Positions 1 through 64,000 of a stretch of 64,000 bases of DNA are shown in pieces (positions within the stretch are counted from its first letter, which is position 1; each line of letters opens with the position of its first letter). This DNA is from Methanobacteriota archaeon (GTDB taxonomy: Archaea > Thermoplasmatota > Poseidoniia > Poseidoniales > Thalassarchaeaceae), in the NCBI GenBank assembly GCA_018654845.1, contig JABIKU010000035.1, forward strand, positions 1 through 64,000, read 5' to 3'. The position numbers were made by a program, and so were the translations under genes. The notes under the pieces were generated by a model. The model had not been told where the DNA came from. It saw nothing but the letters and a program-made list of their open reading frames with translations, and did no database searches.

Positions 1-15
1 ACGCCCGAGGCTCAA

Positions 16-92
16 GGGCGATTAGTGTAGTCTGGATATCACCTCGGATTTCTAATCCGAGAACACGGGTTCGAATCCTGTATCGCCCACCA
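16..92 (+). tRNA. tRNA-Arg (anticodon TCT), CCA encoded
   Basis: Acceptor GGGCGAT (16-22) pairs with ATCGCCC (82-88), followed by A-CCA; anticodon stem-loop TCGGA-TTTCTAA-TCCGA; T-loop GGGTTCGAATCC. Confidence 0.95.
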
Positions 93-194
93 TTAAACAT
101 AGGTTAATTGAATTAGAACTCAATCATTCGCTGAAGCCTATTTTCGAATGTTGGTGCGTTTCACTCATATAGGGGCAGTAGGTCGGCGGGCTGC

Positions 195-302
195 ATGAAG
201 CGAGGTTCACGTGCTTGGAAGAAGCAGGGTAATCAACGCTGGAAGTGGCGCAAGAAGAAGTTGCGAAGGCGAAAGGCTTCTCGAAAGCGTGCGAAACAGT
301 GA
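195..302 (+). CDS. rpl41e: Ribosomal protein eL41-like, 35 aa (MKRGSRAWKKQGNQRWKWRKKKLRRRKASRKRAKQ)
   Basis: Hand-translated ORF absent from the supplied track; almost entirely Arg/Lys/Trp, with a WRKKK(L/M)RR core matching the eL41 pattern; TATA-like TCATATA about 25-30 nt upstream. Confidence 0.75.
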   Translation: MKRGSRAWKKQGNQRWKWRKKKLRRRKASRKRAKQ

Positions 303-347
303 GTTTTCGGATAACCTCATAGACTCTGAATTTTCAGGTCTGACGAC

Positions 348-1238
348 ATGTGGAATAGCCCGAGAATATCATGGAGCCCTACTCGAGGAAGATTACTGGA
401 TGGATGTACTAGAAGGTACGTGCTGGAGCACGTACTCTCTCATAATTCATCTGAAATCAAGAAAAAAAGTAAAAAAAGACCTCTCGGCGATCACGCTAGA
501 CGTGGTTTACGAGATGCAATAATATCGATGCTAGAATCTTGGTCGATGAACGAAGATCCTGATTTTGAAGAATATCGAATGATTATTCACAGAGCAATAA
601 TAGCTTCCATTGTATCGAATCAAGTAATTGAATCAAATCCTCACACAGAGGTTGATTCGATGGTCAAAATGATGATGCACAGATTTTCTTTAGTCAGAAA
701 CGCACCCGTCATCGGTCGACTACAACGACTCAATCCGGGACTTTGGCAGTCAGTTGATAGATTACAACCACTTTTACTCGATGGCGCTCGTCAATATGGT
801 GCACCTGATCTAATAATTTGGAATGGCGATAGACTAACTATGGTACGCATTACGATGGAAATGAATTCTCGTCAGCCCAAAGAAGCAGTCCTCTTAGAAT
901 TAGGATCAATGATATTGTGGGCTGAAAGAAATCCTTTGATTGCCGTCCCAGTCGATCAGATGGATGTAATTCGCATCGGCTGGCTTGGAACCCGCTGGGT
1001 TAAGTGGCAGCGAAGAGCGAATTCTAAGTGGGCTGCCGAATCTAGGTCGATGATAGCGATGGATATTGAACAGATGGCTCATCTGATAATATTCTCAGGA
1101 GATATTGATGAATTACCTCGATCTCGAAGCAAATGGAATTGTAGAAATTGTAGTTTCAAACAAAATTGCCCAGGAGCAGTGCTCAAATCTTCGACACTAA
1201 ATCTGCCAGAGCAGAAACTGGGTCAGCAACTTTTGTGA
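348..1238 (+). CDS. Hypothetical protein, possibly Cas4/RecB-like PD-(D/E)xK nuclease with C-terminal Cys cluster
   Basis: Long ORF; APDLIIWNGDRLTMVRI strand resembling a nuclease core; C-terminal CRNCSFKQNCPG. Start codon uncertain. Confidence 0.4.
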   Translation: MWNSPRISWSPTRGRLLDGCTRRYVLEHVLSHNSSEIKKKSKKRPLGDHARRGLRDAIISMLESWSMNEDPDFEEYRMIIHRAIIASIVSNQVIESNPHTEVDSMVKMMMHRFSLVRNAPVIGRLQRLNPGLWQSVDRLQPLLLDGARQYGAPDLIIWNGDRLTMVRITMEMNSRQPKEAVLLELGSMILWAERNPLIAVPVDQMDVIRIGWLGTRWVKWQRRANSKWAAESRSMIAMDIEQMAHLIIFSGDIDELPRSRSKWNCRNCSFKQNCPGAVLKSSTLNLPEQKLGQQLL

Positions 1239-1845
1239 CTCCTGAAGCAAGTAGTACGCCAGATGTGCCCAATTGAATTGCCATTGCTACATCTTCACCG
1301 TTTTTCACGCCTGCACCGCAAAGAATTCCCACATTTTCGTTAATCTCTGAGATTGCTGCAGCGGTGCTGATGACAATTTCAGGGTCTGCGGTTGTCACAG
1401 AGACATCTCCACCAATCAATTCAGGTGGTTCAACTGCGACATAATTCGGTTGTAATGCTGTCAATGCTCTTGCTTCCTCGATATCTGCTGCGCATGCACA
1501 GACAGTGAAATCCTCAGGAACTGAATCAAGGATCATCGCCACATGTTCAAGGGAAACTTTGTGTTCTGCATGGTTGATAATTGTCCCACTAGCACCTCGA
1601 GAAATAGCAGTTTCAGGATGTAGCCAACCAGTATTTGATCCAAAAGCAATCGGATCGAGATGTTGAGTCCAAACTTCGAGATTGGGGGCTGCAGCGACAA
1701 CCGCTGAAAGATCGAATGCCGAGACTACCGCAATCATTCTCGCATCCGTTTCAATACTAGCCATCGCTCTAGCTAATTCTTCTGCTGCGATGCCATGAGC
1801 GGTTTCATAAGTTTTGAAATTGACTACGACTAATTGCTCACCCAT
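1183..1845 (-). CDS. tpiA: Triosephosphate isomerase, archaeal type
   Basis: VVVNFKTYETA N-terminus, WTQHLDP, IINHAEHK, VAVEPPELIGG, CGAGVKNGEDVAMAIQLGTSGVLLASGV. Confidence 0.93.
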   Translation of the reverse strand: MGEQLVVVNFKTYETAHGIAAEELARAMASIETDARMIAVVSAFDLSAVVAAAPNLEVWTQHLDPIAFGSNTGWLHPETAISRGASGTIINHAEHKVSLEHVAMILDSVPEDFTVCACAADIEEARALTALQPNYVAVEPPELIGGDVSVTTADPEIVISTAAAISEINENVGILCGAGVKNGEDVAMAIQLGTSGVLLASGVTKVADPVSALADLVSKI

Positions 1846-1887
1846 GATTCGGCGAAAGGCAATTCCTCTTTGACGCTAACGGAGAAA

Positions 1888-2847
1888 TTAGATTATCTCG
1901 CCGTGACCTACGACCTTATCATTGAGGCGACATCCATCCGAAATTATCGCACCTTCACCAATTAAACATCGATCTAAATGAACGGACTCACCGATTATTG
2001 CCCCATCGAGGACGACGCAGTTGAGCAAATTTGCATCTTTTCCAATTTTCACTCTAGAACCAATCACAGAACCCGAGACTTGTCCGGCATCTAGGGCGGC
2101 ATCGGCAAACCACGAATCCGCGATAATTACACCTGTAGAAAATCTGCCATTATCGATGCAAACTTGTGCGGCTTCAAGAAAAGATGGGGGTGTTCCGGCA
2201 TCGACAAAGAATCCCCCAAATTCAAGACCAGCCATTCGTCCGGATTCAGCAATACTGGGGAAAACTTCGCGTTCCATACTGTGGCGAGTAAGAGTGAGCG
2301 AATCCAAAACCTCTCTCTCAAGTAAATAACATCCTGCATTTATTAAATTTGAAAATTCTGTTCCCCGCTCTGGTTTTTCTTGAAATCGGCGAATCATGCC
2401 AGAATCATTCAACTCACAAACGCCGAATCGGCTCGGATCTTCAACTGGCCAAAGCGAAAGAGTAGCAGCAGCGCCAGTAGAAGAATGACGTTCAGCAAGA
2501 GCTGCGACATCCACGCTTGAAACTAAATCACCATTCAAAACCAAAATCGGGCCACTACCCGTCAAATGTTTACGGGCGAGTGCGATTGCACCGCCCGTGC
2601 CAAGAGCCTCTGTTTCAACTGAAAGAATCACCTCATATGGTAATTCTGATGTGTCAAAAAATCGCTGCATTTCCTCAATTCCATAACCAGCAGCGACAAC
2701 CACACGATCTATCATCTCGAGAGGTACGCATTCTACAACACGCTCGAGCAAAGTCTTGTCTAGAAGCGGAAGCAAAGGTTTGGCCCTTCCCTCGGTCCAA
2801 GGGCGTAATCTTGTACCAAACCCACCGGCCAAAACTACGACGTCCAT
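1888..2847 (-). CDS. Sugar nucleotidyltransferase (NDP-hexose pyrophosphorylase family) with C-terminal left-handed beta-helix repeats
   Basis: Internal start MDVVVLAGGFGTRLRPWTEGRAKPLLPLLDK; hexapeptide-like C-terminus. The upstream part of the track ORF is not conserved-looking. Confidence 0.85.
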   Translation of the reverse strand: MDVVVLAGGFGTRLRPWTEGRAKPLLPLLDKTLLERVVECVPLEMIDRVVVAAGYGIEEMQRFFDTSELPYEVILSVETEALGTGGAIALARKHLTGSGPILVLNGDLVSSVDVAALAERHSSTGAAATLSLWPVEDPSRFGVCELNDSGMIRRFQEKPERGTEFSNLINAGCYLLEREVLDSLTLTRHSMEREVFPSIAESGRMAGLEFGGFFVDAGTPPSFLEAAQVCIDNGRFSTGVIIADSWFADAALDAGQVSGSVIGSRVKIGKDANLLNCVVLDGAIIGESVHLDRCLIGEGAIISDGCRLNDKVVGHGEII

Positions 2848-2952
2848 GGATGAGCGGGAGCAGGACCCATTTTCAGCACTTCGCGTCAACGACTGAGAAC
2901 TCTTCAAAGCGCATCGTTGAAAGAGCGAGGTCGATTCGCACGCACGATAGCG

Positions 2953-4161
2953 ATGAATATTCACGAGTATCAAGGGAAGGCAATGTTCCGTAAAGCAGGG
3001 GTTAACGTCCTCGATGGCGTTCACTGTACAAGCATTGAAGATGCACTCTCTGCATACGATTCCCTCGGCTCAAAGGTAGTTGCTGTCAAGTCACAAATCC
3101 ACGCTGGCGGTCGTGGAAAGGGCACATTGTACTCTCCTGAATCAGGCGAAAAAGTGATGGAAGGCGGCGTTAAAATCGCGTTTTCTCGCGAAGATGTTGA
3201 ATTATATTCACGAAATATCCTCGGAAACAAATTAGTTACAATTCAAACCGGCGAAAATGGCAAAATTGTCAACAATCTCTATGTTGAAGCCGGTTGTGCT
3301 ATTGCTCACGAATATTATTTGGCAATATTAGTCGATCGAGAGGCTAAGGCAGTTTTGATTATGGCTTCCACTGAAGGTGGAATGGATATCGAAAAGGTTG
3401 CTGAAAATACTCCTGAAGCTCTTCACAAAGTTTGGGTAGATCCCGCAGCAGGACTGTTGGGCTTTCAGAAGAGGAATTTAGGTATGGATCTCGGATTATC
3501 CGGCGCTGCCCTCAAATCTTTTTTTGGCCTTCTAGGAAAGTTGTATGATGTTTTTGTAAAGAATGATTGTGCAATGGTTGAGATTAATCCTTTAGTCCGT
3601 TCAGAAGATGATGAAATCATTGCACTCGATGCGAAGGTTAGCTTCGATGAGAATGCCTCGTTTCGACACAAAGAGTGGGAAGACATCAGAGATTTAGGTG
3701 AAGAGGATGATGCTGAAGTTCGGGCCAAAGAATTAGGGCTATCATATGTCAAACTTGATGGAGATATCGGCTGTTTAGTGAATGGAGCTGGACTCGCGAT
3801 GGCAACCATGGATGTCATCCAATTATACGGTGGCGAGCCGGCAAATTTCCTCGACCTCGGCGGTGGTGCTGGAGAAGATACAGTCAACGCCGCATTCGAA
3901 ATTATTCTTGAAGACCATAATGTGAAAGGAATTCTTGTCAATATATTTGGTGGAATTCAACGATGCGATGTTGTCGCAAATGGAGTTCTTGCATCGGTTG
4001 AGAGGATTGGGCTTGAAGTGCCACTTGTCATTCGACTTTCGGGAACAAATTACAAAGAAGGACGAGCGATTATTGATGCATCCGACTTGCAAACTTATTC
4101 TGTAGATACCCTTGCTGAAGGTGCAAAAAAAATTGTTGAACTTATCGGGGGCGAGTCATAA
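2953..4161 (+). CDS. sucC: Succinyl-CoA synthetase (ADP-forming) beta subunit
   Basis: [48 protein letters not shown]; followed by sucD. Confidence 0.95.
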
Positions 4162-5084
4162 TGTCAATTTGGATTAACGAACATAGCAAAGTTCTCGTTC
4201 AAGGAATCACAGGTTCACAAGGAACTTTTCATGCTACAAAAATGATAGAATACGGGACTGATATTGTCGGAGGAGTTACTCCTGGAAAAGGAGGTCAGTC
4301 ACTTGATTTATTCGGGAAATCAGTAACGGTTTACGATGGCATGTATGAAGCGATACAAGCAACCGATGCTAATGCATCTGTGATCTATGTGCCACCCCAA
4401 TTCGCAGCTGAAGCAATTATGGAAGCCGCGGATGCATTTGACCAAATCAAAGGAGAAGGAGTTGTAGTCTGTATAACAGAAGGAATCCCAACTCTAGACA
4501 TGGTAAAGGCGGTCGCTTATGTCAATCAAAGACCGGGAGTCAGACTCATTGGACCGAACTGCCCTGGGATTATCACTCCAGGAATAGAGGGGGGTTGTAA
4601 AATTGGCATCATGCCCGGTCACATACACAAAAAGGGACGAATTGGTATCGTTTCCAAATCAGGAACTCTGACCTACGAAGCTGTTGCTCAAACAATGAGC
4701 ATCGGTGAAGGCCAATCTACGTGCATCGGAATCGGTGGAGATCCAGTTAATGGCACCGGATTCATCGATTGCCTCGCCGGTTTCCAAGACGATATACAAA
4801 CCGAAGCGATTGTGATGATTGGCGAAATTGGTGGAACTGCTGAAGAAGATGCAGCTGCTTGGGCCGCTGAAAATGTCACGAAACCAATCGTTGGTTTCGT
4901 CGCAGGCGCTACCGCACCTCCCGGCAAAAGAATGGGGCATGCCGGTGCGATTATTTCTGGTGGAAAGGGCACTGCAGCAGAAAAATTTGCAGCATTCAAA
5001 TCTGCAGGAATCTATGTCGCAAACGATCCATCTGAAATCGGCGCTGTTTTAGCTGTCGCATTGAAAGAAGCCGGCCTGCTTTGA
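4161..5084 (+). CDS. sucD: Succinyl-CoA synthetase alpha subunit
   Basis: [60 protein letters not shown]. Confidence 0.96.
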
Positions 5085-5148
5085 ATCGACACTCTGAGTC
5101 GAACTCTAAGCGCGAGAGCCTAAGACGGGAGAAGCATCCCGATGGAAC

Positions 5149-6612
5149 ATGTCTGAAGCCGGCAAGGTCGTAGTCGTCGGCGCTGGTTTAGCAGGTTGTT
5201 CTTGCGCTATCTCGTTAGCAGGGCGTGGAATCAATGTCACATTGATCGAAGCGGGTGCGATGTTAGGTGGCCGTGTTCAATCAGTTAGTCTGAGAGGAAT
5301 AGATAGGGAAATCGATAATTGTCAACACGCGGCTTTCCGTGTATACAACCGTTTTTTACAATTGATTGGACACTGCGAAGCTCAAGAAATTCTGCGATTA
5401 CAATCTCAAACTAGACTATCCTATCTCGAGGTAGATAAGGGTAGAATATCAACTTTGAAATCAGGTAAATTACCACCACCAAATCATCTAGCAATATCTT
5501 TACTACGCGCACCATTCCTCAATTTCAAAGATAAAATAGCTTTGCAAAAGGCTGTCAAAGCCCTACAAAAAATAACCGAAAAAGAGCGACGCGATCTCGA
5601 TGAAACGGCTTTTTTGACATGGCTGAAGGAAAATGGTCAAACCGAGCGAGCAATCAAGCGATTTTGGGATCCACTTGTCATGGCTGCACTCAATATTGAT
5701 TCAGCGAATGCGAGTAGTTCTTCCGCTGCATTTTTGTTCAGAAAAGGCCTTTTTAGCAATGCAGATTCTTTTGATGTTGCCTCTTTCACAGGAGATCTAT
5801 CAGGAGTATTGGATCCTGCACTTCGAAGGACATTGCATTCAGCAGGTGTAAAGTTACGAACATCATCACCTGTAATGGAAATTTTATCAAAAGATGGAGT
5901 GATTTCGGGAGTCAGTACACGTGATGAAATAATTTCTGCTAACACGGTCATCCTCTGCACACCAATAAAACCAACCACTAGGTTGCTACGAGGAGTAAAT
6001 TTATCCGAAATTAATAATTTGATTGCAAATAATCTAGAATCAATAGGAAATACTACTTTGATGGGCTTACATGCATTCCACGAAGGAGCCGTCTTACCAG
6101 AAAACACACAATTCGTCACATGTATCGAAGAACCACTGATTCAGATGCTCTTCGACAGGACTGGTGAACTCGACGAAATCCAGAGAGCAGGACTTCCAGG
6201 GCACTGGATCTCTGTGCCGGTATCTTTCGCCGACTCATTTCTTTCGATGAAAGATACCGAAATTCAGACAGAATATGAGCGCGTTGTAAAAACAGCATTC
6301 CCCAACGCACCGGAATTAATTCAATTCCACGTAGTTAGAGCAAAACGAGCAACTTCGGCATTACGGCCAGGGACTCAAAAGTTCAGGCCAAACGCCGATG
6401 ATGCATCTAGCGGTATTATCCTAGGTGGAGATTGGTTGGACACAGATTGGCCAAGTACGATGGAAGGAGCTGTCCGTGGAGGGTTATCTGCTGCTGCTCG
6501 CTTACTCGCAATCCGAGGTGATGAACAGATGAATGATTGGCATCACGACATGAATTGGCCGGATTGGCCAGAACCACCTAGCCGTGGTACGAAAGGTTGG
6601 ACGGAGTGGTAA
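5149..6612 (+). CDS. hpnE: Hydroxysqualene dehydroxylase-like FAD amine oxidase
   Basis: N-terminal FAD motif VVVGAGLAGCSCAISLA, GGRVQS, DNCQHAAFRVYNRF, RFWDPLVMAALN; next to hpnC and hpnD homologues. Confidence 0.85.
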   Translation: MSEAGKVVVVGAGLAGCSCAISLAGRGINVTLIEAGAMLGGRVQSVSLRGIDREIDNCQHAAFRVYNRFLQLIGHCEAQEILRLQSQTRLSYLEVDKGRISTLKSGKLPPPNHLAISLLRAPFLNFKDKIALQKAVKALQKITEKERRDLDETAFLTWLKENGQTERAIKRFWDPLVMAALNIDSANASSSSAAFLFRKGLFSNADSFDVASFTGDLSGVLDPALRRTLHSAGVKLRTSSPVMEILSKDGVISGVSTRDEIISANTVILCTPIKPTTRLLRGVNLSEINNLIANNLESIGNTTLMGLHAFHEGAVLPENTQFVTCIEEPLIQMLFDRTGELDEIQRAGLPGHWISVPVSFADSFLSMKDTEIQTEYERVVKTAFPNAPELIQFHVVRAKRATSALRPGTQKFRPNADDASSGIILGGDWLDTDWPSTMEGAVRGGLSAAARLLAIRGDEQMNDWHHDMNWPDWPEPPSRGTKGWTEW

Positions 6613-6614
6613 TA

Positions 6615-7565
6615 ATGACCAAAAAATTCGATTTTGGAGCACATATAGTCGAGCAAGGCGAAGTTGTTTCGTTAGCGGGTTGGGGGACACATCAATCTGT
6701 CGAATCAGCATATTCATATTGCAAAAAAATTTCTGAATCGCATTACGAAAATTTTGTTATTGTTAACAAATTTACTCCTGCAGAACATGTTCAACATATC
6801 CAAAATATCTACGCATTTTCTCGATATGGTGACGACTTAGGTGATGATGCACCATTCGACAATGAAACACGATGGAAATTACTCGATGCATGGGAAAATG
6901 ACCTATCCGAAGCGGCTAGAAATAATTGGAGTGGTAGCCCAAAACATCCGATTCTAATAGCTGTTCAAATTACGGCTCGTGAGTGTAATATTCCACTTGA
7001 ACCGTTTTGGAAATTAATTCAAGCCTTCAAAATGGATCAAATTAAGACAAGGTTTGCAAATTTCAACGAATTACGAGAATATTGCTACTATTCAGCAGAC
7101 CCGGTCGGTCATTTATTCCTATACGTATATGGCCATGATAATGATGAGTTGAGAGAATTATCCGACCGAACCTGTACTGCATTACAATTAGCAAATCATT
7201 GGCAAGACATAGCTCGTGATTTGGAACAAGACCGGATTTATTTACCAGAAGATACGATGAAAAAATACGGATATACCTATGATGATTATCATGCACGAGT
7301 TGCCGATGATCGATGGCGCTCTCTGATGAAAGAGGAGGTTGATCGAGCCCAGGAATGGTTTGATTCGGGCGCAGAATTATGGCAACATTGTGATCCGAGA
7401 TTAGCCGTCGACTTGATGATGTTCAGTTGGGGTGGTCAAGCCGTGTTAGAATCTATTCGAAAATCGAATTATAATACATGGAAAAAACGTCCTACTGTGT
7501 CTAAATTCAAACAATTTAAGTTATTGTTCAAAGCTAACCGTGCATGGAAGGCAGCCCAGAGATAA
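6615..7565 (+). CDS. hpnC: Hydroxysqualene synthase (HpnC-like trans-isoprenyl synthase)
   Basis: Asp-rich motifs YAFSRYGDDLGDDA and WQDIARDLEQDRIYLPED; ATG 2 nt after the hpnE stop. Confidence 0.87.
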   Translation: MTKKFDFGAHIVEQGEVVSLAGWGTHQSVESAYSYCKKISESHYENFVIVNKFTPAEHVQHIQNIYAFSRYGDDLGDDAPFDNETRWKLLDAWENDLSEAARNNWSGSPKHPILIAVQITARECNIPLEPFWKLIQAFKMDQIKTRFANFNELREYCYYSADPVGHLFLYVYGHDNDELRELSDRTCTALQLANHWQDIARDLEQDRIYLPEDTMKKYGYTYDDYHARVADDRWRSLMKEEVDRAQEWFDSGAELWQHCDPRLAVDLMMFSWGGQAVLESIRKSNYNTWKKRPTVSKFKQFKLLFKANRAWKAAQR

Positions 7566-7619
7566 TAATCGTGTGATTTGGGATGAAGCGGTCTCCGCGC
7601 GCACGAGGGTGAGATTCAA

Positions 7620-8903
7620 ATGCAGACATTGAGGGCTCTAACTGGTAATAGTATGGCTGAGCGTCAGATGAGTGATTCCGAGCCGGAGGTCAAGTATGAT
7701 CTCAGCGGCGAGATTAGTCTCATCGATTCCAGTATTGAATCAGCACCAATCGAGCGCGTTCGTTCTGCAGTTAACCTAACAAAAGAAGCTGTTCATGCAA
7801 TCAGCATTACCGCCCTTGAAACAATTCGTGAAGGAGCGGTTTTCATGGGAGTCATTGGATCTCGGGGTGAGTTAGTCAATCCATTTTCACATATTGATGC
7901 TGCGATTTGGACAGAAAATGATCTGCCTGAAAATATGATAGACGCTGCTTATGATTTCTGTGAAGAATTGACCCGAAGAGAAGCAGGGAACTTCTATCAT
8001 TCTTTCAAATATCTTCCAGATCTAGAACGGCGTGCAATAATGGCATACTACGCATTCTGTCGACGTGCAGACGACATTGCTGATGGAGATTATATCGATT
8101 ATTTTCCAGGTGGATCTAGCGAGCGCACAGAATCCATTGATTATCGAACAAAAATTGAAAGATTGATTGATAGTTCCCCTGTTGTGGAACGCTCATCCTA
8201 TAATGATAAAATGTCACAATTATTTTACTTTAGGAAAAAATTGTCGACAGCCTATGGTGAAGTTACTTCTACAGACCCAATTTTCATTGCTCTGAAAGAT
8301 ACTGTCGAAACATTTGGTATCCAACGACAATTACTCGATGATATGATTAGCGGAATGGAAGAAGACTTCCATCGAAATCGTTACCAAACCTTCGAAGATC
8401 TCTACACCTATTGCTACAAAGTTGCCTCTACCGTCGGCCTTGTCTGTATCGAAATATACGGTTATGAGGATCCACGAGCCCGTGAATTTGCTGAATCTTG
8501 GGGGATTTACATGCAATTAACCAATATTATCCGAGACGTTGCTGAGGATCTTGAGCGAAATCGAATTTACTTACCAATAGAGGATCTTGCTCGCTTCGGA
8601 ATTTCCGAAGATGATTTGCACAGCGGCAAAGAAATTCTCAAGCATCCTGGTTGGAAGCCATTTGTATCTGAGTATATCGCTCGCGCTGAAAAATACCGTG
8701 AGCGAGCGATGAAATTATTCCCTCTACTTGACAAATCGAGCAGATATTCACCCGCTGCAATGACCATTTTCTATCAATCAATCATGAATAAAATCGACAA
8801 AAATAATGGCGATGTTTTCAGCGAGCGAACCCAATTGTCAAAGACCGAGAAAATCGGTTTAGCAGCATATATATACATCCGACACCGATTTTTCGGTCTC
8901 TGA
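7620..8903 (+). CDS. hpnD: Presqualene diphosphate synthase (HpnD-like) with ~110-aa N-terminal extension
   Basis: YAFCRRADDIADGD and NIIRDVAEDLERNRIYLPIEDL; squalene/phytoene synthase family. Confidence 0.85.
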   Translation: MQTLRALTGNSMAERQMSDSEPEVKYDLSGEISLIDSSIESAPIERVRSAVNLTKEAVHAISITALETIREGAVFMGVIGSRGELVNPFSHIDAAIWTENDLPENMIDAAYDFCEELTRREAGNFYHSFKYLPDLERRAIMAYYAFCRRADDIADGDYIDYFPGGSSERTESIDYRTKIERLIDSSPVVERSSYNDKMSQLFYFRKKLSTAYGEVTSTDPIFIALKDTVETFGIQRQLLDDMISGMEEDFHRNRYQTFEDLYTYCYKVASTVGLVCIEIYGYEDPRAREFAESWGIYMQLTNIIRDVAEDLERNRIYLPIEDLARFGISEDDLHSGKEILKHPGWKPFVSEYIARAEKYRERAMKLFPLLDKSSRYSPAAMTIFYQSIMNKIDKNNGDVFSERTQLSKTEKIGLAAYIYIRHRFFGL

Positions 8904-8971
8904 ATGGAATCTATCTGCAATAGTGAATCGAATAGAAGAGATATTGAATCAGAGTCGATGGAGGTGATGTT

Positions 8972-10750
8972 ATGAGGGTTGCAGTTCTTTTGGAGGATCG
9001 TTGCCAACCCAAGAAATGTAATGATGAGTGTTGGGCATTTTGTCCACCTGTTCGCAATGGAATCGAGTGTATTATCCTGGATGATTCTAGTGGTAAACCA
9101 TTGATTTCTGAACCTCTTTGCATCGGTTGCGGAATCTGTGTCACTAAGTGTCCTTTCGATGCATTGATTATTACAAATTTACCAGAAGAATTGGAAGGCG
9201 AAATGACTCATCGATATGGAGAAAACGGTTTCCGTTTGTTTAGATTACCAACACCTCGTGAAGAACAAGTCGTTGGGATTCTTGGTCCGAATGGAATGGG
9301 AAAATCAACTGCAATCAACCTGCTCTCCGGAACGATTCAACCCAATCTTGGAGACTGGACAATAAATTCAGCAGATTGGATTGATATCATAGAATCGTTT
9401 CCTCGCGGAGAATTACGAGATTACCTTCAGCTGGTCGCCGAAGATGGCGTTACAATCGCTGTGAAACCTCAGTACATCGACAAATTACCGAAAATATTTG
9501 ATGGAGATGCTAGAGAGTTACTCGAAAAGGTCGATGATCGAGGAGAATTACAAGAATATGCCGAGTTATTAGGCATCGACCATATTCTCAATCGTAAAAT
9601 CGGCCAACTATCTGGTGGGGAGTTGCAACGGGTAGCCATATGTGCAACAATGTTGAAAGAAGCAGATGTTTATTTCTTCGACGAACCATCCTCATACCTC
9701 GATATTCACGAGAGAATGAGAATGGTTCGTATCATCCAAGGATTGGCTGAAAAGGGCAAACGTATCCTTGTTGTCGAGCACGACTTAGCTATTCTCGATG
9801 TAATGTGCGATTTACTTCATATCGTTTATGGTGAACGAGCCGCCTATGGAATTTTCACACCTGCGAGATCGACAAGAACTGCGATTAATGCCTATTTAGA
9901 TGGGTTTTTGGTCGAAGAAAATGTCAGAATCAGAGATAAACCAATCCAATTTTTAAGAGGTAGAGTCCGAGGTGAAGAAATTGGTTTGCCAATTCTTGAA
10001 TGGGGGGATATGGAGAAAACACTCGGAGATTTCCATCTCAAAACCGGACAAGGAATGGTACGGAGTGCAGAGGTTGTCGGTGTCGTCGGACCGAATGCAA
10101 CAGGGAAATCCACGATGGTGAAAATGATTGCAGGTGAATTTGAGCCAGATCAAGGATGGTGTACAATGGAAGCTAAAGTATCATACAAACCACAACATGT
10201 TGCTACCGATTTTAATGGAACTGTCGAAGAATGGCTGATGACAGAAATCGGCACCAAATGGACGAGCGGAGAATTCCGAACTCAAGTAATTCGACCCTTA
10301 CAGGTTGACAAATTGCTCGAACACCGAGCGAAGAAACTATCTGGTGGGGAATTACAAGCAGTAAGTATTGCGATTTGCCTTGGTCGAGATGCAGATATTT
10401 ACCTGTTAGATGAGCCAAGTGCTCATCTTGATGCTAATGCGCGTATGGAAGCTGCTAAAGCGATTCGAAGAACGATGGAAAGTAATGAAAAGGCTGCGAT
10501 GGTTATCGACCATGACATATATTTCATTGATATTGTCAGTGATTCTCTTCTCGTCTTCGACGGCATAGGTGGAAAACACGGCAATGCCGTCGGTCCTCTA
10601 TCTCTGCGAAAGGGAATGAACAAATTCCTCAGCGACGTAGATGTAACTTTCCGGCGAGATCATGAATCACATCGGCCTAGAATCAATAAACAAAATAGTC
10701 GCAAAGATCGTGAACAAAAAGCAGCTGGTGAATACTTCTACGCAGAATGA
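8972..10750 (+). CDS. ABCE1/RLI ribosome-recycling ATPase (2x4Fe-4S ferredoxin plus two ABC domains)
   Basis: MRVAVLLEDRCQPKKCNDECWAFCPPVRNG, CIGCGICVTKCPFDA, two Walker A motifs (GPNGMGKST, GPNATGKST), two LSGGELQ signatures. Confidence 0.97.
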   Translation: MRVAVLLEDRCQPKKCNDECWAFCPPVRNGIECIILDDSSGKPLISEPLCIGCGICVTKCPFDALIITNLPEELEGEMTHRYGENGFRLFRLPTPREEQVVGILGPNGMGKSTAINLLSGTIQPNLGDWTINSADWIDIIESFPRGELRDYLQLVAEDGVTIAVKPQYIDKLPKIFDGDARELLEKVDDRGELQEYAELLGIDHILNRKIGQLSGGELQRVAICATMLKEADVYFFDEPSSYLDIHERMRMVRIIQGLAEKGKRILVVEHDLAILDVMCDLLHIVYGERAAYGIFTPARSTRTAINAYLDGFLVEENVRIRDKPIQFLRGRVRGEEIGLPILEWGDMEKTLGDFHLKTGQGMVRSAEVVGVVGPNATGKSTMVKMIAGEFEPDQGWCTMEAKVSYKPQHVATDFNGTVEEWLMTEIGTKWTSGEFRTQVIRPLQVDKLLEHRAKKLSGGELQAVSIAICLGRDADIYLLDEPSAHLDANARMEAAKAIRRTMESNEKAAMVIDHDIYFIDIVSDSLLVFDGIGGKHGNAVGPLSLRKGMNKFLSDVDVTFRRDHESHRPRINKQNSRKDREQKAAGEYFYAE

Positions 10751-10793
10751 GAACAACCGTTGGATTCTTGAATGAGGCTTTTGACGAAACACT

Positions 10794-11333
10794 GTGTCAG
10801 ATACCGAGGATGAGGTCCATTCAGAGCCAGAACCGGAGTCAGATGAGATGACTGACGACAATATTATCGAAGAAAATGAAATCATCGACCCGATTGCCGT
10901 CCTCGAAGAACAAATTGCAGAATTAGAAAAAGAATTACAATATAGAGCTGCAGAAATTTCCAATGTTCGACAGCGAGGAGCTCGTGATAGATCTGAAATT
11001 CTCAAATTTCGCAGCGTGAAACTTGCTACTAATATTCTCCCAGTCCTCGATGGACTTGAAAAAGCTCTTAATTCCTCTAACAGCGACTCAGAATCATTAA
11101 TTGAAGGAGTCAGAATGACCCTAAATGCCCTAAAATCGACATTAGAATCGGAAGGTGTTGTCAAGGTTGAAGCCAAAGGGAAGATTTTCAATCCTTCAAC
11201 TATGGAAGCAATCGCCACCATCCCAGCACCAAAAGGTACCGAACTAGGTACAGTTATCGAAGTAATAGAAGAAGGGTATACCCTCCATGAGAGGGTCCTT
11301 CGGCCAGCCAAAGTAATAGTTTCGGGAAATTAA
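10794..11333 (+). CDS. grpE: GrpE nucleotide exchange factor, GTG start
   Basis: Coiled-coil acidic N-terminus; LPVLDGLEKAL, KVEAKGKIFNPSTMEAI, GYTLHERVLRPAKVIVSG. Confidence 0.9.
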   Translation: MSDTEDEVHSEPEPESDEMTDDNIIEENEIIDPIAVLEEQIAELEKELQYRAAEISNVRQRGARDRSEILKFRSVKLATNILPVLDGLEKALNSSNSDSESLIEGVRMTLNALKSTLESEGVVKVEAKGKIFNPSTMEAIATIPAPKGTELGTVIEVIEEGYTLHERVLRPAKVIVSGN

Positions 11334-11387
11334 TTACTGACTTCTTTCCATAAGTAGTTAATAATTCAATTAGACTCGCCTAAGGTA

Positions 11388-12662
11388 ATGGCTTCAACTT
11401 CAAATATTATTTTATCATTCTTAATGGTTTTTTCAATGCTAATGGCTGGATGCACTGGTGAAGAAATTGCCGAGCCAGAAGACATTGTCGGTTGTATGGA
11501 TAATCAAGCGATAAATTATGATCCTGACGCGACAGTTGAGATAACCGACACATGTGAGTACGCCGATTCAGATAATGATGGAATTCGAGACATCGACGAA
11601 ATTCTCGGTTGTATGGATTCTGCAGCGACAAATTTCGATTCCCTCGCGACCGATGATGATGGATCTTGCCTAATTCCATGGGAATCTGAATATGGAGTCA
11701 ATTGGGTGCAGCAATTCCCCGGAGGAGATTGTGAATGTGCAGATGGTACAGAGTGGTTCTTTTGGTCTAGAGATGCTGACCCAAGCAAAGTATTACTGTA
11801 TTTTGAAGGTGGTGGAGCTTGCTTTGAGGATTCAGGTTGCAAATTCCAGGGTGGTACTTTCAAAACATCAATTTCTTCAGATGGTCCTGCAGATGGTTCA
11901 GTATTTAACTCAGATTTTGGTGGAGTATCTAACCTCAGAAACCCAGCAAATCCCTTCGCAGATTGGTCGATTGTTTACGTCCCGTATTGCACAGGTGATA
12001 TCCACTTAGGTAATGCTGTCACTGAATATGCATATGCGGAAGTAAACCATAGCGGCCACAATAACGCCCAAGCAGCATACAATTTTTTGACCTCACACTA
12101 TACTGATGCGAGTAAAATTTTCGTAACAGGTTCTAGTGCTGGTTCATTCCCAGCTCCATTCTACGGTATCCTCGCATCAAATTCTTACCCAGATGCCGAA
12201 ATTACTGTTTTCAACGATGGAAGTGGCGGTGTGTACACAAATGGAACTTACGACATAGTCAGCAATTGGAATTTAAATGAAACGATGAGTGACTTCTTAT
12301 CTGAATATCAGGATTTCAATTTCTTTGACAGTGCGGATATGGTGATTCAAACTTGGAACCATGATAATTTTATTAGGTTTGGAAGATATGATAATACTGA
12401 AGATAATACAATGAAATATTTCAATGCATTACTCGGAAACGACGTACAGGTCACTTACTCAAGCCAAATCTTTGCCAGTGAGCAAAAGATTGAGGACGCT
12501 GGAATTGATGTGTCTGGATATATTGCTCCAGGACCTGATCACACGATTTTGGGGTCTGACAGGTTCTATACCCTAGAAGTAGAAGGAGTTCTGTTCGTAG
12601 ATTGGTTTACCGCTTTTGTAAACGGTGAGAATATTGACGATGTTCATTGTACTAATTGTTGA
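11388..12662 (+). CDS. Pectinacetylesterase/Notum-like serine hydrolase lipoprotein
   Basis: Lipobox MLMAGC; YFEGGGACFE, FVTGSSAGSFPAPF, IVYVPYCTGDIHLG; two N-terminal GCMDxxAxNxDxxAT repeats. Confidence 0.75.
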   Translation: MASTSNIILSFLMVFSMLMAGCTGEEIAEPEDIVGCMDNQAINYDPDATVEITDTCEYADSDNDGIRDIDEILGCMDSAATNFDSLATDDDGSCLIPWESEYGVNWVQQFPGGDCECADGTEWFFWSRDADPSKVLLYFEGGGACFEDSGCKFQGGTFKTSISSDGPADGSVFNSDFGGVSNLRNPANPFADWSIVYVPYCTGDIHLGNAVTEYAYAEVNHSGHNNAQAAYNFLTSHYTDASKIFVTGSSAGSFPAPFYGILASNSYPDAEITVFNDGSGGVYTNGTYDIVSNWNLNETMSDFLSEYQDFNFFDSADMVIQTWNHDNFIRFGRYDNTEDNTMKYFNALLGNDVQVTYSSQIFASEQKIEDAGIDVSGYIAPGPDHTILGSDRFYTLEVEGVLFVDWFTAFVNGENIDDVHCTNC

Positions 12663-12667
12663 TTAGA

Positions 12668-13282
12668 TTAACCAACTGGCTCTCCACCGTCTCCCAAGAA
12701 TGCAAGGCGCCTGAGACCATCAATTTCGATTAAATGACTCACAACAGATTTTGGTATCGATGGAGATAAAACCATCAAAATAGCATCAGAATCAGTTACC
12801 GTTGACATCATCATTGCAGTACCACGAACTCTCCAACCTTCATATTGATCCCTTGCTTCTAAAGCGGTCAATTCAACTTGCCATCCTGCGGTTTCATACA
12901 AATTCGCACTAGCCACATCACTGGTGAAAAAGACTCCAGCATTACCGTGGTATTGCGAAGCGTGTTCAACCCAATTTGATGGGTCATCAATATCGGGAAT
13001 TGCAATAATTTCAGCAGAATCAATTCCCGCCGAATCAAGCCAAATCTGAATCATCTCTACTCGCTCTTCCCATGACCATGGATTTGTCATACTTTGAGAC
13101 CTATTCGAAGAACCAATAGCGATAATTAATTTGTTAGTAGGCAAATTTTTGCATCTCCAATTTTCAGCCGCCTCGACCATAAGTGCATGACCACGGTGAA
13201 ATGGCTGAAATCGTCCTAAGACTACTACTCCGGGTTCCCTTCCCCGCTCCGGTGGCACTGGGATTAATGGCAACTCTGTCAA
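12668..13282 (-). CDS. nadM: Nicotinamide-nucleotide adenylyltransferase, archaeal NadM type
   Basis: VVLGRFQPFHRGHALMVE nucleotidyltransferase motif; NPWSWEERVEMI; RGTAMM. Confidence 0.88.
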   Translation of the reverse strand: MTELPLIPVPPERGREPGVVVLGRFQPFHRGHALMVEAAENWRCKNLPTNKLIIAIGSSNRSQSMTNPWSWEERVEMIQIWLDSAGIDSAEIIAIPDIDDPSNWVEHASQYHGNAGVFFTSDVASANLYETAGWQVELTALEARDQYEGWRVRGTAMMMSTVTDSDAILMVLSPSIPKSVVSHLIEIDGLRRLAFLGDGGEPVG

Positions 13283-13962
13283 CGATTCACCGCCATATGT
13301 TCTGCCATAGAAAGTTTGTCAAATTTCCATAATAGAGAATTTAAGAATTCGCGGCCAATCAAAAGAGAATTTTTCTCATTCTGGACTGATTTCAAAAATT
13401 CATGTAAGGATTCTGCTGCGAGACGATGTGCCGCCATTGTCGGTAATATTCTAGGATCTTTCGAAGGTTCCATCGTCTCACCCAACTTCTCCCTTCGACC
13501 CATCCAATCAAGAATTACTGATTCGGAATACTCGCTGGAGACTAAATCCATCAATTTTAAAGAAAATTCCGACCAAATTGAATATTCTAAGAATTCATCA
13601 ACATCTTCGATTTTACGCCCAATTATTGGCTCAACATACAAAAATAATCTAGCGTCCCAACAACGCCATTCACTGTATGAACACCACCTAGCAAATAGAA
13701 TTGCCAGCTCAGAGATTCGCTCTATATTCATCGTCTGATCCTCTAAGGGAATGTCTAGAGAAAAATCTTGATTAGAGTCGAACCATTCAAGAATTTCACC
13801 CTCTAAATCAACATCAAATTCCCGATGGAAGTTTTCATTAATAATTGGGCGAAAGCCCCTTAAACTTCGTGTTTTCATTCCTTCAAATATCTTCAAAAGA
13901 GGTTTTTGACAAAGAAGAAAATACGATTCTCTTTCAACCAAGTAAAGCAAAATATCCGCCAC
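13279..13962 (-). CDS. Hypothetical protein, overlaps nadM start by 4 nt
   Basis: 227-aa ORF, translationally coupled to nadM; no family recognised; start uncertain. Confidence 0.6.
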   Translation of the reverse strand: MADILLYLVERESYFLLCQKPLLKIFEGMKTRSLRGFRPIINENFHREFDVDLEGEILEWFDSNQDFSLDIPLEDQTMNIERISELAILFARWCSYSEWRCWDARLFLYVEPIIGRKIEDVDEFLEYSIWSEFSLKLMDLVSSEYSESVILDWMGRREKLGETMEPSKDPRILPTMAAHRLAAESLHEFLKSVQNEKNSLLIGREFLNSLLWKFDKLSMAEHMAVNR

Positions 13963-14006
13963 TTCATCCCCCCCTTGACAGCCTCTAGTAAACCGACCTC
14001 GATTAA

Positions 14007-14378
14007 CTAACTGATTATTCCCTCATCAACCCAAGTATGTAGACAATCTTGCAATAATTTTGGCAAATGTTCGATGGCAGGATCATCTTCTGAAAAGAAG
14101 CGCAAAGTACACTTTCCAGTTTTATGCTTCAGTAAGGACTCTGGCATCGAAAAAACTAGATGAGGATTTCTGTAAAGTGGATTTAGATAAATTGAAACAT
14201 GCGTTTTTTGAATGCAAATTGCAAGAAATGATTCAAACTGACTCTTAGTATAATATTTCACCAATTTGTAATATCCCAAATCCTCTCTCATCAAGTCTAG
14301 AGGGCCTTCTAATTCCTTCGCGATTTTCTTCAGCACTTCCCAGAGCGGAAGCAAAGCGGGATTCTTGACCCAATCCAT
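14007..14378 (-). CDS. Hypothetical small protein (possible DUF1801/YdhG-like fold)
   Basis: 123-aa ORF in an otherwise empty interval; KHKTGKCTLRFFSEDDPAIEHLPKLLQDCL resembles the C-terminal part of DUF1801-like proteins. Confidence 0.5.
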   Translation of the reverse strand: MDWVKNPALLPLWEVLKKIAKELEGPLDLMREDLGYYKLVKYYTKSQFESFLAICIQKTHVSIYLNPLYRNPHLVFSMPESLLKHKTGKCTLRFFSEDDPAIEHLPKLLQDCLHTWVDEGIIS

Positions 14379-14501
14379 AATCCGGTCGAGAGAGTATATT
14401 GGATAGAACGCTTCCCACTGTTCAGTGTCTTAAGTTGCATCGGATTGAAGAACTGGGGGCTCGGCGCCAAACCAATAACAACCGATGTGGGTGGGACTTG
14501 A

Positions 14502-15617
14502 ATGGCGACAATCGAGGAGCAAATCAAAGTCCTTGAAGAAGAGATTACCAAAACAAAATCCAATAAAGCAACACAAGGTCATCTGGGTAAGATTAAGGCG
14601 AAAATTGCAGCTCTCCGCGAACGTAAGGAGAAGGCAAACGCCCACGCAAAAGCTAGCGGAGGAGGTCATGGATTTGAAGTCAAAAAATCGGGCGATGCTT
14701 CGGTGGCATTGGTTGGATTTCCGAGCGTTGGAAAATCTAGTCTAATCTCTCAATTGACAGATGTGAAATCAGAAACTGGTGACTTCGCCTTTACCACACT
14801 AACATGCATACCCGGTTTAATGGAACATCGTGGTGCGAAAATTCAGATTCTTGATTTACCTGGACTAATCAAAGGTGCTGCAGATGGCAAAGGAAGAGGA
14901 AGAGAAATTCTCAATGTCATCCGTGGATCAGACATGGTTCTTTACGTTCTGGATCCATTCCAGGGCTCACACTTTGATATCCTCGACCATGAATTATGGA
15001 AGGCTGGATTACGATTGAACCAACCTGTACCTCAAGTATTCATCACCAGAACTAGCCGAGGAGGTATTGTAGTTCGCAGCACGGTTGAGCAGACAAATTT
15101 AACAACAGAAGAAATCCAATCAATTGTACGAACCTTCGGCATAGTTTCGGCAACTGTCACATTGCGTACCAATGTTACCGATGACCATATCGTCGATACA
15201 TTGGCCGGTAATCGAATCTACAACAACGCTGTAATCGTCATTAACAAAATAGATTTAGCCAATGAAGAAGAATTGCAAAAAACTAGGAACGTAATACCTA
15301 GTGGTTGGCCTATCCTTGAGGTTTCAGCAAAGACTGGACAAGGAATAGGCGGCATGAAAGATTTCATTTTCGAAAATTTACACTTCATGTCGATATTTCT
15401 CAAACCTCAAGGTCAAGAAGCAGATTTGATAGAACCTCTTATTGTCAAAGATACATCCACTGTACGCGATGTATGTGCGAAATTGCATAGAGATTTTGTT
15501 AGAAAATATCGTTATGCTCGTGTCAAGGGACCGAGTGCTAAATTTGATTGGCAACGAGTGGGTTTGGACCACCAATTGAAAGATGGTGATATTCTTTCAA
15601 TAATTCTTAGAAGATAA
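14502..15617 (+). CDS. DRG/Rbg-family OBG-like GTPase with C-terminal TGS domain
   Basis: VALVGFPSVGKSSLISQLTDVKSETGDFAFTTLTCIPGLMEHRGAKIQILDLPGLIKGAADGKGRGRE; TGS domain at C-terminus. Confidence 0.96.
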   Translation: MATIEEQIKVLEEEITKTKSNKATQGHLGKIKAKIAALRERKEKANAHAKASGGGHGFEVKKSGDASVALVGFPSVGKSSLISQLTDVKSETGDFAFTTLTCIPGLMEHRGAKIQILDLPGLIKGAADGKGRGREILNVIRGSDMVLYVLDPFQGSHFDILDHELWKAGLRLNQPVPQVFITRTSRGGIVVRSTVEQTNLTTEEIQSIVRTFGIVSATVTLRTNVTDDHIVDTLAGNRIYNNAVIVINKIDLANEEELQKTRNVIPSGWPILEVSAKTGQGIGGMKDFIFENLHFMSIFLKPQGQEADLIEPLIVKDTSTVRDVCAKLHRDFVRKYRYARVKGPSAKFDWQRVGLDHQLKDGDILSIILRR

Positions 15618-15672
15618 TATTCACAGATTTACCCTTACGATGTATTGAGGAATAGTAAGTGTTCCGAGCCTC

Positions 15673-16434
15673 ATGGGCAATGATGGCGGCGAGCTCTTTT
15701 CTCGAGCGGATATCGTTGGTTTAATCGGACATTTTCAGTCGAGAGCAAAACTGATTTTGTTAATGTTTTTTATCGGATTTATCGGTGGTTACCCAGGGGC
15801 TGGCGAGGCAATAACTTGGTTATTACAAGCAGATGGTTTTCTTCCAGAAGGAGTTCAAGTCATCATATTACAACCGATGGAAATAGTACTATTGCAACTG
15901 AGAATCGCGACTCAGATTGGTTTTTCTCTCGCATTTATTACAATCATTTGCGATTTAGGGTGGAATGGAAGAACGATATTAGCTAAGGCGCGAAGAAACG
16001 CAAAAGAAATTGAAATTTCTAGATTCAAACCACTCATTCAGGTAATTATTGCGATCTTCATTCTTGGATTACTAGGGGCACTATATGCAAAAGAAATTTT
16101 AATTCCGATGTTACTAGATTATTTGGCAGCGGATGCTGCCTCATCGGGATTGTCAAATACTTGGCAATTACAATCTTGGATTGGATTTATTGTAGGGCTA
16201 TTTTTTGGGTCAATAATCGGCTTTCAAGTTCCAATTCTTGTCATACTCCTTCTGAGAGCCGGCTTGATTGAGCATCAAACGATTATTGAGAATAGAGGAC
16301 TGTTTTGGTTCAGTGCACTTTTTCTTGGCGCAATGCTTTCACCACCTGACCCGCTCTCGTTATTCCTTGTCGGCGGTCCAATTTTGATTCTTATAGAACT
16401 TGCATTATTGTCGGAAAAATATTTCCAAAAATAA
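15673..16434 (+). CDS. tatC: Sec-independent (Tat) protein translocase TatC
   Basis: IGHFQSRAKLI N-terminal motif; QPMEIVLLQLRIATQIG; FQVPILVILLLRAGLI...FLGAMLSPPDPLSLFLVGGPILILIELALL. Confidence 0.8.
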   Translation: MGNDGGELFSRADIVGLIGHFQSRAKLILLMFFIGFIGGYPGAGEAITWLLQADGFLPEGVQVIILQPMEIVLLQLRIATQIGFSLAFITIICDLGWNGRTILAKARRNAKEIEISRFKPLIQVIIAIFILGLLGALYAKEILIPMLLDYLAADAASSGLSNTWQLQSWIGFIVGLFFGSIIGFQVPILVILLLRAGLIEHQTIIENRGLFWFSALFLGAMLSPPDPLSLFLVGGPILILIELALLSEKYFQK

Positions 16435-16440
16435 CCGATC

Positions 16441-18378
16441 TCATTCAACTTGGATACCACGGTTGCGGGCATCTTCTGCTTGTGCATCTGCGCGGCCAGC
16501 ATCAACATCGACACTTCGCATCAATACGGTTCCGATAATGATGAGGACGCAGAAACTAGCAACACCAACTCTGCTATCGTATGTTATGGTTAGGTATGTG
16601 TACATCGCAGGACCCATCAAAGCGGCAACTTTGCCGAAGAAGCCAAAGAAGCCAAAGAATTCGGCGCTGCGAGTCTCTGGGACCATCTGACCGAATAGAG
16701 AGCGTGCGAGGCCTTGTGAGCCTCCGAGGAGGGCACCGGCCATACAGCCGAGGAGGAGAAATTGAATATTGACTCCTATACCCATTGGCTCCCAAACAGC
16801 TGCTCTGATTTTCTCAGGAATGATGTCAACCGGCCCATCGCCAAGGCTGGTCGGATGATTATCTCCCATACCTCTTTCTGTATCGAGAGGGCCATTACTG
16901 ACAGAGTAACTGAAACGATTCTTAGCATCGAAAGAGGCAAAGAAATCCGTCATTCGGTCAATATCTGAAGTGGAAACTATCATTGAAGAATCCAATGGAT
17001 CATTGAAGGAATAAACGACTTGCTCGGTGTAATAATCATTCACATGAACAGCCACCATATCGTTCCATTCGTTAACCCAATCCTGTTCATCGCCCTCAAC
17101 CGCAATCTCAAGGGCGTAGGCGTTTTCGCCAATCGTGATAATGTATTGACCAGCCCCCTCTATCCTCTGCTCTATCCAAGTAGTGGAAAGCCCATCCGGA
17201 TGGCTCGACGGGTCGTATGGGTCGGTCCCAGCGGCAATTTCCACTTCATTACTATACCAATCTCCATCGATATTGTCATCGTATGTATCTGCTATTCCGT
17301 CGCCATCAGAATCCCAATCAAATTGGATATCATGTTCAACGTGGTCAGTGAGGGTGAGAGGAGCGAAAGACATTGCGCCAAGGATGACGATGACCCAACC
17401 GACCAAAGAGATGGTTAAGGCATTCTTGGTACTCGTTTTTTCGGCTAATTTTGTGAATCCTATAGCGCATGGAGCAGCAACGAACTGGATAATGAGAATC
17501 GTCAACATCAGCGTCCCAGTTGTCAATCCTAAAACGACGATTCCGTAAATTCCGGCTAAAGCCGTGACGCTGTTGATTCCATCGATGAAGAATAAGAATG
17601 CCAACATATAGATGAAAAGAGTTCGGAATGAACTCATTGACTTGATTGTCTTGATCACTTCACCTGTCGCCATCTTGGCAGAAGCGAATACACCCAACTT
17701 CTCCATTTCATTCTCGATGGGAGGTTCTGGCACATACTTGAACGTCAACATGGCGAATCCCATCCACCAAACACCAGAGGAGGCCATAATAAATGGAATT
17801 ACCCAATCAGCTACAATGAAGGAGAAGAGAATGAAGTGGAATAAAAGCAGCAAACCACCGCCAATATACCCGTAGGCATAAGCTAAATTGGAAATTCTAT
17901 CCATCTCATCGTCGGTACCCATATGAGGCAGTAAAGCATTGTAAAAAACGCCTGCACCATTCAGTCCGATATTCGCTATGACGAACATTATTAGCAACCA
18001 AACCCATTGTCTCGATACGTCAAACATTGGGCTAAAGGCGAGTAATAAGGTCGCTCCAGCTCCCATTATCGTGAAAACTCGTAACCACCACATCTTGATT
18101 GTTCGCAGGTCGGCAATGACACCAAGAGACGGGCTAACCAAAGCCACAAGCAAGGCTGCGACTGTGACCCCGAGGGACCAAACCGCATCCCCGGTCATGG
18201 ATTGGCCGAGAATAACGGTATCCAAGCCATTCGCTTTCAAGAATAGATATCCGAACCAGGCAGGTCCGACCGCAGAGGTCACCGAAGTCTCGAATGAGGA
18301 TTTACCCCAGTCGTAAAATGCATATCCGCGAACTGCTTTAGGGTCTGATGCGCGGTCTAGTTGAATTGTCTCTGACAT
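16441..18378 (-). CDS. MFS/UMF1 (Atg22-like) transporter with large Asp-rich extracytoplasmic insertion
   Basis: ETIQLDRASDPKAVRGYAFYDWGKSSFETSV is typical UMF1; 12-TM-like hydrophobicity interrupted by DSDGDGIADTYDDNIDGD insertion. Confidence 0.85.
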   Translation of the reverse strand: MSETIQLDRASDPKAVRGYAFYDWGKSSFETSVTSAVGPAWFGYLFLKANGLDTVILGQSMTGDAVWSLGVTVAALLVALVSPSLGVIADLRTIKMWWLRVFTIMGAGATLLLAFSPMFDVSRQWVWLLIMFVIANIGLNGAGVFYNALLPHMGTDDEMDRISNLAYAYGYIGGGLLLLFHFILFSFIVADWVIPFIMASSGVWWMGFAMLTFKYVPEPPIENEMEKLGVFASAKMATGEVIKTIKSMSSFRTLFIYMLAFLFFIDGINSVTALAGIYGIVVLGLTTGTLMLTILIIQFVAAPCAIGFTKLAEKTSTKNALTISLVGWVIVILGAMSFAPLTLTDHVEHDIQFDWDSDGDGIADTYDDNIDGDWYSNEVEIAAGTDPYDPSSHPDGLSTTWIEQRIEGAGQYIITIGENAYALEIAVEGDEQDWVNEWNDMVAVHVNDYYTEQVVYSFNDPLDSSMIVSTSDIDRMTDFFASFDAKNRFSYSVSNGPLDTERGMGDNHPTSLGDGPVDIIPEKIRAAVWEPMGIGVNIQFLLLGCMAGALLGGSQGLARSLFGQMVPETRSAEFFGFFGFFGKVAALMGPAMYTYLTITYDSRVGVASFCVLIIIGTVLMRSVDVDAGRADAQAEDARNRGIQVE

Positions 18379-18480
18379 GGTAATACCTAACGGTCGGTAT
18401 TCATCTAAGGGTATTAGCATTGGGGCTTAGGAGAGTATAGAATAGGTCTTGTTCAAAATGAAGAATGCCTGCGCAGTACA

Positions 18481-19608
18481 ATGGCAGAGGACAATTTATG
18501 GGTTCAACCTGATGAAAACTCCTTAGATGCCATTCTACATGGAATGAATAATAGTGATGGGGTAGAGTTCGATTTACGCTTAACCAAGGATAAACGTCTA
18601 ATTCTCCATCATGATCCACGTGATTCAAATAATCGTTTTCTAGAGGAATATGAATCAGACGAACTCGACAATAACCTAATTTTTCTTGATGAATTATTAG
18701 AAAAATCAGAATTTACCGACCCTTGGGTTAATCAAGCAAAAATCGCTTGCATCGAACTAAAGGCACCTCATCCAAAATCAAGAATAGGTGGTGGCTGGTT
18801 CAGAAATGAAGCATGTGTAGGTCATATGAAAGAAATGATCCAATTGGTAAATGAAAACATTTCAGAGTTTGACATTCCAAAAACATGTAAAGTCATTTAC
18901 TCATTTGAACCTCTCACAATGAAAGCAGCTCGAGCCTTTGGAGATGAACATGATTTTGCACAATTAATGCCACATCTCCGACAATGGGGAACGACTACAG
19001 TTCAACGAATGATGGGGACACCTTCATTCATCTCTCATTCACTACCTCGCCTAGTTGAACGTCATCGAGCAAAAGGATCACCCCTCCTGCCGTGTGCTTC
19101 CACGTATCTTTTCGGTCTTCGACGCCACCTCACTCTTGGTAGAACGATTAGTTTGACTCCTGCATCTATTGAGAAATTGAATTTATCAAGAAAGGGCTAT
19201 CCAATTTACATTTGGCCAGCATATCTCAAAATCGAGCACACATTACAAAAATCCGGAATCACAACCTTAACCGACAATTTGGATCCGAACCTCTACACGC
19301 TTCCAGGAGGAGACGCACGATGGGTAAAACCTGCGACACAGCCGTTATCTCCTGAACAAAAAATCGAATTAGAATTAGCACCTATTGAAATGCACAAAGA
19401 ATTGATTGATGAATTGAGAAGAAATGTCACCCCTTGGCATGAATTGACACCATCACAAAGGCGTGAGCACCTATCGACCTGGAGAAAGAATTGGTATTGG
19501 GAAAAAAGCCTCGATGAGTTGTTTGATCTCGCCGATTCTAACAAATTACCATGGGAAGCTATTCGAATGGTAGGACATCGAGGAGCCGGGAAAAAACACT
19601 CGCCCTAA
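18481..19608 (+). CDS. Glycerophosphodiester phosphodiesterase-like protein, apparently circularly permuted
   Basis: N-term DENSLDAILHGMNNSDGVEFDLRLTKDKRLILHHDP; CIELKAP; VIYSFEPLTMKAAR; ITTLTDN; C-terminal end MVGHRGAGKKHSP-stop. Confidence 0.75.
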   Translation: MAEDNLWVQPDENSLDAILHGMNNSDGVEFDLRLTKDKRLILHHDPRDSNNRFLEEYESDELDNNLIFLDELLEKSEFTDPWVNQAKIACIELKAPHPKSRIGGGWFRNEACVGHMKEMIQLVNENISEFDIPKTCKVIYSFEPLTMKAARAFGDEHDFAQLMPHLRQWGTTTVQRMMGTPSFISHSLPRLVERHRAKGSPLLPCASTYLFGLRRHLTLGRTISLTPASIEKLNLSRKGYPIYIWPAYLKIEHTLQKSGITTLTDNLDPNLYTLPGGDARWVKPATQPLSPEQKIELELAPIEMHKELIDELRRNVTPWHELTPSQRREHLSTWRKNWYWEKSLDELFDLADSNKLPWEAIRMVGHRGAGKKHSP

Positions 19609-20814
19609 TTATTCCAATCTTCGGTGAGGTTGGTTTTTTGGAATATATTTGGGTCGATAAATTGGCGTCCCTCGGCCATCACGAGCATTACGTTCATCGA
19701 GAATTTGGGCACTAATTCCGGCTACACGAGCCCATCCGAAGAAAGTCGTATAGTATTCTGGCATCCTAAACCCAACCGAATTGAGTAAACTTCCACTTGC
19801 AATATCGACATTTGGATATGGATTACTAATTTTTGGAATCTCAGACAAGATGGGAGGGATTACTTCCCTCAGTGCCTTGACGATTTGGAAATTATCATCA
19901 TCTGGACAAATCTCTTCTCCGAGTTCAATTAGTAGTCTCGCCCGGGGGTCTTCAGCTCGGAGCACACCATGACCGAATCCGTAAATCGGCCGACGATTTG
20001 CTAATTCTTCACGAACGAATTTTTCTATCTCTTCATGATCTGAAGTTCCAATTCTTTGAACGAACTCCAAACAAGATTGGTTTGCACGGCCATGTAATGG
20101 CCCTGAAAGGGCATTCATCGCACTTGAAAGTGAGGAGTAAATGCTAGCCCATCCTGATGCAACTGCCTTCCCAGAAAAGGTTGAAAGATTTCCTCCTCCA
20201 TGATCCATATGTAAAATAAAGAAGAACCTAAGAACGTGTGTAACTTTCTTCGCTCTTTCGCCTTCATAACCCATCATGTGAACAAAATTTTCAACGAGAC
20301 CAAGTTCTGGTTTACGTGGCTTAAGTTTTTCTTTAACTCCGTTTCTCAATCTGAAAATTCTCGCCATTAATTCAGGCATTCTAGCAATTAAATTCATTGC
20401 ATCAGCTCGAGTGTCACCTGTAGTCTCCGCAGTACCAAGAGCCATTATCCCAATCGATAACCAATCCATCGGATGACCCGACCCTGGCGTTAATGATTCT
20501 AATACTCTCAATGCACCAGTTGGAATATTATCTCCGCGTTGTGCAAGTTCTGCACGGAATTCTTCCGATTCATTGTCAGATGGTAATCTCTTGTGCATCA
20601 GAAGAAAAATAACGTCTTCTTCTTCCAAATCAACTAGGTCCTCTACTGGATACCCAACATAGTGAACTCCCTTGAGGGGATCAACATATGAGGTCTGACA
20701 AGTACCGACTGGTATTCCTCGTAATCCTGTGTCAAGATGCTTGTCCGTCACCGTGAACAAATCTTCACCATCTACCATATAGCCACCCCTCTGATTAACC
20801 ACGTCGGGATTCAA
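19609..20814 (-). CDS. gltA: Citrate synthase
   Basis: GLRGIPVGTCQTSYVDP, HMDHGGGNLSTFSGKAVASGWASIYSSLSSAMNALSGPLHGRANQ, GFGHGVLRAEDPRA. Confidence 0.95.
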   Translation of the reverse strand: MNPDVVNQRGGYMVDGEDLFTVTDKHLDTGLRGIPVGTCQTSYVDPLKGVHYVGYPVEDLVDLEEEDVIFLLMHKRLPSDNESEEFRAELAQRGDNIPTGALRVLESLTPGSGHPMDWLSIGIMALGTAETTGDTRADAMNLIARMPELMARIFRLRNGVKEKLKPRKPELGLVENFVHMMGYEGERAKKVTHVLRFFFILHMDHGGGNLSTFSGKAVASGWASIYSSLSSAMNALSGPLHGRANQSCLEFVQRIGTSDHEEIEKFVREELANRRPIYGFGHGVLRAEDPRARLLIELGEEICPDDDNFQIVKALREVIPPILSEIPKISNPYPNVDIASGSLLNSVGFRMPEYYTTFFGWARVAGISAQILDERNARDGRGTPIYRPKYIPKNQPHRRLE

Positions 20815-20918
20815 TCATAATCCCTCCGACAAAAGCAATTCAAAAAACAGATAGACATGAATAGGTATTGTTATGATTCCCCTTATTTTTACTATGATTT
20901 AGGCCACAATGGTGATAA

Positions 20919-21575
20919 TTGCCACCACTCACGATATTTCTTGTGGTTGGGTGGCGTGACCGGCTTGGTGAGTTTGATGACGAACATCGCCACATGTTCG
21001 AAGGCGGCTCTCTAAGCAAGTTATTTCTTCGTTACCCATTGACTATTAGTCATCCAGTTTTTGTAGGCGTTATTTACGGATTATTAATCAGCCTTCCTTT
21101 GGCATTACCACTAGGCTATGAAGCGTACTCCTTAGAAAAATCCTTCAATAAATTTTTTTTGGAATGGGCATTATTGACAATTAGCATTATTGCATTGTGC
21201 TCATTCCTTGGTGGATTCTCTAGTTTAGCTTCTTCTATATTCAAAAGGCCTCCAATTCGCTTAGAAAAAAGAAGAAGATATCTATTTCCATTTCCATTCA
21301 TCGGCATGATGCTGCTTACTTTAACAACATTCTACGACCTCGTTAGCTGGATAAACGCATTGGGAATAATTTTCTTAATTCTCCCAGGGCCACTATACAT
21401 CCACCTATCTTATGCACCAAGATGGAGAATGCTTGACAGAATTGATAGAGGACTTGATCCATTTGATGGGATGTCTAAAACTATAGATATAATCAAAACT
21501 AGCAAAATAGGTATTCAATCTGATTACGACGTCGAAGAAGCCGTATCAGAATTACAAACTCAAGAATTAGATTAA
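20919..21575 (+). CDS. Hypothetical multi-pass membrane protein, TTG start
   Basis: 218-aa ORF with four or more hydrophobic segments; no family recognised. Confidence 0.6.
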   Translation: MPPLTIFLVVGWRDRLGEFDDEHRHMFEGGSLSKLFLRYPLTISHPVFVGVIYGLLISLPLALPLGYEAYSLEKSFNKFFLEWALLTISIIALCSFLGGFSSLASSIFKRPPIRLEKRRRYLFPFPFIGMMLLTLTTFYDLVSWINALGIIFLILPGPLYIHLSYAPRWRMLDRIDRGLDPFDGMSKTIDIIKTSKIGIQSDYDVEEAVSELQTQELD

Positions 21576-22799
21576 TCCTAATTCAGGACCTACCTTTTCG
21601 AACAATCTTAACACTTCATTGAGGTCGTCTCGGTTCAAGCCAGCAGACATCTGTGTTCGTACCCTCGCCTGATCTCTCGCGACCATTGGGAAAACTATGG
21701 CACCTGCCATTACCCCTTCCTCACCTAATCGTTTAGACAAATTTTTTGCTATAATTGAATCACCACACATCACTGGTATTATTGGAGTCTCAGATAATCC
21801 AGTATCAAAGCCAATAGATTGAAGTTCATTTCTAAAATATATGGTATTTTCCCATAATTTCGCATGATGTTCCGGCTCACTCATCAAGACCTCAATCGAG
21901 GCTTTTTGTGCTGCAGCCACACCAGGTGGTTGACTACCAGACAGGAGCCAAGAACGGGAATGATTCAATGCATAATTACGCACTTCATCTGAACCTGCAA
22001 CTATTCCACCTTGTACTCCAAGTGCTTTAGAAAATGAACCGATTTCAAAATCAACCTTGCCTTGGAGTTTGAAATGGTCAACAATTCCTGCACCTCCTTT
22101 GCCGAGAACACCTTCACCATGACAATCGTCGACGAAGACCATCGCACCATATTCTTCCGCTAATGTTGTCACTTCATCTAGCGGTGCGATGTCACCGTCC
22201 ATAGAGAAAACTCCATCGGTGATTATCAATTTACGATCTGATTTCTCATGAGATTTAAGAACCGCCTCTAGGGCCCCCATATCGTTGTGAGAATACACCC
22301 CTCTTGCCGCTTTAGTTAGACGTACACCATCAATGATAGATCCATGATTTAATTCATCACTGATAATTACATCTTGAGGACCTTGAACGAGTGATGGGAT
22401 TAATCCGACGTTTGCGGTATAACCGGCTGAATAGATTAAAGCGGATTCTACTCCTTTAAATTCTGCAACTTTCTTCTCCGCCTCAAGATGGATGTCCATC
22501 GTACCAGCGATTGCTCGAACCGAACCACTTCCTGCACCGTATTTTTTAGTAGCTTCAATCATTGCTGAAACAACCCTTGGGTGATTTGTCAAATTTAGGT
22601 AATTATTAGCCGACAGCATTATTGTAGGTCGACCATTCATGATACATCGCGGCTCATTAGCAGTTTCGAGAGTTGGTGGATTCCAATCCAATCCTTCTCG
22701 TTGAAGGTTAGCAAATTTCTCAGACATCCAAGAAGTGTCGCCGGGCATGAACATCAGACAACACTCCAGTTCATTGGTTCTTCGCTGGTCAATAGTCAA
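21567..22799 (-). CDS. kbl: Glycine C-acetyltransferase / alpha-oxoamine synthase family PLP enzyme
   Basis: NNYLNLTNHPRV, GAGSGSVRAIAGT, DELNHGSIIDG, FVDDCHGEGVLGKGGAG, GSFSKALGVQGG (PLP Lys). Substrate specificity not certain. Confidence 0.85.
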   Translation of the reverse strand: MTIDQRRTNELECCLMFMPGDTSWMSEKFANLQREGLDWNPPTLETANEPRCIMNGRPTIMLSANNYLNLTNHPRVVSAMIEATKKYGAGSGSVRAIAGTMDIHLEAEKKVAEFKGVESALIYSAGYTANVGLIPSLVQGPQDVIISDELNHGSIIDGVRLTKAARGVYSHNDMGALEAVLKSHEKSDRKLIITDGVFSMDGDIAPLDEVTTLAEEYGAMVFVDDCHGEGVLGKGGAGIVDHFKLQGKVDFEIGSFSKALGVQGGIVAGSDEVRNYALNHSRSWLLSGSQPPGVAAAQKASIEVLMSEPEHHAKLWENTIYFRNELQSIGFDTGLSETPIIPVMCGDSIIAKNLSKRLGEEGVMAGAIVFPMVARDQARVRTQMSAGLNRDDLNEVLRLFEKVGPELGLI

Positions 22800-22850
22800 T
22801 TTCTAACTTCGCTAAGAATTTATTATGTACCTGAATGACCGGCCTATAAG

Positions 22851-23744
22851 ATGAGCCATTTTGTCACTCTCACTTTGCTTGGAACTGCCCAAGATGCAGG
22901 ACTTCCACAGGCTGGTTGTGGTTGCGAAAGATGCGCGCTTGCTCACGCCGATTCGTCTAAAATTCGATTTCCAGTATCTTTAGGAATTCGTGGCCTTGAT
23001 GGTTCTAATCATCTTATCGAAGTTACACGAAGATTACCATCACAACTTTCAGAATGGTCGTTATCTCTCGGCGAGAAAGTATCGATAATACCCGATTCTG
23101 TAACATTTACTCACCTTCACCTAGGGCATATAGAAGGAATTGGCCAATTTGGAAAACCCGTTATGGCGATGAAGGATTTGCCGATTTATTCTACACGAAA
23201 AAACATTGATTATTTGGAGAAGCGGATCGATTTCAAACTAATGGTAGACGATGGTAATTTCAATCCAATTGGGATAGAATTTAATCAACCTTTCAAGCCT
23301 ACTGAAGAATGTGGGTTTACACTAGAATTGATAGAAATTCCACATAGAAATGAATGTGGAGATACTGCTGGAATCATCATTCGAGGAATCCATAATTCAC
23401 TTCTATATCTTCCCGATCACGACACTTGGGGAGAAACTCTCATCAAAACTAATTCAAAAAACATTAGAGAATTTTTTGAAAAAATACAAATTAATGAAGC
23501 TTGGATTGACGGCACTTTTTGGAATGGTGAAGAATTATCTAATCGTGACATGTCAAAAATTCCTCACCCAACAATCGAAGAGAGTTTAATGAGATTGCAA
23601 AAAAAAGAATCCAATGACATTAAGGTGAAATTTATCCATTTCAACCACACAAACCCAGTATGTGATGAAAGAAGTGAAGAGCGAAAACAGATTGAATCGA
23701 TGGGGTGGGGCGTTGGCCAAAGAGGAGATGTTGTCAAACTCTGA
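22851..23744 (+). CDS. PqqB-like metallo-beta-lactamase-fold protein
   Basis: LTLLGTAQDAGLPQAGCGCERC N-terminus; THLHLGHIEG; YLPDHDTWGE. Confidence 0.75.
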   Translation: MSHFVTLTLLGTAQDAGLPQAGCGCERCALAHADSSKIRFPVSLGIRGLDGSNHLIEVTRRLPSQLSEWSLSLGEKVSIIPDSVTFTHLHLGHIEGIGQFGKPVMAMKDLPIYSTRKNIDYLEKRIDFKLMVDDGNFNPIGIEFNQPFKPTEECGFTLELIEIPHRNECGDTAGIIIRGIHNSLLYLPDHDTWGETLIKTNSKNIREFFEKIQINEAWIDGTFWNGEELSNRDMSKIPHPTIEESLMRLQKKESNDIKVKFIHFNHTNPVCDERSEERKQIESMGWGVGQRGDVVKL

Positions 23745-23750
23745 TAATTT

Positions 23751-24227
23751 GTGTCGAGAAATGCTCATGAACATGTGACTAAACCGCTACCCATGGATTT
23801 GAGAGGTTATATCGCAAGTGGGCTTGGCAGAGCTCATGTTTTCATGGCTCAGCCTCATTATCAAAATCAATTCAAGAAAGTTCTCAACGCAGGTGCTTGG
23901 CCAGGTACTCTGAATTTAGATTTGGAAGGCGAAAGCCTAGAATTTTACAAAAATTTGAGAATAATTGCAGGTTTAGATGAAGGCAAAATCAATTTAGGCC
24001 CAGAACCTTTGAGGATTCATGGTTTTGAGAGAGATGGAAAATCATTCGGAGGTGCGACTGCATTCAGAGGTGAAATATCAATCAATGGAAAAAGTTGGAT
24101 TACATGTGCCATTTTAATTCCAGATCTAACTCGGCACACAAAAATTGCAGAAATTATCTCAGGATCTTTCCTTCGAGAGATACTTCCATGTTCCGATGGT
24201 GATGAAGTTCAAATTAGATTGAGTTAA
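23751..24227 (+). CDS. ribK: CTP-dependent riboflavin kinase, archaeal (DUF120)
   Basis: GYIASGLGRAHVFMAQPHYQNQFKKVLNAGAWPGTLNLDLEG; GGATAFRGEI; SGSFLREILPCSDGDEVQI. Start may be internal (MDLRGY). Confidence 0.85.
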   Translation: MSRNAHEHVTKPLPMDLRGYIASGLGRAHVFMAQPHYQNQFKKVLNAGAWPGTLNLDLEGESLEFYKNLRIIAGLDEGKINLGPEPLRIHGFERDGKSFGGATAFRGEISINGKSWITCAILIPDLTRHTKIAEIISGSFLREILPCSDGDEVQIRLS

Positions 24228-25095
24228 GAGAATTTAACCATTCTCGTTCCAAAAGTAACCCCATTTCGAGTTTTGCCATCGAGAGCCATCTTTTATATCG
24301 AGATTTATCAATGGGTTGAACCGAAAATGAGGATGTGTCTGCAATTGAATCCAATCCCATTCCATCTGAATCTTTATGTTCAATAGCCCAAAGTATGAGT
24401 CCATTTGATTGATTCCTTCCGAGATCGGAAGAAATCTCTGGAGAATTCAGAGCAGATTTAACCTCATCAATATTTATTCTGCCTGCAACTACTCCTGTGA
24501 GAGCAGAAGCGATTCGTCTAACTTGATTCCAAAGAAACGCCTCTGATTTAATGGAAAATCCCACAAGCCGACCCCCCTCACTATACCATGGATCACAATG
24601 ATCTATGGTTCTATTCGGGTTTATGCCCTTCTCGAGGCGGCAAAAATTTGTGAAATTATGATCGCCCACAAATAATTCACAAACATCTCTAAACAAATCT
24701 TCATCAACAATTTCAGGCCACTCTTCACTCATTTCGGTTCGAAATAAGTATGTTCTGCTAATCGCACCTCGGCTCCTGACCGTTGAATTTACAAAACGTA
24801 AATCCCAAATCGACATTGAAGGAGATAATTTATTATTCAAAACTCTGATAATCGTTGATTTAGGTACATTATCATACACTTTTTGTGGAATATCGATACA
24901 TGCTAAATTCATTCGGACATTTACACCTGCATCCGTTCGGCTTGACATTTCTAAACATCCATCCCCCCACCAACTAACCTTACGAAGTGCATATTCAATT
25001 TCCCCTTGAACAGTGGGGACATTGGGTTGAATTTGGGAGCCGTGAAACGCTTCGCCATGGTATCCAAAAGCGACCATTATTCGGCCGCGGTGCAA
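24214..25095 (-). CDS. truA: tRNA pseudouridine synthase TruA
   Basis: VAFGYHGEAFHGSQIQPNVPTVQGEIE; SSRTDAGVNVRMN catalytic Asp motif; EAFLWNQVRRI. Confidence 0.92.
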   Translation of the reverse strand: MHRGRIMVAFGYHGEAFHGSQIQPNVPTVQGEIEYALRKVSWWGDGCLEMSSRTDAGVNVRMNLACIDIPQKVYDNVPKSTIIRVLNNKLSPSMSIWDLRFVNSTVRSRGAISRTYLFRTEMSEEWPEIVDEDLFRDVCELFVGDHNFTNFCRLEKGINPNRTIDHCDPWYSEGGRLVGFSIKSEAFLWNQVRRIASALTGVVAGRINIDEVKSALNSPEISSDLGRNQSNGLILWAIEHKDSDGMGLDSIADTSSFSVQPIDKSRYKRWLSMAKLEMGLLLEREWLNSLNSI

Positions 25096-25107
25096 ATGAA
25101 CCCCCCC

Positions 25108-25656
25108 TCATTCTTCGGTTGAGAGGTACTCGACCGCTTCTTCAGCAGAAGGGAATCCAAGGCCGAGTAATGCGAATTCGATTGCCACTGCCACAAATTG
25201 CTTCGCGAAAGGATGGCTTCGATCAAAGTTGGTTTTCAAATCAATAGATTCCATCAGCATTCTTGCTGCTTCATACAGATGGAATGAAACATCGACATCG
25301 TCTTGGGAATCTCCAAGTACCTTCAATTTTTGAAATTCTCGAACTGCCACCGGAACCCTATCAAATTCAATTAGAGCATTTGCATATGCTGCCAAATAAT
25401 CTGCATTTTCAGGATCTAATCCAGCAGCTTTTCTCAAGTAAGACTGGACTTTGCCTTCGTTGATTCTATCCTTGCCAGAGTCATCCATATTACCGTTTTC
25501 TTGGATTTCAAACATAGCCGCTTCAGCCCAACCATGGAAACCAGCAGGGTCTTTAGGGTTAGCCGAAATGTGTGATTCAAAAATATCCATGGCCCCAATA
25601 AAATCACCTTGGGTAATGTGTTGTGCTGCAATTGTAATAACATCCTCTTCAGACAT
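25108..25656 (-). CDS. TPR-like hypothetical protein
   Basis: 182-aa ORF with TPR-like helices (FIGAMDIFESHISANPKDPAGFHGWAEAAM; AAGLDPENADYLAAYANALIEF). Confidence 0.65.
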   Translation of the reverse strand: MSEEDVITIAAQHITQGDFIGAMDIFESHISANPKDPAGFHGWAEAAMFEIQENGNMDDSGKDRINEGKVQSYLRKAAGLDPENADYLAAYANALIEFDRVPVAVREFQKLKVLGDSQDDVDVSFHLYEAARMLMESIDLKTNFDRSHPFAKQFVAVAIEFALLGLGFPSAEEAVEYLSTEE

Positions 25657-25718
25657 GTCGAATCCTCTTAACTCAGGTCGAGCGCCATTCGGTTATGAAC
25701 GGTGCGGAATAAATGCCT

Positions 25719-26696
25719 TCATTCATTGGACCGGGACATCTCTAAAAGTCCAGGTCGTCCTTGCTTTCTATCCATCATTTCATTAACTATTTTATAAACG
25801 AGCATTGGGTTTTTTACACCATACAAACTATTTGCTGGATTCGGAACTATATCTACTCGTTCCCGTTGAACAAGCAAAATTATTTTTAATAATTTGAAAA
25901 CTTTCTTTGCTGCACTCACATTATCATTATTCATTAAATCACTAATATCTTCGTCAGATTGTCGTATCGTATCATTATCTTCATCTTCAGTCAGAAATAT
26001 CACATTGCCAAACCCGATTAATTTCGCAAAAAATGATTGTTGAGTTTTAATGTTCAGAATCCTATCGTAAGAAATCACTCGAGAATATACCCCCATGAAC
26101 AATATTTGCCTACGGATATGAATCATATTATCAGTCACCACATACTGAAATGAAATTTGGTACAAAATAGTTACAAATAACATTATTCCACTCATCACTA
26201 CACCGAGAACAAGAAACCAGTAATCTATCCATAGGGGGAAGGGGTTTGAGAAATTATATCCAAACAATTCCAAAATTACTTCAATCCAATGAGAAATAAC
26301 CCAAATAGATGGAATTAATCCAATGAAAATCAACCAAGCAGTTGTCCATCTACCAGATGTTGAGAAATTCAAAAAATGATTTATTCTTGCAAAGATTAAT
26401 ATGAATAAAACGAAACCTAACATGTCGATTTTATCGAAAATTAACAGTATTAGTCTAAGAATAATATTCAAGCCATCGCCTTGGATTTTTGCATGTTCCA
26501 CTACCCAAAAGAATGACAGATGTATAAGAAAAATCAATCCTACTAATAAATATCTCTCGGACATCGAAAAAGGTGATGGTTCCCCTGCCCAAATGACTTC
26601 TTCTTCATCCGAAATCTTCGAAAATTTACCCCTAATAAACTCCTCGTCTATTTCAGATTTAGCTTCGTCGACAATATCTCCAATCATTAGACTCAC
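25719..26696 (-). CDS. Membrane protein with bacterial PH-like (bPH2/DUF304) domain
   Basis: Four hydrophobic helices followed by YVVTDNMIHIRRQILFMGVYSRVISYDRILNIKTQQSFFAKLIGFGNVIFLTED. Confidence 0.65.
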   Translation of the reverse strand: MSLMIGDIVDEAKSEIDEEFIRGKFSKISDEEEVIWAGEPSPFSMSERYLLVGLIFLIHLSFFWVVEHAKIQGDGLNIILRLILLIFDKIDMLGFVLFILIFARINHFLNFSTSGRWTTAWLIFIGLIPSIWVISHWIEVILELFGYNFSNPFPLWIDYWFLVLGVVMSGIMLFVTILYQISFQYVVTDNMIHIRRQILFMGVYSRVISYDRILNIKTQQSFFAKLIGFGNVIFLTEDEDNDTIRQSDEDISDLMNNDNVSAAKKVFKLLKIILLVQRERVDIVPNPANSLYGVKNPMLVYKIVNEMMDRKQGRPGLLEMSRSNE

Positions 26697-26747
26697 TCAT
26701 TCATAAAAAACTAATTCTCAAAGATATTTACTAATTTACGTCATAAT

Positions 26748-27947
26748 TTAATGGAGTAAACCCCACGCATGTTCAGCATTTCCAACCATCCATTCATAAT
26801 CATCCAACCTGCGAAGACCTTGTTCGTCTAGAATCGCAATTCTCTCCACTTCAAGGGGGTATTCATTGTAAGTTAAGTGACTGACCATACCTGCTCGAGT
26901 TGGTTGATCAAATGTCCATCGAGCTCGAGAAACAGCTCTAATTTCGACAGAAATTTGAGTTCTTCCATTCCAAATTCTAATTCTAAATTTGGGTAATGAA
27001 TTGCCTTCTTCATCGCGCAAAGGAGTTTCTCCTTCCTTCGGTTCAACCAATTCAAGTTCACACCGTTTGAAATTCTCGGTCCTTCCTCTTCGGGCATCAT
27101 GAAAGATTCCTGACCCAACATTTGGATTGCGGAAAATATCTCGAATTCTCCACGGTCTATCATCGATGTTGAAGCATGTCATAGAAATATGGGGCATAAA
27201 CCAGTCTAGATATGAACCATCATCAAAATGAAGCATCCCCCAAAACCAGGGGAAACTTGGAGCTTGTACACTGACCTTTTGAAAATAGGCAGTACCTTCC
27301 ATTTTCTCTCCATCCACCAATAATTTTGCATCTGCACCCTGAATGCGGAGAATGTCATAACCCATGTTAGCAAAGAAAATATTATTCCTATACGTAAGCG
27401 TGCTAGGGGGGCCCCAAGTAGGTGTTAATTCTGCCTCAAAAGTAGCAGGAGCACCATCTTTTCTTGAATTTTTGTCACTAACTAAATTTACCCAGAACCG
27501 ATTTTCCCCTTCATCCAGCCCTATAGAAAGATCTTCTTCGCTGAGTGGCACAACAGCTCCTGCACCGAGACCTCTTCCTTCGCCAGGCCACAATGGATGA
27601 TTATCATCAATCGATGCCATTTTACATTCACGCATTAGCATGGGTTCGAACATTTTCTCACCATCAAACCACCATGAACAAATCATTCCAGGAATGGTAT
27701 GACCACCATTTTCATCAATTTTCATTCTATAGTTGGGACGCCACCAATAATCGTTTACCCGAATAATTGGAGTATCTTTTGATGACCAAAGAACCATTAA
27801 TTGTTTCGATTTTTGAGGATCCTCCGGATTCGGAATGAAGATGATTACCCACCACCACCACCAAGATAGACGGCGAAGAGAAGGCATGACATCTAATCGC
27901 CATAAAGTTGAGAAATCTCCAGCAAACTTAGACAGTTTCTCCCTCAA
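26748..27947 (-). CDS. Trp-rich protein, possibly CrtC/AttH-like lipocalin-fold, last gene of ABC transporter cassette
   Basis: 399-aa ORF, WWWWW near N-terminus; MEGTAYFQKVSVQAPSFPWFWGMLHFDDGSYLDWFMPH loosely resembles CrtC/AttH. Fold call weak. Confidence 0.5.
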   Translation of the reverse strand: MREKLSKFAGDFSTLWRLDVMPSLRRLSWWWWWVIIFIPNPEDPQKSKQLMVLWSSKDTPIIRVNDYWWRPNYRMKIDENGGHTIPGMICSWWFDGEKMFEPMLMRECKMASIDDNHPLWPGEGRGLGAGAVVPLSEEDLSIGLDEGENRFWVNLVSDKNSRKDGAPATFEAELTPTWGPPSTLTYRNNIFFANMGYDILRIQGADAKLLVDGEKMEGTAYFQKVSVQAPSFPWFWGMLHFDDGSYLDWFMPHISMTCFNIDDRPWRIRDIFRNPNVGSGIFHDARRGRTENFKRCELELVEPKEGETPLRDEEGNSLPKFRIRIWNGRTQISVEIRAVSRARWTFDQPTRAGMVSHLTYNEYPLEVERIAILDEQGLRRLDDYEWMVGNAEHAWGLLH

Positions 27948-27956
27948 AAAATCGCC

Positions 27957-29606
27957 TCACATGATTTCTCGATTTCTGAAAACAGCCTGACCCATACCGA
28001 CCATCAGAACTGTCACTGCCAATAGTAGTGTTACACTCACAATCAAAGCAACCACTGGATTACCAGTCTGTAGTGTATGAACTGGAGGATGCCAAAACCA
28101 AGAGAGTCCAGTATCTAGATTGAATGCTGAAGACATTTCTTGGTACTGTAATGTATCTGGCCAGACAATTAATACAACTGCATCTATCATCTGTATTGCC
28201 CAATGTGAAACAGAGAGTACAGGTATTGTTGCATTAGGAATTGTAATCGTAAATAATCCCATTAAAAATTCCCACACACCGAAAAGAATACAGATGTAGA
28301 CACCATATTTTGGAGAAATTAGTCCCAGAGTATTGAACACTGCTCCGTAAGCGGCTAATACGAGAATTGTAGCAAATGCAATTCCTAACCAAACGGGAAA
28401 ATCTCCCAATCGAATAAGGTCGTCTCCTGGGCCAATAACCGAAGTTACTAGAGCCATCATAAATACCATGATAATCACAAAGGCCCCTACCAAAGCCATG
28501 TAGCCTAATAACCGATAAAGAATGAATTCGACACGATGAATTGGTTTAGACAAGAGGTAATGCAATGTGCCATTTTCTGTTTCATCACGGATTAAACCTA
28601 GGGCAAGGAATAAGGGTAAGAATAATCCAAGAATCATGACAAATGCAATTTTACCAGTGCCAATAATGAAAGTTCGATGACTCGATTCTCCGAGAATCTT
28701 AGAATCGTCTGGATCTTCGTCGACACTTGAATCTGCACGAATTGAAATAATTTCACCTAAATCATTCACGGTCCAGATGACATCACAAGGGATTCCGTTA
28801 CGATTTTGATCCATATTTGCTTGAATTGGGTTTCCTTGGGAATCAATCCAACCAATCTTCAAACAATCGCCATCATCGTCAAACCCTTGGCTAGATGTTC
28901 CTAATTTGAAATCCCAATCAATATCGTCTTCGTCAATATACATTGAAGCGGGGTGTGGCTCAATCTCGACATAGTCTGTAAGTCGACCCCAACTCGCACT
29001 ATATTGATCTGGAACTTCAAGAGTTCCTTCGGCAGTAAACCCAATGCCATACATCAGATATGTGCCATTATCAAATATACAAGCAGTTTCCCATCTTAAG
29101 TTTGAATCAAAATCAGAATTCTCGTCTGAGCAATCTTCCACATCATTCCAAGCTACAGTTTTAGACCATTGATCCCAAATAGGAGGATCATAATTAATCC
29201 ATGTCGGTGTAAAATATCCAACTACACTTACCCATGTATGATTTCCAGTATGAGTCCTCGGTTGATCATTCCAGTCAATATCACTTTCAAAGATAAAGTT
29301 AGGATATCCTGGGTAAGAAAATTCATTATAATTATCTGTCCCATACATATTTTCTTGTCCAATTGGATAGCCGTCCCCATCAGGATCCTCACTGTCTCCA
29401 TCATTATCTATAGCATCGAAATCTTCCCGAATCGCATCGATGTAAAATGCTAGAAGCATCACCATGAGAAGCATTCCAACACCTAAAACAACCCAAGTTG
29501 AAATTCGATGTCGTAGTTGACGAATAGTCAGCTCAACGATTGCTCCAGCTTTGCGATCCAACCTAGTCCACACTGTTTCAGAAAGTCCTCTACCTTGCTC
29601 ATCCAT
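27957..29606 (-). CDS. ABC-2 type transporter permease with large Asp-rich extracytoplasmic insertion
   Basis: N-terminal TM, acidic ~250-aa loop, then five or so TM segments with DETENGTLHYLLSKPIHRVEFILYRLLGY. Confidence 0.85.
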   Translation of the reverse strand: MDEQGRGLSETVWTRLDRKAGAIVELTIRQLRHRISTWVVLGVGMLLMVMLLAFYIDAIREDFDAIDNDGDSEDPDGDGYPIGQENMYGTDNYNEFSYPGYPNFIFESDIDWNDQPRTHTGNHTWVSVVGYFTPTWINYDPPIWDQWSKTVAWNDVEDCSDENSDFDSNLRWETACIFDNGTYLMYGIGFTAEGTLEVPDQYSASWGRLTDYVEIEPHPASMYIDEDDIDWDFKLGTSSQGFDDDGDCLKIGWIDSQGNPIQANMDQNRNGIPCDVIWTVNDLGEIISIRADSSVDEDPDDSKILGESSHRTFIIGTGKIAFVMILGLFLPLFLALGLIRDETENGTLHYLLSKPIHRVEFILYRLLGYMALVGAFVIIMVFMMALVTSVIGPGDDLIRLGDFPVWLGIAFATILVLAAYGAVFNTLGLISPKYGVYICILFGVWEFLMGLFTITIPNATIPVLSVSHWAIQMIDAVVLIVWPDTLQYQEMSSAFNLDTGLSWFWHPPVHTLQTGNPVVALIVSVTLLLAVTVLMVGMGQAVFRNREIM

Positions 29607-30550
29607 CAGGTATCACCGCCGACTAAATATCCGAGTAGAGATTCTAAATTATCATCAGGATTATCGATTGAAGACACCGCAATTTTGGATTCGACAATAA
29701 CTCTTGGTAAAACTGAATGAGCCTCTGAAAGATTGTTGGTTTGAATCTCAAGCTTACCTTCATCAGGGAATCGAACACCATAAATTGGCTTCTCGCCGAT
29801 GAATGCGGAAGCTAATTTTCTAGGTTCATCCGTCGTCAACATAATTCTGTGAGGATGTTTATCCAGTAATCCACGAATAGCATGTAAATTTCCTAGTGCT
29901 AGTAATCTGCCATTATGAAGAATAACGATTTGTTCAGTAATCCTTTCAATCTCTTCTAAAATATGGCTTGAAACGAGAACTGTCTTACCTTGAGAACCAA
30001 GTTCCCTGATTACATTCATTATACTGGTTCTAGCTATTGGATCACAACCATGCAATGGCTCATCTAGAATTATTAAATCCGGATCATGGACCAATGCATG
30101 TGCGATTTTTACTCGTTGTCTCATACCTTTGCTATACTTTCCAATTTCCTTGTGCCGAACATCATGTAATCCTACGAAACCCAAGACATGCTCCGTACGT
30201 TCATTTGCTTCATCTCTTGTCATCCCATGGAGTCTTGCTAGAGTTGACACAAAATCTTGAGCGGTCATCCAATCATAGAGTCTTTCAGATTCACTGACAT
30301 AACCGATTCTGCGATAGGGAGACGTGTCTTTCCATGGGTCGATTCCGAAGAGACGGACACTGCCTTGGCTAGGTTTCAATCGACCCACTAACAGTTTGAA
30401 CAACGTCGATTTTCCAGCACCATTCGGTCCAAGAATTCCTGTGACCCCCCCATCAATGGCTAGAGAAACATCATTCAATCCAATTACTTGGTCATACCAT
30501 TTCGAAGTATTTTCCATTAATACCGTTGGAATTTTTGTATCAGTACTCAT
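29606..30550 (-). CDS. ABC transporter ATP-binding protein
   Basis: GILGPNGAGKSTLFKLLVG, YSKGMRQRVKIAHALVHDPDLIILDEPLHGCDP. Confidence 0.95.
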   Translation of the reverse strand: MSTDTKIPTVLMENTSKWYDQVIGLNDVSLAIDGGVTGILGPNGAGKSTLFKLLVGRLKPSQGSVRLFGIDPWKDTSPYRRIGYVSESERLYDWMTAQDFVSTLARLHGMTRDEANERTEHVLGFVGLHDVRHKEIGKYSKGMRQRVKIAHALVHDPDLIILDEPLHGCDPIARTSIMNVIRELGSQGKTVLVSSHILEEIERITEQIVILHNGRLLALGNLHAIRGLLDKHPHRIMLTTDEPRKLASAFIGEKPIYGVRFPDEGKLEIQTNNLSEAHSVLPRVIVESKIAVSSIDNPDDNLESLLGYLVGGDT

Positions 30551-31566
30551 TCCCTAGTCACCTCCAATGAACTGACACGAGTAGTTAGAATTCCAATCGA
30601 AATTGTATTCATCAATAAAATTGAAACAATTGATAATGACAACGGATGATCATAATTCAATTCGATACCGAGAAGATATTGACCTATATGAGCTAGACAA
30701 TCATAAGGACTCAAAATATAGAGAATAGAAGAATCAAATTGAGCATCAACCAATAGCGCGACGAGTTTTGTTCCATAGATTACGCTCAAGAATGCAATCG
30801 CAGAAAAAAATCTACTTTGACTTATACTCGATAGCGCTAATCCTATCGAAGTATAGGTGAAAACTAACAAAATTCCACAAAATAATCCGGCGATAAATAA
30901 TGGCAGGGTATCTACGAGATAAGCCCAGCCTTCCCCTCGGAAAACTATTGCTGCAGTGTAATATGCAACATAAGAAAAGATGATGACGAATCCCAATATT
31001 ACAGCTACACTGACAAATTTCATTATCGTGTAATCAGTTCGAGTGACCGGTCTTGAAAAGTAGATTGCGCTAGTGCCATTCTTTCTATCATCTGAGATCA
31101 TACCACCTACAACCATCGCTGTTAATAGCGGCCAAAAACATAAGTTTCGGGGGAAATATCCCAATACTTGCCCCCATAAATTATAACGATTCACACCCCA
31201 CATCCTAGCTAGTTCATCCTCTGTACCCCCAAATAGAGATGAAAGGAATAACATAGCGATTGGAGTAAGTGCACCGAGGAAAATTACAACTATAGATAAA
31301 CGTACAAAAGCATGATACTGACGATGACCCTTTGAGGTAAATATTCCATAGACATGATGGCGGAATATCGCATAATTTCTAATCCACCTAGGCCCTAATT
31401 TACCTTCCCATGGACGGTATTTTTGTTCGAATATAGCTCCCATTGAAGCATCTTGACCGGAAACTTTAGCCGATGCGTTTTCGTCACCATCCCCAGATCC
31501 ATATGCCACTTCCATCCTAGTCTGGCCACCTTCCAAATTGAGCTCTTCTTCAGAAATCCTCGCCAC
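30547..31566 (-). CDS. ABC-2 type transporter permease
   Basis: SDDRKNGTSAIYFSRPVTRTDYTIMKFVSVAVILG; multiple TM segments; 4-nt overlap with the downstream ATPase gene. Confidence 0.85.
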   Translation of the reverse strand: MARISEEELNLEGGQTRMEVAYGSGDGDENASAKVSGQDASMGAIFEQKYRPWEGKLGPRWIRNYAIFRHHVYGIFTSKGHRQYHAFVRLSIVVIFLGALTPIAMLFLSSLFGGTEDELARMWGVNRYNLWGQVLGYFPRNLCFWPLLTAMVVGGMISDDRKNGTSAIYFSRPVTRTDYTIMKFVSVAVILGFVIIFSYVAYYTAAIVFRGEGWAYLVDTLPLFIAGLFCGILLVFTYTSIGLALSSISQSRFFSAIAFLSVIYGTKLVALLVDAQFDSSILYILSPYDCLAHIGQYLLGIELNYDHPLSLSIVSILLMNTISIGILTTRVSSLEVTRE

Positions 31567-32548
31567 CTCCAGTATGCCCCTCAGTCATCAGATCCTTCGC
31601 ACCCTTGACCTCTTGACCCAAACGTTCCATGATTAATAGGAAAATATCTTCAAGATCTGGTTTGTATTCGTTTAATTTACGTACTTGAACATTACAATCA
31701 GCTGCAGTGGATAATATTTGATTGATTGTTTCAGGAGAATCTTGTTTGACTCTCATCACCCTTCCAAGCCGCCTGACAGACATTCCTCGCTCTTCTAATG
31801 CAGTTTGCATCTTTGAAGATCCACCCCAAACTGAAATTTCGATTTCAACATCAACTTGCCTCGCTAATTCATTGATTTGTCTATGAACTACAATTCTACC
31901 TTGATGAATCATTACAATATTTTCACAGACCTCTTGAATATCATCCATAACATGTCCACTCATCAAAACAGACCGACCACCATCAGTCACAGTTTTCTTC
32001 AACGTATCCAACATGAATGTACGAGCTCTCGAATCGAGGCCGTTAGTAGGTTCATCACAAATCAAAATTTCAGGGTCATGAATCAAAGCACATGCTAATT
32101 TGGTTGCTTGCTTCATTCCTGTACTGAAGGTCTCGATTTTACGGTATCGTTGATCTTTTAATCCAACATATTCCAAAACCTCATGTGCTCTTTGAGTCGC
32201 TTGTTTTGAATTCATACCAAGTAATTCACCCGAATATCGAACTTGATCGATAGCGATTAAATCTGGATCAAGTGAATCATATTCTGGCATATAGCCAATT
32301 CTCGAGCGAATCATTTCACCTTGAGTTCGAATGTCATAACCGAGTACACTGCCATCTCCAGATGTTGTCTTAATCAAGCCGAGAATACATTTGAAAAATG
32401 TCGATTTTCCAGCGCCATTTGGCCCAAGGAAACCAGTTGCACCTCTTTCTAATTTCAAATTAACTCCATCTAGTGCCAAGTGTGGGCCATACATTTTCAC
32501 GAGTTCACTTGTCTCAATAACAAAGCTTGACCCAGATGAAGTTACCAT
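31550..32548 (-). CDS. ABC transporter ATP-binding protein
   Basis: GFLGPNGAGKSTFFKCILG, FSTGMKQATKLACALIHDPEILICDEPTNGLD. Confidence 0.95.
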   Translation of the reverse strand: MVTSSGSSFVIETSELVKMYGPHLALDGVNLKLERGATGFLGPNGAGKSTFFKCILGLIKTTSGDGSVLGYDIRTQGEMIRSRIGYMPEYDSLDPDLIAIDQVRYSGELLGMNSKQATQRAHEVLEYVGLKDQRYRKIETFSTGMKQATKLACALIHDPEILICDEPTNGLDSRARTFMLDTLKKTVTDGGRSVLMSGHVMDDIQEVCENIVMIHQGRIVVHRQINELARQVDVEIEISVWGGSSKMQTALEERGMSVRRLGRVMRVKQDSPETINQILSTAADCNVQVRKLNEYKPDLEDIFLLIMERLGQEVKGAKDLMTEGHTGGGEDF

Positions 32549-32634
32549 GGTTAGTCCACCGACTCCTAAAGGAGTCGTGTAGCGCTCACACTGAAACCAC
32601 TTGAATTAATCCCCGGCGGGAAGTCAATAATCTG

Positions 32635-34800
32635 TCAATCTTCCTTCAGAGCACCATCACGAACACGTACTGCGATGCCTTTACTGAGGAAGGCCATATC
32701 CCTAGCTCCCGTGACGGCGATTCCATGCGCGACCAAATTACCTTCAGAATCAACGACCAAGCAAGGTTGTCCTGGAATTAGATGGGGGTCGGCACCAAGC
32801 ACGTAACCATGCATGACATTACGACCCACTCCGACAAATGGAATCGCATCATCACGTAATAAAACTCGAGCGATTCCTGGGTGGTCGACCTCCTCGCCGT
32901 CAAATTCTTCCCCAAATTCAAGAGGAGGTTGGGAATTCAACATATTGAGGCGTCTAGCTCCGGCTAATGTCAATGAAATTGCTCCGTCCATCAAACGTGG
33001 AGAAATAATGTGTTCATCATTTGAATGAACGTTAATCATTCGGTCGGTTCGGGAACGACGACTAACCATCCCTTCAGTAATTTTACAACCATCAATAGGA
33101 GAAATTCCATTCAAAACCGACAATTTATCTACAATTGTACATCTGTCGAGCCAATTTCGAATTTCTGAAGTTTGCACAGGATTTGATTCTGGAACTGGGC
33201 CAGGGACCCTCCTTTCAACGGGCAAACCATCTAATCCCAACTCGGCCAAATCATCGATGATATCATCGACATCAGAGAATTCTGACCATGTATCATCACT
33301 ACAATCAATGTGGCACCAAGGCGAGACATCTTCAAGAGAATATGGCAGCAATCCAATAGGAGTCGAGAGAAGAATTACTGCCTTGGGTTCTTCTATTAAA
33401 GTCGATATTACTGAATGCAATGCTGTTTCACGCCAAGGAGGAGGAACACCCTCAATTATTACCACTCGCACCGGTTCACCAGTAGATGAATCCCACCAAC
33501 TTCCAGGTGAGCGCCACCTAGTTGCTAACAATGATTTAAGATGTAATATATGAGGTCTAAACTCAATATCTTCGGAAAGATTTTCACCTCCATGTCTAAT
33601 CGGATTTGTTGATGCAATACCCCGCAGTGAACTGATTCCAACTGGCCCTTCATCAGAAGAAATCAATTGATCGATCACCCATAGGAAAGCTTCACGCAAT
33701 TGGGGAGAAGCATGACTTCTCTGCTCTGCTAGTTGCCAAATTTTTCCATTTCGAACAGCCTCTCTACAACGTGCCAATTCCGCTTGAGTTATCTCAAGAT
33801 TATGGTGAGCGATTAGAACGCCTCGTTCTTTTTCTCCCATCGCTCTAACTTCAGCAGGAGTTTTTCCAAATAATGCTGATGATGAAATCGGCCATTCACT
33901 TAAATCCGCCAATTTTAGAGTTCCTGTTGGGGTCATTAATCGATTATCCCTAGCAAAAAGTGCATACGCGGCTGAATCAAATAAATCAGTGCCAAGGGCG
34001 ATGGCAAATGGGAATAACAGTGGGTGGCCGCAACCGAATAGATGAATGGGGCGATTTGGTGGAATCGTTGACCTAGCCGCTAGTAATATTTCGAATAATT
34101 CTCGGTATCTCTGTCTTTCCATCAATGGAACTATCCCCCCGATTGGATGCACTGCAAAACCACGCACATCTCCTTCAACCTGTCCCATCTTCTCACCTGC
34201 AATCGCTCGCAAATCAGGGTATAATCCTCCTTGAATTGGTCCGTTAAGCAATAATTTTTCACCTGCTAATTTCAACGAGATTGGGGCACGAGAAATTGTT
34301 TCTTCAACAGCATTCTCGATTTGCTCACGAGTCATATCAGGTCGTCCAAAAACGTCCAACATCGTACCTACATCTACACCAAGATTCTTTTGAAACTCGA
34401 CAATTTCTTCAACACCAACCTCTACGTCTCCATAAACATAGGATTGGAATGTACCTGAATCGGTCACGATTACTCCGGGAAAATCTAACAAAGCGTGAAC
34501 ACCATCTTTCAATCCAGATTCGTGTAATCGATCATGTTTCCATATCACATATGAATTTGTAATTAATCCTTCAACACCATATCGATCCCACATTTCACGC
34601 GGTTCAATCGTTCGAATGTTAGGATTGACGACGGGTAAAAGCATCGGTGTATTTAGAACGCCGTGTTTTGTGTGAAGTTTACCTAAACGTGCAGCACCAT
34701 CTGACTTCACAATTTCGAACTTTCCGAGGTCTTGAGGCCTACATGGATTCGGGTCTGGCCTGATACTCACAAAGGCATTGCGAGGCCAATTGGTCATCAA
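32635..34800 (-). CDS. tgtA: Archaeosine tRNA-guanine transglycosylase with C-terminal PUA domain
   Basis: GKLHTKHGVLNTPMLLPVVNPN, VTDSGTFQSY, FAVHPIGGIVPLMERQRYRELFEILLAA, HLFGCGHPLLFPFAIALGTDLFDSAAYALFARDNR; C-term VGVGRNVMHGYVLGADPHLIPGQPCLVVD PUA. Confidence 0.93.
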   Translation of the reverse strand: MMTNWPRNAFVSIRPDPNPCRPQDLGKFEIVKSDGAARLGKLHTKHGVLNTPMLLPVVNPNIRTIEPREMWDRYGVEGLITNSYVIWKHDRLHESGLKDGVHALLDFPGVIVTDSGTFQSYVYGDVEVGVEEIVEFQKNLGVDVGTMLDVFGRPDMTREQIENAVEETISRAPISLKLAGEKLLLNGPIQGGLYPDLRAIAGEKMGQVEGDVRGFAVHPIGGIVPLMERQRYRELFEILLAARSTIPPNRPIHLFGCGHPLLFPFAIALGTDLFDSAAYALFARDNRLMTPTGTLKLADLSEWPISSSALFGKTPAEVRAMGEKERGVLIAHHNLEITQAELARCREAVRNGKIWQLAEQRSHASPQLREAFLWVIDQLISSDEGPVGISSLRGIASTNPIRHGGENLSEDIEFRPHILHLKSLLATRWRSPGSWWDSSTGEPVRVVIIEGVPPPWRETALHSVISTLIEEPKAVILLSTPIGLLPYSLEDVSPWCHIDCSDDTWSEFSDVDDIIDDLAELGLDGLPVERRVPGPVPESNPVQTSEIRNWLDRCTIVDKLSVLNGISPIDGCKITEGMVSRRSRTDRMINVHSNDEHIISPRLMDGAISLTLAGARRLNMLNSQPPLEFGEEFDGEEVDHPGIARVLLRDDAIPFVGVGRNVMHGYVLGADPHLIPGQPCLVVDSEGNLVAHGIAVTGARDMAFLSKGIAVRVRDGALKED

Positions 34801-36605
34801 TCCTCGCTTGTGCGAGAAATAACATTCAACTTGACTTTATCATTCACTAGCTCGACACTTATCTCGTCACCGGTGTTGATTGCAAGGGTTGGATCTTCTT
34901 CAAATCCATGAGCATATGGCACGCCAAGGAGAGAAGCTGCGGGTAGAGTCAAAGGGCAAACATCTCTATTGATTATCCCTTTCGGACCTTTTCCAGTATA
35001 GATTAATCCCATCAAAACGAAGGGGGCAACGGTCGAACCAGAACCCTTCGGATAGATGAAAATCGTGTCTTCAATTGCAACTCCATCAAGAGGATGCCCC
35101 GGCTCTTCAATAACACCAGTATCACGATTCACATATCCAAGATAGGTGATTGGGACATCGCTGACCAAGGCCTTTCCTTGTACCTGCCATTCACGTTGAC
35201 TCGGTAAACTCAAGCCAATCATTTCACAACCTCCATTTTGGTATGTTTTGTTGGAATGCATCGGCACCGCGGCTTTGGTATCTAATACTGGTCGTTGCGA
35301 TTCTATCAGCGTTGGATCAAAAGCATGTGCTACGCATTCGTAAATTGGTGCAACGCTGGTCGGCATTCTATTCAAACCAGATGTCAAATAATGTTCTGCC
35401 TTGAGAGAATTTGTTAAAATATGGTTGTATTTTTTCCGATTGTAAGGAGTCACCTCAGGACATGTATCGCGCAATACCAAAGCCCCTGCTTCTTCAAGAA
35501 TATCTATCGTTCCATCCGCTTCGAGCAATTGATGATTATGCCCACTAGTGAATACCCACAAACGGCGGTCTGAAATTTTTTCACCTAATTCCATTCTTGC
35601 TCTGACTGCTGCTGCAGTAGCTCGAACCTCACCCACACTGGCTTGGGGGCAACCGATGACCACTAGATCAACGATTCCTGTTGGCCCTAAGTCACGATAT
35701 CTGCTACGAAGATTTTCATCAGAAAATGTCAGATATCCTTCATATGATTCGACTGCTGGTGCTTCAACTGTTTGACCATCTGCCCATAATAAGGGGCAAC
35801 CATAATTTGCAGCAGCTGCTGCTAATGCTTTTCGCATTTCAAAACTCGCGGTTTTTGGTAATCCACGAATATGTGGCATCATTCCCCAAGGAAGATTCCA
35901 ATCAGGGCGAATTTGCTTACCAATCCAATCACCAAGAATGCTCCAATCAGTTAAATCATCCATTGAACATTCTACGTCAACGAGGATATTTGGTATTCGA
36001 TTGGAATCAATGTGTAATCCCCAATAAGGCGCCCATCCCGTTAATGCAGTAGCGAGAGCTGACAGCCCAGATTCTCGGTTTGTAATCAATGAAGTGTAGG
36101 AATTGGAAAAACAGACTGCATTGGATTCAGCCCATGAACCGATTCCTTCAACCAAGTCTAATTCACTATCATAAGGAGTGCAAGAGAGAGTTGCTTCAAT
36201 ACCAAGTTCAGAATAGGCATGAATTATTTCAAATTGATGTTCTAAAAAATTAGGATAATCGATTCCCATCTCTTCCATTCTGTGTTGGTCACATCCCGCA
36301 GAATTCAAAGTAGTTGGAATCGATACTATCCCCTCTGGGTCACCAGAAATATCTGCCAAAAACTTCCGCAAACCGTGCCCACCGGTGATTACACTTACCC
36401 CCGACACGTGAGCATGCTCACATCGAATGAATTCATCCGCTCCTGCAGCAGATGCGAGATCAACAACTAATCTAGCTGCCTTCTGCTTGGTTGGTCCATT
36501 CTCACCAGCAAGCATCAATTGCAACTCTGTTGGGATGTTCACATAATGGTCGGCGAGACCGTCCCCCTTCAATTCAACGCAATACTCTGTCACAAGATTA
36601 GTCAA
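34797..36605 (-). CDS. Aconitase X (AcnX), large and small subunits fused; candidate mevalonate 5-phosphate dehydratase
   Basis: HAHVSGVSVITGGHG, TTLNSAGCDQHRMEE, CTPYD; swivel-domain-like GKALVSDVPITYLGYVNRDTGVI...HPLDGVAIEDTIFIYPKGSGSTVAPFVLM at C-terminus. Confidence 0.85.
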   Translation of the reverse strand: MTNLVTEYCVELKGDGLADHYVNIPTELQLMLAGENGPTKQKAARLVVDLASAAGADEFIRCEHAHVSGVSVITGGHGLRKFLADISGDPEGIVSIPTTLNSAGCDQHRMEEMGIDYPNFLEHQFEIIHAYSELGIEATLSCTPYDSELDLVEGIGSWAESNAVCFSNSYTSLITNRESGLSALATALTGWAPYWGLHIDSNRIPNILVDVECSMDDLTDWSILGDWIGKQIRPDWNLPWGMMPHIRGLPKTASFEMRKALAAAAANYGCPLLWADGQTVEAPAVESYEGYLTFSDENLRSRYRDLGPTGIVDLVVIGCPQASVGEVRATAAAVRARMELGEKISDRRLWVFTSGHNHQLLEADGTIDILEEAGALVLRDTCPEVTPYNRKKYNHILTNSLKAEHYLTSGLNRMPTSVAPIYECVAHAFDPTLIESQRPVLDTKAAVPMHSNKTYQNGGCEMIGLSLPSQREWQVQGKALVSDVPITYLGYVNRDTGVIEEPGHPLDGVAIEDTIFIYPKGSGSTVAPFVLMGLIYTGKGPKGIINRDVCPLTLPAASLLGVPYAHGFEEDPTLAINTGDEISVELVNDKVKLNVISRTSED

Positions 36606-36639
36606 GTTGAGAAGGAAAGTTGTTCACGGAGCGGATAAG

Positions 36640-37437
36640 ATGATACCCACGCCCTACGATTTGGCGGCGCTAACTTTGATAATTTCTTTGATTTCGGGAA
36701 TTATCCCACTTCAAATTAAATTTACTGGAAATTTCATAAATTTACAAAGAACCACAGGAATTGCTTCAGGAATTTTAATCGCATCAGCACTACTTATCGT
36801 TATTCCAGAAGGATTCCATATCGCAGGACAAGAGATTGGAGTTGGTATTACTACTAGTAGTGCAGTCCTCGCTGGATTCTTGTTTATGTTGATTTTAGAA
36901 GGGACAGGTATTGGTCACGCAGTTCATGAAGAACATCACGACCATTCACATTCACATGGCCATAATCATGTCCTTCATCCTAATAATCCCATAATGGCAA
37001 TAATCGGTTTGACGATTCACGCCGCAACCGATGGTTTGGTTATCGGTGCGGCGGCTTCAAGCACTAGTAACGGCGTTACGATGTTGGTATTAGTCGCTGT
37101 ATTATCACATAAATTTCCAACTTCATTTAGTGTTGGGGCATTCAGCCTACATGAAAGAGGTGACAAAAAATTGGCTTTCCGGGATGTGATTATTTTCTCG
37201 TTAGCAACCCCATTTATGATTATTATAGCCTTTACAATGATGCAAGATGTCGATTTATTTATTCTTGGTTTGATGATGTTATTCAGTGGTGGAACCTTCC
37301 TTTATGTTGCGACCGTTGATGTTCTACCCGACGTGCATAATCCTGAAACGGGTCGCTCTGCACTGGTCAATGTGCTCCTTGGTGTGGCGATAATGTATGG
37401 TATCATTCTCGCTGTAGGCGATATCGGTCTTCACTGA
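36640..37437 (+). CDS. ZIP-family metal transporter
   Basis: His-rich loop HEEHHDHSHSHGHNH; TIHAATDGLVIGAAA; LSHKFPTSFSVGAF. Confidence 0.88.
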   Translation: MIPTPYDLAALTLIISLISGIIPLQIKFTGNFINLQRTTGIASGILIASALLIVIPEGFHIAGQEIGVGITTSSAVLAGFLFMLILEGTGIGHAVHEEHHDHSHSHGHNHVLHPNNPIMAIIGLTIHAATDGLVIGAAASSTSNGVTMLVLVAVLSHKFPTSFSVGAFSLHERGDKKLAFRDVIIFSLATPFMIIIAFTMMQDVDLFILGLMMLFSGGTFLYVATVDVLPDVHNPETGRSALVNVLLGVAIMYGIILAVGDIGLH

Positions 37438-38159
37438 TTCCGTTGGCGCTGAGCTTCTATCGCGACCGCACTGAGTGGTGCTTGTAAATTGAAAGATGGA
37501 ACAAATCCAGTCATTGGAATTTGAACACACTCATCGGCTAATCGAATAATATCATCTGAAATTCCATATTTCTCACCACCTACGATTATTATCACATCTC
37601 CAGTCAGATCTACCTCCCATGGAGTAGATGTACCAACGTCTTCCACTGCAATAATACGAAAACCAGCTTCTTTTGCTTCAATTATTGCTTCGATACCATC
37701 GATCCAATGTACTGGAATAAATCGATGAGCTTTCATTGAAGCACGTTTTGCAGCACTTCTTTCCTGATTATTTAGTTGGGCGTCGATAATGACTGCATTT
37801 GCTCCGGAAACTTCAGCAGTACGAATACAGAAACCGATATTCACTGGATATGCAGCCCCTGCAAGAAGCCAAATAAGTCCACCATTCGAGAATACATCTT
37901 CCAAAGATGAATCGGGATTACGACCGACTAAAGCAAGTATATTTGGAATACCATTATTATTATCACGTGACATACGCCAGAGATCATTTTCAGACCCATG
38001 AATTATTTTAATATCAGACTTTTCAGCATAAGAAATAATTTTTGTAAGTTTAATTGATGTAGCATCTCTCTTAACTAAAATAAGGCTGATTTTTTCATCA
38101 TCCTCAATAGCTGCAAGGACTTCATCTTCACCACATCTCTGCATATTCATATCTCGCAC
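37431..38159 (-). CDS. SpoU/TrmH-family RNA 2'-O-methyltransferase
   Basis: NIGFCIRTAEVSGANAVII; IIIVGGEKYGIS; VQIPMTGFVPSFNLQAPLSAVAIEAQRQR SPOUT motifs. Confidence 0.88.
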   Translation of the reverse strand: MRDMNMQRCGEDEVLAAIEDDEKISLILVKRDATSIKLTKIISYAEKSDIKIIHGSENDLWRMSRDNNNGIPNILALVGRNPDSSLEDVFSNGGLIWLLAGAAYPVNIGFCIRTAEVSGANAVIIDAQLNNQERSAAKRASMKAHRFIPVHWIDGIEAIIEAKEAGFRIIAVEDVGTSTPWEVDLTGDVIIIVGGEKYGISDDIIRLADECVQIPMTGFVPSFNLQAPLSAVAIEAQRQRNQ

Positions 38160-38188
38160 CTTTAAACTATATCATATGAAACTAAGAA

Positions 38189-38959
38189 TTATCGTTTTGT
38201 ATTTTTAAAAATAGGGATAGGGTGCATTTTATGAGAATTCATTATGTTAAGTTTCAGATATATTTCCATAACTTCCGATTGTCTGTTAGTGAGTTTTGCA
38301 TTAGATGGTTTTGAAATTTCTTCCATTGCCCACTCCAATTCTTCATATGTAGCACCTATTTGATCTTCATCAGTCCTACCATCATTCCACAGGCCGTCAG
38401 TAGGAGATGCATCCTGAATTTCTTGTATGACACCGAGCGACTCTGCCAACGAGTACACCTCAGATTTGTATAAATCTGCGATGGGAGAAATATCAACTCC
38501 TCCATCACCATACTTAGTGAAGAAACCAACGCCGAAGTCCTCAACCTTGTTTCCAGTACCAACAACTATACCATTGAGTAAGCCGGCAAAATGGTACAAG
38601 GCAGTCATCCTTAGCCTAGCCTTAGTATTTGCCAAAGTGAGATCAGATTTATACTCACCAACCTCTATATCAAAAGCAAGGAATGTTTCGGAAAGGTTGA
38701 TTACATGACTAGTAACATTATCCCAATTTGAGTGTAAATATTGAATATGCTTGTTGGAAAGCTCATACTGTGATTCTGATTGATTTATGGGGATATTTAG
38801 GACAACTGTGTGTAATCCTGTTTTTGCACAGAGTATCGAAGTTACAGCCGAATCAACCCCTCCCGAAACTCCAACTACTAATGTTGAGATATTATTACTA
38901 TTTGCATAATCTAATATCCAGTCAGAAATTTCGTTTCCAAGTTTGACCCATTCATCCAT
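38189..38959 (-). CDS. nadE: NH3-dependent NAD+ synthetase
   Basis: VVGVSGGVDSAVTSILC PP-loop; VVGTGNKVEDFGVGFFTKYGDGGVDISPIADLYKSEV; SPTDGLWNDGRTDEDQIGATYEELE. Confidence 0.95.
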   Translation of the reverse strand: MDEWVKLGNEISDWILDYANSNNISTLVVGVSGGVDSAVTSILCAKTGLHTVVLNIPINQSESQYELSNKHIQYLHSNWDNVTSHVINLSETFLAFDIEVGEYKSDLTLANTKARLRMTALYHFAGLLNGIVVGTGNKVEDFGVGFFTKYGDGGVDISPIADLYKSEVYSLAESLGVIQEIQDASPTDGLWNDGRTDEDQIGATYEELEWAMEEISKPSNAKLTNRQSEVMEIYLKLNIMNSHKMHPIPIFKNTKR

Positions 38960-38972
38960 CTACATACCCTCC

Positions 38973-39686
38973 TCAATGACATGCTACTCCGTACTTCTTT
39001 AGTCTCCAATAATTATATGGCCATGGCGTCAAAAATCCAACTAACAACATCAGAGGAATTGCGAAATAGTTCATTCCAAGACTACCCCCTGTGAACAATA
39101 AATCGGTTATTTCCATAGCAATTTCCATCATCAACATCGAAATAAAAGACATTCCCAAAGCAGTTGAAAGAGCATTGCGAAGATCCATTTGCCCTCGTAT
39201 TAAAAGAAATGTTTCGAGCATTACACTAGTAGCTAATCCATTCAATAGAGGAAGAAGTGCATAGAAATACCATAAATTAGAATATAACGTGAGTCCTTCA
39301 GTAATTCCCGATGCGGAATAATATGCCAATGTTCCGAATTCACCAACAGAACATCCAATCAGACACCATTTGGTGTTGCTTGCAGACTGACGCCAGACGC
39401 TACCATCTTTCCAATGATATTCATCACCTTCGCCATCAACTGTGTATCCAATAGCCTTCACCGCACCGCTCAACAAATCTTTCGAAACGCTATCATGTTG
39501 AACCACGGCAGTTCCGGTTTCGTGAGAAACTTCAGCAGATGAAACACCGGTAACAGAGAGTAGACCATCTCGAACCCTTCCTGAACATCCTTCACACGTC
39601 ATCCCTCCGACTGAGAATGTTAACGTATCAACCATGGTCATTGGTGATAACGGAGTGTTATTAATTCTCGTAAAGAAATCCTTCAC
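38973..39686 (-). CDS. HMA (heavy-metal-associated) domain fused to DUF4396-like membrane domain
   Basis: GGMTCEGCSGRVRDGL HMA motif; C-terminal TM domain with LIGCSVGEFGTLAYYS and MMEIAME. Start may be internal (MVDTLTF). Confidence 0.75.
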   Translation of the reverse strand: MKDFFTRINNTPLSPMTMVDTLTFSVGGMTCEGCSGRVRDGLLSVTGVSSAEVSHETGTAVVQHDSVSKDLLSGAVKAIGYTVDGEGDEYHWKDGSVWRQSASNTKWCLIGCSVGEFGTLAYYSASGITEGLTLYSNLWYFYALLPLLNGLATSVMLETFLLIRGQMDLRNALSTALGMSFISMLMMEIAMEITDLLFTGGSLGMNYFAIPLMLLVGFLTPWPYNYWRLKKYGVACH

Positions 39687-39736
39687 CCTTGGGCGAGCCG
39701 GTCAAGTTCAAGACATAATCTCGGCTCGCAACCTAC

Positions 39737-42700
39737 ATGGCCGTGCCTAATTCTGTTGGTAACCTCGATGTGGTTGCCCTCGAAAAGCAGCTTATGGACA
39801 AATGGAGCGATGAGGAAACCTTCGCTCAGTCCATTGAGAAGCGCCGTGCCGGCGCCAGCCCGTTCACCTTCCTTGAAGGCCCACCAACTGCAAATGGTAG
39901 GCCTGGAATCCATCATGTTTTATCGCGATTGTACAAAGATATGGTTTGCCGATGGAAAACCATGGAAGGACATGTCGTCGAGCGAAAAGGAGGCTGGGAC
40001 ACTCATGGTTTGCCAGTTGAAATCGAAGTGCAGAAACAACTGAATCTGATGTCCAATGAAGAAATTGAAGCCTATGGAATGGAGGCTTTCAACCAGAAAT
40101 GTAAGGAAAGCGTTTGGACTTACGAGCAGGCTTGGCGTGAGATGAGCGATCGCATGGCATTCTGGATTGATATGGAAAATCCTTACGTCACTTTTCATGA
40201 TAATTATATCGAATCAACATGGTGGTCACTCAAACAAATGTTCGACAAAGGCCTACTATTTCGCGGACATAAAGTACTGCCCTACTGCCCCCAAACTGGA
40301 ACGAGTTATTCCAGCCACGAGGTAGCTTTAGGCTACAAAGAAGTGGCTGAACCCTCTGTTTTTATCAAATTTAATCTCGTCGATGATGATGCTTCGGTTC
40401 TCGCTTGGACAACAACACCTTGGACACTGCCAGGAAATGTCGGACTTGCAGTTGGACCAGAGGTGAAATACTCACGAGTCCGTGTTACTACAGCACCTTC
40501 TGATTCGTGGGAAGGGCGTGGCGGTGCTGCAATCGGAGACGAATTAATTCTAGCATCCGATTTACTTAGTTCCGTATTACGCCACCATGTTGAGGTCATT
40601 GAAGAATTCAAAGGTTCAAAATTGGTTGGTAAATCATACGAATCTCTTTTCCCAAATGCGATTGAAGCAGGTGATTCTGAATCTGCATGGACCATCGTCG
40701 GTGCTGATTTCGTAACAACAACCGATGGAACTGGTGTGGTCCATACCGCTGTGATGTATGGAGAAGATGATTACAATCTCGGTATGGAAAAAGGATTACC
40801 TGCACAGCATACCGTTGGTATGGATGGAAACTTTATTTCAGGGGTTCACCCAGAATTGGATGGAAAATATGTCAAAGGTTGTGATTCTGTAATTATTGAT
40901 TTGCTCGCAGCTGATAATCTACTTTATCGCGAGCAAATCTATACTCACGATTACCCTCATTGCTGGCGAACCGATCATCCGCTACTCTACTATGCAATGG
41001 ATAGTTGGTTTGTAAAAATGACTGCTGTTAAAGAACGAATCTTAGAACTAAACGATAAGGTAGAATGGGCACCTGAATGGGTAGGAACTGGAAGATTTGG
41101 TGAATGGTTACGTAATATCAAGGATTGGGCAATTAGTCGCGAGAGATATTGGGGGACTCCACTGCCGGTTTGGATATGTCCAGACTGCAATGGAGAACAT
41201 TGCGTTGGTTCAATTCAAGAAATGCTGGACATGAAAACTGAAGATTCTCCAACCCCACCTGAACTCCACAGGCCATATGTTGACGAAGTCAAACTGCATT
41301 GCCCGAGCAATGGGTGTTCTGGCGAAATGATTCGTGAACCATATGTCATGGATTGTTGGTTTGATTCTGGTTGTGCTAGCTTTGCTCAATGGCACTATCC
41401 ATTCGAAAATGATGATAATTTCACTAACTCATTCCCTGTTGACTACATCTGTGAGGGAGTTGATCAAACCCGCGGTTGGTTCTATTCTCAACTTGCAGTT
41501 TCAACAACTGTTTTCGATGAATTAGCCTACAAACGTTGCCTTTCTCTTGGCCTATTAATGGATAAAGAAGGAAAGAAAATGAGTAAAAGTCGTGGTAATA
41601 CCATCGACCCTTGGGATCATTTCAATCGGGAAGGAGCCGATGCAGTACGCTGGTACATGATGACACAAAGCGCACCTTGGAATTCAACGAATTTTGATCC
41701 TAACGGAGTTCGTGAAACCTATGCAAAGATGTTTTTGACATTGTGGAATGTACACAAGTTCCATTCAGATTATGCAGCTCTCGATGGCTTCGATCCAGAG
41801 GATGAAAGTGCATTCATCCCTATTTCTCAACGAAGTGGTTTGGACAGATGGATTCTATCTCGCTTACACACCGTTGCACATTCATATCATGAACAATTTG
41901 TGTCCTGGGATTTCCACAAAGCAGGAAGGGATTTGGAAGATTTTGTCGTAAATGATTTGTCAAATTGGTATGTTCGCCGAAGTCGCCGACGACTTTGGGA
42001 TGATGCTGATTCAACCGATAAACGCGCTTGTCAATTCACTCTTCATGAAGTTCTTATCACTGTCTGCAAATTGATGGCACCAGTTGCGCCATTCATGGTT
42101 GACAAAATTCATCGTGATTTGACTGGAGTTTCGGTTCATTTGATGGACTGGCCAGTTGGTTCAGACTTAGTTGAAAGTACTCTTCCACCAATGAATTACG
42201 GACTTGAGCAAGAGATGGCTTTAGTTCGCACCCTAGCTGAAACCGGACGGCGTATTCGCGTTGATTCAAATAGACGCCAACGTCTTCCATGTAAATCTGG
42301 ATGGATAGTTGGAGGCCCAGATATTTCTGAATTCCACGACATTCTCGCAGAGGAATTGAATGTTGAATCTCTTACTACCGAGAATGATTTAGATAGATTT
42401 CAGCGTATCGAAGTTCTTCCAAATCGTAAAGCACTCGGGAAGAAATGTCGACAGGATTTGCCATCCGTCCTAGCATTGTTTGCAGAAGCGGACTCAGATA
42501 CGGTCTTGCTTGAAATAGATTCAGGAATTTGTTTCTTCGCCGGTTATGAAATTACTATAGAAGATATTGAAATTCGTCGTGTTGAACAGGATGGCTATGC
42601 TGCTTCAACAATTTCTGATGAAGATATTGGAGATGTTTCATTGGTTCTCGACCTCAGCCTAGATGATGTTCTGCTCTCAAAAGGCCTCGGCCGTGACATC

Positions 42701-42922
42701 ATTCGCAGAGTTCAAGCTAAGCGAAAAGACCTAGATTTAGATGTTGAAGCAACAATTTCTTTGTCGATTTGGATCGAAGGTCAGGAACTAGCCGAATCTG
42801 ATTGGATGCGAGTTCAGAGCGAAACAAGAGCAGCGACAGGTTCGATGAATGATGGACAACCACCGAAAACTGCATCAACATTTTCCGTAGATGACATCGT
42901 CGTACAATTCATAGTTGAATAA
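39737..42922 (+). CDS. ileS: Isoleucyl-tRNA synthetase
   Basis: GPPTANGRPGIHHVLSRLYKD (HIGH-like), KMSKSRGN (KMSKS), GVDQTRGWFYSQL, 1061 aa. Confidence 0.96.
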   Translation: MAVPNSVGNLDVVALEKQLMDKWSDEETFAQSIEKRRAGASPFTFLEGPPTANGRPGIHHVLSRLYKDMVCRWKTMEGHVVERKGGWDTHGLPVEIEVQKQLNLMSNEEIEAYGMEAFNQKCKESVWTYEQAWREMSDRMAFWIDMENPYVTFHDNYIESTWWSLKQMFDKGLLFRGHKVLPYCPQTGTSYSSHEVALGYKEVAEPSVFIKFNLVDDDASVLAWTTTPWTLPGNVGLAVGPEVKYSRVRVTTAPSDSWEGRGGAAIGDELILASDLLSSVLRHHVEVIEEFKGSKLVGKSYESLFPNAIEAGDSESAWTIVGADFVTTTDGTGVVHTAVMYGEDDYNLGMEKGLPAQHTVGMDGNFISGVHPELDGKYVKGCDSVIIDLLAADNLLYREQIYTHDYPHCWRTDHPLLYYAMDSWFVKMTAVKERILELNDKVEWAPEWVGTGRFGEWLRNIKDWAISRERYWGTPLPVWICPDCNGEHCVGSIQEMLDMKTEDSPTPPELHRPYVDEVKLHCPSNGCSGEMIREPYVMDCWFDSGCASFAQWHYPFENDDNFTNSFPVDYICEGVDQTRGWFYSQLAVSTTVFDELAYKRCLSLGLLMDKEGKKMSKSRGNTIDPWDHFNREGADAVRWYMMTQSAPWNSTNFDPNGVRETYAKMFLTLWNVHKFHSDYAALDGFDPEDESAFIPISQRSGLDRWILSRLHTVAHSYHEQFVSWDFHKAGRDLEDFVVNDLSNWYVRRSRRRLWDDADSTDKRACQFTLHEVLITVCKLMAPVAPFMVDKIHRDLTGVSVHLMDWPVGSDLVESTLPPMNYGLEQEMALVRTLAETGRRIRVDSNRRQRLPCKSGWIVGGPDISEFHDILAEELNVESLTTENDLDRFQRIEVLPNRKALGKKCRQDLPSVLALFAEADSDTVLLEIDSGICFFAGYEITIEDIEIRRVEQDGYAASTISDEDIGDVSLVLDLSLDDVLLSKGLGRDIIRRVQAKRKDLDLDVEATISLSIWIEGQELAESDWMRVQSETRAATGSMNDGQPPKTASTFSVDDIVVQFIVE

Positions 42923-42923
42923 T

Positions 42924-43757
42924 TTAGAGTTCCGCACCACAAAATTTGCAATATTTCGCATCAGTATCGTGCCCTTCCTTTGAGCAAGATATGCATGCTT
43001 GTGTACTAACCGGTCCAATACGAACCAATTCGGTGGTCATTATTCCGGTTGGAACGATAATTAACGAATATCCCATTATCATTATGAAAACTGCAATTAT
43101 CTTTCCTAAAGTAGTGATAGGAACTATGTCACCATATCCAGTACTGGTTAGTGTAACAATTGCCCAGTAAACCGATTGTGGAATCGAAGTGAATCCACTC
43201 TCCGGTCCTTCAACCATGTACATACCTGCACCTGAAATTGCACAAAGTACGAAAACAGTTGACAAAAAGACAATGATTCGAGTTTTCGATTGCATGAACG
43301 CTTTTTGGAGAACTGCTGCTTCACCGATGTAACGAGCGAGTTTGAAAACTCTAAAAATTCGTAGCAACCTTAGCGCTCGAATAACAAGTAAACTTTGAGC
43401 GCCCGGGAAAATAAGACTCAGGTAAGTTGGCGCAACTGCTAGTAAGTCGACTATTCCAAAAAACGAAGTCATATACCGAGATGGTTTTCGAACAGAAATT
43501 ATTCGTAATATATATTCTATCGAGAATAGAATAGTAAAAAACCACTCAATCCAAACCAATTCAGAATGGTATTTGGCATCGATTGAAGCCACACTTTCCA
43601 GCGACACCGCAATTACAGAAGAAAGAATTGAAATTAACAGTGCAATATCAAAATATTTCCCAAATTTTGTATCCGCTTCAAAAATAATTTCGTGAATCTT
43701 GTCGCGCCAGTCCGTTGATGTATTTTGGTCAATTGTATCCACTTTCATTCCATTCAC
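42924..43757 (-). CDS. Voltage-gated K+ channel with C-terminal zinc ribbon
   Basis: S4-like LLVIRALRLLRIFRVFKLAR, selectivity filter TSTGYGDIVPIT, C-terminal CISCSKEGHDTDAKYCKFCGAEL. Confidence 0.9.
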   Translation of the reverse strand: MNGMKVDTIDQNTSTDWRDKIHEIIFEADTKFGKYFDIALLISILSSVIAVSLESVASIDAKYHSELVWIEWFFTILFSIEYILRIISVRKPSRYMTSFFGIVDLLAVAPTYLSLIFPGAQSLLVIRALRLLRIFRVFKLARYIGEAAVLQKAFMQSKTRIIVFLSTVFVLCAISGAGMYMVEGPESGFTSIPQSVYWAIVTLTSTGYGDIVPITTLGKIIAVFIMIMGYSLIIVPTGIMTTELVRIGPVSTQACISCSKEGHDTDAKYCKFCGAEL

Positions 43758-43764
43758 CTTTTTC

Positions 43765-45213
43765 TCAAATCAATTCTGAAGGATTGCTATATTCTGTTGG
43801 AAGGAGTAGTTCGACGGCAAATAACGGGTCTGGATCCGAAGAATCATGATAGGCGATGAATGCACCACCATCGGGTAATATTCCCATGCTGGCGAAATCA
43901 AATCTGATGTCAGCTCCCGCACCAGATGTTGAATCTAAATCTCCAAGCCCGATGTATGTTTTTTGATCTGGGATTAATGATTCAGAAAATCCACGAACAT
44001 GGTAAGATAAATCGACATCTGGACCTTCTGAACTCTGATATCGAATATTCAATACTACCAAATCATGAACTCCACTTGAATGCCATTCCCATTCTTCAAG
44101 TTCCGTTGCAGAATCTGTCAAATTATATTCTTGCCAATCCCAAGTCTCGCCTCCATCCCATGAAACGTGATGCGTAATACCGACGCCACTAGACATCGTC
44201 TCAAAGCAATGAAGCGCCGTCGAAGAATCAAATGAACAATATTCAGAAGGTAGGGTAGAACCATTCAATGTCGTTGCACCCCACCAATTAAGCGAAGTAT
44301 CAAGGAATGCATCGGTGCCATCAAGGAAGTAATTTGGGAAGTAAAGTCCACCCGAAGGTACGGGGAATGATCTCATTTCCTTGTGTGGTTTTGTAAAATC
44401 CCATTCAGGTCCCAACTCAGTTGCTGTTAAATCCACTTCTATAACATCTAGATTCGCATCACGATCTGGAAAAGAAAAGAAATCATAATTCAATCCATCA
44501 GTCGAAATTTGTCCACCAATATTCTGAACTTGATGCCAAAAATTCGAGATGACAATACTTGCCCATGGCCCATTTCCATAAATCCCACCATTGATTGGTC
44601 CAATTACTTCAACTTGCCATGAACGATCGTAAAATGGTTCAGGTGTTCGATTAAAACACCAAGACCAAGCCTGATCTTCTGCATCGTAAAAGAATGCGTA
44701 GAATTGGTCTGCACCACTAGTGCTTGGGTATGGGAACCAGCCCATAGAAATCAAATCACCATTTGTTGCCTGAACAATACTGCCCTCACCTAATCCTTCT
44801 TGCCCTGGTACGGTTGGCTTAGGCTCTCTACAACCGATTTGAGACAAAATACTCGGGAGGTATTCATTCCATGAATGCCCTCGGTCTTCTGACCAAGTCG
44901 GATACTCCCCTCCAAAATTCAGTATCCATCCCTCCTTGGTTCCCGCCAAATAGTGTTCACAGCAATTGCCACCTTCTTCATTTCCGAAAACAGCCCAAGA
45001 TGCATTTCCCCAAGTCAAATTATTCATCGGATCGCCGACGATGAACACTCTAGAATCTTCATGCGTCAATGGGTCATCGACATAATTCAGGTCCTCATCC
45101 CAAATAAAATCTGAATGAAGATTAGTCTCATCTCCGCCGAAACATCCTGCCAAGGACATGCTGAGAACCATCATTGCCGCTAGGACAGTCTGGCGAGGTT
45201 GATAGTCCGTCAC
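43765..45213 (-). CDS. Lipoprotein with Asp-box (BNR/sialidase-like) repeats
   Basis: Lipobox MSLAGC; Asp-box-like WSEDRGHSWNEY and VSWDGGETWDW. Confidence 0.65.
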   Translation of the reverse strand: MTDYQPRQTVLAAMMVLSMSLAGCFGGDETNLHSDFIWDEDLNYVDDPLTHEDSRVFIVGDPMNNLTWGNASWAVFGNEEGGNCCEHYLAGTKEGWILNFGGEYPTWSEDRGHSWNEYLPSILSQIGCREPKPTVPGQEGLGEGSIVQATNGDLISMGWFPYPSTSGADQFYAFFYDAEDQAWSWCFNRTPEPFYDRSWQVEVIGPINGGIYGNGPWASIVISNFWHQVQNIGGQISTDGLNYDFFSFPDRDANLDVIEVDLTATELGPEWDFTKPHKEMRSFPVPSGGLYFPNYFLDGTDAFLDTSLNWWGATTLNGSTLPSEYCSFDSSTALHCFETMSSGVGITHHVSWDGGETWDWQEYNLTDSATELEEWEWHSSGVHDLVVLNIRYQSSEGPDVDLSYHVRGFSESLIPDQKTYIGLGDLDSTSGAGADIRFDFASMGILPDGGAFIAYHDSSDPDPLFAVELLLPTEYSNPSELI

Positions 45214-45313
45214 GATTAACCCCGTGTATTGGCGACTTATCGGTGCTTCGCACCGTTGTCATTCAACATTGAACCTGATAGATTCAATATGCTTTCACTA
45301 TACCGCCACCTTA

Positions 45314-47902
45314 ATGCGCTCACTAGCCGCCTCGATAATACTCCTGTTGTTAATCTCAATATTTACACCATTACAGGTAATTCAAGCAGAAGAAGGTAGT
45401 CCAACATCTGTGATTATCAATGAAATTTATGTATCACCTAGTAGTGAACAATACGGTGGAGTTGATTGGAATGGGGATGGAGAGATTGGCAGATATTCGA
45501 ATCAATTTGTAGAAATTTTCAATCCAACATCAACTGCGATTGATCTTGGAGGATTTTGGATTGACGATGCAGCAAATGCTGGTTCTCCGGCATGTTCAAT
45601 TGGTTGGGACACTATTATTCAGCCAGGTGCTTATGTAACATTTTTCAGATCGAATACACAAATCGAATTCGATTTTTGGGATGGGGACTCAATCACAATT
45701 TATGATAGCAGCATGAGTGTTCTCGATTCGGTCACATATCCTGGAGAAGATTCCGATTATGGCATACCTTACGGATATGATGCAAATGGGTCATGGGGAA
45801 AAATCGCAGATGGCCCAACTCCTGGTGGTGCTAACGACCAGCCATGGGTTGGAATTAATCACTTGCAGGGAACATGTTATCCAGTCAGAGATCACATACA
45901 TTCTGGGTCATACATATTACAGGGCAAGGTTGTAACTATGATTGCTGAAAATTCAGTAATTGAGGATGGTCAAGTATTGGTTACTAATGGAATCATTGAA
46001 GCGGTTTGGAGTTCTGACGACTTAACTCCTAATATCGCAGCAGGAGTCGAAATTATTATCGAAACTAGTGGTGTAATATATCCGGGATTGATCGACATTC
46101 ATAATCATCCACATTATAATTTCATACCACTATGGGATCATGGTACAAATGGTTGGGATAATCGCTATGAATGGCGCACTGAAGATTACTACAAAGATTC
46201 GATTACTATTGTAGAAAACGGCGTTAACGACGGTGGAAGTGACGGTTGTGACCTGATATCTGAAGCTATGAAATTCGCTGAAGTCCGCTCGATATCTGGT
46301 GGTACAACTGCTATTCAAGGTTCAACTTCACAGGATACTGCTACATTCGATTCAATTCTAGCTCGAAATATCGAACAGTATAATTTTGGTAAGGATAGAA
46401 TCGAAACTCGTGTCGGAGGAAGTTGGTTCCCGGATGATTATTCTGGTTCTCACATCAAATCTGCCTTGGCAGATGATGACCTCGATGCTTGGTTAGTTCA
46501 TCTCGCTGAAGGTATCGATGAGCCTTCACGAGCAGAATTTGACGCTCTAATAAATAACGATCTAATAATCGATGAGTTAGTCATCATTCATGGCACTGCC
46601 CTTACTTCGAATGAATTTGAAATAATGGCTAGCGTTGGAGCTTCTTTGGTTTGGTCGCCGATGTCAAATTTACTCCTTTACGGTGATACAGCAGACATCG
46701 CAGCAGCCAAGGCAGCTGGAGTCAGCATTTCTGTTGCACCCGATTGGGCACCATCGGGTGCAAAAAATGTCTTGCATGAAATTAAGGTCGCCGATTGGTG
46801 GGACACAAATGTCCTCGGAAATATTTTCACCGATTTTGAAATGGTTCAAATGATTTCGACAAATCCTGTTGATGAAGTAAATTGGACTAATCAAGTAGGT
46901 AGGATTCAACCAGGTCTAGCTGCCGACCTTCTCATTCTCGATTCGTTCGAGGTTGACCCATACAGAAATCTGCTTAATTCGGTAGATTCCGATGTACGTT
47001 TGGTGGTCGTCGGTGGCATGCCAATTTGGGGAGATGTTGATGTAATGCAAGCTCTGGTTGAGGATGCTGAGATTGTTCAAGCACCAGGCTATACGAAGGC
47101 AGTAGATGTCACTTACGCTGGAATTGAAGGGGGTGAAAAGACTCTCGCTAGCATGATTGCTAATATTGAAAACTGCATGTCAAACTTAGCAACACCTGCA
47201 GTAATGGAAAAATGGTATACCCTCGGTGATGACCGCTATTTTGATGTTCTAAATCGCTCAGCAACTTTCCAACAAGGACGAACAATTGATCTCTTCGGAG
47301 ATTATTATGATATCCAACTCAATGATGATGGCCATCGAATTGGTGGTTCGGTTAGTGGCGCTGAACCAATTGATCCAGGATCTGGTGAAGGAACAGGGAC
47401 GGTCATCGAACCACCTGTTTTACCAATTATTTGGGAAACCTATGGTCCTCGAGGCGGCTCACTTCCACATCCTACCACAATTGAAGAAGGAATCCACTTC
47501 GAAATATGTGAAACAGACAGACAGATCCTTTCCGACAATGATGTACCTCTTGTTCCGATTGAAAAGGAACTTCTCTGTGGCTCAATATTGGTAGTAATGC
47601 AACCGACTGAAGAATGTATAGATTCGAGTGGCTCCTACTGTAACTTAGATGTCGGTGATGCACTTGCAGTCCCATCTCACCTCTGTGATGATGCTGGAAC
47701 ATTTCCAATTCAAGTGACTTGTAAAGCAGCATGGTCTTTCAGTGATATTGATGATGGCACAAATAATCCTGAACCTGAACCTGAACCCGAGCCTTCTTCT
47801 TGGATGAATGGTCCTTTCTATTATGTTGCCTTCTTAATTGCAGGGATGATACTAATCGGTTCATTGACAATCGTTTACAACAATTTGAATCGCGAAGAAT
47901 GA
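45314..47902 (+). CDS. Secreted, C-terminally membrane-anchored protein: lamin-tail domain fused to amidohydrolase
   Basis: Signal peptide at internal Met (MRSLAASIILLLLISIF); VIINEIYVSP...FVEIFNPTSTAIDLGGFWIDD LTD; YPGLIDIHNHPHYNF amidohydrolase; VNQVGRIQPGLAADLLILD-like C-terminus; EPEPEPEP then TM. Confidence 0.82.
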   Translation: MRSLAASIILLLLISIFTPLQVIQAEEGSPTSVIINEIYVSPSSEQYGGVDWNGDGEIGRYSNQFVEIFNPTSTAIDLGGFWIDDAANAGSPACSIGWDTIIQPGAYVTFFRSNTQIEFDFWDGDSITIYDSSMSVLDSVTYPGEDSDYGIPYGYDANGSWGKIADGPTPGGANDQPWVGINHLQGTCYPVRDHIHSGSYILQGKVVTMIAENSVIEDGQVLVTNGIIEAVWSSDDLTPNIAAGVEIIIETSGVIYPGLIDIHNHPHYNFIPLWDHGTNGWDNRYEWRTEDYYKDSITIVENGVNDGGSDGCDLISEAMKFAEVRSISGGTTAIQGSTSQDTATFDSILARNIEQYNFGKDRIETRVGGSWFPDDYSGSHIKSALADDDLDAWLVHLAEGIDEPSRAEFDALINNDLIIDELVIIHGTALTSNEFEIMASVGASLVWSPMSNLLLYGDTADIAAAKAAGVSISVAPDWAPSGAKNVLHEIKVADWWDTNVLGNIFTDFEMVQMISTNPVDEVNWTNQVGRIQPGLAADLLILDSFEVDPYRNLLNSVDSDVRLVVVGGMPIWGDVDVMQALVEDAEIVQAPGYTKAVDVTYAGIEGGEKTLASMIANIENCMSNLATPAVMEKWYTLGDDRYFDVLNRSATFQQGRTIDLFGDYYDIQLNDDGHRIGGSVSGAEPIDPGSGEGTGTVIEPPVLPIIWETYGPRGGSLPHPTTIEEGIHFEICETDRQILSDNDVPLVPIEKELLCGSILVVMQPTEECIDSSGSYCNLDVGDALAVPSHLCDDAGTFPIQVTCKAAWSFSDIDDGTNNPEPEPEPEPSSWMNGPFYYVAFLIAGMILIGSLTIVYNNLNREE

Positions 47903-47945
47903 AATTCGTCCTAAAGTTCATCATGATGACCAATCAGTCAACCTC

Positions 47946-49535
47946 ATGCTTGGACAGGATTCGCCAGCTCATGAATTGGATGCTGGCTTTCTCGACATTT
48001 CAGTCCCCCCCTTCAAAAGAAATGGATTTCAACAGACCTTTATTTCCATAATCAGAATTTTTGCATGGAGCATCGCATGGCTAGGGATGATTATTGGATT
48101 CTTATTTTCAAGCGGTGCATTTGACTTAATCGGTACTAAATCCTGGATTATATTTTTGATACCTGCATTCATATGCATCATTTGTGGTCTAATCCTTACT
48201 TTTACATCTCCAACCGAATTATCGAATAAATTGCATAATATCAGAAAGAACGCACCTCCTAGAGATTATATCCGACGACAAGAAGCCGGAGGAATTGAAT
48301 TAGAGAATTTTTGGAATTCGGCGACGATAAATATCCCATCTACCGACGATAGAGGATGGGTTTTCGAATCTCCAGGCGAAGAACATTGGTACAATGAAAA
48401 TCCTTACTCAAAAGATGAAGGGGGTATTATTGCTGAACATCCGACAATAATTGGAACACCTAAACCCGCAACCATTTCTACCTATGGAATTAGTTTAACT
48501 CTCGTATCGATAATGCTGATAATGGCAGGTTATGCTATTGCTGATTTTAGCACAAATGGTTGGGAGTGCCAGAATGGAGAAATAATTCCAATCCTCTTAG
48601 TCGGAGGAGAGGATGATGACGGAAATCCATTATCGCATTGTAAAGATATGAGTGATTCTGGATTAGACACACCTTCATGGGCTAGTTCTCCAGAATTGGA
48701 AGGATATTTTCCTGCTGATCCTCGCATTACTTACGGACTTGGTTTAATCTCAATAATTTGGCTCGGTTATAGTATTACACGATGGAAACGAGTTAATACG
48801 ATAATTGGTGTACCTACATCATTAATTCGTTCAGTCGCCATAGGTAATGCAGAATTAGTGGGTCAGGTTAGAAAACATCTTGCCGACCCAATGACCATCA
48901 CTGTTGACAATGATCCTTCCAAGGTCGTCGACGACCTCTATATGTCACATTGGACATATGAGGTCTACATTTGTCGACGGGTTTCGGATGGGGATGGCGG
49001 AACGAGGGAAGAATGTAGTTGGGAATTGGTACGGCAAAAAAAAGATGTTCGGAATTTTGTGCTGAATGATGGAACCGGCGGAATTGTAGTACGTCCAGGA
49101 TCATGGAAAAGTAATAGAATCGAACTAGGTCAACACCTCATTCAGTGGGAATGTCGGAATGATCTGAGTTATAGAGGATTAATCCTCAATCTAATGACTA
49201 GTGGAGATGTACGTAGACATCGTTGGACTCTATTTGGTTTGAAAATTGGTGACCCCATCTATCTAACAGGGGAAGTCAGCAACCGAGATAATAAAGAATT
49301 GCAGCATGAAAATATCGAACCTTACAAGGACTTAACACGTAAATCCGCAGTTCTACAAGTGAAAGGTCGAGACTCTCCGGGATTCAGAAGTTACCTCGAG
49401 AGAGGCTCGGAACTCGGAGTATTAAGCAACGCCAGAAGTCAATACGACTACCTCATACCTGGAGCCATCGCTGTAATTGGTGCGTCGATGATTCTCGCAA
49501 AATGGAATTTTGCATTCTCTGGGTATTTTTGGTGA
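47946..49535 (+). CDS. Membrane protein with GIDE (MUL1-like) domain, no RING visible
   Basis: RSVAIGNAELVGQVRKHLADP...WELVRQKKDVRNFVLNDGTGGIVVRPG...RHRWTLFGLKIGDPIYLTGEV between TM helices. Start uncertain. Confidence 0.6.
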   Translation: MLGQDSPAHELDAGFLDISVPPFKRNGFQQTFISIIRIFAWSIAWLGMIIGFLFSSGAFDLIGTKSWIIFLIPAFICIICGLILTFTSPTELSNKLHNIRKNAPPRDYIRRQEAGGIELENFWNSATINIPSTDDRGWVFESPGEEHWYNENPYSKDEGGIIAEHPTIIGTPKPATISTYGISLTLVSIMLIMAGYAIADFSTNGWECQNGEIIPILLVGGEDDDGNPLSHCKDMSDSGLDTPSWASSPELEGYFPADPRITYGLGLISIIWLGYSITRWKRVNTIIGVPTSLIRSVAIGNAELVGQVRKHLADPMTITVDNDPSKVVDDLYMSHWTYEVYICRRVSDGDGGTREECSWELVRQKKDVRNFVLNDGTGGIVVRPGSWKSNRIELGQHLIQWECRNDLSYRGLILNLMTSGDVRRHRWTLFGLKIGDPIYLTGEVSNRDNKELQHENIEPYKDLTRKSAVLQVKGRDSPGFRSYLERGSELGVLSNARSQYDYLIPGAIAVIGASMILAKWNFAFSGYFW

Positions 49536-50969
49536 TTATTTTAATTCCCAAACTGGCCCATCGGGTCCATCTTTAACTTTCACGCCAAGAGCACTTAATT
49601 CGTTTCTAATTTCATCGGCTCGAGCCCAATTTTTTGAATCCCGAGCCAAGCTTCGCTCCACCAGCAACGGCTCAACGATCATTTCTAATTCAGTTCTTGC
49701 AGTATTATCTTCAGCGACCATTGAGCGGGTTGTTTCTTCATCTGGAAGCAAACCTAAAATTTCGCCAGCAAATTCAGTTAACCAACCCACGCCAGCAGCA
49801 ATGAAATTATCATCATTATTATCTGCAAATAAAGATTGTAGCTCTCGAACAATTGATTGAACTTCGACCATTGCAGTTCGAGTATTGAAATCATCATTCA
49901 TCCCTGCAATGAAGTTTTCTGCTGCAGCCTCAAGTGTGCTGAAACCATTCCAATCACCACTTCCTGTAGCGACCAGCGCTTTACCATAAATTGCTATCAT
50001 CCGCTGGTAATGTTTCTGGGATTCTTCAAGCATTGCCATATTGAATTCGACAGGTTGACGATAAGGGGCATTGAGAAGAGAATACCTCAATTCAAGCGGA
50101 CTGACGTGTTCAAATGTATCACGAATAGTCCAAAAATTTCCAAGTGATTTCGACATTTTTTCGCCGTCGACATTTATCATACCATTGTGAATCCAATACT
50201 TGACTACCGGCTCGATTCCAAGGCAGCATTCCGATTGAAAAATTTCCGCCTCATGATGTGGGAAAAGAAGATCTGAACCGCCGCCATGAATATCAAAAGT
50301 CTCACCGAGATGCTTGAGTGACATTGCTGAACACTCGATATGCCAACCAGGTCGACCCTGTCCCCAAGGACTTTCCCAAGAGGGTTCGCCTGACTTCGCT
50401 AATTTCCACAATGCAAAATCACGATGATCTCGCTTACCCGAGCCGGTTCCATCAACCCGTCCACCAGCACCGGCTCGAACCATATCTAGAGTTTGACCAG
50501 TTAATTGCCCATACTTTTCTGGCGCGGTATCAATCTCAAAGTAAACTCCATCATCCTCAACATAAGCATGGCCTTTTTCAACAAGCTGTTCTATCATTTC
50601 GATGATTTCTGGAATCGTGCCGGTCACTCGAGGGTAATCGTCGGCACGTAGAACATTCATCGCATCCATAACCTCGTAGTAATCTGCGATATTTCTTTCA
50701 GCGACAATAGAGAAATCAACACCTTCGGCGTTCGCAACATTGATGATTTTGTCATCAATGTCGGTGAAATTAGTTACATAATTCACATCATATCCCGAAT
50801 GACGAAGCCAGCGAGTTATGACATCGAAAGCAATGGCTTGGCGAGCGTGCCCAAGGTGAGATGGAGAGTACGGAGTGATACCACAAGCATAGAGACTAAC
50901 CTTTCCAGATACTATCGAAATAAACTCACGCTTAGAGCGCGAACGCGTGTCGTAGACTCTCAGCGCCAT
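49536..50969 (-). CDS. cysS: Cysteinyl-tRNA synthetase
   Basis: [78 protein letters not shown]. Confidence 0.96.
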
Positions 50970-50998
50970 ATTCTCAATCGTTTCTCAGCGCGTGCCCA

Positions 50999-51703
50999 TC
51001 ATGAACTTCGCGCTGCATCAATGAGTGCTTTATACAATTCATGATGGCCAATCCGTTCAGGATGCCATTGAACTCCAATACAAAATTTATGATTTGGCAT
51101 TTCCACAGCTTCGATTAATCCATCATGTGAAGAGTAGCCAGAAATCGTCAAACTACCAGCATCGCTCACCCCTTGATGGTGAGTCGAGTTCGCCGTCACA
51201 CTTTTCCCAAGAATTTTACAAAGATGAGAGCCTTCTACCACCTCTACACCGTGTTCACTCACTACTCCATTCCAGCCACCATGATTTTCAAATCCTTGAG
51301 TTTTAGGTAAATGTTGATGTATACTTCCACCTGCGAGGATACACATCATTTGGAACCCTCGACAAACGCCCAGAAGAGGAATTTCTCTCTCAATCGCTCC
51401 TTTGATTAAAGCGATTTCAGATTCATCCTGTTCAGGATAGATATCATCTGAAAATTCACCTGCAACCTGTCCGTACAATTCTGGGTCGATATCCGGACCC
51501 CCTGCCACTACCAATGCATCGAGGCAATCGAGAATGCTCACATCACCCCCGGGTGGTATCAATAATGGATTGCCCCCACATTTTCTTATCATATTGGGAT
51601 ATGTTGTTGGTAAGACAATCGCATGAAGATCCCAATTCGCCCATTTTGTTTGACGTGCAGGAGTTGTAATCCCAATGATTGGGGCTCGAACTGTGGTAGT
51701 CAT
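50999..51703 (-). CDS. Class I glutamine amidotransferase / gamma-glutamyl hydrolase (PuuD/C26 family), copy 1
   Basis: LGVCRGFQMMCILAGGSIHQHLP (Cys nucleophile), STHHQGV, GVQWHPE. Confidence 0.88.
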   Translation of the reverse strand: MTTTVRAPIIGITTPARQTKWANWDLHAIVLPTTYPNMIRKCGGNPLLIPPGGDVSILDCLDALVVAGGPDIDPELYGQVAGEFSDDIYPEQDESEIALIKGAIEREIPLLGVCRGFQMMCILAGGSIHQHLPKTQGFENHGGWNGVVSEHGVEVVEGSHLCKILGKSVTANSTHHQGVSDAGSLTISGYSSHDGLIEAVEMPNHKFCIGVQWHPERIGHHELYKALIDAARSS

Positions 51704-51746
51704 ATCATATCGCGTAAACGAATAACTAAATTAAATAAATCTTAAT

Positions 51747-52448
51747 TCAGTTTCCTGCAGCAGTTATTAGAGCAGAAAATATCTCATCTTGACTAGTCAT
51801 CTCAGGATGCCATTGAGTAGAAATCAAAAAAGTCATTCCTTTGAGTTCAACTGCTTCAATCAAACCATCGTCAGTTCTACCGACCACGGCTAGGTCGCCC
51901 GCATTGGAAACACCTTGGTGATGGCCAGAATTAACCATAATTTCTTTACCTAATAATTCCTCAAGAATCGACCCTTTTTCTAGGTTTACTTGATGATTTG
52001 ACCATTTTCCTCCAGTTGCACCATGATTTTCGAATCCTTTGGTCTCCGGTAGATGTTGATGAAGTTCTCCACCTCTTTCAATGCAGAGTAATTGATGACC
52101 TCTGCAAGTGCATAATATTGGCAAGTCGCGCTCAATAGCACCTCTCAATAGATTGATTTCCCACTCATCTTGAGTTCCCCTAACATCCTTCGTTTGGTCT
52201 ACGCCCTCTTGCCCGTAGAGGATAGGGTCAATATCTCGACCTCCTGAAAAAATGATTCCATCCAAAATGTCGAGGACTTCCTCAGGTTCATCTCCCTCGA
52301 CCAATAATAATGCAATTCCACCGGCCTTGTGAACTGCGTTGGGATAATTGGCAGGTAACATGACAACCGATTGATTTCCAACCTCATATTGGACCGAATT
52401 AATCGATGTAGTTATTCCGATTAATGGAATCAATTGTATTACCTCCAA
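51747..52448 (-). CDS. Class I glutamine amidotransferase / gamma-glutamyl hydrolase (PuuD/C26 family), copy 2
   Basis: LCTCRGHQLLCIERGGELHQHLPETKGFENHG, SGHHQGVSNAG, STQWHPE. Confidence 0.87.
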   Translation of the reverse strand: MEVIQLIPLIGITTSINSVQYEVGNQSVVMLPANYPNAVHKAGGIALLLVEGDEPEEVLDILDGIIFSGGRDIDPILYGQEGVDQTKDVRGTQDEWEINLLRGAIERDLPILCTCRGHQLLCIERGGELHQHLPETKGFENHGATGGKWSNHQVNLEKGSILEELLGKEIMVNSGHHQGVSNAGDLAVVGRTDDGLIEAVELKGMTFLISTQWHPEMTSQDEIFSALITAAGN

Positions 52449-52451
52449 TCG

Positions 52452-52799
52452 TTAAGCATGTTTCATTGAGATGAGTGCTGCGAATGTGTGAGCTGCTAGC
52501 ATCATTGCCAATGGTAGATGGAGCCAGCCGAAATCTGGCATCATAAATAATCCAACACAGAGTTGAATCACCGATATACCAGCAACTGCGAAAGCATTGC
52601 CTTTTACTGATTTATTTTCAATTCCAGATTGAATTACAATAACTGGGAGTGCGATTGCAAGAACAGTAATCAGATACGCAGTATGTGAATGTCCCATATC
52701 AGTACCACTGATTAATTCCCAACCAATTGCACCTTGAAATAATGTAAGAGCAAATATGGTTCCAGCGACCGGGCGAATTGCTTTGGTTAGGTCTGTCAT
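52452..52799 (-). CDS. Hypothetical 4-TM membrane protein
   Basis: 115-aa ORF with four hydrophobic segments; adjacent to the amidotransferase and FeS oxidoreductase genes. Confidence 0.6.
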   Translation of the reverse strand: MTDLTKAIRPVAGTIFALTLFQGAIGWELISGTDMGHSHTAYLITVLAIALPVIVIQSGIENKSVKGNAFAVAGISVIQLCVGLFMMPDFGWLHLPLAMMLAAHTFAALISMKHA

Positions 52800-52831
52800 G
52801 ACATCGGCTGGTGCCAGCTAGTATTTGACGG

Positions 52832-54853
52832 TCACGATTCAATTGAAGTAGATTCTACTGCAGTATGAATCTCCTTATCTCGCTCAACAATTTGTTCCCA
52901 CAATAGTTCTGCGATATCTTTCACATCCATTTCGGCTCCAACAGTATCCAAACCATCTTTCACCATAATTGAACAAAATGGACAGCCGATTGCTACAGTA
53001 TCGCAGCCGGTTGCTGCAATTTCCTCTGCTCGAATCTTATTGACTCGTTTGTCGGCGTCTTCTTCCATCCACATTTGAGCGCCACCGGCACCACAGCAGA
53101 AAGAATCCTTTCCATGGCGCTTTATTTCTACGTCGACTCCACCAAGAACCGATCGAGGTTCATCGACAACGTCGCCTATTCGACCGAGGTAACAAGGGTC
53201 ATGGAATGTTATGCTCTTACCATTTTTATCAAGTTCTGGCAACTTTCCTTCTGATTGTAATTTAGCCATTATTTCGGTATGATGAAAGATTTCCAAATCA
53301 TCTGCTCCATAATCACCATACTCTTTTCCAATAGTGTGGAAACAATGTGGACAAGCAGTAATTATTCTCTTAACACCAAGTTCATCAAAAGTTGCAATAT
53401 TTGTTTCTGCAAGCATTTGGAAAAGATATTCGTTACCTGATCGTCGGGCAGGATCACCTGAACATCCTTCTCTCATTCCAAGAATCCCAACATCCAGCCC
53501 AGCTTCTTTCAGCAAACCGATAGTTGCGCGAGCAACCTTTTGATTTCGCTCATCGAAACTCGCTGCGCAACCAACGAAATAGATGTATTCAGCAGGTTCG
53601 CCAACTTTCACATCGAGATCCTTAGCCCAATCGCCACGCTCATGTTCACCAAATCCATATGGATTCGAAGCAGACTCCAAATTACCCATCGCCACATTCA
53701 ATTCTTCTGGGTATTCCATAGTCTCCATCATTGCATTACGGCGAAGATCAGTGAGTTTAGGGACATGCTCGATGTAAAGTGGACAAACATCGACACAAGC
53801 ATGGCAAGTAGTACATGCCCAGACCGCTTCCTCTGTTATTCGTGCGAGCATCGTTTCTTCGGGTTGATCGCCTTTCAGTAGAATAGGCGCGTAATCGTTA
53901 GCATAATTACGTACATCTTTGACTATTTGCATAGGATTCAGCCCTTTCCCTGATGCATATGCTGGACAAACATCCTGGCAACGTGCGCAAGATGTACAGG
54001 ACCAACCATCGATGATTTGCCTCCAAGTATATTGATCAAAAGTGCTAACTCCAAAAGAATCGATATCTAATTCTTCCAATAAAATTGCCTTACCTGATTC
54101 ATCGATTGCAAGTGGCCGCATTTTAGCCATAGGTTCAGTATCATGAAAGAATACATTGGGAATTGCCATGACTAAATGCATATGTTTTGACATCGGAATT
54201 AGGATTAAAAAACTACAAATTGATAACATATGGGTCCAATATGCAATAATTGCAAAATTAGTCAACGAAGTTCCAGCAACCCAATTTCCAATAGGCTCCC
54301 AAGTTGCTGAAGGAGATTCGACCGATTCGATGATGAAAGAAGTTATTGTAATCGTCAAAATCAAGAAAAGAATAAAATTTCCTTCTAACTGAGATTTCCC
54401 CCTCAGCTTCTCGGGAGTGAAGATTATGCGACGAATAAGTGCGGCAGTCGCACCAATTAGTGCAGACGTATAACCGAGTTCGACAATTCCATTCCATGGG
54501 CCATTAAAGATTTCAGGCAAGATATTGTGAGAGAAGAAATTCGCTGTTGCTAAATCTAACATATCTGTTGAGAGCATCAAAAACCCCCAAAACATGAGTA
54601 CGTGCATTCCACCTGCAACTCGATCTCGTAACACTTTCTTTTGACCTAGCCAACCTACCAATAATTCCTTGATTCGAACTACCCAAGAATCGAATCGGTT
54701 ATCAGGGGCTCCCAACATAACTAATCTAGTTGCTAGAATGACTTGAAAGAGAAAGAACGCAATTGACCCTCCGCCTATTATTAGAAGGATTACCCAACCC
54801 GGAAGAGGACCATATTCGACCAATAGAGGATGCTCCATTTCGTTAAACTCCAC
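52832..54853 (-). CDS. Membrane FeS oxidoreductase, HdrD/EtfD-like (NarI-like TM domain, 2x4Fe-4S, two CCG domains)
   Basis: N-terminal TMs; CTSCARCQDVCPAY and CTTCHACVDVCPLY; HDPCYLGRIGDVVDEPR, FCCGAGGAQMWMEE CCG motifs. Confidence 0.9.
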   Translation of the reverse strand: MEFNEMEHPLLVEYGPLPGWVILLIIGGGSIAFFLFQVILATRLVMLGAPDNRFDSWVVRIKELLVGWLGQKKVLRDRVAGGMHVLMFWGFLMLSTDMLDLATANFFSHNILPEIFNGPWNGIVELGYTSALIGATAALIRRIIFTPEKLRGKSQLEGNFILFLILTITITSFIIESVESPSATWEPIGNWVAGTSLTNFAIIAYWTHMLSICSFLILIPMSKHMHLVMAIPNVFFHDTEPMAKMRPLAIDESGKAILLEELDIDSFGVSTFDQYTWRQIIDGWSCTSCARCQDVCPAYASGKGLNPMQIVKDVRNYANDYAPILLKGDQPEETMLARITEEAVWACTTCHACVDVCPLYIEHVPKLTDLRRNAMMETMEYPEELNVAMGNLESASNPYGFGEHERGDWAKDLDVKVGEPAEYIYFVGCAASFDERNQKVARATIGLLKEAGLDVGILGMREGCSGDPARRSGNEYLFQMLAETNIATFDELGVKRIITACPHCFHTIGKEYGDYGADDLEIFHHTEIMAKLQSEGKLPELDKNGKSITFHDPCYLGRIGDVVDEPRSVLGGVDVEIKRHGKDSFCCGAGGAQMWMEEDADKRVNKIRAEEIAATGCDTVAIGCPFCSIMVKDGLDTVGAEMDVKDIAELLWEQIVERDKEIHTAVESTSIES

Positions 54854-54974
54854 CGACGACTAATCTTGTCAAACCAAGCGAAGAGAAACTACTCCTTCAA
54901 TCAACCGCCTATACAGTTCCCATAGAGTCTCATAATCCCCAACCCTCATTTCCTTAACGCCCACACCAGATAAC

Positions 54975-55955
54975 ATGGTCCGTGCCTTCGCCCCCGGGAA
55001 ATGCATCCTGTTCGGTGAACATGCAGTGGTCTATGGACATCCAGCTGTTGCTGTTGCCATCGATGCAGGAGTTGAAGTTAGATTGGAAGAATCTGAAAGA
55101 TGGATTCTCGATGGAATGAATTTCGAGCCATCACGTCATCCACATATCAAACATATATTGACAAATGTTTTCGAGTATGATGGGCCTCCATTAAAAATGG
55201 ATATTGATTCAACATTATTTCCTGCTGCAGGCCTTGGATCAAGTGCTGCATTATCCAATGCAATGGGTGCAGCTTTGCAAGAATTAATTGAACCTAGTGG
55301 CACTGTTGATTCAATTAAAATAGCAAAAATAAGTCATTCTGCTGAAGCGATTGCACAAGAGGGAAGAGCTAGTCCAACGGATACGGCTACTAGTGCATTG
55401 GGTGGGTCAGTAGTCGTATCTGGAGAACGTCTTAGAGGGATTAATCATAGATTTGATGCTGGATTAATTACCCCTGAGGGCGAGAGAAATTGGTCAATAC
55501 ATTCTGCGGAATTACACCCAAATCTTGCCGAAGCATGGTTGGTACTGGGATTTACAGGTCAGGGTTCTCCGACTGGAAAAATGGTAGCAGGAGTAGCAGA
55601 CCTATTGGAAAGAGAACCTAATCGCAATGATGATATGTTGGCGATTGCCAATATTACAAATGCAGGATTAGCCGCTCTCGCAGCAGGAAATTTACCAGCG
55701 GTTGGAATGGCCATGGATGCTTGTCATAAACGATTACAGAATATTCAAGTCAGTAGTCCGGCACTTGATTTATTGGTAAAATCTGCCCGGCCGCACTCCT
55801 TCGGTGCAAAGCTGACTGGAGCAGGTGGTGGTGGATGTATGGTAGCTCTTACAGATAATCCAAAAAGGGTTGCTGAAGCTATTGAAATTGCAGGTGGTAA
55901 ACCATTGATTTCCCGCTTTGGAGCTGAAGGCGTTCGATTAATCAAAAAAAGTTGA
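54975..55955 (+). CDS. mvk: Mevalonate kinase
   Basis: APGKCILFGEHAVVYGHPAVAVAID, FPAAGLGSSAALSNAMGAA, GAKLTGAGGGGCMVAL GHMP motifs. Confidence 0.95.
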   Translation: MVRAFAPGKCILFGEHAVVYGHPAVAVAIDAGVEVRLEESERWILDGMNFEPSRHPHIKHILTNVFEYDGPPLKMDIDSTLFPAAGLGSSAALSNAMGAALQELIEPSGTVDSIKIAKISHSAEAIAQEGRASPTDTATSALGGSVVVSGERLRGINHRFDAGLITPEGERNWSIHSAELHPNLAEAWLVLGFTGQGSPTGKMVAGVADLLEREPNRNDDMLAIANITNAGLAALAAGNLPAVGMAMDACHKRLQNIQVSSPALDLLVKSARPHSFGAKLTGAGGGGCMVALTDNPKRVAEAIEIAGGKPLISRFGAEGVRLIKKS

Positions 55956-55957
55956 AA

Positions 55958-55972
55958 AAAACGAGTCGTTTT
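55958..55972. terminator. Short perfect inverted repeat AAAACGA-G-TCGTTTT followed by T-rich stretch; candidate transcription terminator or regulatory site
   Basis: Two nt after the mvk stop, followed by GTTTATTTTTG. The one-nt spacer makes RNA hairpin formation limited. Confidence 0.3.
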
Positions 55973-55994
55973 GTTTATTTTTGTTCAACTATTC

Positions 55995-56002
55995 TTTATA
56001 AG
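55995..56002 (+). promoter_or_regulatory. TATA box of tbp (TTTATAAG), leaderless geometry
   Basis: TTTATAAG lies about 22 nt before the tbp ATG; a second overlapping candidate GATATATAAG follows. Confidence 0.5.
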
Positions 56003-56023
56003 GGATATATAAGTCCGAACGCC

Positions 56024-56740
56024 ATGCTTAGTGACGAAGAACGCCTAACAGTAGTGAATGTGGTCGCATCGACCCGAGTTGCAGAAGAACTCGACCTGCC
56101 AGATATCGCAATTCAGTTGAATTGTGAATACGAACCTGAACAATTTCCGGGAGTAGTTTACCGAGTTGTAGATCCAAAACTGGCAATTCTAATGTTCCGC
56201 TCTGGACGTGCGGTTTGCACCGGCGGTAAGAATGAACAAAACATCCACACAGGCATCGAACGCATGACCGCTGACCTGAACAAGGCAGGTATTGAAACAT
56301 GGGATCCTTCAAGAATAGAAATTGAAGTTCAAAACATGGTCGCAACCTATTCATTATTCTACCCAGAAGAGTATGGTGGAATGGCAAGAATGGATGACAA
56401 TAACACTCGAGTCATTGATCTTGAAGGAGGTGGCATTCGTGCTGCAACCGATGAAGAAGTTGCGGAAGAAGATGAAAGAATTCGTGGTATTCGTGAAGGT
56501 GAACCGCTCGCAGCACTTCCACGAAAACTTAACCTGAATAATCTAACATTCCACCTACCTTTCGATAAGGTTGAGTACGAACCAGAACAGTTTCCTGGCT
56601 TGATTTATCGAATAGATTACCCGAAGGTTGTCTGCTTGATTTTCGGCAGTGGTAAAATGGTAATTACTGGAGCTCGCCACAAAGATGAGATTTTTGAAGC
56701 AATACAGTTTATTCAAGACGAGTTAGCGGACTTGCTTTGA
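56024..56740 (+). CDS. tbp: TATA-box-binding protein with insertion in second repeat
   Basis: VVNVVASTRVAEELDLPDIA...YEPEQFPGVVYRVVDPKLAILMFRSGRAVCTGGKN; second repeat VEYEPEQFPGLIYRIDYPKVVCLIFGSGKMVITGARH. Confidence 0.96.
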   Translation: MLSDEERLTVVNVVASTRVAEELDLPDIAIQLNCEYEPEQFPGVVYRVVDPKLAILMFRSGRAVCTGGKNEQNIHTGIERMTADLNKAGIETWDPSRIEIEVQNMVATYSLFYPEEYGGMARMDDNNTRVIDLEGGGIRAATDEEVAEEDERIRGIREGEPLAALPRKLNLNNLTFHLPFDKVEYEPEQFPGLIYRIDYPKVVCLIFGSGKMVITGARHKDEIFEAIQFIQDELADLL

Positions 56741-56798
56741 ACTCTCTTTGAATAAATCAGATTTCCAATTGCAATATATAGGTGATTCACCCAAATAG

Positions 56799-59700
56799 AT
56801 GAGAATATCTGATGATATTCTCTTTTTCACCATGGGAACGAGTCATAGTGATATTCATTTGATAATAGCCCCCGGGAAGAGTGTGAACACTCCCTATAGC
56901 AAAGGCATTCTCCTCGCTTCGATTGTTATATTATCATCAGTTTCAGTATTGTTTATTGAAATCGATATCGAAGAATTGAATAATGATTCGCTAAAATTGA
57001 ATGGTGAAGCTAAAACATCTTCTTTAGTTGATGTCCCATCATGGAGAATCTACGATATTTGGAATTATAATGGCAATCTGGATCTAGTAAATTACATCGC
57101 TAGTTCAGGAGTCAATACGAACCTTCAATCGATGTCAGGTACGTTACAAAAAACTGTCACGGACATCTATACGATGACCGTGGATAATAAATCTACATTG
57201 GTTTACAATATACAATCACATGGAGAATACGATTCAGGCGGAGCTATCAATCTAGAAGGAACGAATGGATGTTTGTATGTCACAATGGACACTGAAGAGA
57301 TAGTCCGAGTTTCAGACCTCGCATCCATTGAACAAGAAGCTACATTTGACCTCGTCTTCGATCCGGTGTTATTCGGAAGTTGCAGAACTTGGCTTAGACA
57401 AGATGTTGCTGAACTAATCGTTCTTAACGAGTATTCCCCACCATTAGAAAGCTATGATTTCCCTCTTTATGTAGGTGACAATTGGGATGAAGATTTTACT
57501 CAAGAAACCAGTTATTCCGGTTCGAGTGACTATGTGACGATTCCTAGTGATACATTGGACAGTAATAGTATAAATTGGGAGATTATGAGCCAAGGATTTT
57601 CAGGAGTAGGCTACTCAGGTTGCATTCCATCTTACAATATTTCTAGCACTAATAGTGATGGCGAAGACGCGGGATACAAATGGTTCTGCCCAGCGATTCG
57701 TGGCGATATCAAAACCGAAACGATTGAAGGGATTGGGTTTACTGCAATTCATTCACTGAGTTCATACTACGCGGCTAGTAGACCAAAGCAAATTGAGGTA
57801 GAGGTAGAGTTTCCTCTCGCCCCTATCGACATGGATATTTCTGCATGGATAAATGTGTCCCAAGGTGGAAATCCCCTATCAAATCAAAATGTTGAATTTC
57901 GATATGAAATCGAAGGTGATATTCAGACTGTGACTACAGCTGCGAATGGGAGTGCTCATATTATTTTCAATACCGGTCACGCAGCTGATAATTCTATTAC
58001 AACCAATGATTTAGGTAGTCATGGAATCATCGCTTGGATTTCTAGTGAAAATGTGGTAGGGGCAGCGACAGTATCCATAGATCCTAACATTCATGAAATC
58101 GATTTAATTGCTTATACAGATGGTGTTACCGTCGAAAGAACTCGAGGAATTCGAACCGTGTCCCTGAATGATGATATCGGTTTCAATGCAATTCCAGGAG
58201 ATGTTCTCACATTTAGTATTCCAGTGATAAATCGAGGCTTAATCAAATCACCAACTACGATTCTCGAAGTGACTGGGGCTGATGGCGCAACATCATCAGC
58301 AAATGTCCCACGTCTCGACAGTCTAGCTGAAACTAGAATAGAAATCGACTGGGTGGTACCTGCAAATCAACCATCTGGCGATTCTTCGATTCTATTCGAA
58401 GTCGACCCAGGAGAAGCGATTACAAGTGATGGAAATCGTTCGAATAACCAAGGGTCATTCACAATTTTCATTGGCAGGTTGCCAGAGGCAGTTTTGCTAA
58501 TTCCAGATGAATCTCTAACACTAGATGAGATTGTATTCAATGGATTGTCCTCTTGGGATCCAGATGGTGGAAGCATCTCTTGCTACTTTACAATCGAGAA
58601 ATTAAACGGCGACACGATTGGTTCTGAAGAACCAGATTGTATCCATGAGTATTCTTGGGATGATGATGGAACCTTCCTAGTTACTATGCTGGTTACCGAT
58701 GATGAGAGTGATACTGATTATGCTGAGTCATCTGTTTCAATTCTTAATCGGTACCCAGAAATAACCATAGGTACAGAATCAGATAATGTCCCAGTTCTCT
58801 CTCCAGTTACATTTGAGTTAACCGAACGAATTGATCTAGATACACAACATCCACAAGCTCCCGTCGATATACAATGGAAATCACCTTGCGAAGAAGGTGC
58901 TATCTCTCTGAAGTGTACCGTTACACCTACGGAAGAAGGGACATACACTGTTGAAGTAGATGCTATGGATGATGATGGTGCGATTACAACTGAAACGTAC
59001 ACTGTAAACGTGAATAATATTGCACCATTTGATTCCGAAGTCGAAGTTATTTTTCAAGGAAATAGAATTCAACCGAATAGTTATGGATTGTTTACAATCA
59101 ACGAAGGTGATGAATTGACAATTCGAGGAATAGCTCATGATTCTGAAAATGATATTGATTCATTACAACATATTTGGACGCCCGATGCAGAAAGTTTTCC
59201 TGATATTCAAACTATTCAAATCGGGCGAGTGAGCCTAATCACCCACACATTCGAAACAGATGGCCAGCACCTTGCGACATTACAGGTGATCGATGATGAT
59301 GGAGAGAGTGCGGAAACTCTTACCGTTCCATTCAAAGTGAATAATATTGTGCCTTCGATTCTACCATTCGCTGAGCCTTTACCTGCCGCTGAAGATAATG
59401 ATATTGAGATTTCAATGAGGGTAGAAGATACTTCTCATGACCTTCAGATAATGACGTCCTGTTTCGATCTTAACCCTGACGAAAATACAGATAGCACTGG
59501 AAACAAAACCGATGATTGTGATGTCGAATCAATACATCTAAAACATTCATGGCCCGACTCAAATTCTGCTCCAGACCACATTACTTTTCACGCAACTGAT
59601 GATGATGGAAGAAGAGCGTGGGTCTCAATCCCAATTGATATTCGAAATGTAAAACCTATTGCAAGGGCTACGACCAGCACCTACCAACCAGTTTCTGGAG

Positions 59701-60353
59701 AGTCATTTATCATAAATGCAAACGGGACTACCGATTCAATATTTGATATGCAAAATATGAGGTATCAATGGGATCTTAATATTGCAAAAGATTCCGATGG
59801 TGATGGAAACCCTGCAAATGATATCGATGTTGAAGGCAATATCATAGAACTCGTATTCGATGTAGAGGGTACGGTCATTGTTCAATTAACTGTAAATGAT
59901 GGTGATGCAACCGATTCGATAATTCTAACAATTCAAGTTCAAAAGGCACCATTCAGCGTTGTCGGACTGGTATCTTCACCAATATTCATCGTATTCATTT
60001 TGATAATAATGGCAGGAGGAGGAGGGTATTTATTCCTTCAAAAGAAGAAGGAAGAAGTCTATGATGAGCCTCTGATGAGCAAACGCCGAAAAATATCGAT
60101 GGATGATGCATTCGATGATGCCGGATTTGATCCTTTCAGTGAAGATAAGGAACGGCGTCGAGTCCAATCAAATCGAGAGGTTGAAAAAACTAGTTCTGAG
60201 CCAATCAAAGTTGAAGAGAAAATAATGGTGGATTATCTAACAGAAATGGATGCAGAACAGAAAGAATCTGTTGAAACGGAGCCAAATGTAGTATCCCTAA
60301 ATGAGGTGTTGAGTACTGAAGATATCGAAGCACTCTTGGGTGAAGAGGAGTAG
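56799..60353 (+). CDS. Giant membrane-anchored surface protein with CARDB- and PKD-like domains and a cytoplasmic tail
   Basis: 1184 aa; N-terminal TM; GDVLTFSIPVINRGLIKSPTTILEV (CARDB-like); repeated DDDG/DDESDTDYAESSV PKD-like segments; C-terminal TM VGLVSSPIFIVFILIIMAGGGGYLFLQKKKEE plus ~95-aa charged tail. Confidence 0.8.
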   Translation: MRISDDILFFTMGTSHSDIHLIIAPGKSVNTPYSKGILLASIVILSSVSVLFIEIDIEELNNDSLKLNGEAKTSSLVDVPSWRIYDIWNYNGNLDLVNYIASSGVNTNLQSMSGTLQKTVTDIYTMTVDNKSTLVYNIQSHGEYDSGGAINLEGTNGCLYVTMDTEEIVRVSDLASIEQEATFDLVFDPVLFGSCRTWLRQDVAELIVLNEYSPPLESYDFPLYVGDNWDEDFTQETSYSGSSDYVTIPSDTLDSNSINWEIMSQGFSGVGYSGCIPSYNISSTNSDGEDAGYKWFCPAIRGDIKTETIEGIGFTAIHSLSSYYAASRPKQIEVEVEFPLAPIDMDISAWINVSQGGNPLSNQNVEFRYEIEGDIQTVTTAANGSAHIIFNTGHAADNSITTNDLGSHGIIAWISSENVVGAATVSIDPNIHEIDLIAYTDGVTVERTRGIRTVSLNDDIGFNAIPGDVLTFSIPVINRGLIKSPTTILEVTGADGATSSANVPRLDSLAETRIEIDWVVPANQPSGDSSILFEVDPGEAITSDGNRSNNQGSFTIFIGRLPEAVLLIPDESLTLDEIVFNGLSSWDPDGGSISCYFTIEKLNGDTIGSEEPDCIHEYSWDDDGTFLVTMLVTDDESDTDYAESSVSILNRYPEITIGTESDNVPVLSPVTFELTERIDLDTQHPQAPVDIQWKSPCEEGAISLKCTVTPTEEGTYTVEVDAMDDDGAITTETYTVNVNNIAPFDSEVEVIFQGNRIQPNSYGLFTINEGDELTIRGIAHDSENDIDSLQHIWTPDAESFPDIQTIQIGRVSLITHTFETDGQHLATLQVIDDDGESAETLTVPFKVNNIVPSILPFAEPLPAAEDNDIEISMRVEDTSHDLQIMTSCFDLNPDENTDSTGNKTDDCDVESIHLKHSWPDSNSAPDHITFHATDDDGRRAWVSIPIDIRNVKPIARATTSTYQPVSGESFIINANGTTDSIFDMQNMRYQWDLNIAKDSDGDGNPANDIDVEGNIIELVFDVEGTVIVQLTVNDGDATDSIILTIQVQKAPFSVVGLVSSPIFIVFILIIMAGGGGYLFLQKKKEEVYDEPLMSKRRKISMDDAFDDAGFDPFSEDKERRRVQSNREVEKTSSEPIKVEEKIMVDYLTEMDAEQKESVETEPNVVSLNEVLSTEDIEALLGEEE

Positions 60354-60361
60354 CCGAGGCT

Positions 60362-60844
60362 ATGGTGAACCTATTTCGACTACTAGGATTACCTGACCCG
60401 AATAAGGCTCAACCTAGGCCATCACGAACGAATACCTCAACTGCAGATCCTGGTCCTCAAGCCGGGGCGGGTTTCCACGATTTTGGTGAAGAAATCTGGT
60501 CAGAGCGAACTGAAAAACTTACTCGCACAGCTGAAAGAAATATCATTTATCAAAAGCCTGATGATTTGCACAGATTACAACTTCATGGAATGGAAAATGA
60601 GCTTGCACAAGGCAATATGTTATTGGTGGATCTTGGAGGTTTAGCCCAATTACCTTCACAGAAAGATGTCTGTAGCCGTCGTGTACAGGAATTGGGAGAA
60701 AGATTTGATATTCCTGTATTTTCTTTGAATGATTCAGATTCATTACTAATGGTACCAGGAGCAAGGATGCGAGTGGATACTGAACGACACAAATTAGGAA
60801 TGGCAATCTGGAGTCAATTACCAGAATCCGATTCAAAATTTTGA
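60362..60844 (+). CDS. SepF-like cell-division protein
   Basis: Short hydrophobic/basic N-terminus MVNLFRLLGLP, flexible linker, then DLHRLQLHGMENELAQGNMLLVDLGGL...RRVQELGERFDIPVFSLNDSDSLLMVPGARMRVD resembling a SepF core. Confidence 0.6.
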   Translation: MVNLFRLLGLPDPNKAQPRPSRTNTSTADPGPQAGAGFHDFGEEIWSERTEKLTRTAERNIIYQKPDDLHRLQLHGMENELAQGNMLLVDLGGLAQLPSQKDVCSRRVQELGERFDIPVFSLNDSDSLLMVPGARMRVDTERHKLGMAIWSQLPESDSKF

Positions 60845-61707
60845 ATCCAATTTGAGATTGGAAAACGCCAAGATTTCTGATCAGGCCCTGGCCCGAGATT
60901 AGCAAAATCGATTTGGAATAACTTTGTCGAAAGCATTTCATCTGAGAATTTTTCAGGTAATACGATGTTTTCAACTCTCATTATTGCCAGAGTTCCTTTT
61001 GCACCCTCTGGCAATTCAATCATTTGTACCAATTTACACTCCAATGCAGCGATGGCATTCGAAATCAATGGTGGATAAGGTTGCTTGCTTTCGATTGGTG
61101 TTGCATCGATTAGACCCCATTCTGATTCGCTATGAGGAATTGAATTTGCAACTGCATCCAAATTTAGGGCAGACCTATGATCTGCCCTCAAAATTGCAAC
61201 AGAAATTGGGGCATCTTTTCCATGATTTTGCAAATTCACCATGGTATCTCTAGGCCTTCCATTGTCGTCGATGGAGAGGGACATTGACAGAAGAGGGGGG
61301 CTATTGGAAATAATATTCAAAGAAGAAATTGCAGAAAGATTCTCTACCCCATCTTGGCCTATTGTAGAAATGATTACAACTGGTCTTGGCATCAATAATT
61401 GTGCCAACCATTGCCTTCGGCTGTCATGATCTAGATCTTCTATCTTCAGCTCGATTAATTGATCCTCCAATGACGGTTTCTGATAATTATCATCAAGACT
61501 GATGTCACCATTTTCTAACCAAGTATCGAGGGAACCGGAAGAAATTTCATCCGCAGAATATGCCGTGAATTCACGATAAGCTTGCCAACGAGCAATTTCT
61601 ATCTCACTGTCACTCCGAGAGATTTTTCGTTTGATTGACGCATCAGAATATTTGATACATCGCCGTAAAAACCTCTCTACGAGTTCACGACGTTGCTCGA
61701 TATCCAT
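60814..61707 (-). CDS. Flavin reductase-like / FMN-binding split-barrel protein
   Basis: LMPRPVVIISTIGQDGVENLSAISSLNIISNSPPLLSMSLS...NLQNHGKDAPISVAIL. Confidence 0.75.
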   Translation of the reverse strand: MDIEQRRELVERFLRRCIKYSDASIKRKISRSDSEIEIARWQAYREFTAYSADEISSGSLDTWLENGDISLDDNYQKPSLEDQLIELKIEDLDHDSRRQWLAQLLMPRPVVIISTIGQDGVENLSAISSLNIISNSPPLLSMSLSIDDNGRPRDTMVNLQNHGKDAPISVAILRADHRSALNLDAVANSIPHSESEWGLIDATPIESKQPYPPLISNAIAALECKLVQMIELPEGAKGTLAIMRVENIVLPEKFSDEMLSTKLFQIDFANLGPGPDQKSWRFPISNWIQNFESDSGN

Positions 61708-61711
61708 GTTA

Positions 61712-62182
61712 TCACTCTATATCAAATTCGCTCATCAAACGTGCAATATGCCCTTTGGCACGAACATTGTATTTTGCATATAGGAGAGTCCCATCCGTAT
61801 CGATAACAAAGGAGGAACGTGAAACTCCAAGAAATGTCTTGCCATAATTCATCTTCTCTCGCCAAACGCCGAATAGACGATGTAGAATTATGTCTGAATC
61901 TACGATTAACTCAAATGGTAATTGGTATTTTTCGACGAATTTAGCATGAGATTTTGCTGAATCCTTCGACACTCCGAAAACACGGAATCCCGCGTCTTGG
62001 AACGCTGAAAAATTATCTCTGAAATCACATGCTTGAGTAGTACAACCTGGAGTACTGTCCTTAGGGTAAAAATAGAGAATTACCTTTTGCCCATCTGCCA
62101 ATATTTCTGCGAGATTTATTGTTGTACCATCAGTTAATTCAGCCTCAAAATTTGGTGCTATCTCACCCACTTCCAATGTCAT
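61712..62182 (-). CDS. bcp: Peroxiredoxin, BCP/PrxQ family
   Basis: LEVGEIAPNFEAELTDGTTINLAEI; LYFYPKDSTPGCTTQACDFRD; VFGVSKDSAKSHAKFVEKYQLPF. Confidence 0.92.
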   Translation of the reverse strand: MTLEVGEIAPNFEAELTDGTTINLAEILADGQKVILYFYPKDSTPGCTTQACDFRDNFSAFQDAGFRVFGVSKDSAKSHAKFVEKYQLPFELIVDSDIILHRLFGVWREKMNYGKTFLGVSRSSFVIDTDGTLLYAKYNVRAKGHIARLMSEFDIE

Positions 62183-62273
62183 CCAATCTTCCTCCACATT
62201 CCCTCGAGTGGCTGAAGCATGAAGAATGCTCTCACCACTAGCATTCAAGAAAGATGAGTAGTCGCTTGGGAAT

Positions 62274-62558
62274 ATGAGTAAGTTTGGTACCTTTGGTGGA
62301 GCAATTATTCTAATCGTAGGAATTTTGGCATTTATTGGATTTTTAGCAACTGGAGCATTTGTAGATTACATCGATGGAGAATTGGAAGAAAATTGTGATA
62401 GTACATCTGGACAAATCGGCCAAATCACAGGTATTGATGAAGGCCAGTGTCAAGATGGTCGAAACACAAGAGAGATGGTAATAAGCCTACAAACTCCGTT
62501 ATTGATTTTCGGTGGATTGATGTCTCTGAGTGGCGGCTTAATCATTTTCAAGAGTTAA
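62274..62558 (+). CDS. Small two-TM membrane protein
   Basis: 94-aa ORF with two hydrophobic segments; divergent from bcp. Confidence 0.55.
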   Translation: MSKFGTFGGAIILIVGILAFIGFLATGAFVDYIDGELEENCDSTSGQIGQITGIDEGQCQDGRNTREMVISLQTPLLIFGGLMSLSGGLIIFKS

Positions 62559-63199
62559 TTTTTCTCTTCTCGAATTCTTTTCTTGCTCGCTGCCCATCCA
62601 CAAATTGGGCATAATTCGAGATTATGATTACGTGCTGGGCAATATTCACGCCCAAAATATATGATTTGCAAATGTCTCCTATTCCAAGTTTCCATTGGGA
62701 ATATCGTTTTCAAATCGTTTTCAGTTTTGACCACATTCTTTCCATTTGACAGCCCCCAACGATCTGCTAATCTATGGATATGTGTATCGACTGCGAATGC
62801 AGGTACGCCAAATGCCTGTGACATTACTACGCTAGCAGTTTTATGTCCAACTCCTGCGAGCGATTCAAGAAAATTCCAATCTGGCCGGACATCACCTCCA
62901 TCCTCTACAATTTGTTCGGCCATCTTTCGCAAATTCTTAGCTTTGGTTGGTGCGAGACCAATCTCGCGAATAATATTGCGAATCACTTCAACTTCAAGTT
63001 CTGCCATTTTCTCCGGAGTATTAGCTCTCGCAAACAACACCGGCGTAACCTCATTGACCTTTTTGTCCGTAGTCTGAGCCGAGAGCATTACTGCAACAAG
63101 TAAGGTGTAAGGGTCGGAGTGATCTAGTGGAATTAGCAACGTTGGATAGAGTTCATCGAGTTGCTGACCAATTTTGTCGGCCTTTTCAGCACGACGCAT
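62555..63199 (-). CDS. nth: Endonuclease III-like DNA glycosylase/AP lyase
   Basis: VAVMLSAQTTDKKVNEVTPVLF; LAGVGHKTASVVMSQAFGVPAFAVDTHIHRLADRWGL HhH-GPD; C-terminus CPARNHNLELCPICGW. Confidence 0.93.
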   Translation of the reverse strand: MRRAEKADKIGQQLDELYPTLLIPLDHSDPYTLLVAVMLSAQTTDKKVNEVTPVLFARANTPEKMAELEVEVIRNIIREIGLAPTKAKNLRKMAEQIVEDGGDVRPDWNFLESLAGVGHKTASVVMSQAFGVPAFAVDTHIHRLADRWGLSNGKNVVKTENDLKTIFPMETWNRRHLQIIYFGREYCPARNHNLELCPICGWAASKKRIREEKN

Positions 63200-63405
63200 T
63201 ATTCAACACCCACATCATCCTTCAAACCGATAATGAATGCGATTGCAATCGTCGCAAAAGGTATACCATAACATGGACCATACATCCATGTTTCCCAATT
63301 TGTAGATTCGGCTTGTCCACCGAAAAGTAAGTACGAAACCAAGCCGAAAACAAGCGCAGGGAAAATCGCAACAGAACCAAAAACAACCGCGCGTAAGATT
63401 CCCAT
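63199..63405 (-). CDS. Small two-TM membrane protein, 68 aa
   Basis: MGILRAVVFGSVAIFPALVFGLVSYLLFGG...IPFATIAIAFIIGLKDDVGVE. Internal start avoids overlap with the upstream PHP gene. Confidence 0.55.
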   Translation of the reverse strand: MGILRAVVFGSVAIFPALVFGLVSYLLFGGQAESTNWETWMYGPCYGIPFATIAIAFIIGLKDDVGVE

Positions 63406-63439
63406 ATCTCTTCCTCTCGTATATTCCAATTGAATTTTA

Positions 63440-64000
63440 TTAACGGCAGAACAGTTCTTCAATCTCGATTCCAGTCCGAGTATTGAGTACATCTTTGGCT
63501 TCAAGCCATCCTTTTCTGGCCATTTGGATACCAAACCAAACATCTTGAAGCCCATCAGTATCATGGGCGTCTGGATTAATACAAACTGGAACACCTTGAT
63601 CCCTTGCATACTTGCAAAGTCGCCAATCTAAGTCGAGCCGATAAGGCGACGCGTTAATTTCCACCGCTTTCAATTCACCATCTGAATTCAATTCTCCCAT
63701 CCTTCGTAATACAGCGTGCATATCTACAGGAAAACCTTCTCTGCCTTGTAAAATTCTACCAGTTGGATGGCCAAGTATCGTAAAGGTGGGGTTTTCTATG
63801 GCATTAATCAACGCTTCAGTATTCGTAATTTCATCGCGGTTGCGCCAACTTCCAAGAGCGTGAACACTTCCAACAACATGAGAGAGAGAACGACGAGTGT
63901 CGTCTGGATAATCGAGACGACCATCGGTCAAAATATCACATTCCGAACCATGAAATAATCTAAAATCGATGCCTTTATCAAGCCAATTTTCATTTAATGC
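63440..64000 (-). CDS. PHP-domain phosphoesterase (C-terminal half, as in family X DNA polymerases); continues past window end
   Basis: FRLFHGSECDILTDGRLDYPDDTRR, ILGHPTGRILQGREGFPVD, VEINASPYRLDLDWRLCKYA, INPDAHDTDGL; frame stays open to position 64000. Confidence 0.82.
   Translation of the reverse strand, partial: ALNENWLDKGIDFRLFHGSECDILTDGRLDYPDDTRRSLSHVVGSVHALGSWRNRDEITNTEALINAIENPTFTILGHPTGRILQGREGFPVDMHAVLRRMGELNSDGELKAVEINASPYRLDLDWRLCKYARDQGVPVCINPDAHDTDGLQDVWFGIQMARKGWLEAKDVLNTRTGIEIEELFCR

Follow-up and report, generated by a model that had tools for sequence, protein, structure and literature searches.

A probable natural circular permutation of a GDPD-type (β/α)8 barrel in Poseidoniales archaea

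Introduction

Circular permutation is among the recognized ways in which proteins evolve. The locus described here raises the question of whether it has acted on a GDPD barrel. The window, a stretch of 64,000 nucleotides from contig JABIKU010000035.1 of a Poseidoniales archaeon, contains a gene whose product opens at the ENS, E-x-D and HHD portion of the fold and carries the catalytic HRG seven residues ahead of the stop. A preliminary description of this DNA had proposed that the first catalytic strand was moved to the C-terminus. Our analysis indicates that the protein is in all likelihood a cytosolic natural circular permutant of the GDPD-type (β/α)8 barrel, the order, conservation and distribution of the sequence and the homology of both pieces to GDPD being shown, and folding, active-site geometry, catalysis and substrate inferred. 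The permuted order itself is certain as sequence, and that it forms a permuted barrel is very probable.

Results

Gene, flanks and motif order

The gene lies between a transporter gene and a citrate synthase gene.

16441..18420, − strand: Atg22-like MFS transporter, 659 aa, divergent; a neighbour in many Poseidoniales
18481..19608, + strand: permuted GDPD gene, 375 aa and stop, identified from reading frame, Pfam match and orthologues
19609..20814, − strand: gltA, citrate synthase (Citrate_synt, PF00285), convergent, a conserved neighbour

The coding part (18481-19605, + strand) is followed by the stop codon at 19606-19608 and specifies a protein with the N-terminus QPDENSLDAILHGMNNSDGVEFDLRLTKDKRLILHHDP (first residues MAEDNLWVQPDENSL) and the C-terminus RMVGHRGAGKKHSP, directly before the stop. 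By inspection the N-terminus has neither a signal peptide nor a membrane segment, and the protein should therefore be cytosolic. The 3' end of gltA at 19609 abuts the GDPD stop directly, as the preliminary description had noted in arguing against a tandem second GDPD, and gltA adjoins on the opposite strand in 97 of the 113 fetched loci, several of them with short flanks and some overlapping. With the GDPD profile, no second GDPD copy was found in the window's assembly (86% complete). The Atg22-like transporter carries at about residues 385-404 an insert, DWDSDGDGIADTYDDNIDGDW, which is calcium-binding-like, of TSP3 type, and scores under the Pfam cut-off; a similar insert occurs at 17 of the 88 fetched loci checked.

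The motifs of the fold are found in the following order, all on the + strand, with conservation given for 190 aligned proteins.

18514..18522, +: E12-N13-S14, start of α1 (canonical PENT/S); E12 and N13 190/190
18565..18573, +: E29-F-D31, β2, putative metal ligands, 190/190
18607..18615, +: H43-H44-D45, β3; H44 corresponds to the second catalytic His (189/190, one ambiguous)
18754..18762, +: E92-L-K94, β4; E92 is the putative third metal ligand (190/190)
18895..18912, +: β5, residues 139-144, IYSFEP, aligned by profile with canonical SF(D/S/N)P
19201..19218, +: β7, residues 241-246, PIYIWP; W245 189/190; canonical vyvWTvnd
19258..19275, +: β8, residues 260-265, ITTLTD; D265 190/190; canonical dgIiTD; coevolves with β1
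19276..19563, +: β8-to-β1 linker, residues 266-361; R280 and W319 invariant
19564..19590, +: R362-M-V-G365-H366-R367-G368-A-G370, displaced β1 with the catalytic HRG
19591..19605, +: new C-terminal tail KKHSP; K/R then T/S in most orthologues

Direct reading of the frame thus bears out the preliminary account, which had E-L-K, SFEP and TLTDN in canonical order followed by a linker of ~100 aa (residues 266-361, between β8 and β1). The middle-strand assignments, β6 especially, are provisional, as they come from remote profile alignments in which identity is about 16-18%.

Conservation follows the catalytic set. Invariant in the 190 aligned proteins are E12, N13, D26, E29, D31, E92, F142 and D265 in the body of the barrel, and R280, W319, R362, G365, H366, R367, G368 and G370 in the linker and C-terminal segment; the single exception at H44 is an ambiguous base. 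The metal-ligand motifs E-x-D and E-x-K and the second His of H(D/N) of GDPDs are all present, as is the catalytic HRG with the first His, though the latter is located C-terminally. We take these residues, from general knowledge of the family and with support from the profile alignment, to be the two histidines and metal site of GDPDs. Since G365, H366, R367, G368 and G370 are invariant in 190/190, the C-terminal HRG is more than chance, and a chance occurrence was rejected. The preliminary description had given the terminal motif as HRGAG. The position of HRG stands as described; across orthologues the motif is more generally HRGxG, where x is S, A, T, C or rarely V.

The linker has no counterpart in the canonical GDPD profile and presumably comprises α8 plus extra helices. 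Its length is about 100 aa, shrinking to 75 or 60 in some genera, so that much of it would be dispensable. Beyond HRG, K371 is present in 156/190 and T or S at 372 in 158/190, and the exact GHRGxGK[ST] tail occurs in 135/190 and is absent from the canonical GDPDs that were read. The GK[ST] tail could plausibly act as a lid that contacts phosphate, although this is speculation. In the closest relative (91% identical; L002, 2600-2646) the tail changes frame after HRGTGKN relative to window positions 19582-19608 and runs into the end of gltA, so the extreme C-terminal tail appears free to vary.

Orthologues and distribution

Orthologues of the permuted protein were found in 289 of 319 Poseidoniales genomes and in all 22 genera (12/13 genomes of the genus and 132/148 of the family). 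From the fetched loci 195 distinct proteins were read, five of them cut by a contig end. GHRG lies at the C-terminus in 190/190 complete proteins, in which [GA]HRG stands shortly before the stop; the filter missed members of genus g4, because these have QNS instead of ENS. Across the 190, the distance of HRG from the C-terminus is 2-16 residues and that of E-N-S/T from the chosen start 3-19. The orthologue search proposed in the preliminary description returned the same order throughout. The motif order is also identical, with C-terminal GHRG, in a genome assembled as a single contig (G182).

Outside the order the arrangement was not seen among 145 genomes sampled evenly across the phylum: end-to-end permuted matches (E < 1e-119) occur there only in Poseidoniales, while the best matches in other lineages (E about 1e-9) cover the ENS-to-HHD region and, where read, are canonical. 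In thirteen canonical GDPDs of the same phylum that served as controls, EN(S/T) follows HRG at a distance of about nine residues. When the genome collection was scanned with this one protein alone, only a gene 91% identical was returned, single-sequence patterns reaching close relatives only. Searches of viral contigs (family profile) and of phage and plasmid records (window protein as query) gave no relatives.

Several related proteins were seen in the same genomes. Members of genus g4, which belongs to the window's own family, carry a permuted protein with QNS and HHN in place of ENS and HHD (L216, L039, L054, L226); these lie outside the set of 190 and likewise end in GHRG. Genomes of the genus encode, besides this, a canonical GDPD of full length whose N-terminus bears a membrane anchor-like segment (L119, L132). 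Genome G163 has three matching places (L065, L081, L092), one with a long and two with a short linker, which suggests a strain mixture or duplication. Several Poseidoniales (L120, L121, L122, L131) also encode a second, short GDPD-like protein of about 190-220 aa in canonical order, in which GHRLGASG replaces HRGA and the C-terminus RVGRHRV...W(F/L)FG(L/M) is shared; its N-terminal part exceeds the Pfam GDPD cut-off, and the GDPD profile gave no match to it in the window's assembly.

Rotation restores a single domain alignment

The window protein scores 30.4 bits against Pfam GDPD (PF03009; gathering cut-off 23.6), and the native match aligns residues 12-46 with profile positions 10-45, i.e. 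35 of 375 residues and without the first strand of the profile. When the C-terminal tail was placed ahead of ENS and five members were rescored with Pfam GDPD, the window protein rose from 30.4 to 42.0 bits and the match start moved from profile position 10 to 1. Four further orthologues, which also exceed the cut-off, rose from 29.2 to 35.7, 34.4 to 43.5, 56.8 to 60.9 and 35.0 to 41.9 bits, a gain in 5/5 members of 4 to 12 bits.

The same behavior is seen in profile-profile alignment. With HHalign and a template profile of 13 canonical GDPDs, the native profile gives a score of 145.0 in which query positions 11-278 align with template 15-235, while positions 370-377 align separately with template 2-9. 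Rotation extends the alignment to template 2-235, spanning β1-β8 of the canonical GDPD, with a score of 161.6, whereas a shuffled tail scores 145.3, no gain over the native profile. The doubled profile aligns in one piece, 370-660 to template 2-235, with β1-β8 running across the seam. The merging of two native alignments on doubling is, at the level of profiles, the standard signature of circular permutation. At E ≤ 1e-3 the rotated profile matches 22 GDPDs of the PDB and the native profile, built from the same five sequences, 10. Because β1 comes last and the sequence, once rotated, matches the profile from position 1 onward, we file the protein as a permuted variant rather than an ordinary GDPD in canonical linear order. 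The permutation put forward in the preliminary description is accordingly supported, as the one interpretation compatible with all the tests: by motif order, by rotation against Pfam and the PDB, by the shuffled-tail control and the doubled profile, and by its conservation in orthologues with no strand 1 upstream.

Packing of the C-terminal strand

AlphaFold2, run on two near-identical sequences only, returned a model too poor to use (mean pLDDT 31.6, pTM 0.24). Packing was also addressed by mean-field coupling analysis of the 190 sequences in nine settings (effective 53-136 sequences). In each of the nine settings no strand-strand coupling is stronger than that of the pair 262 (β8)-363 (β1), which ranks 3-29 among 43,675 pairs, in a register that sets D265 level with H366. 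Given the low effective number of sequences, and because other known neighboring strands were recovered just partly in the same analysis, we treat the coupling as suggestive of a C-terminal strand lying beside β8.

Proposed architecture and alternative explanations

In the proposed permutant the chain would be cut in the β1-α1 loop and the old ends (after β8/α8 and before β1) bridged by the 60-100-aa linker, giving a new chain order α1-β2-α2 ... β8-linker-β1. The C-terminal strand R-x-x-G-H-R-G would slot between β8 and β2, bringing H366 and R367 next to the E29/D31/E92 metal site and H44, so as to rebuild the standard two-histidine, metal-dependent GDPD center that converts a glycerophosphodiester to an alcohol and glycerol phosphate. 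The two new termini would then be positioned at the catalytic face, and the N-terminal WxQP and the C-terminal GK[ST] might form a cap there over the active site. That the catalytic set is intact speaks for a putative metal-dependent glycerophosphodiesterase.

Two other accounts of the C-terminal segment can be set against this architecture. The window comes from a metagenome assembly that is incomplete (86%, in 37 contigs), and an annotation, frameshift or assembly artefact might conceal a strand 1 lying 5' of ENS or a further GDPD domain downstream. However the in-frame open stretch 5' of the start codon covers 21 codons only and contains no HRG, gltA abuts the stop, and the order is the same in 190/190 complete orthologues and in the single-contig genome. 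An upstream HRGA in orthologues, which the preliminary description had named as grounds for doubt, was looked for: no HRG at GDPD spacing precedes ENS in any of the 190, and the sole in-frame upstream HRG (L199) is not shared and lies about 20 residues from ENT as against the usual 9 or so. An artefact is thus extremely improbable, and a start-codon error, a frameshift and a second tandem domain are ruled out by the orthologues, the closed upstream frame and the abutting gltA. Scarcely more probable is that a truncated GDPD has acquired GHRGxGK[ST] as a phosphate loop resembling Walker A, in which case the segment would not be β1. An exact GxxxxGK[ST] in 135/190 fits this, but it is GHRG that never varies while K and T/S do, and the segment matches GDPD profile positions 1-9. 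P-loop NTPases continue beyond the loop with a helix and the Walker B strand, for which a chain ending 2-16 residues past HRG leaves no room.

Other alternatives accept the displaced β1 and differ in its partner or its purpose. The C-terminal strand could complete the barrel of a neighboring subunit in a domain-swapped oligomer; a long linker and a short terminal strand suit such swapping, and coevolution is blind to the difference between contacts within and between chains. In TIM barrels the end of α8 and the start of β1 are close together, however, allowing a single chain to close without a swap, and in one genus the linker is down to 60 aa with the strand retained, so that we regard a swap as improbable. 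Somewhat greater weight, though still on the unlikely side, attaches to the possibility that the permuted barrel is no longer active as a GDPD and serves as a binding or regulatory protein, or that it acts on another diester. The window protein reaches no NCBIfam equivalog cut-off, its remote matches also include lysophosphatidylglycerol phospholipase D, and genus g4, which owns a canonical GDPD too, has HHN for HHD and QNS for ENS. Catalysis of the GDPD type is favored instead by the invariance of E29, D31, E92 and H366 and the conservation of H44 in 189/190, outside g4.

Origin of the permutation

In a protein tree of the 190 sequences the two Poseidoniales families split with none misplaced (support 0.977). 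This split, together with the gltA neighborhood, indicates that the permutation is older than the split of the order and was vertically inherited, and we infer that it was already present in the last common ancestor of Poseidoniales. The usual model for such rearrangements is a tandem duplication that then loses sequence at both ends; the present survey turned up no tandem intermediate. In the sister order (f3), where citrate synthase is just about 30% identical, a GDPD near gltA was sought, and the contig numbers of the two matches differ where both are listed.

Comparison with known systems

If active, the protein would be a candidate step of glycerophosphodiester recycling in Poseidoniales. 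Marine Group II archaea are without a glycerol-1-phosphate dehydrogenase gene and unusual lipids have been proposed for them (PMC6962369), which makes the substrate question interesting. On a more speculative reading, less likely than not, the protein would be the first case of natural circular permutation within the GDPD/PLC-like barrel superfamily, order-wide in extent, and the WxQP and GK[ST] ends would form a lineage-specific lid with a new substrate choice, for example Marine Group II lipid headgroup diesters. No paper on a permuted GDPD was found among the open-access papers searched, which is weak evidence of absence. Clean permutations that part one catalytic strand from the active site and are fixed across an abundant order of ocean archaea are uncommon. 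As this one cost no catalytic residue, the family lends itself to a direct test of how well a barrel withstands being opened in an active-site loop, and it is a reminder that sequence profiles see just part of such proteins.

Compared with GDPDs of the UgpQ/GlpQ type (PF03009; solved relatives 2pz0, 1o1z, 2otd and 4oec), whose Pfam cut-off it exceeds, the Poseidoniales protein shares HRG, EN(S/T), E-x-D, HHD, E-x-K, SF, W and TD as well as the canonical β2-β8 order. It differs in its C-terminal β1-HRG, the 60-100-aa linker after β8, a longer β6-β7 region and the conserved GK[ST] tail. The canonical GDPDs of the sister order, which is of the same class, and of genus g4 belong to the same family and match the profile over its full length (1-243); unlike in the permuted protein, HRG in these proteins (L119, L128, L129, L132) stands about 9 residues before ENT, and in the sister order they lie on another contig than gltA where checked, unlike the permuted gene. 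Naturally permuted TIM barrels are known from GH70 relative to GH13 (PMC11046441) and from PutA proline dehydrogenase relative to MTHFR (PMC3779223). These are likewise (β/α)8 enzymes permuted with the fold kept, but they come from other families and have other cut points, whereas the Poseidoniales cut would fall in an active-site loop and isolate a single catalytic strand.
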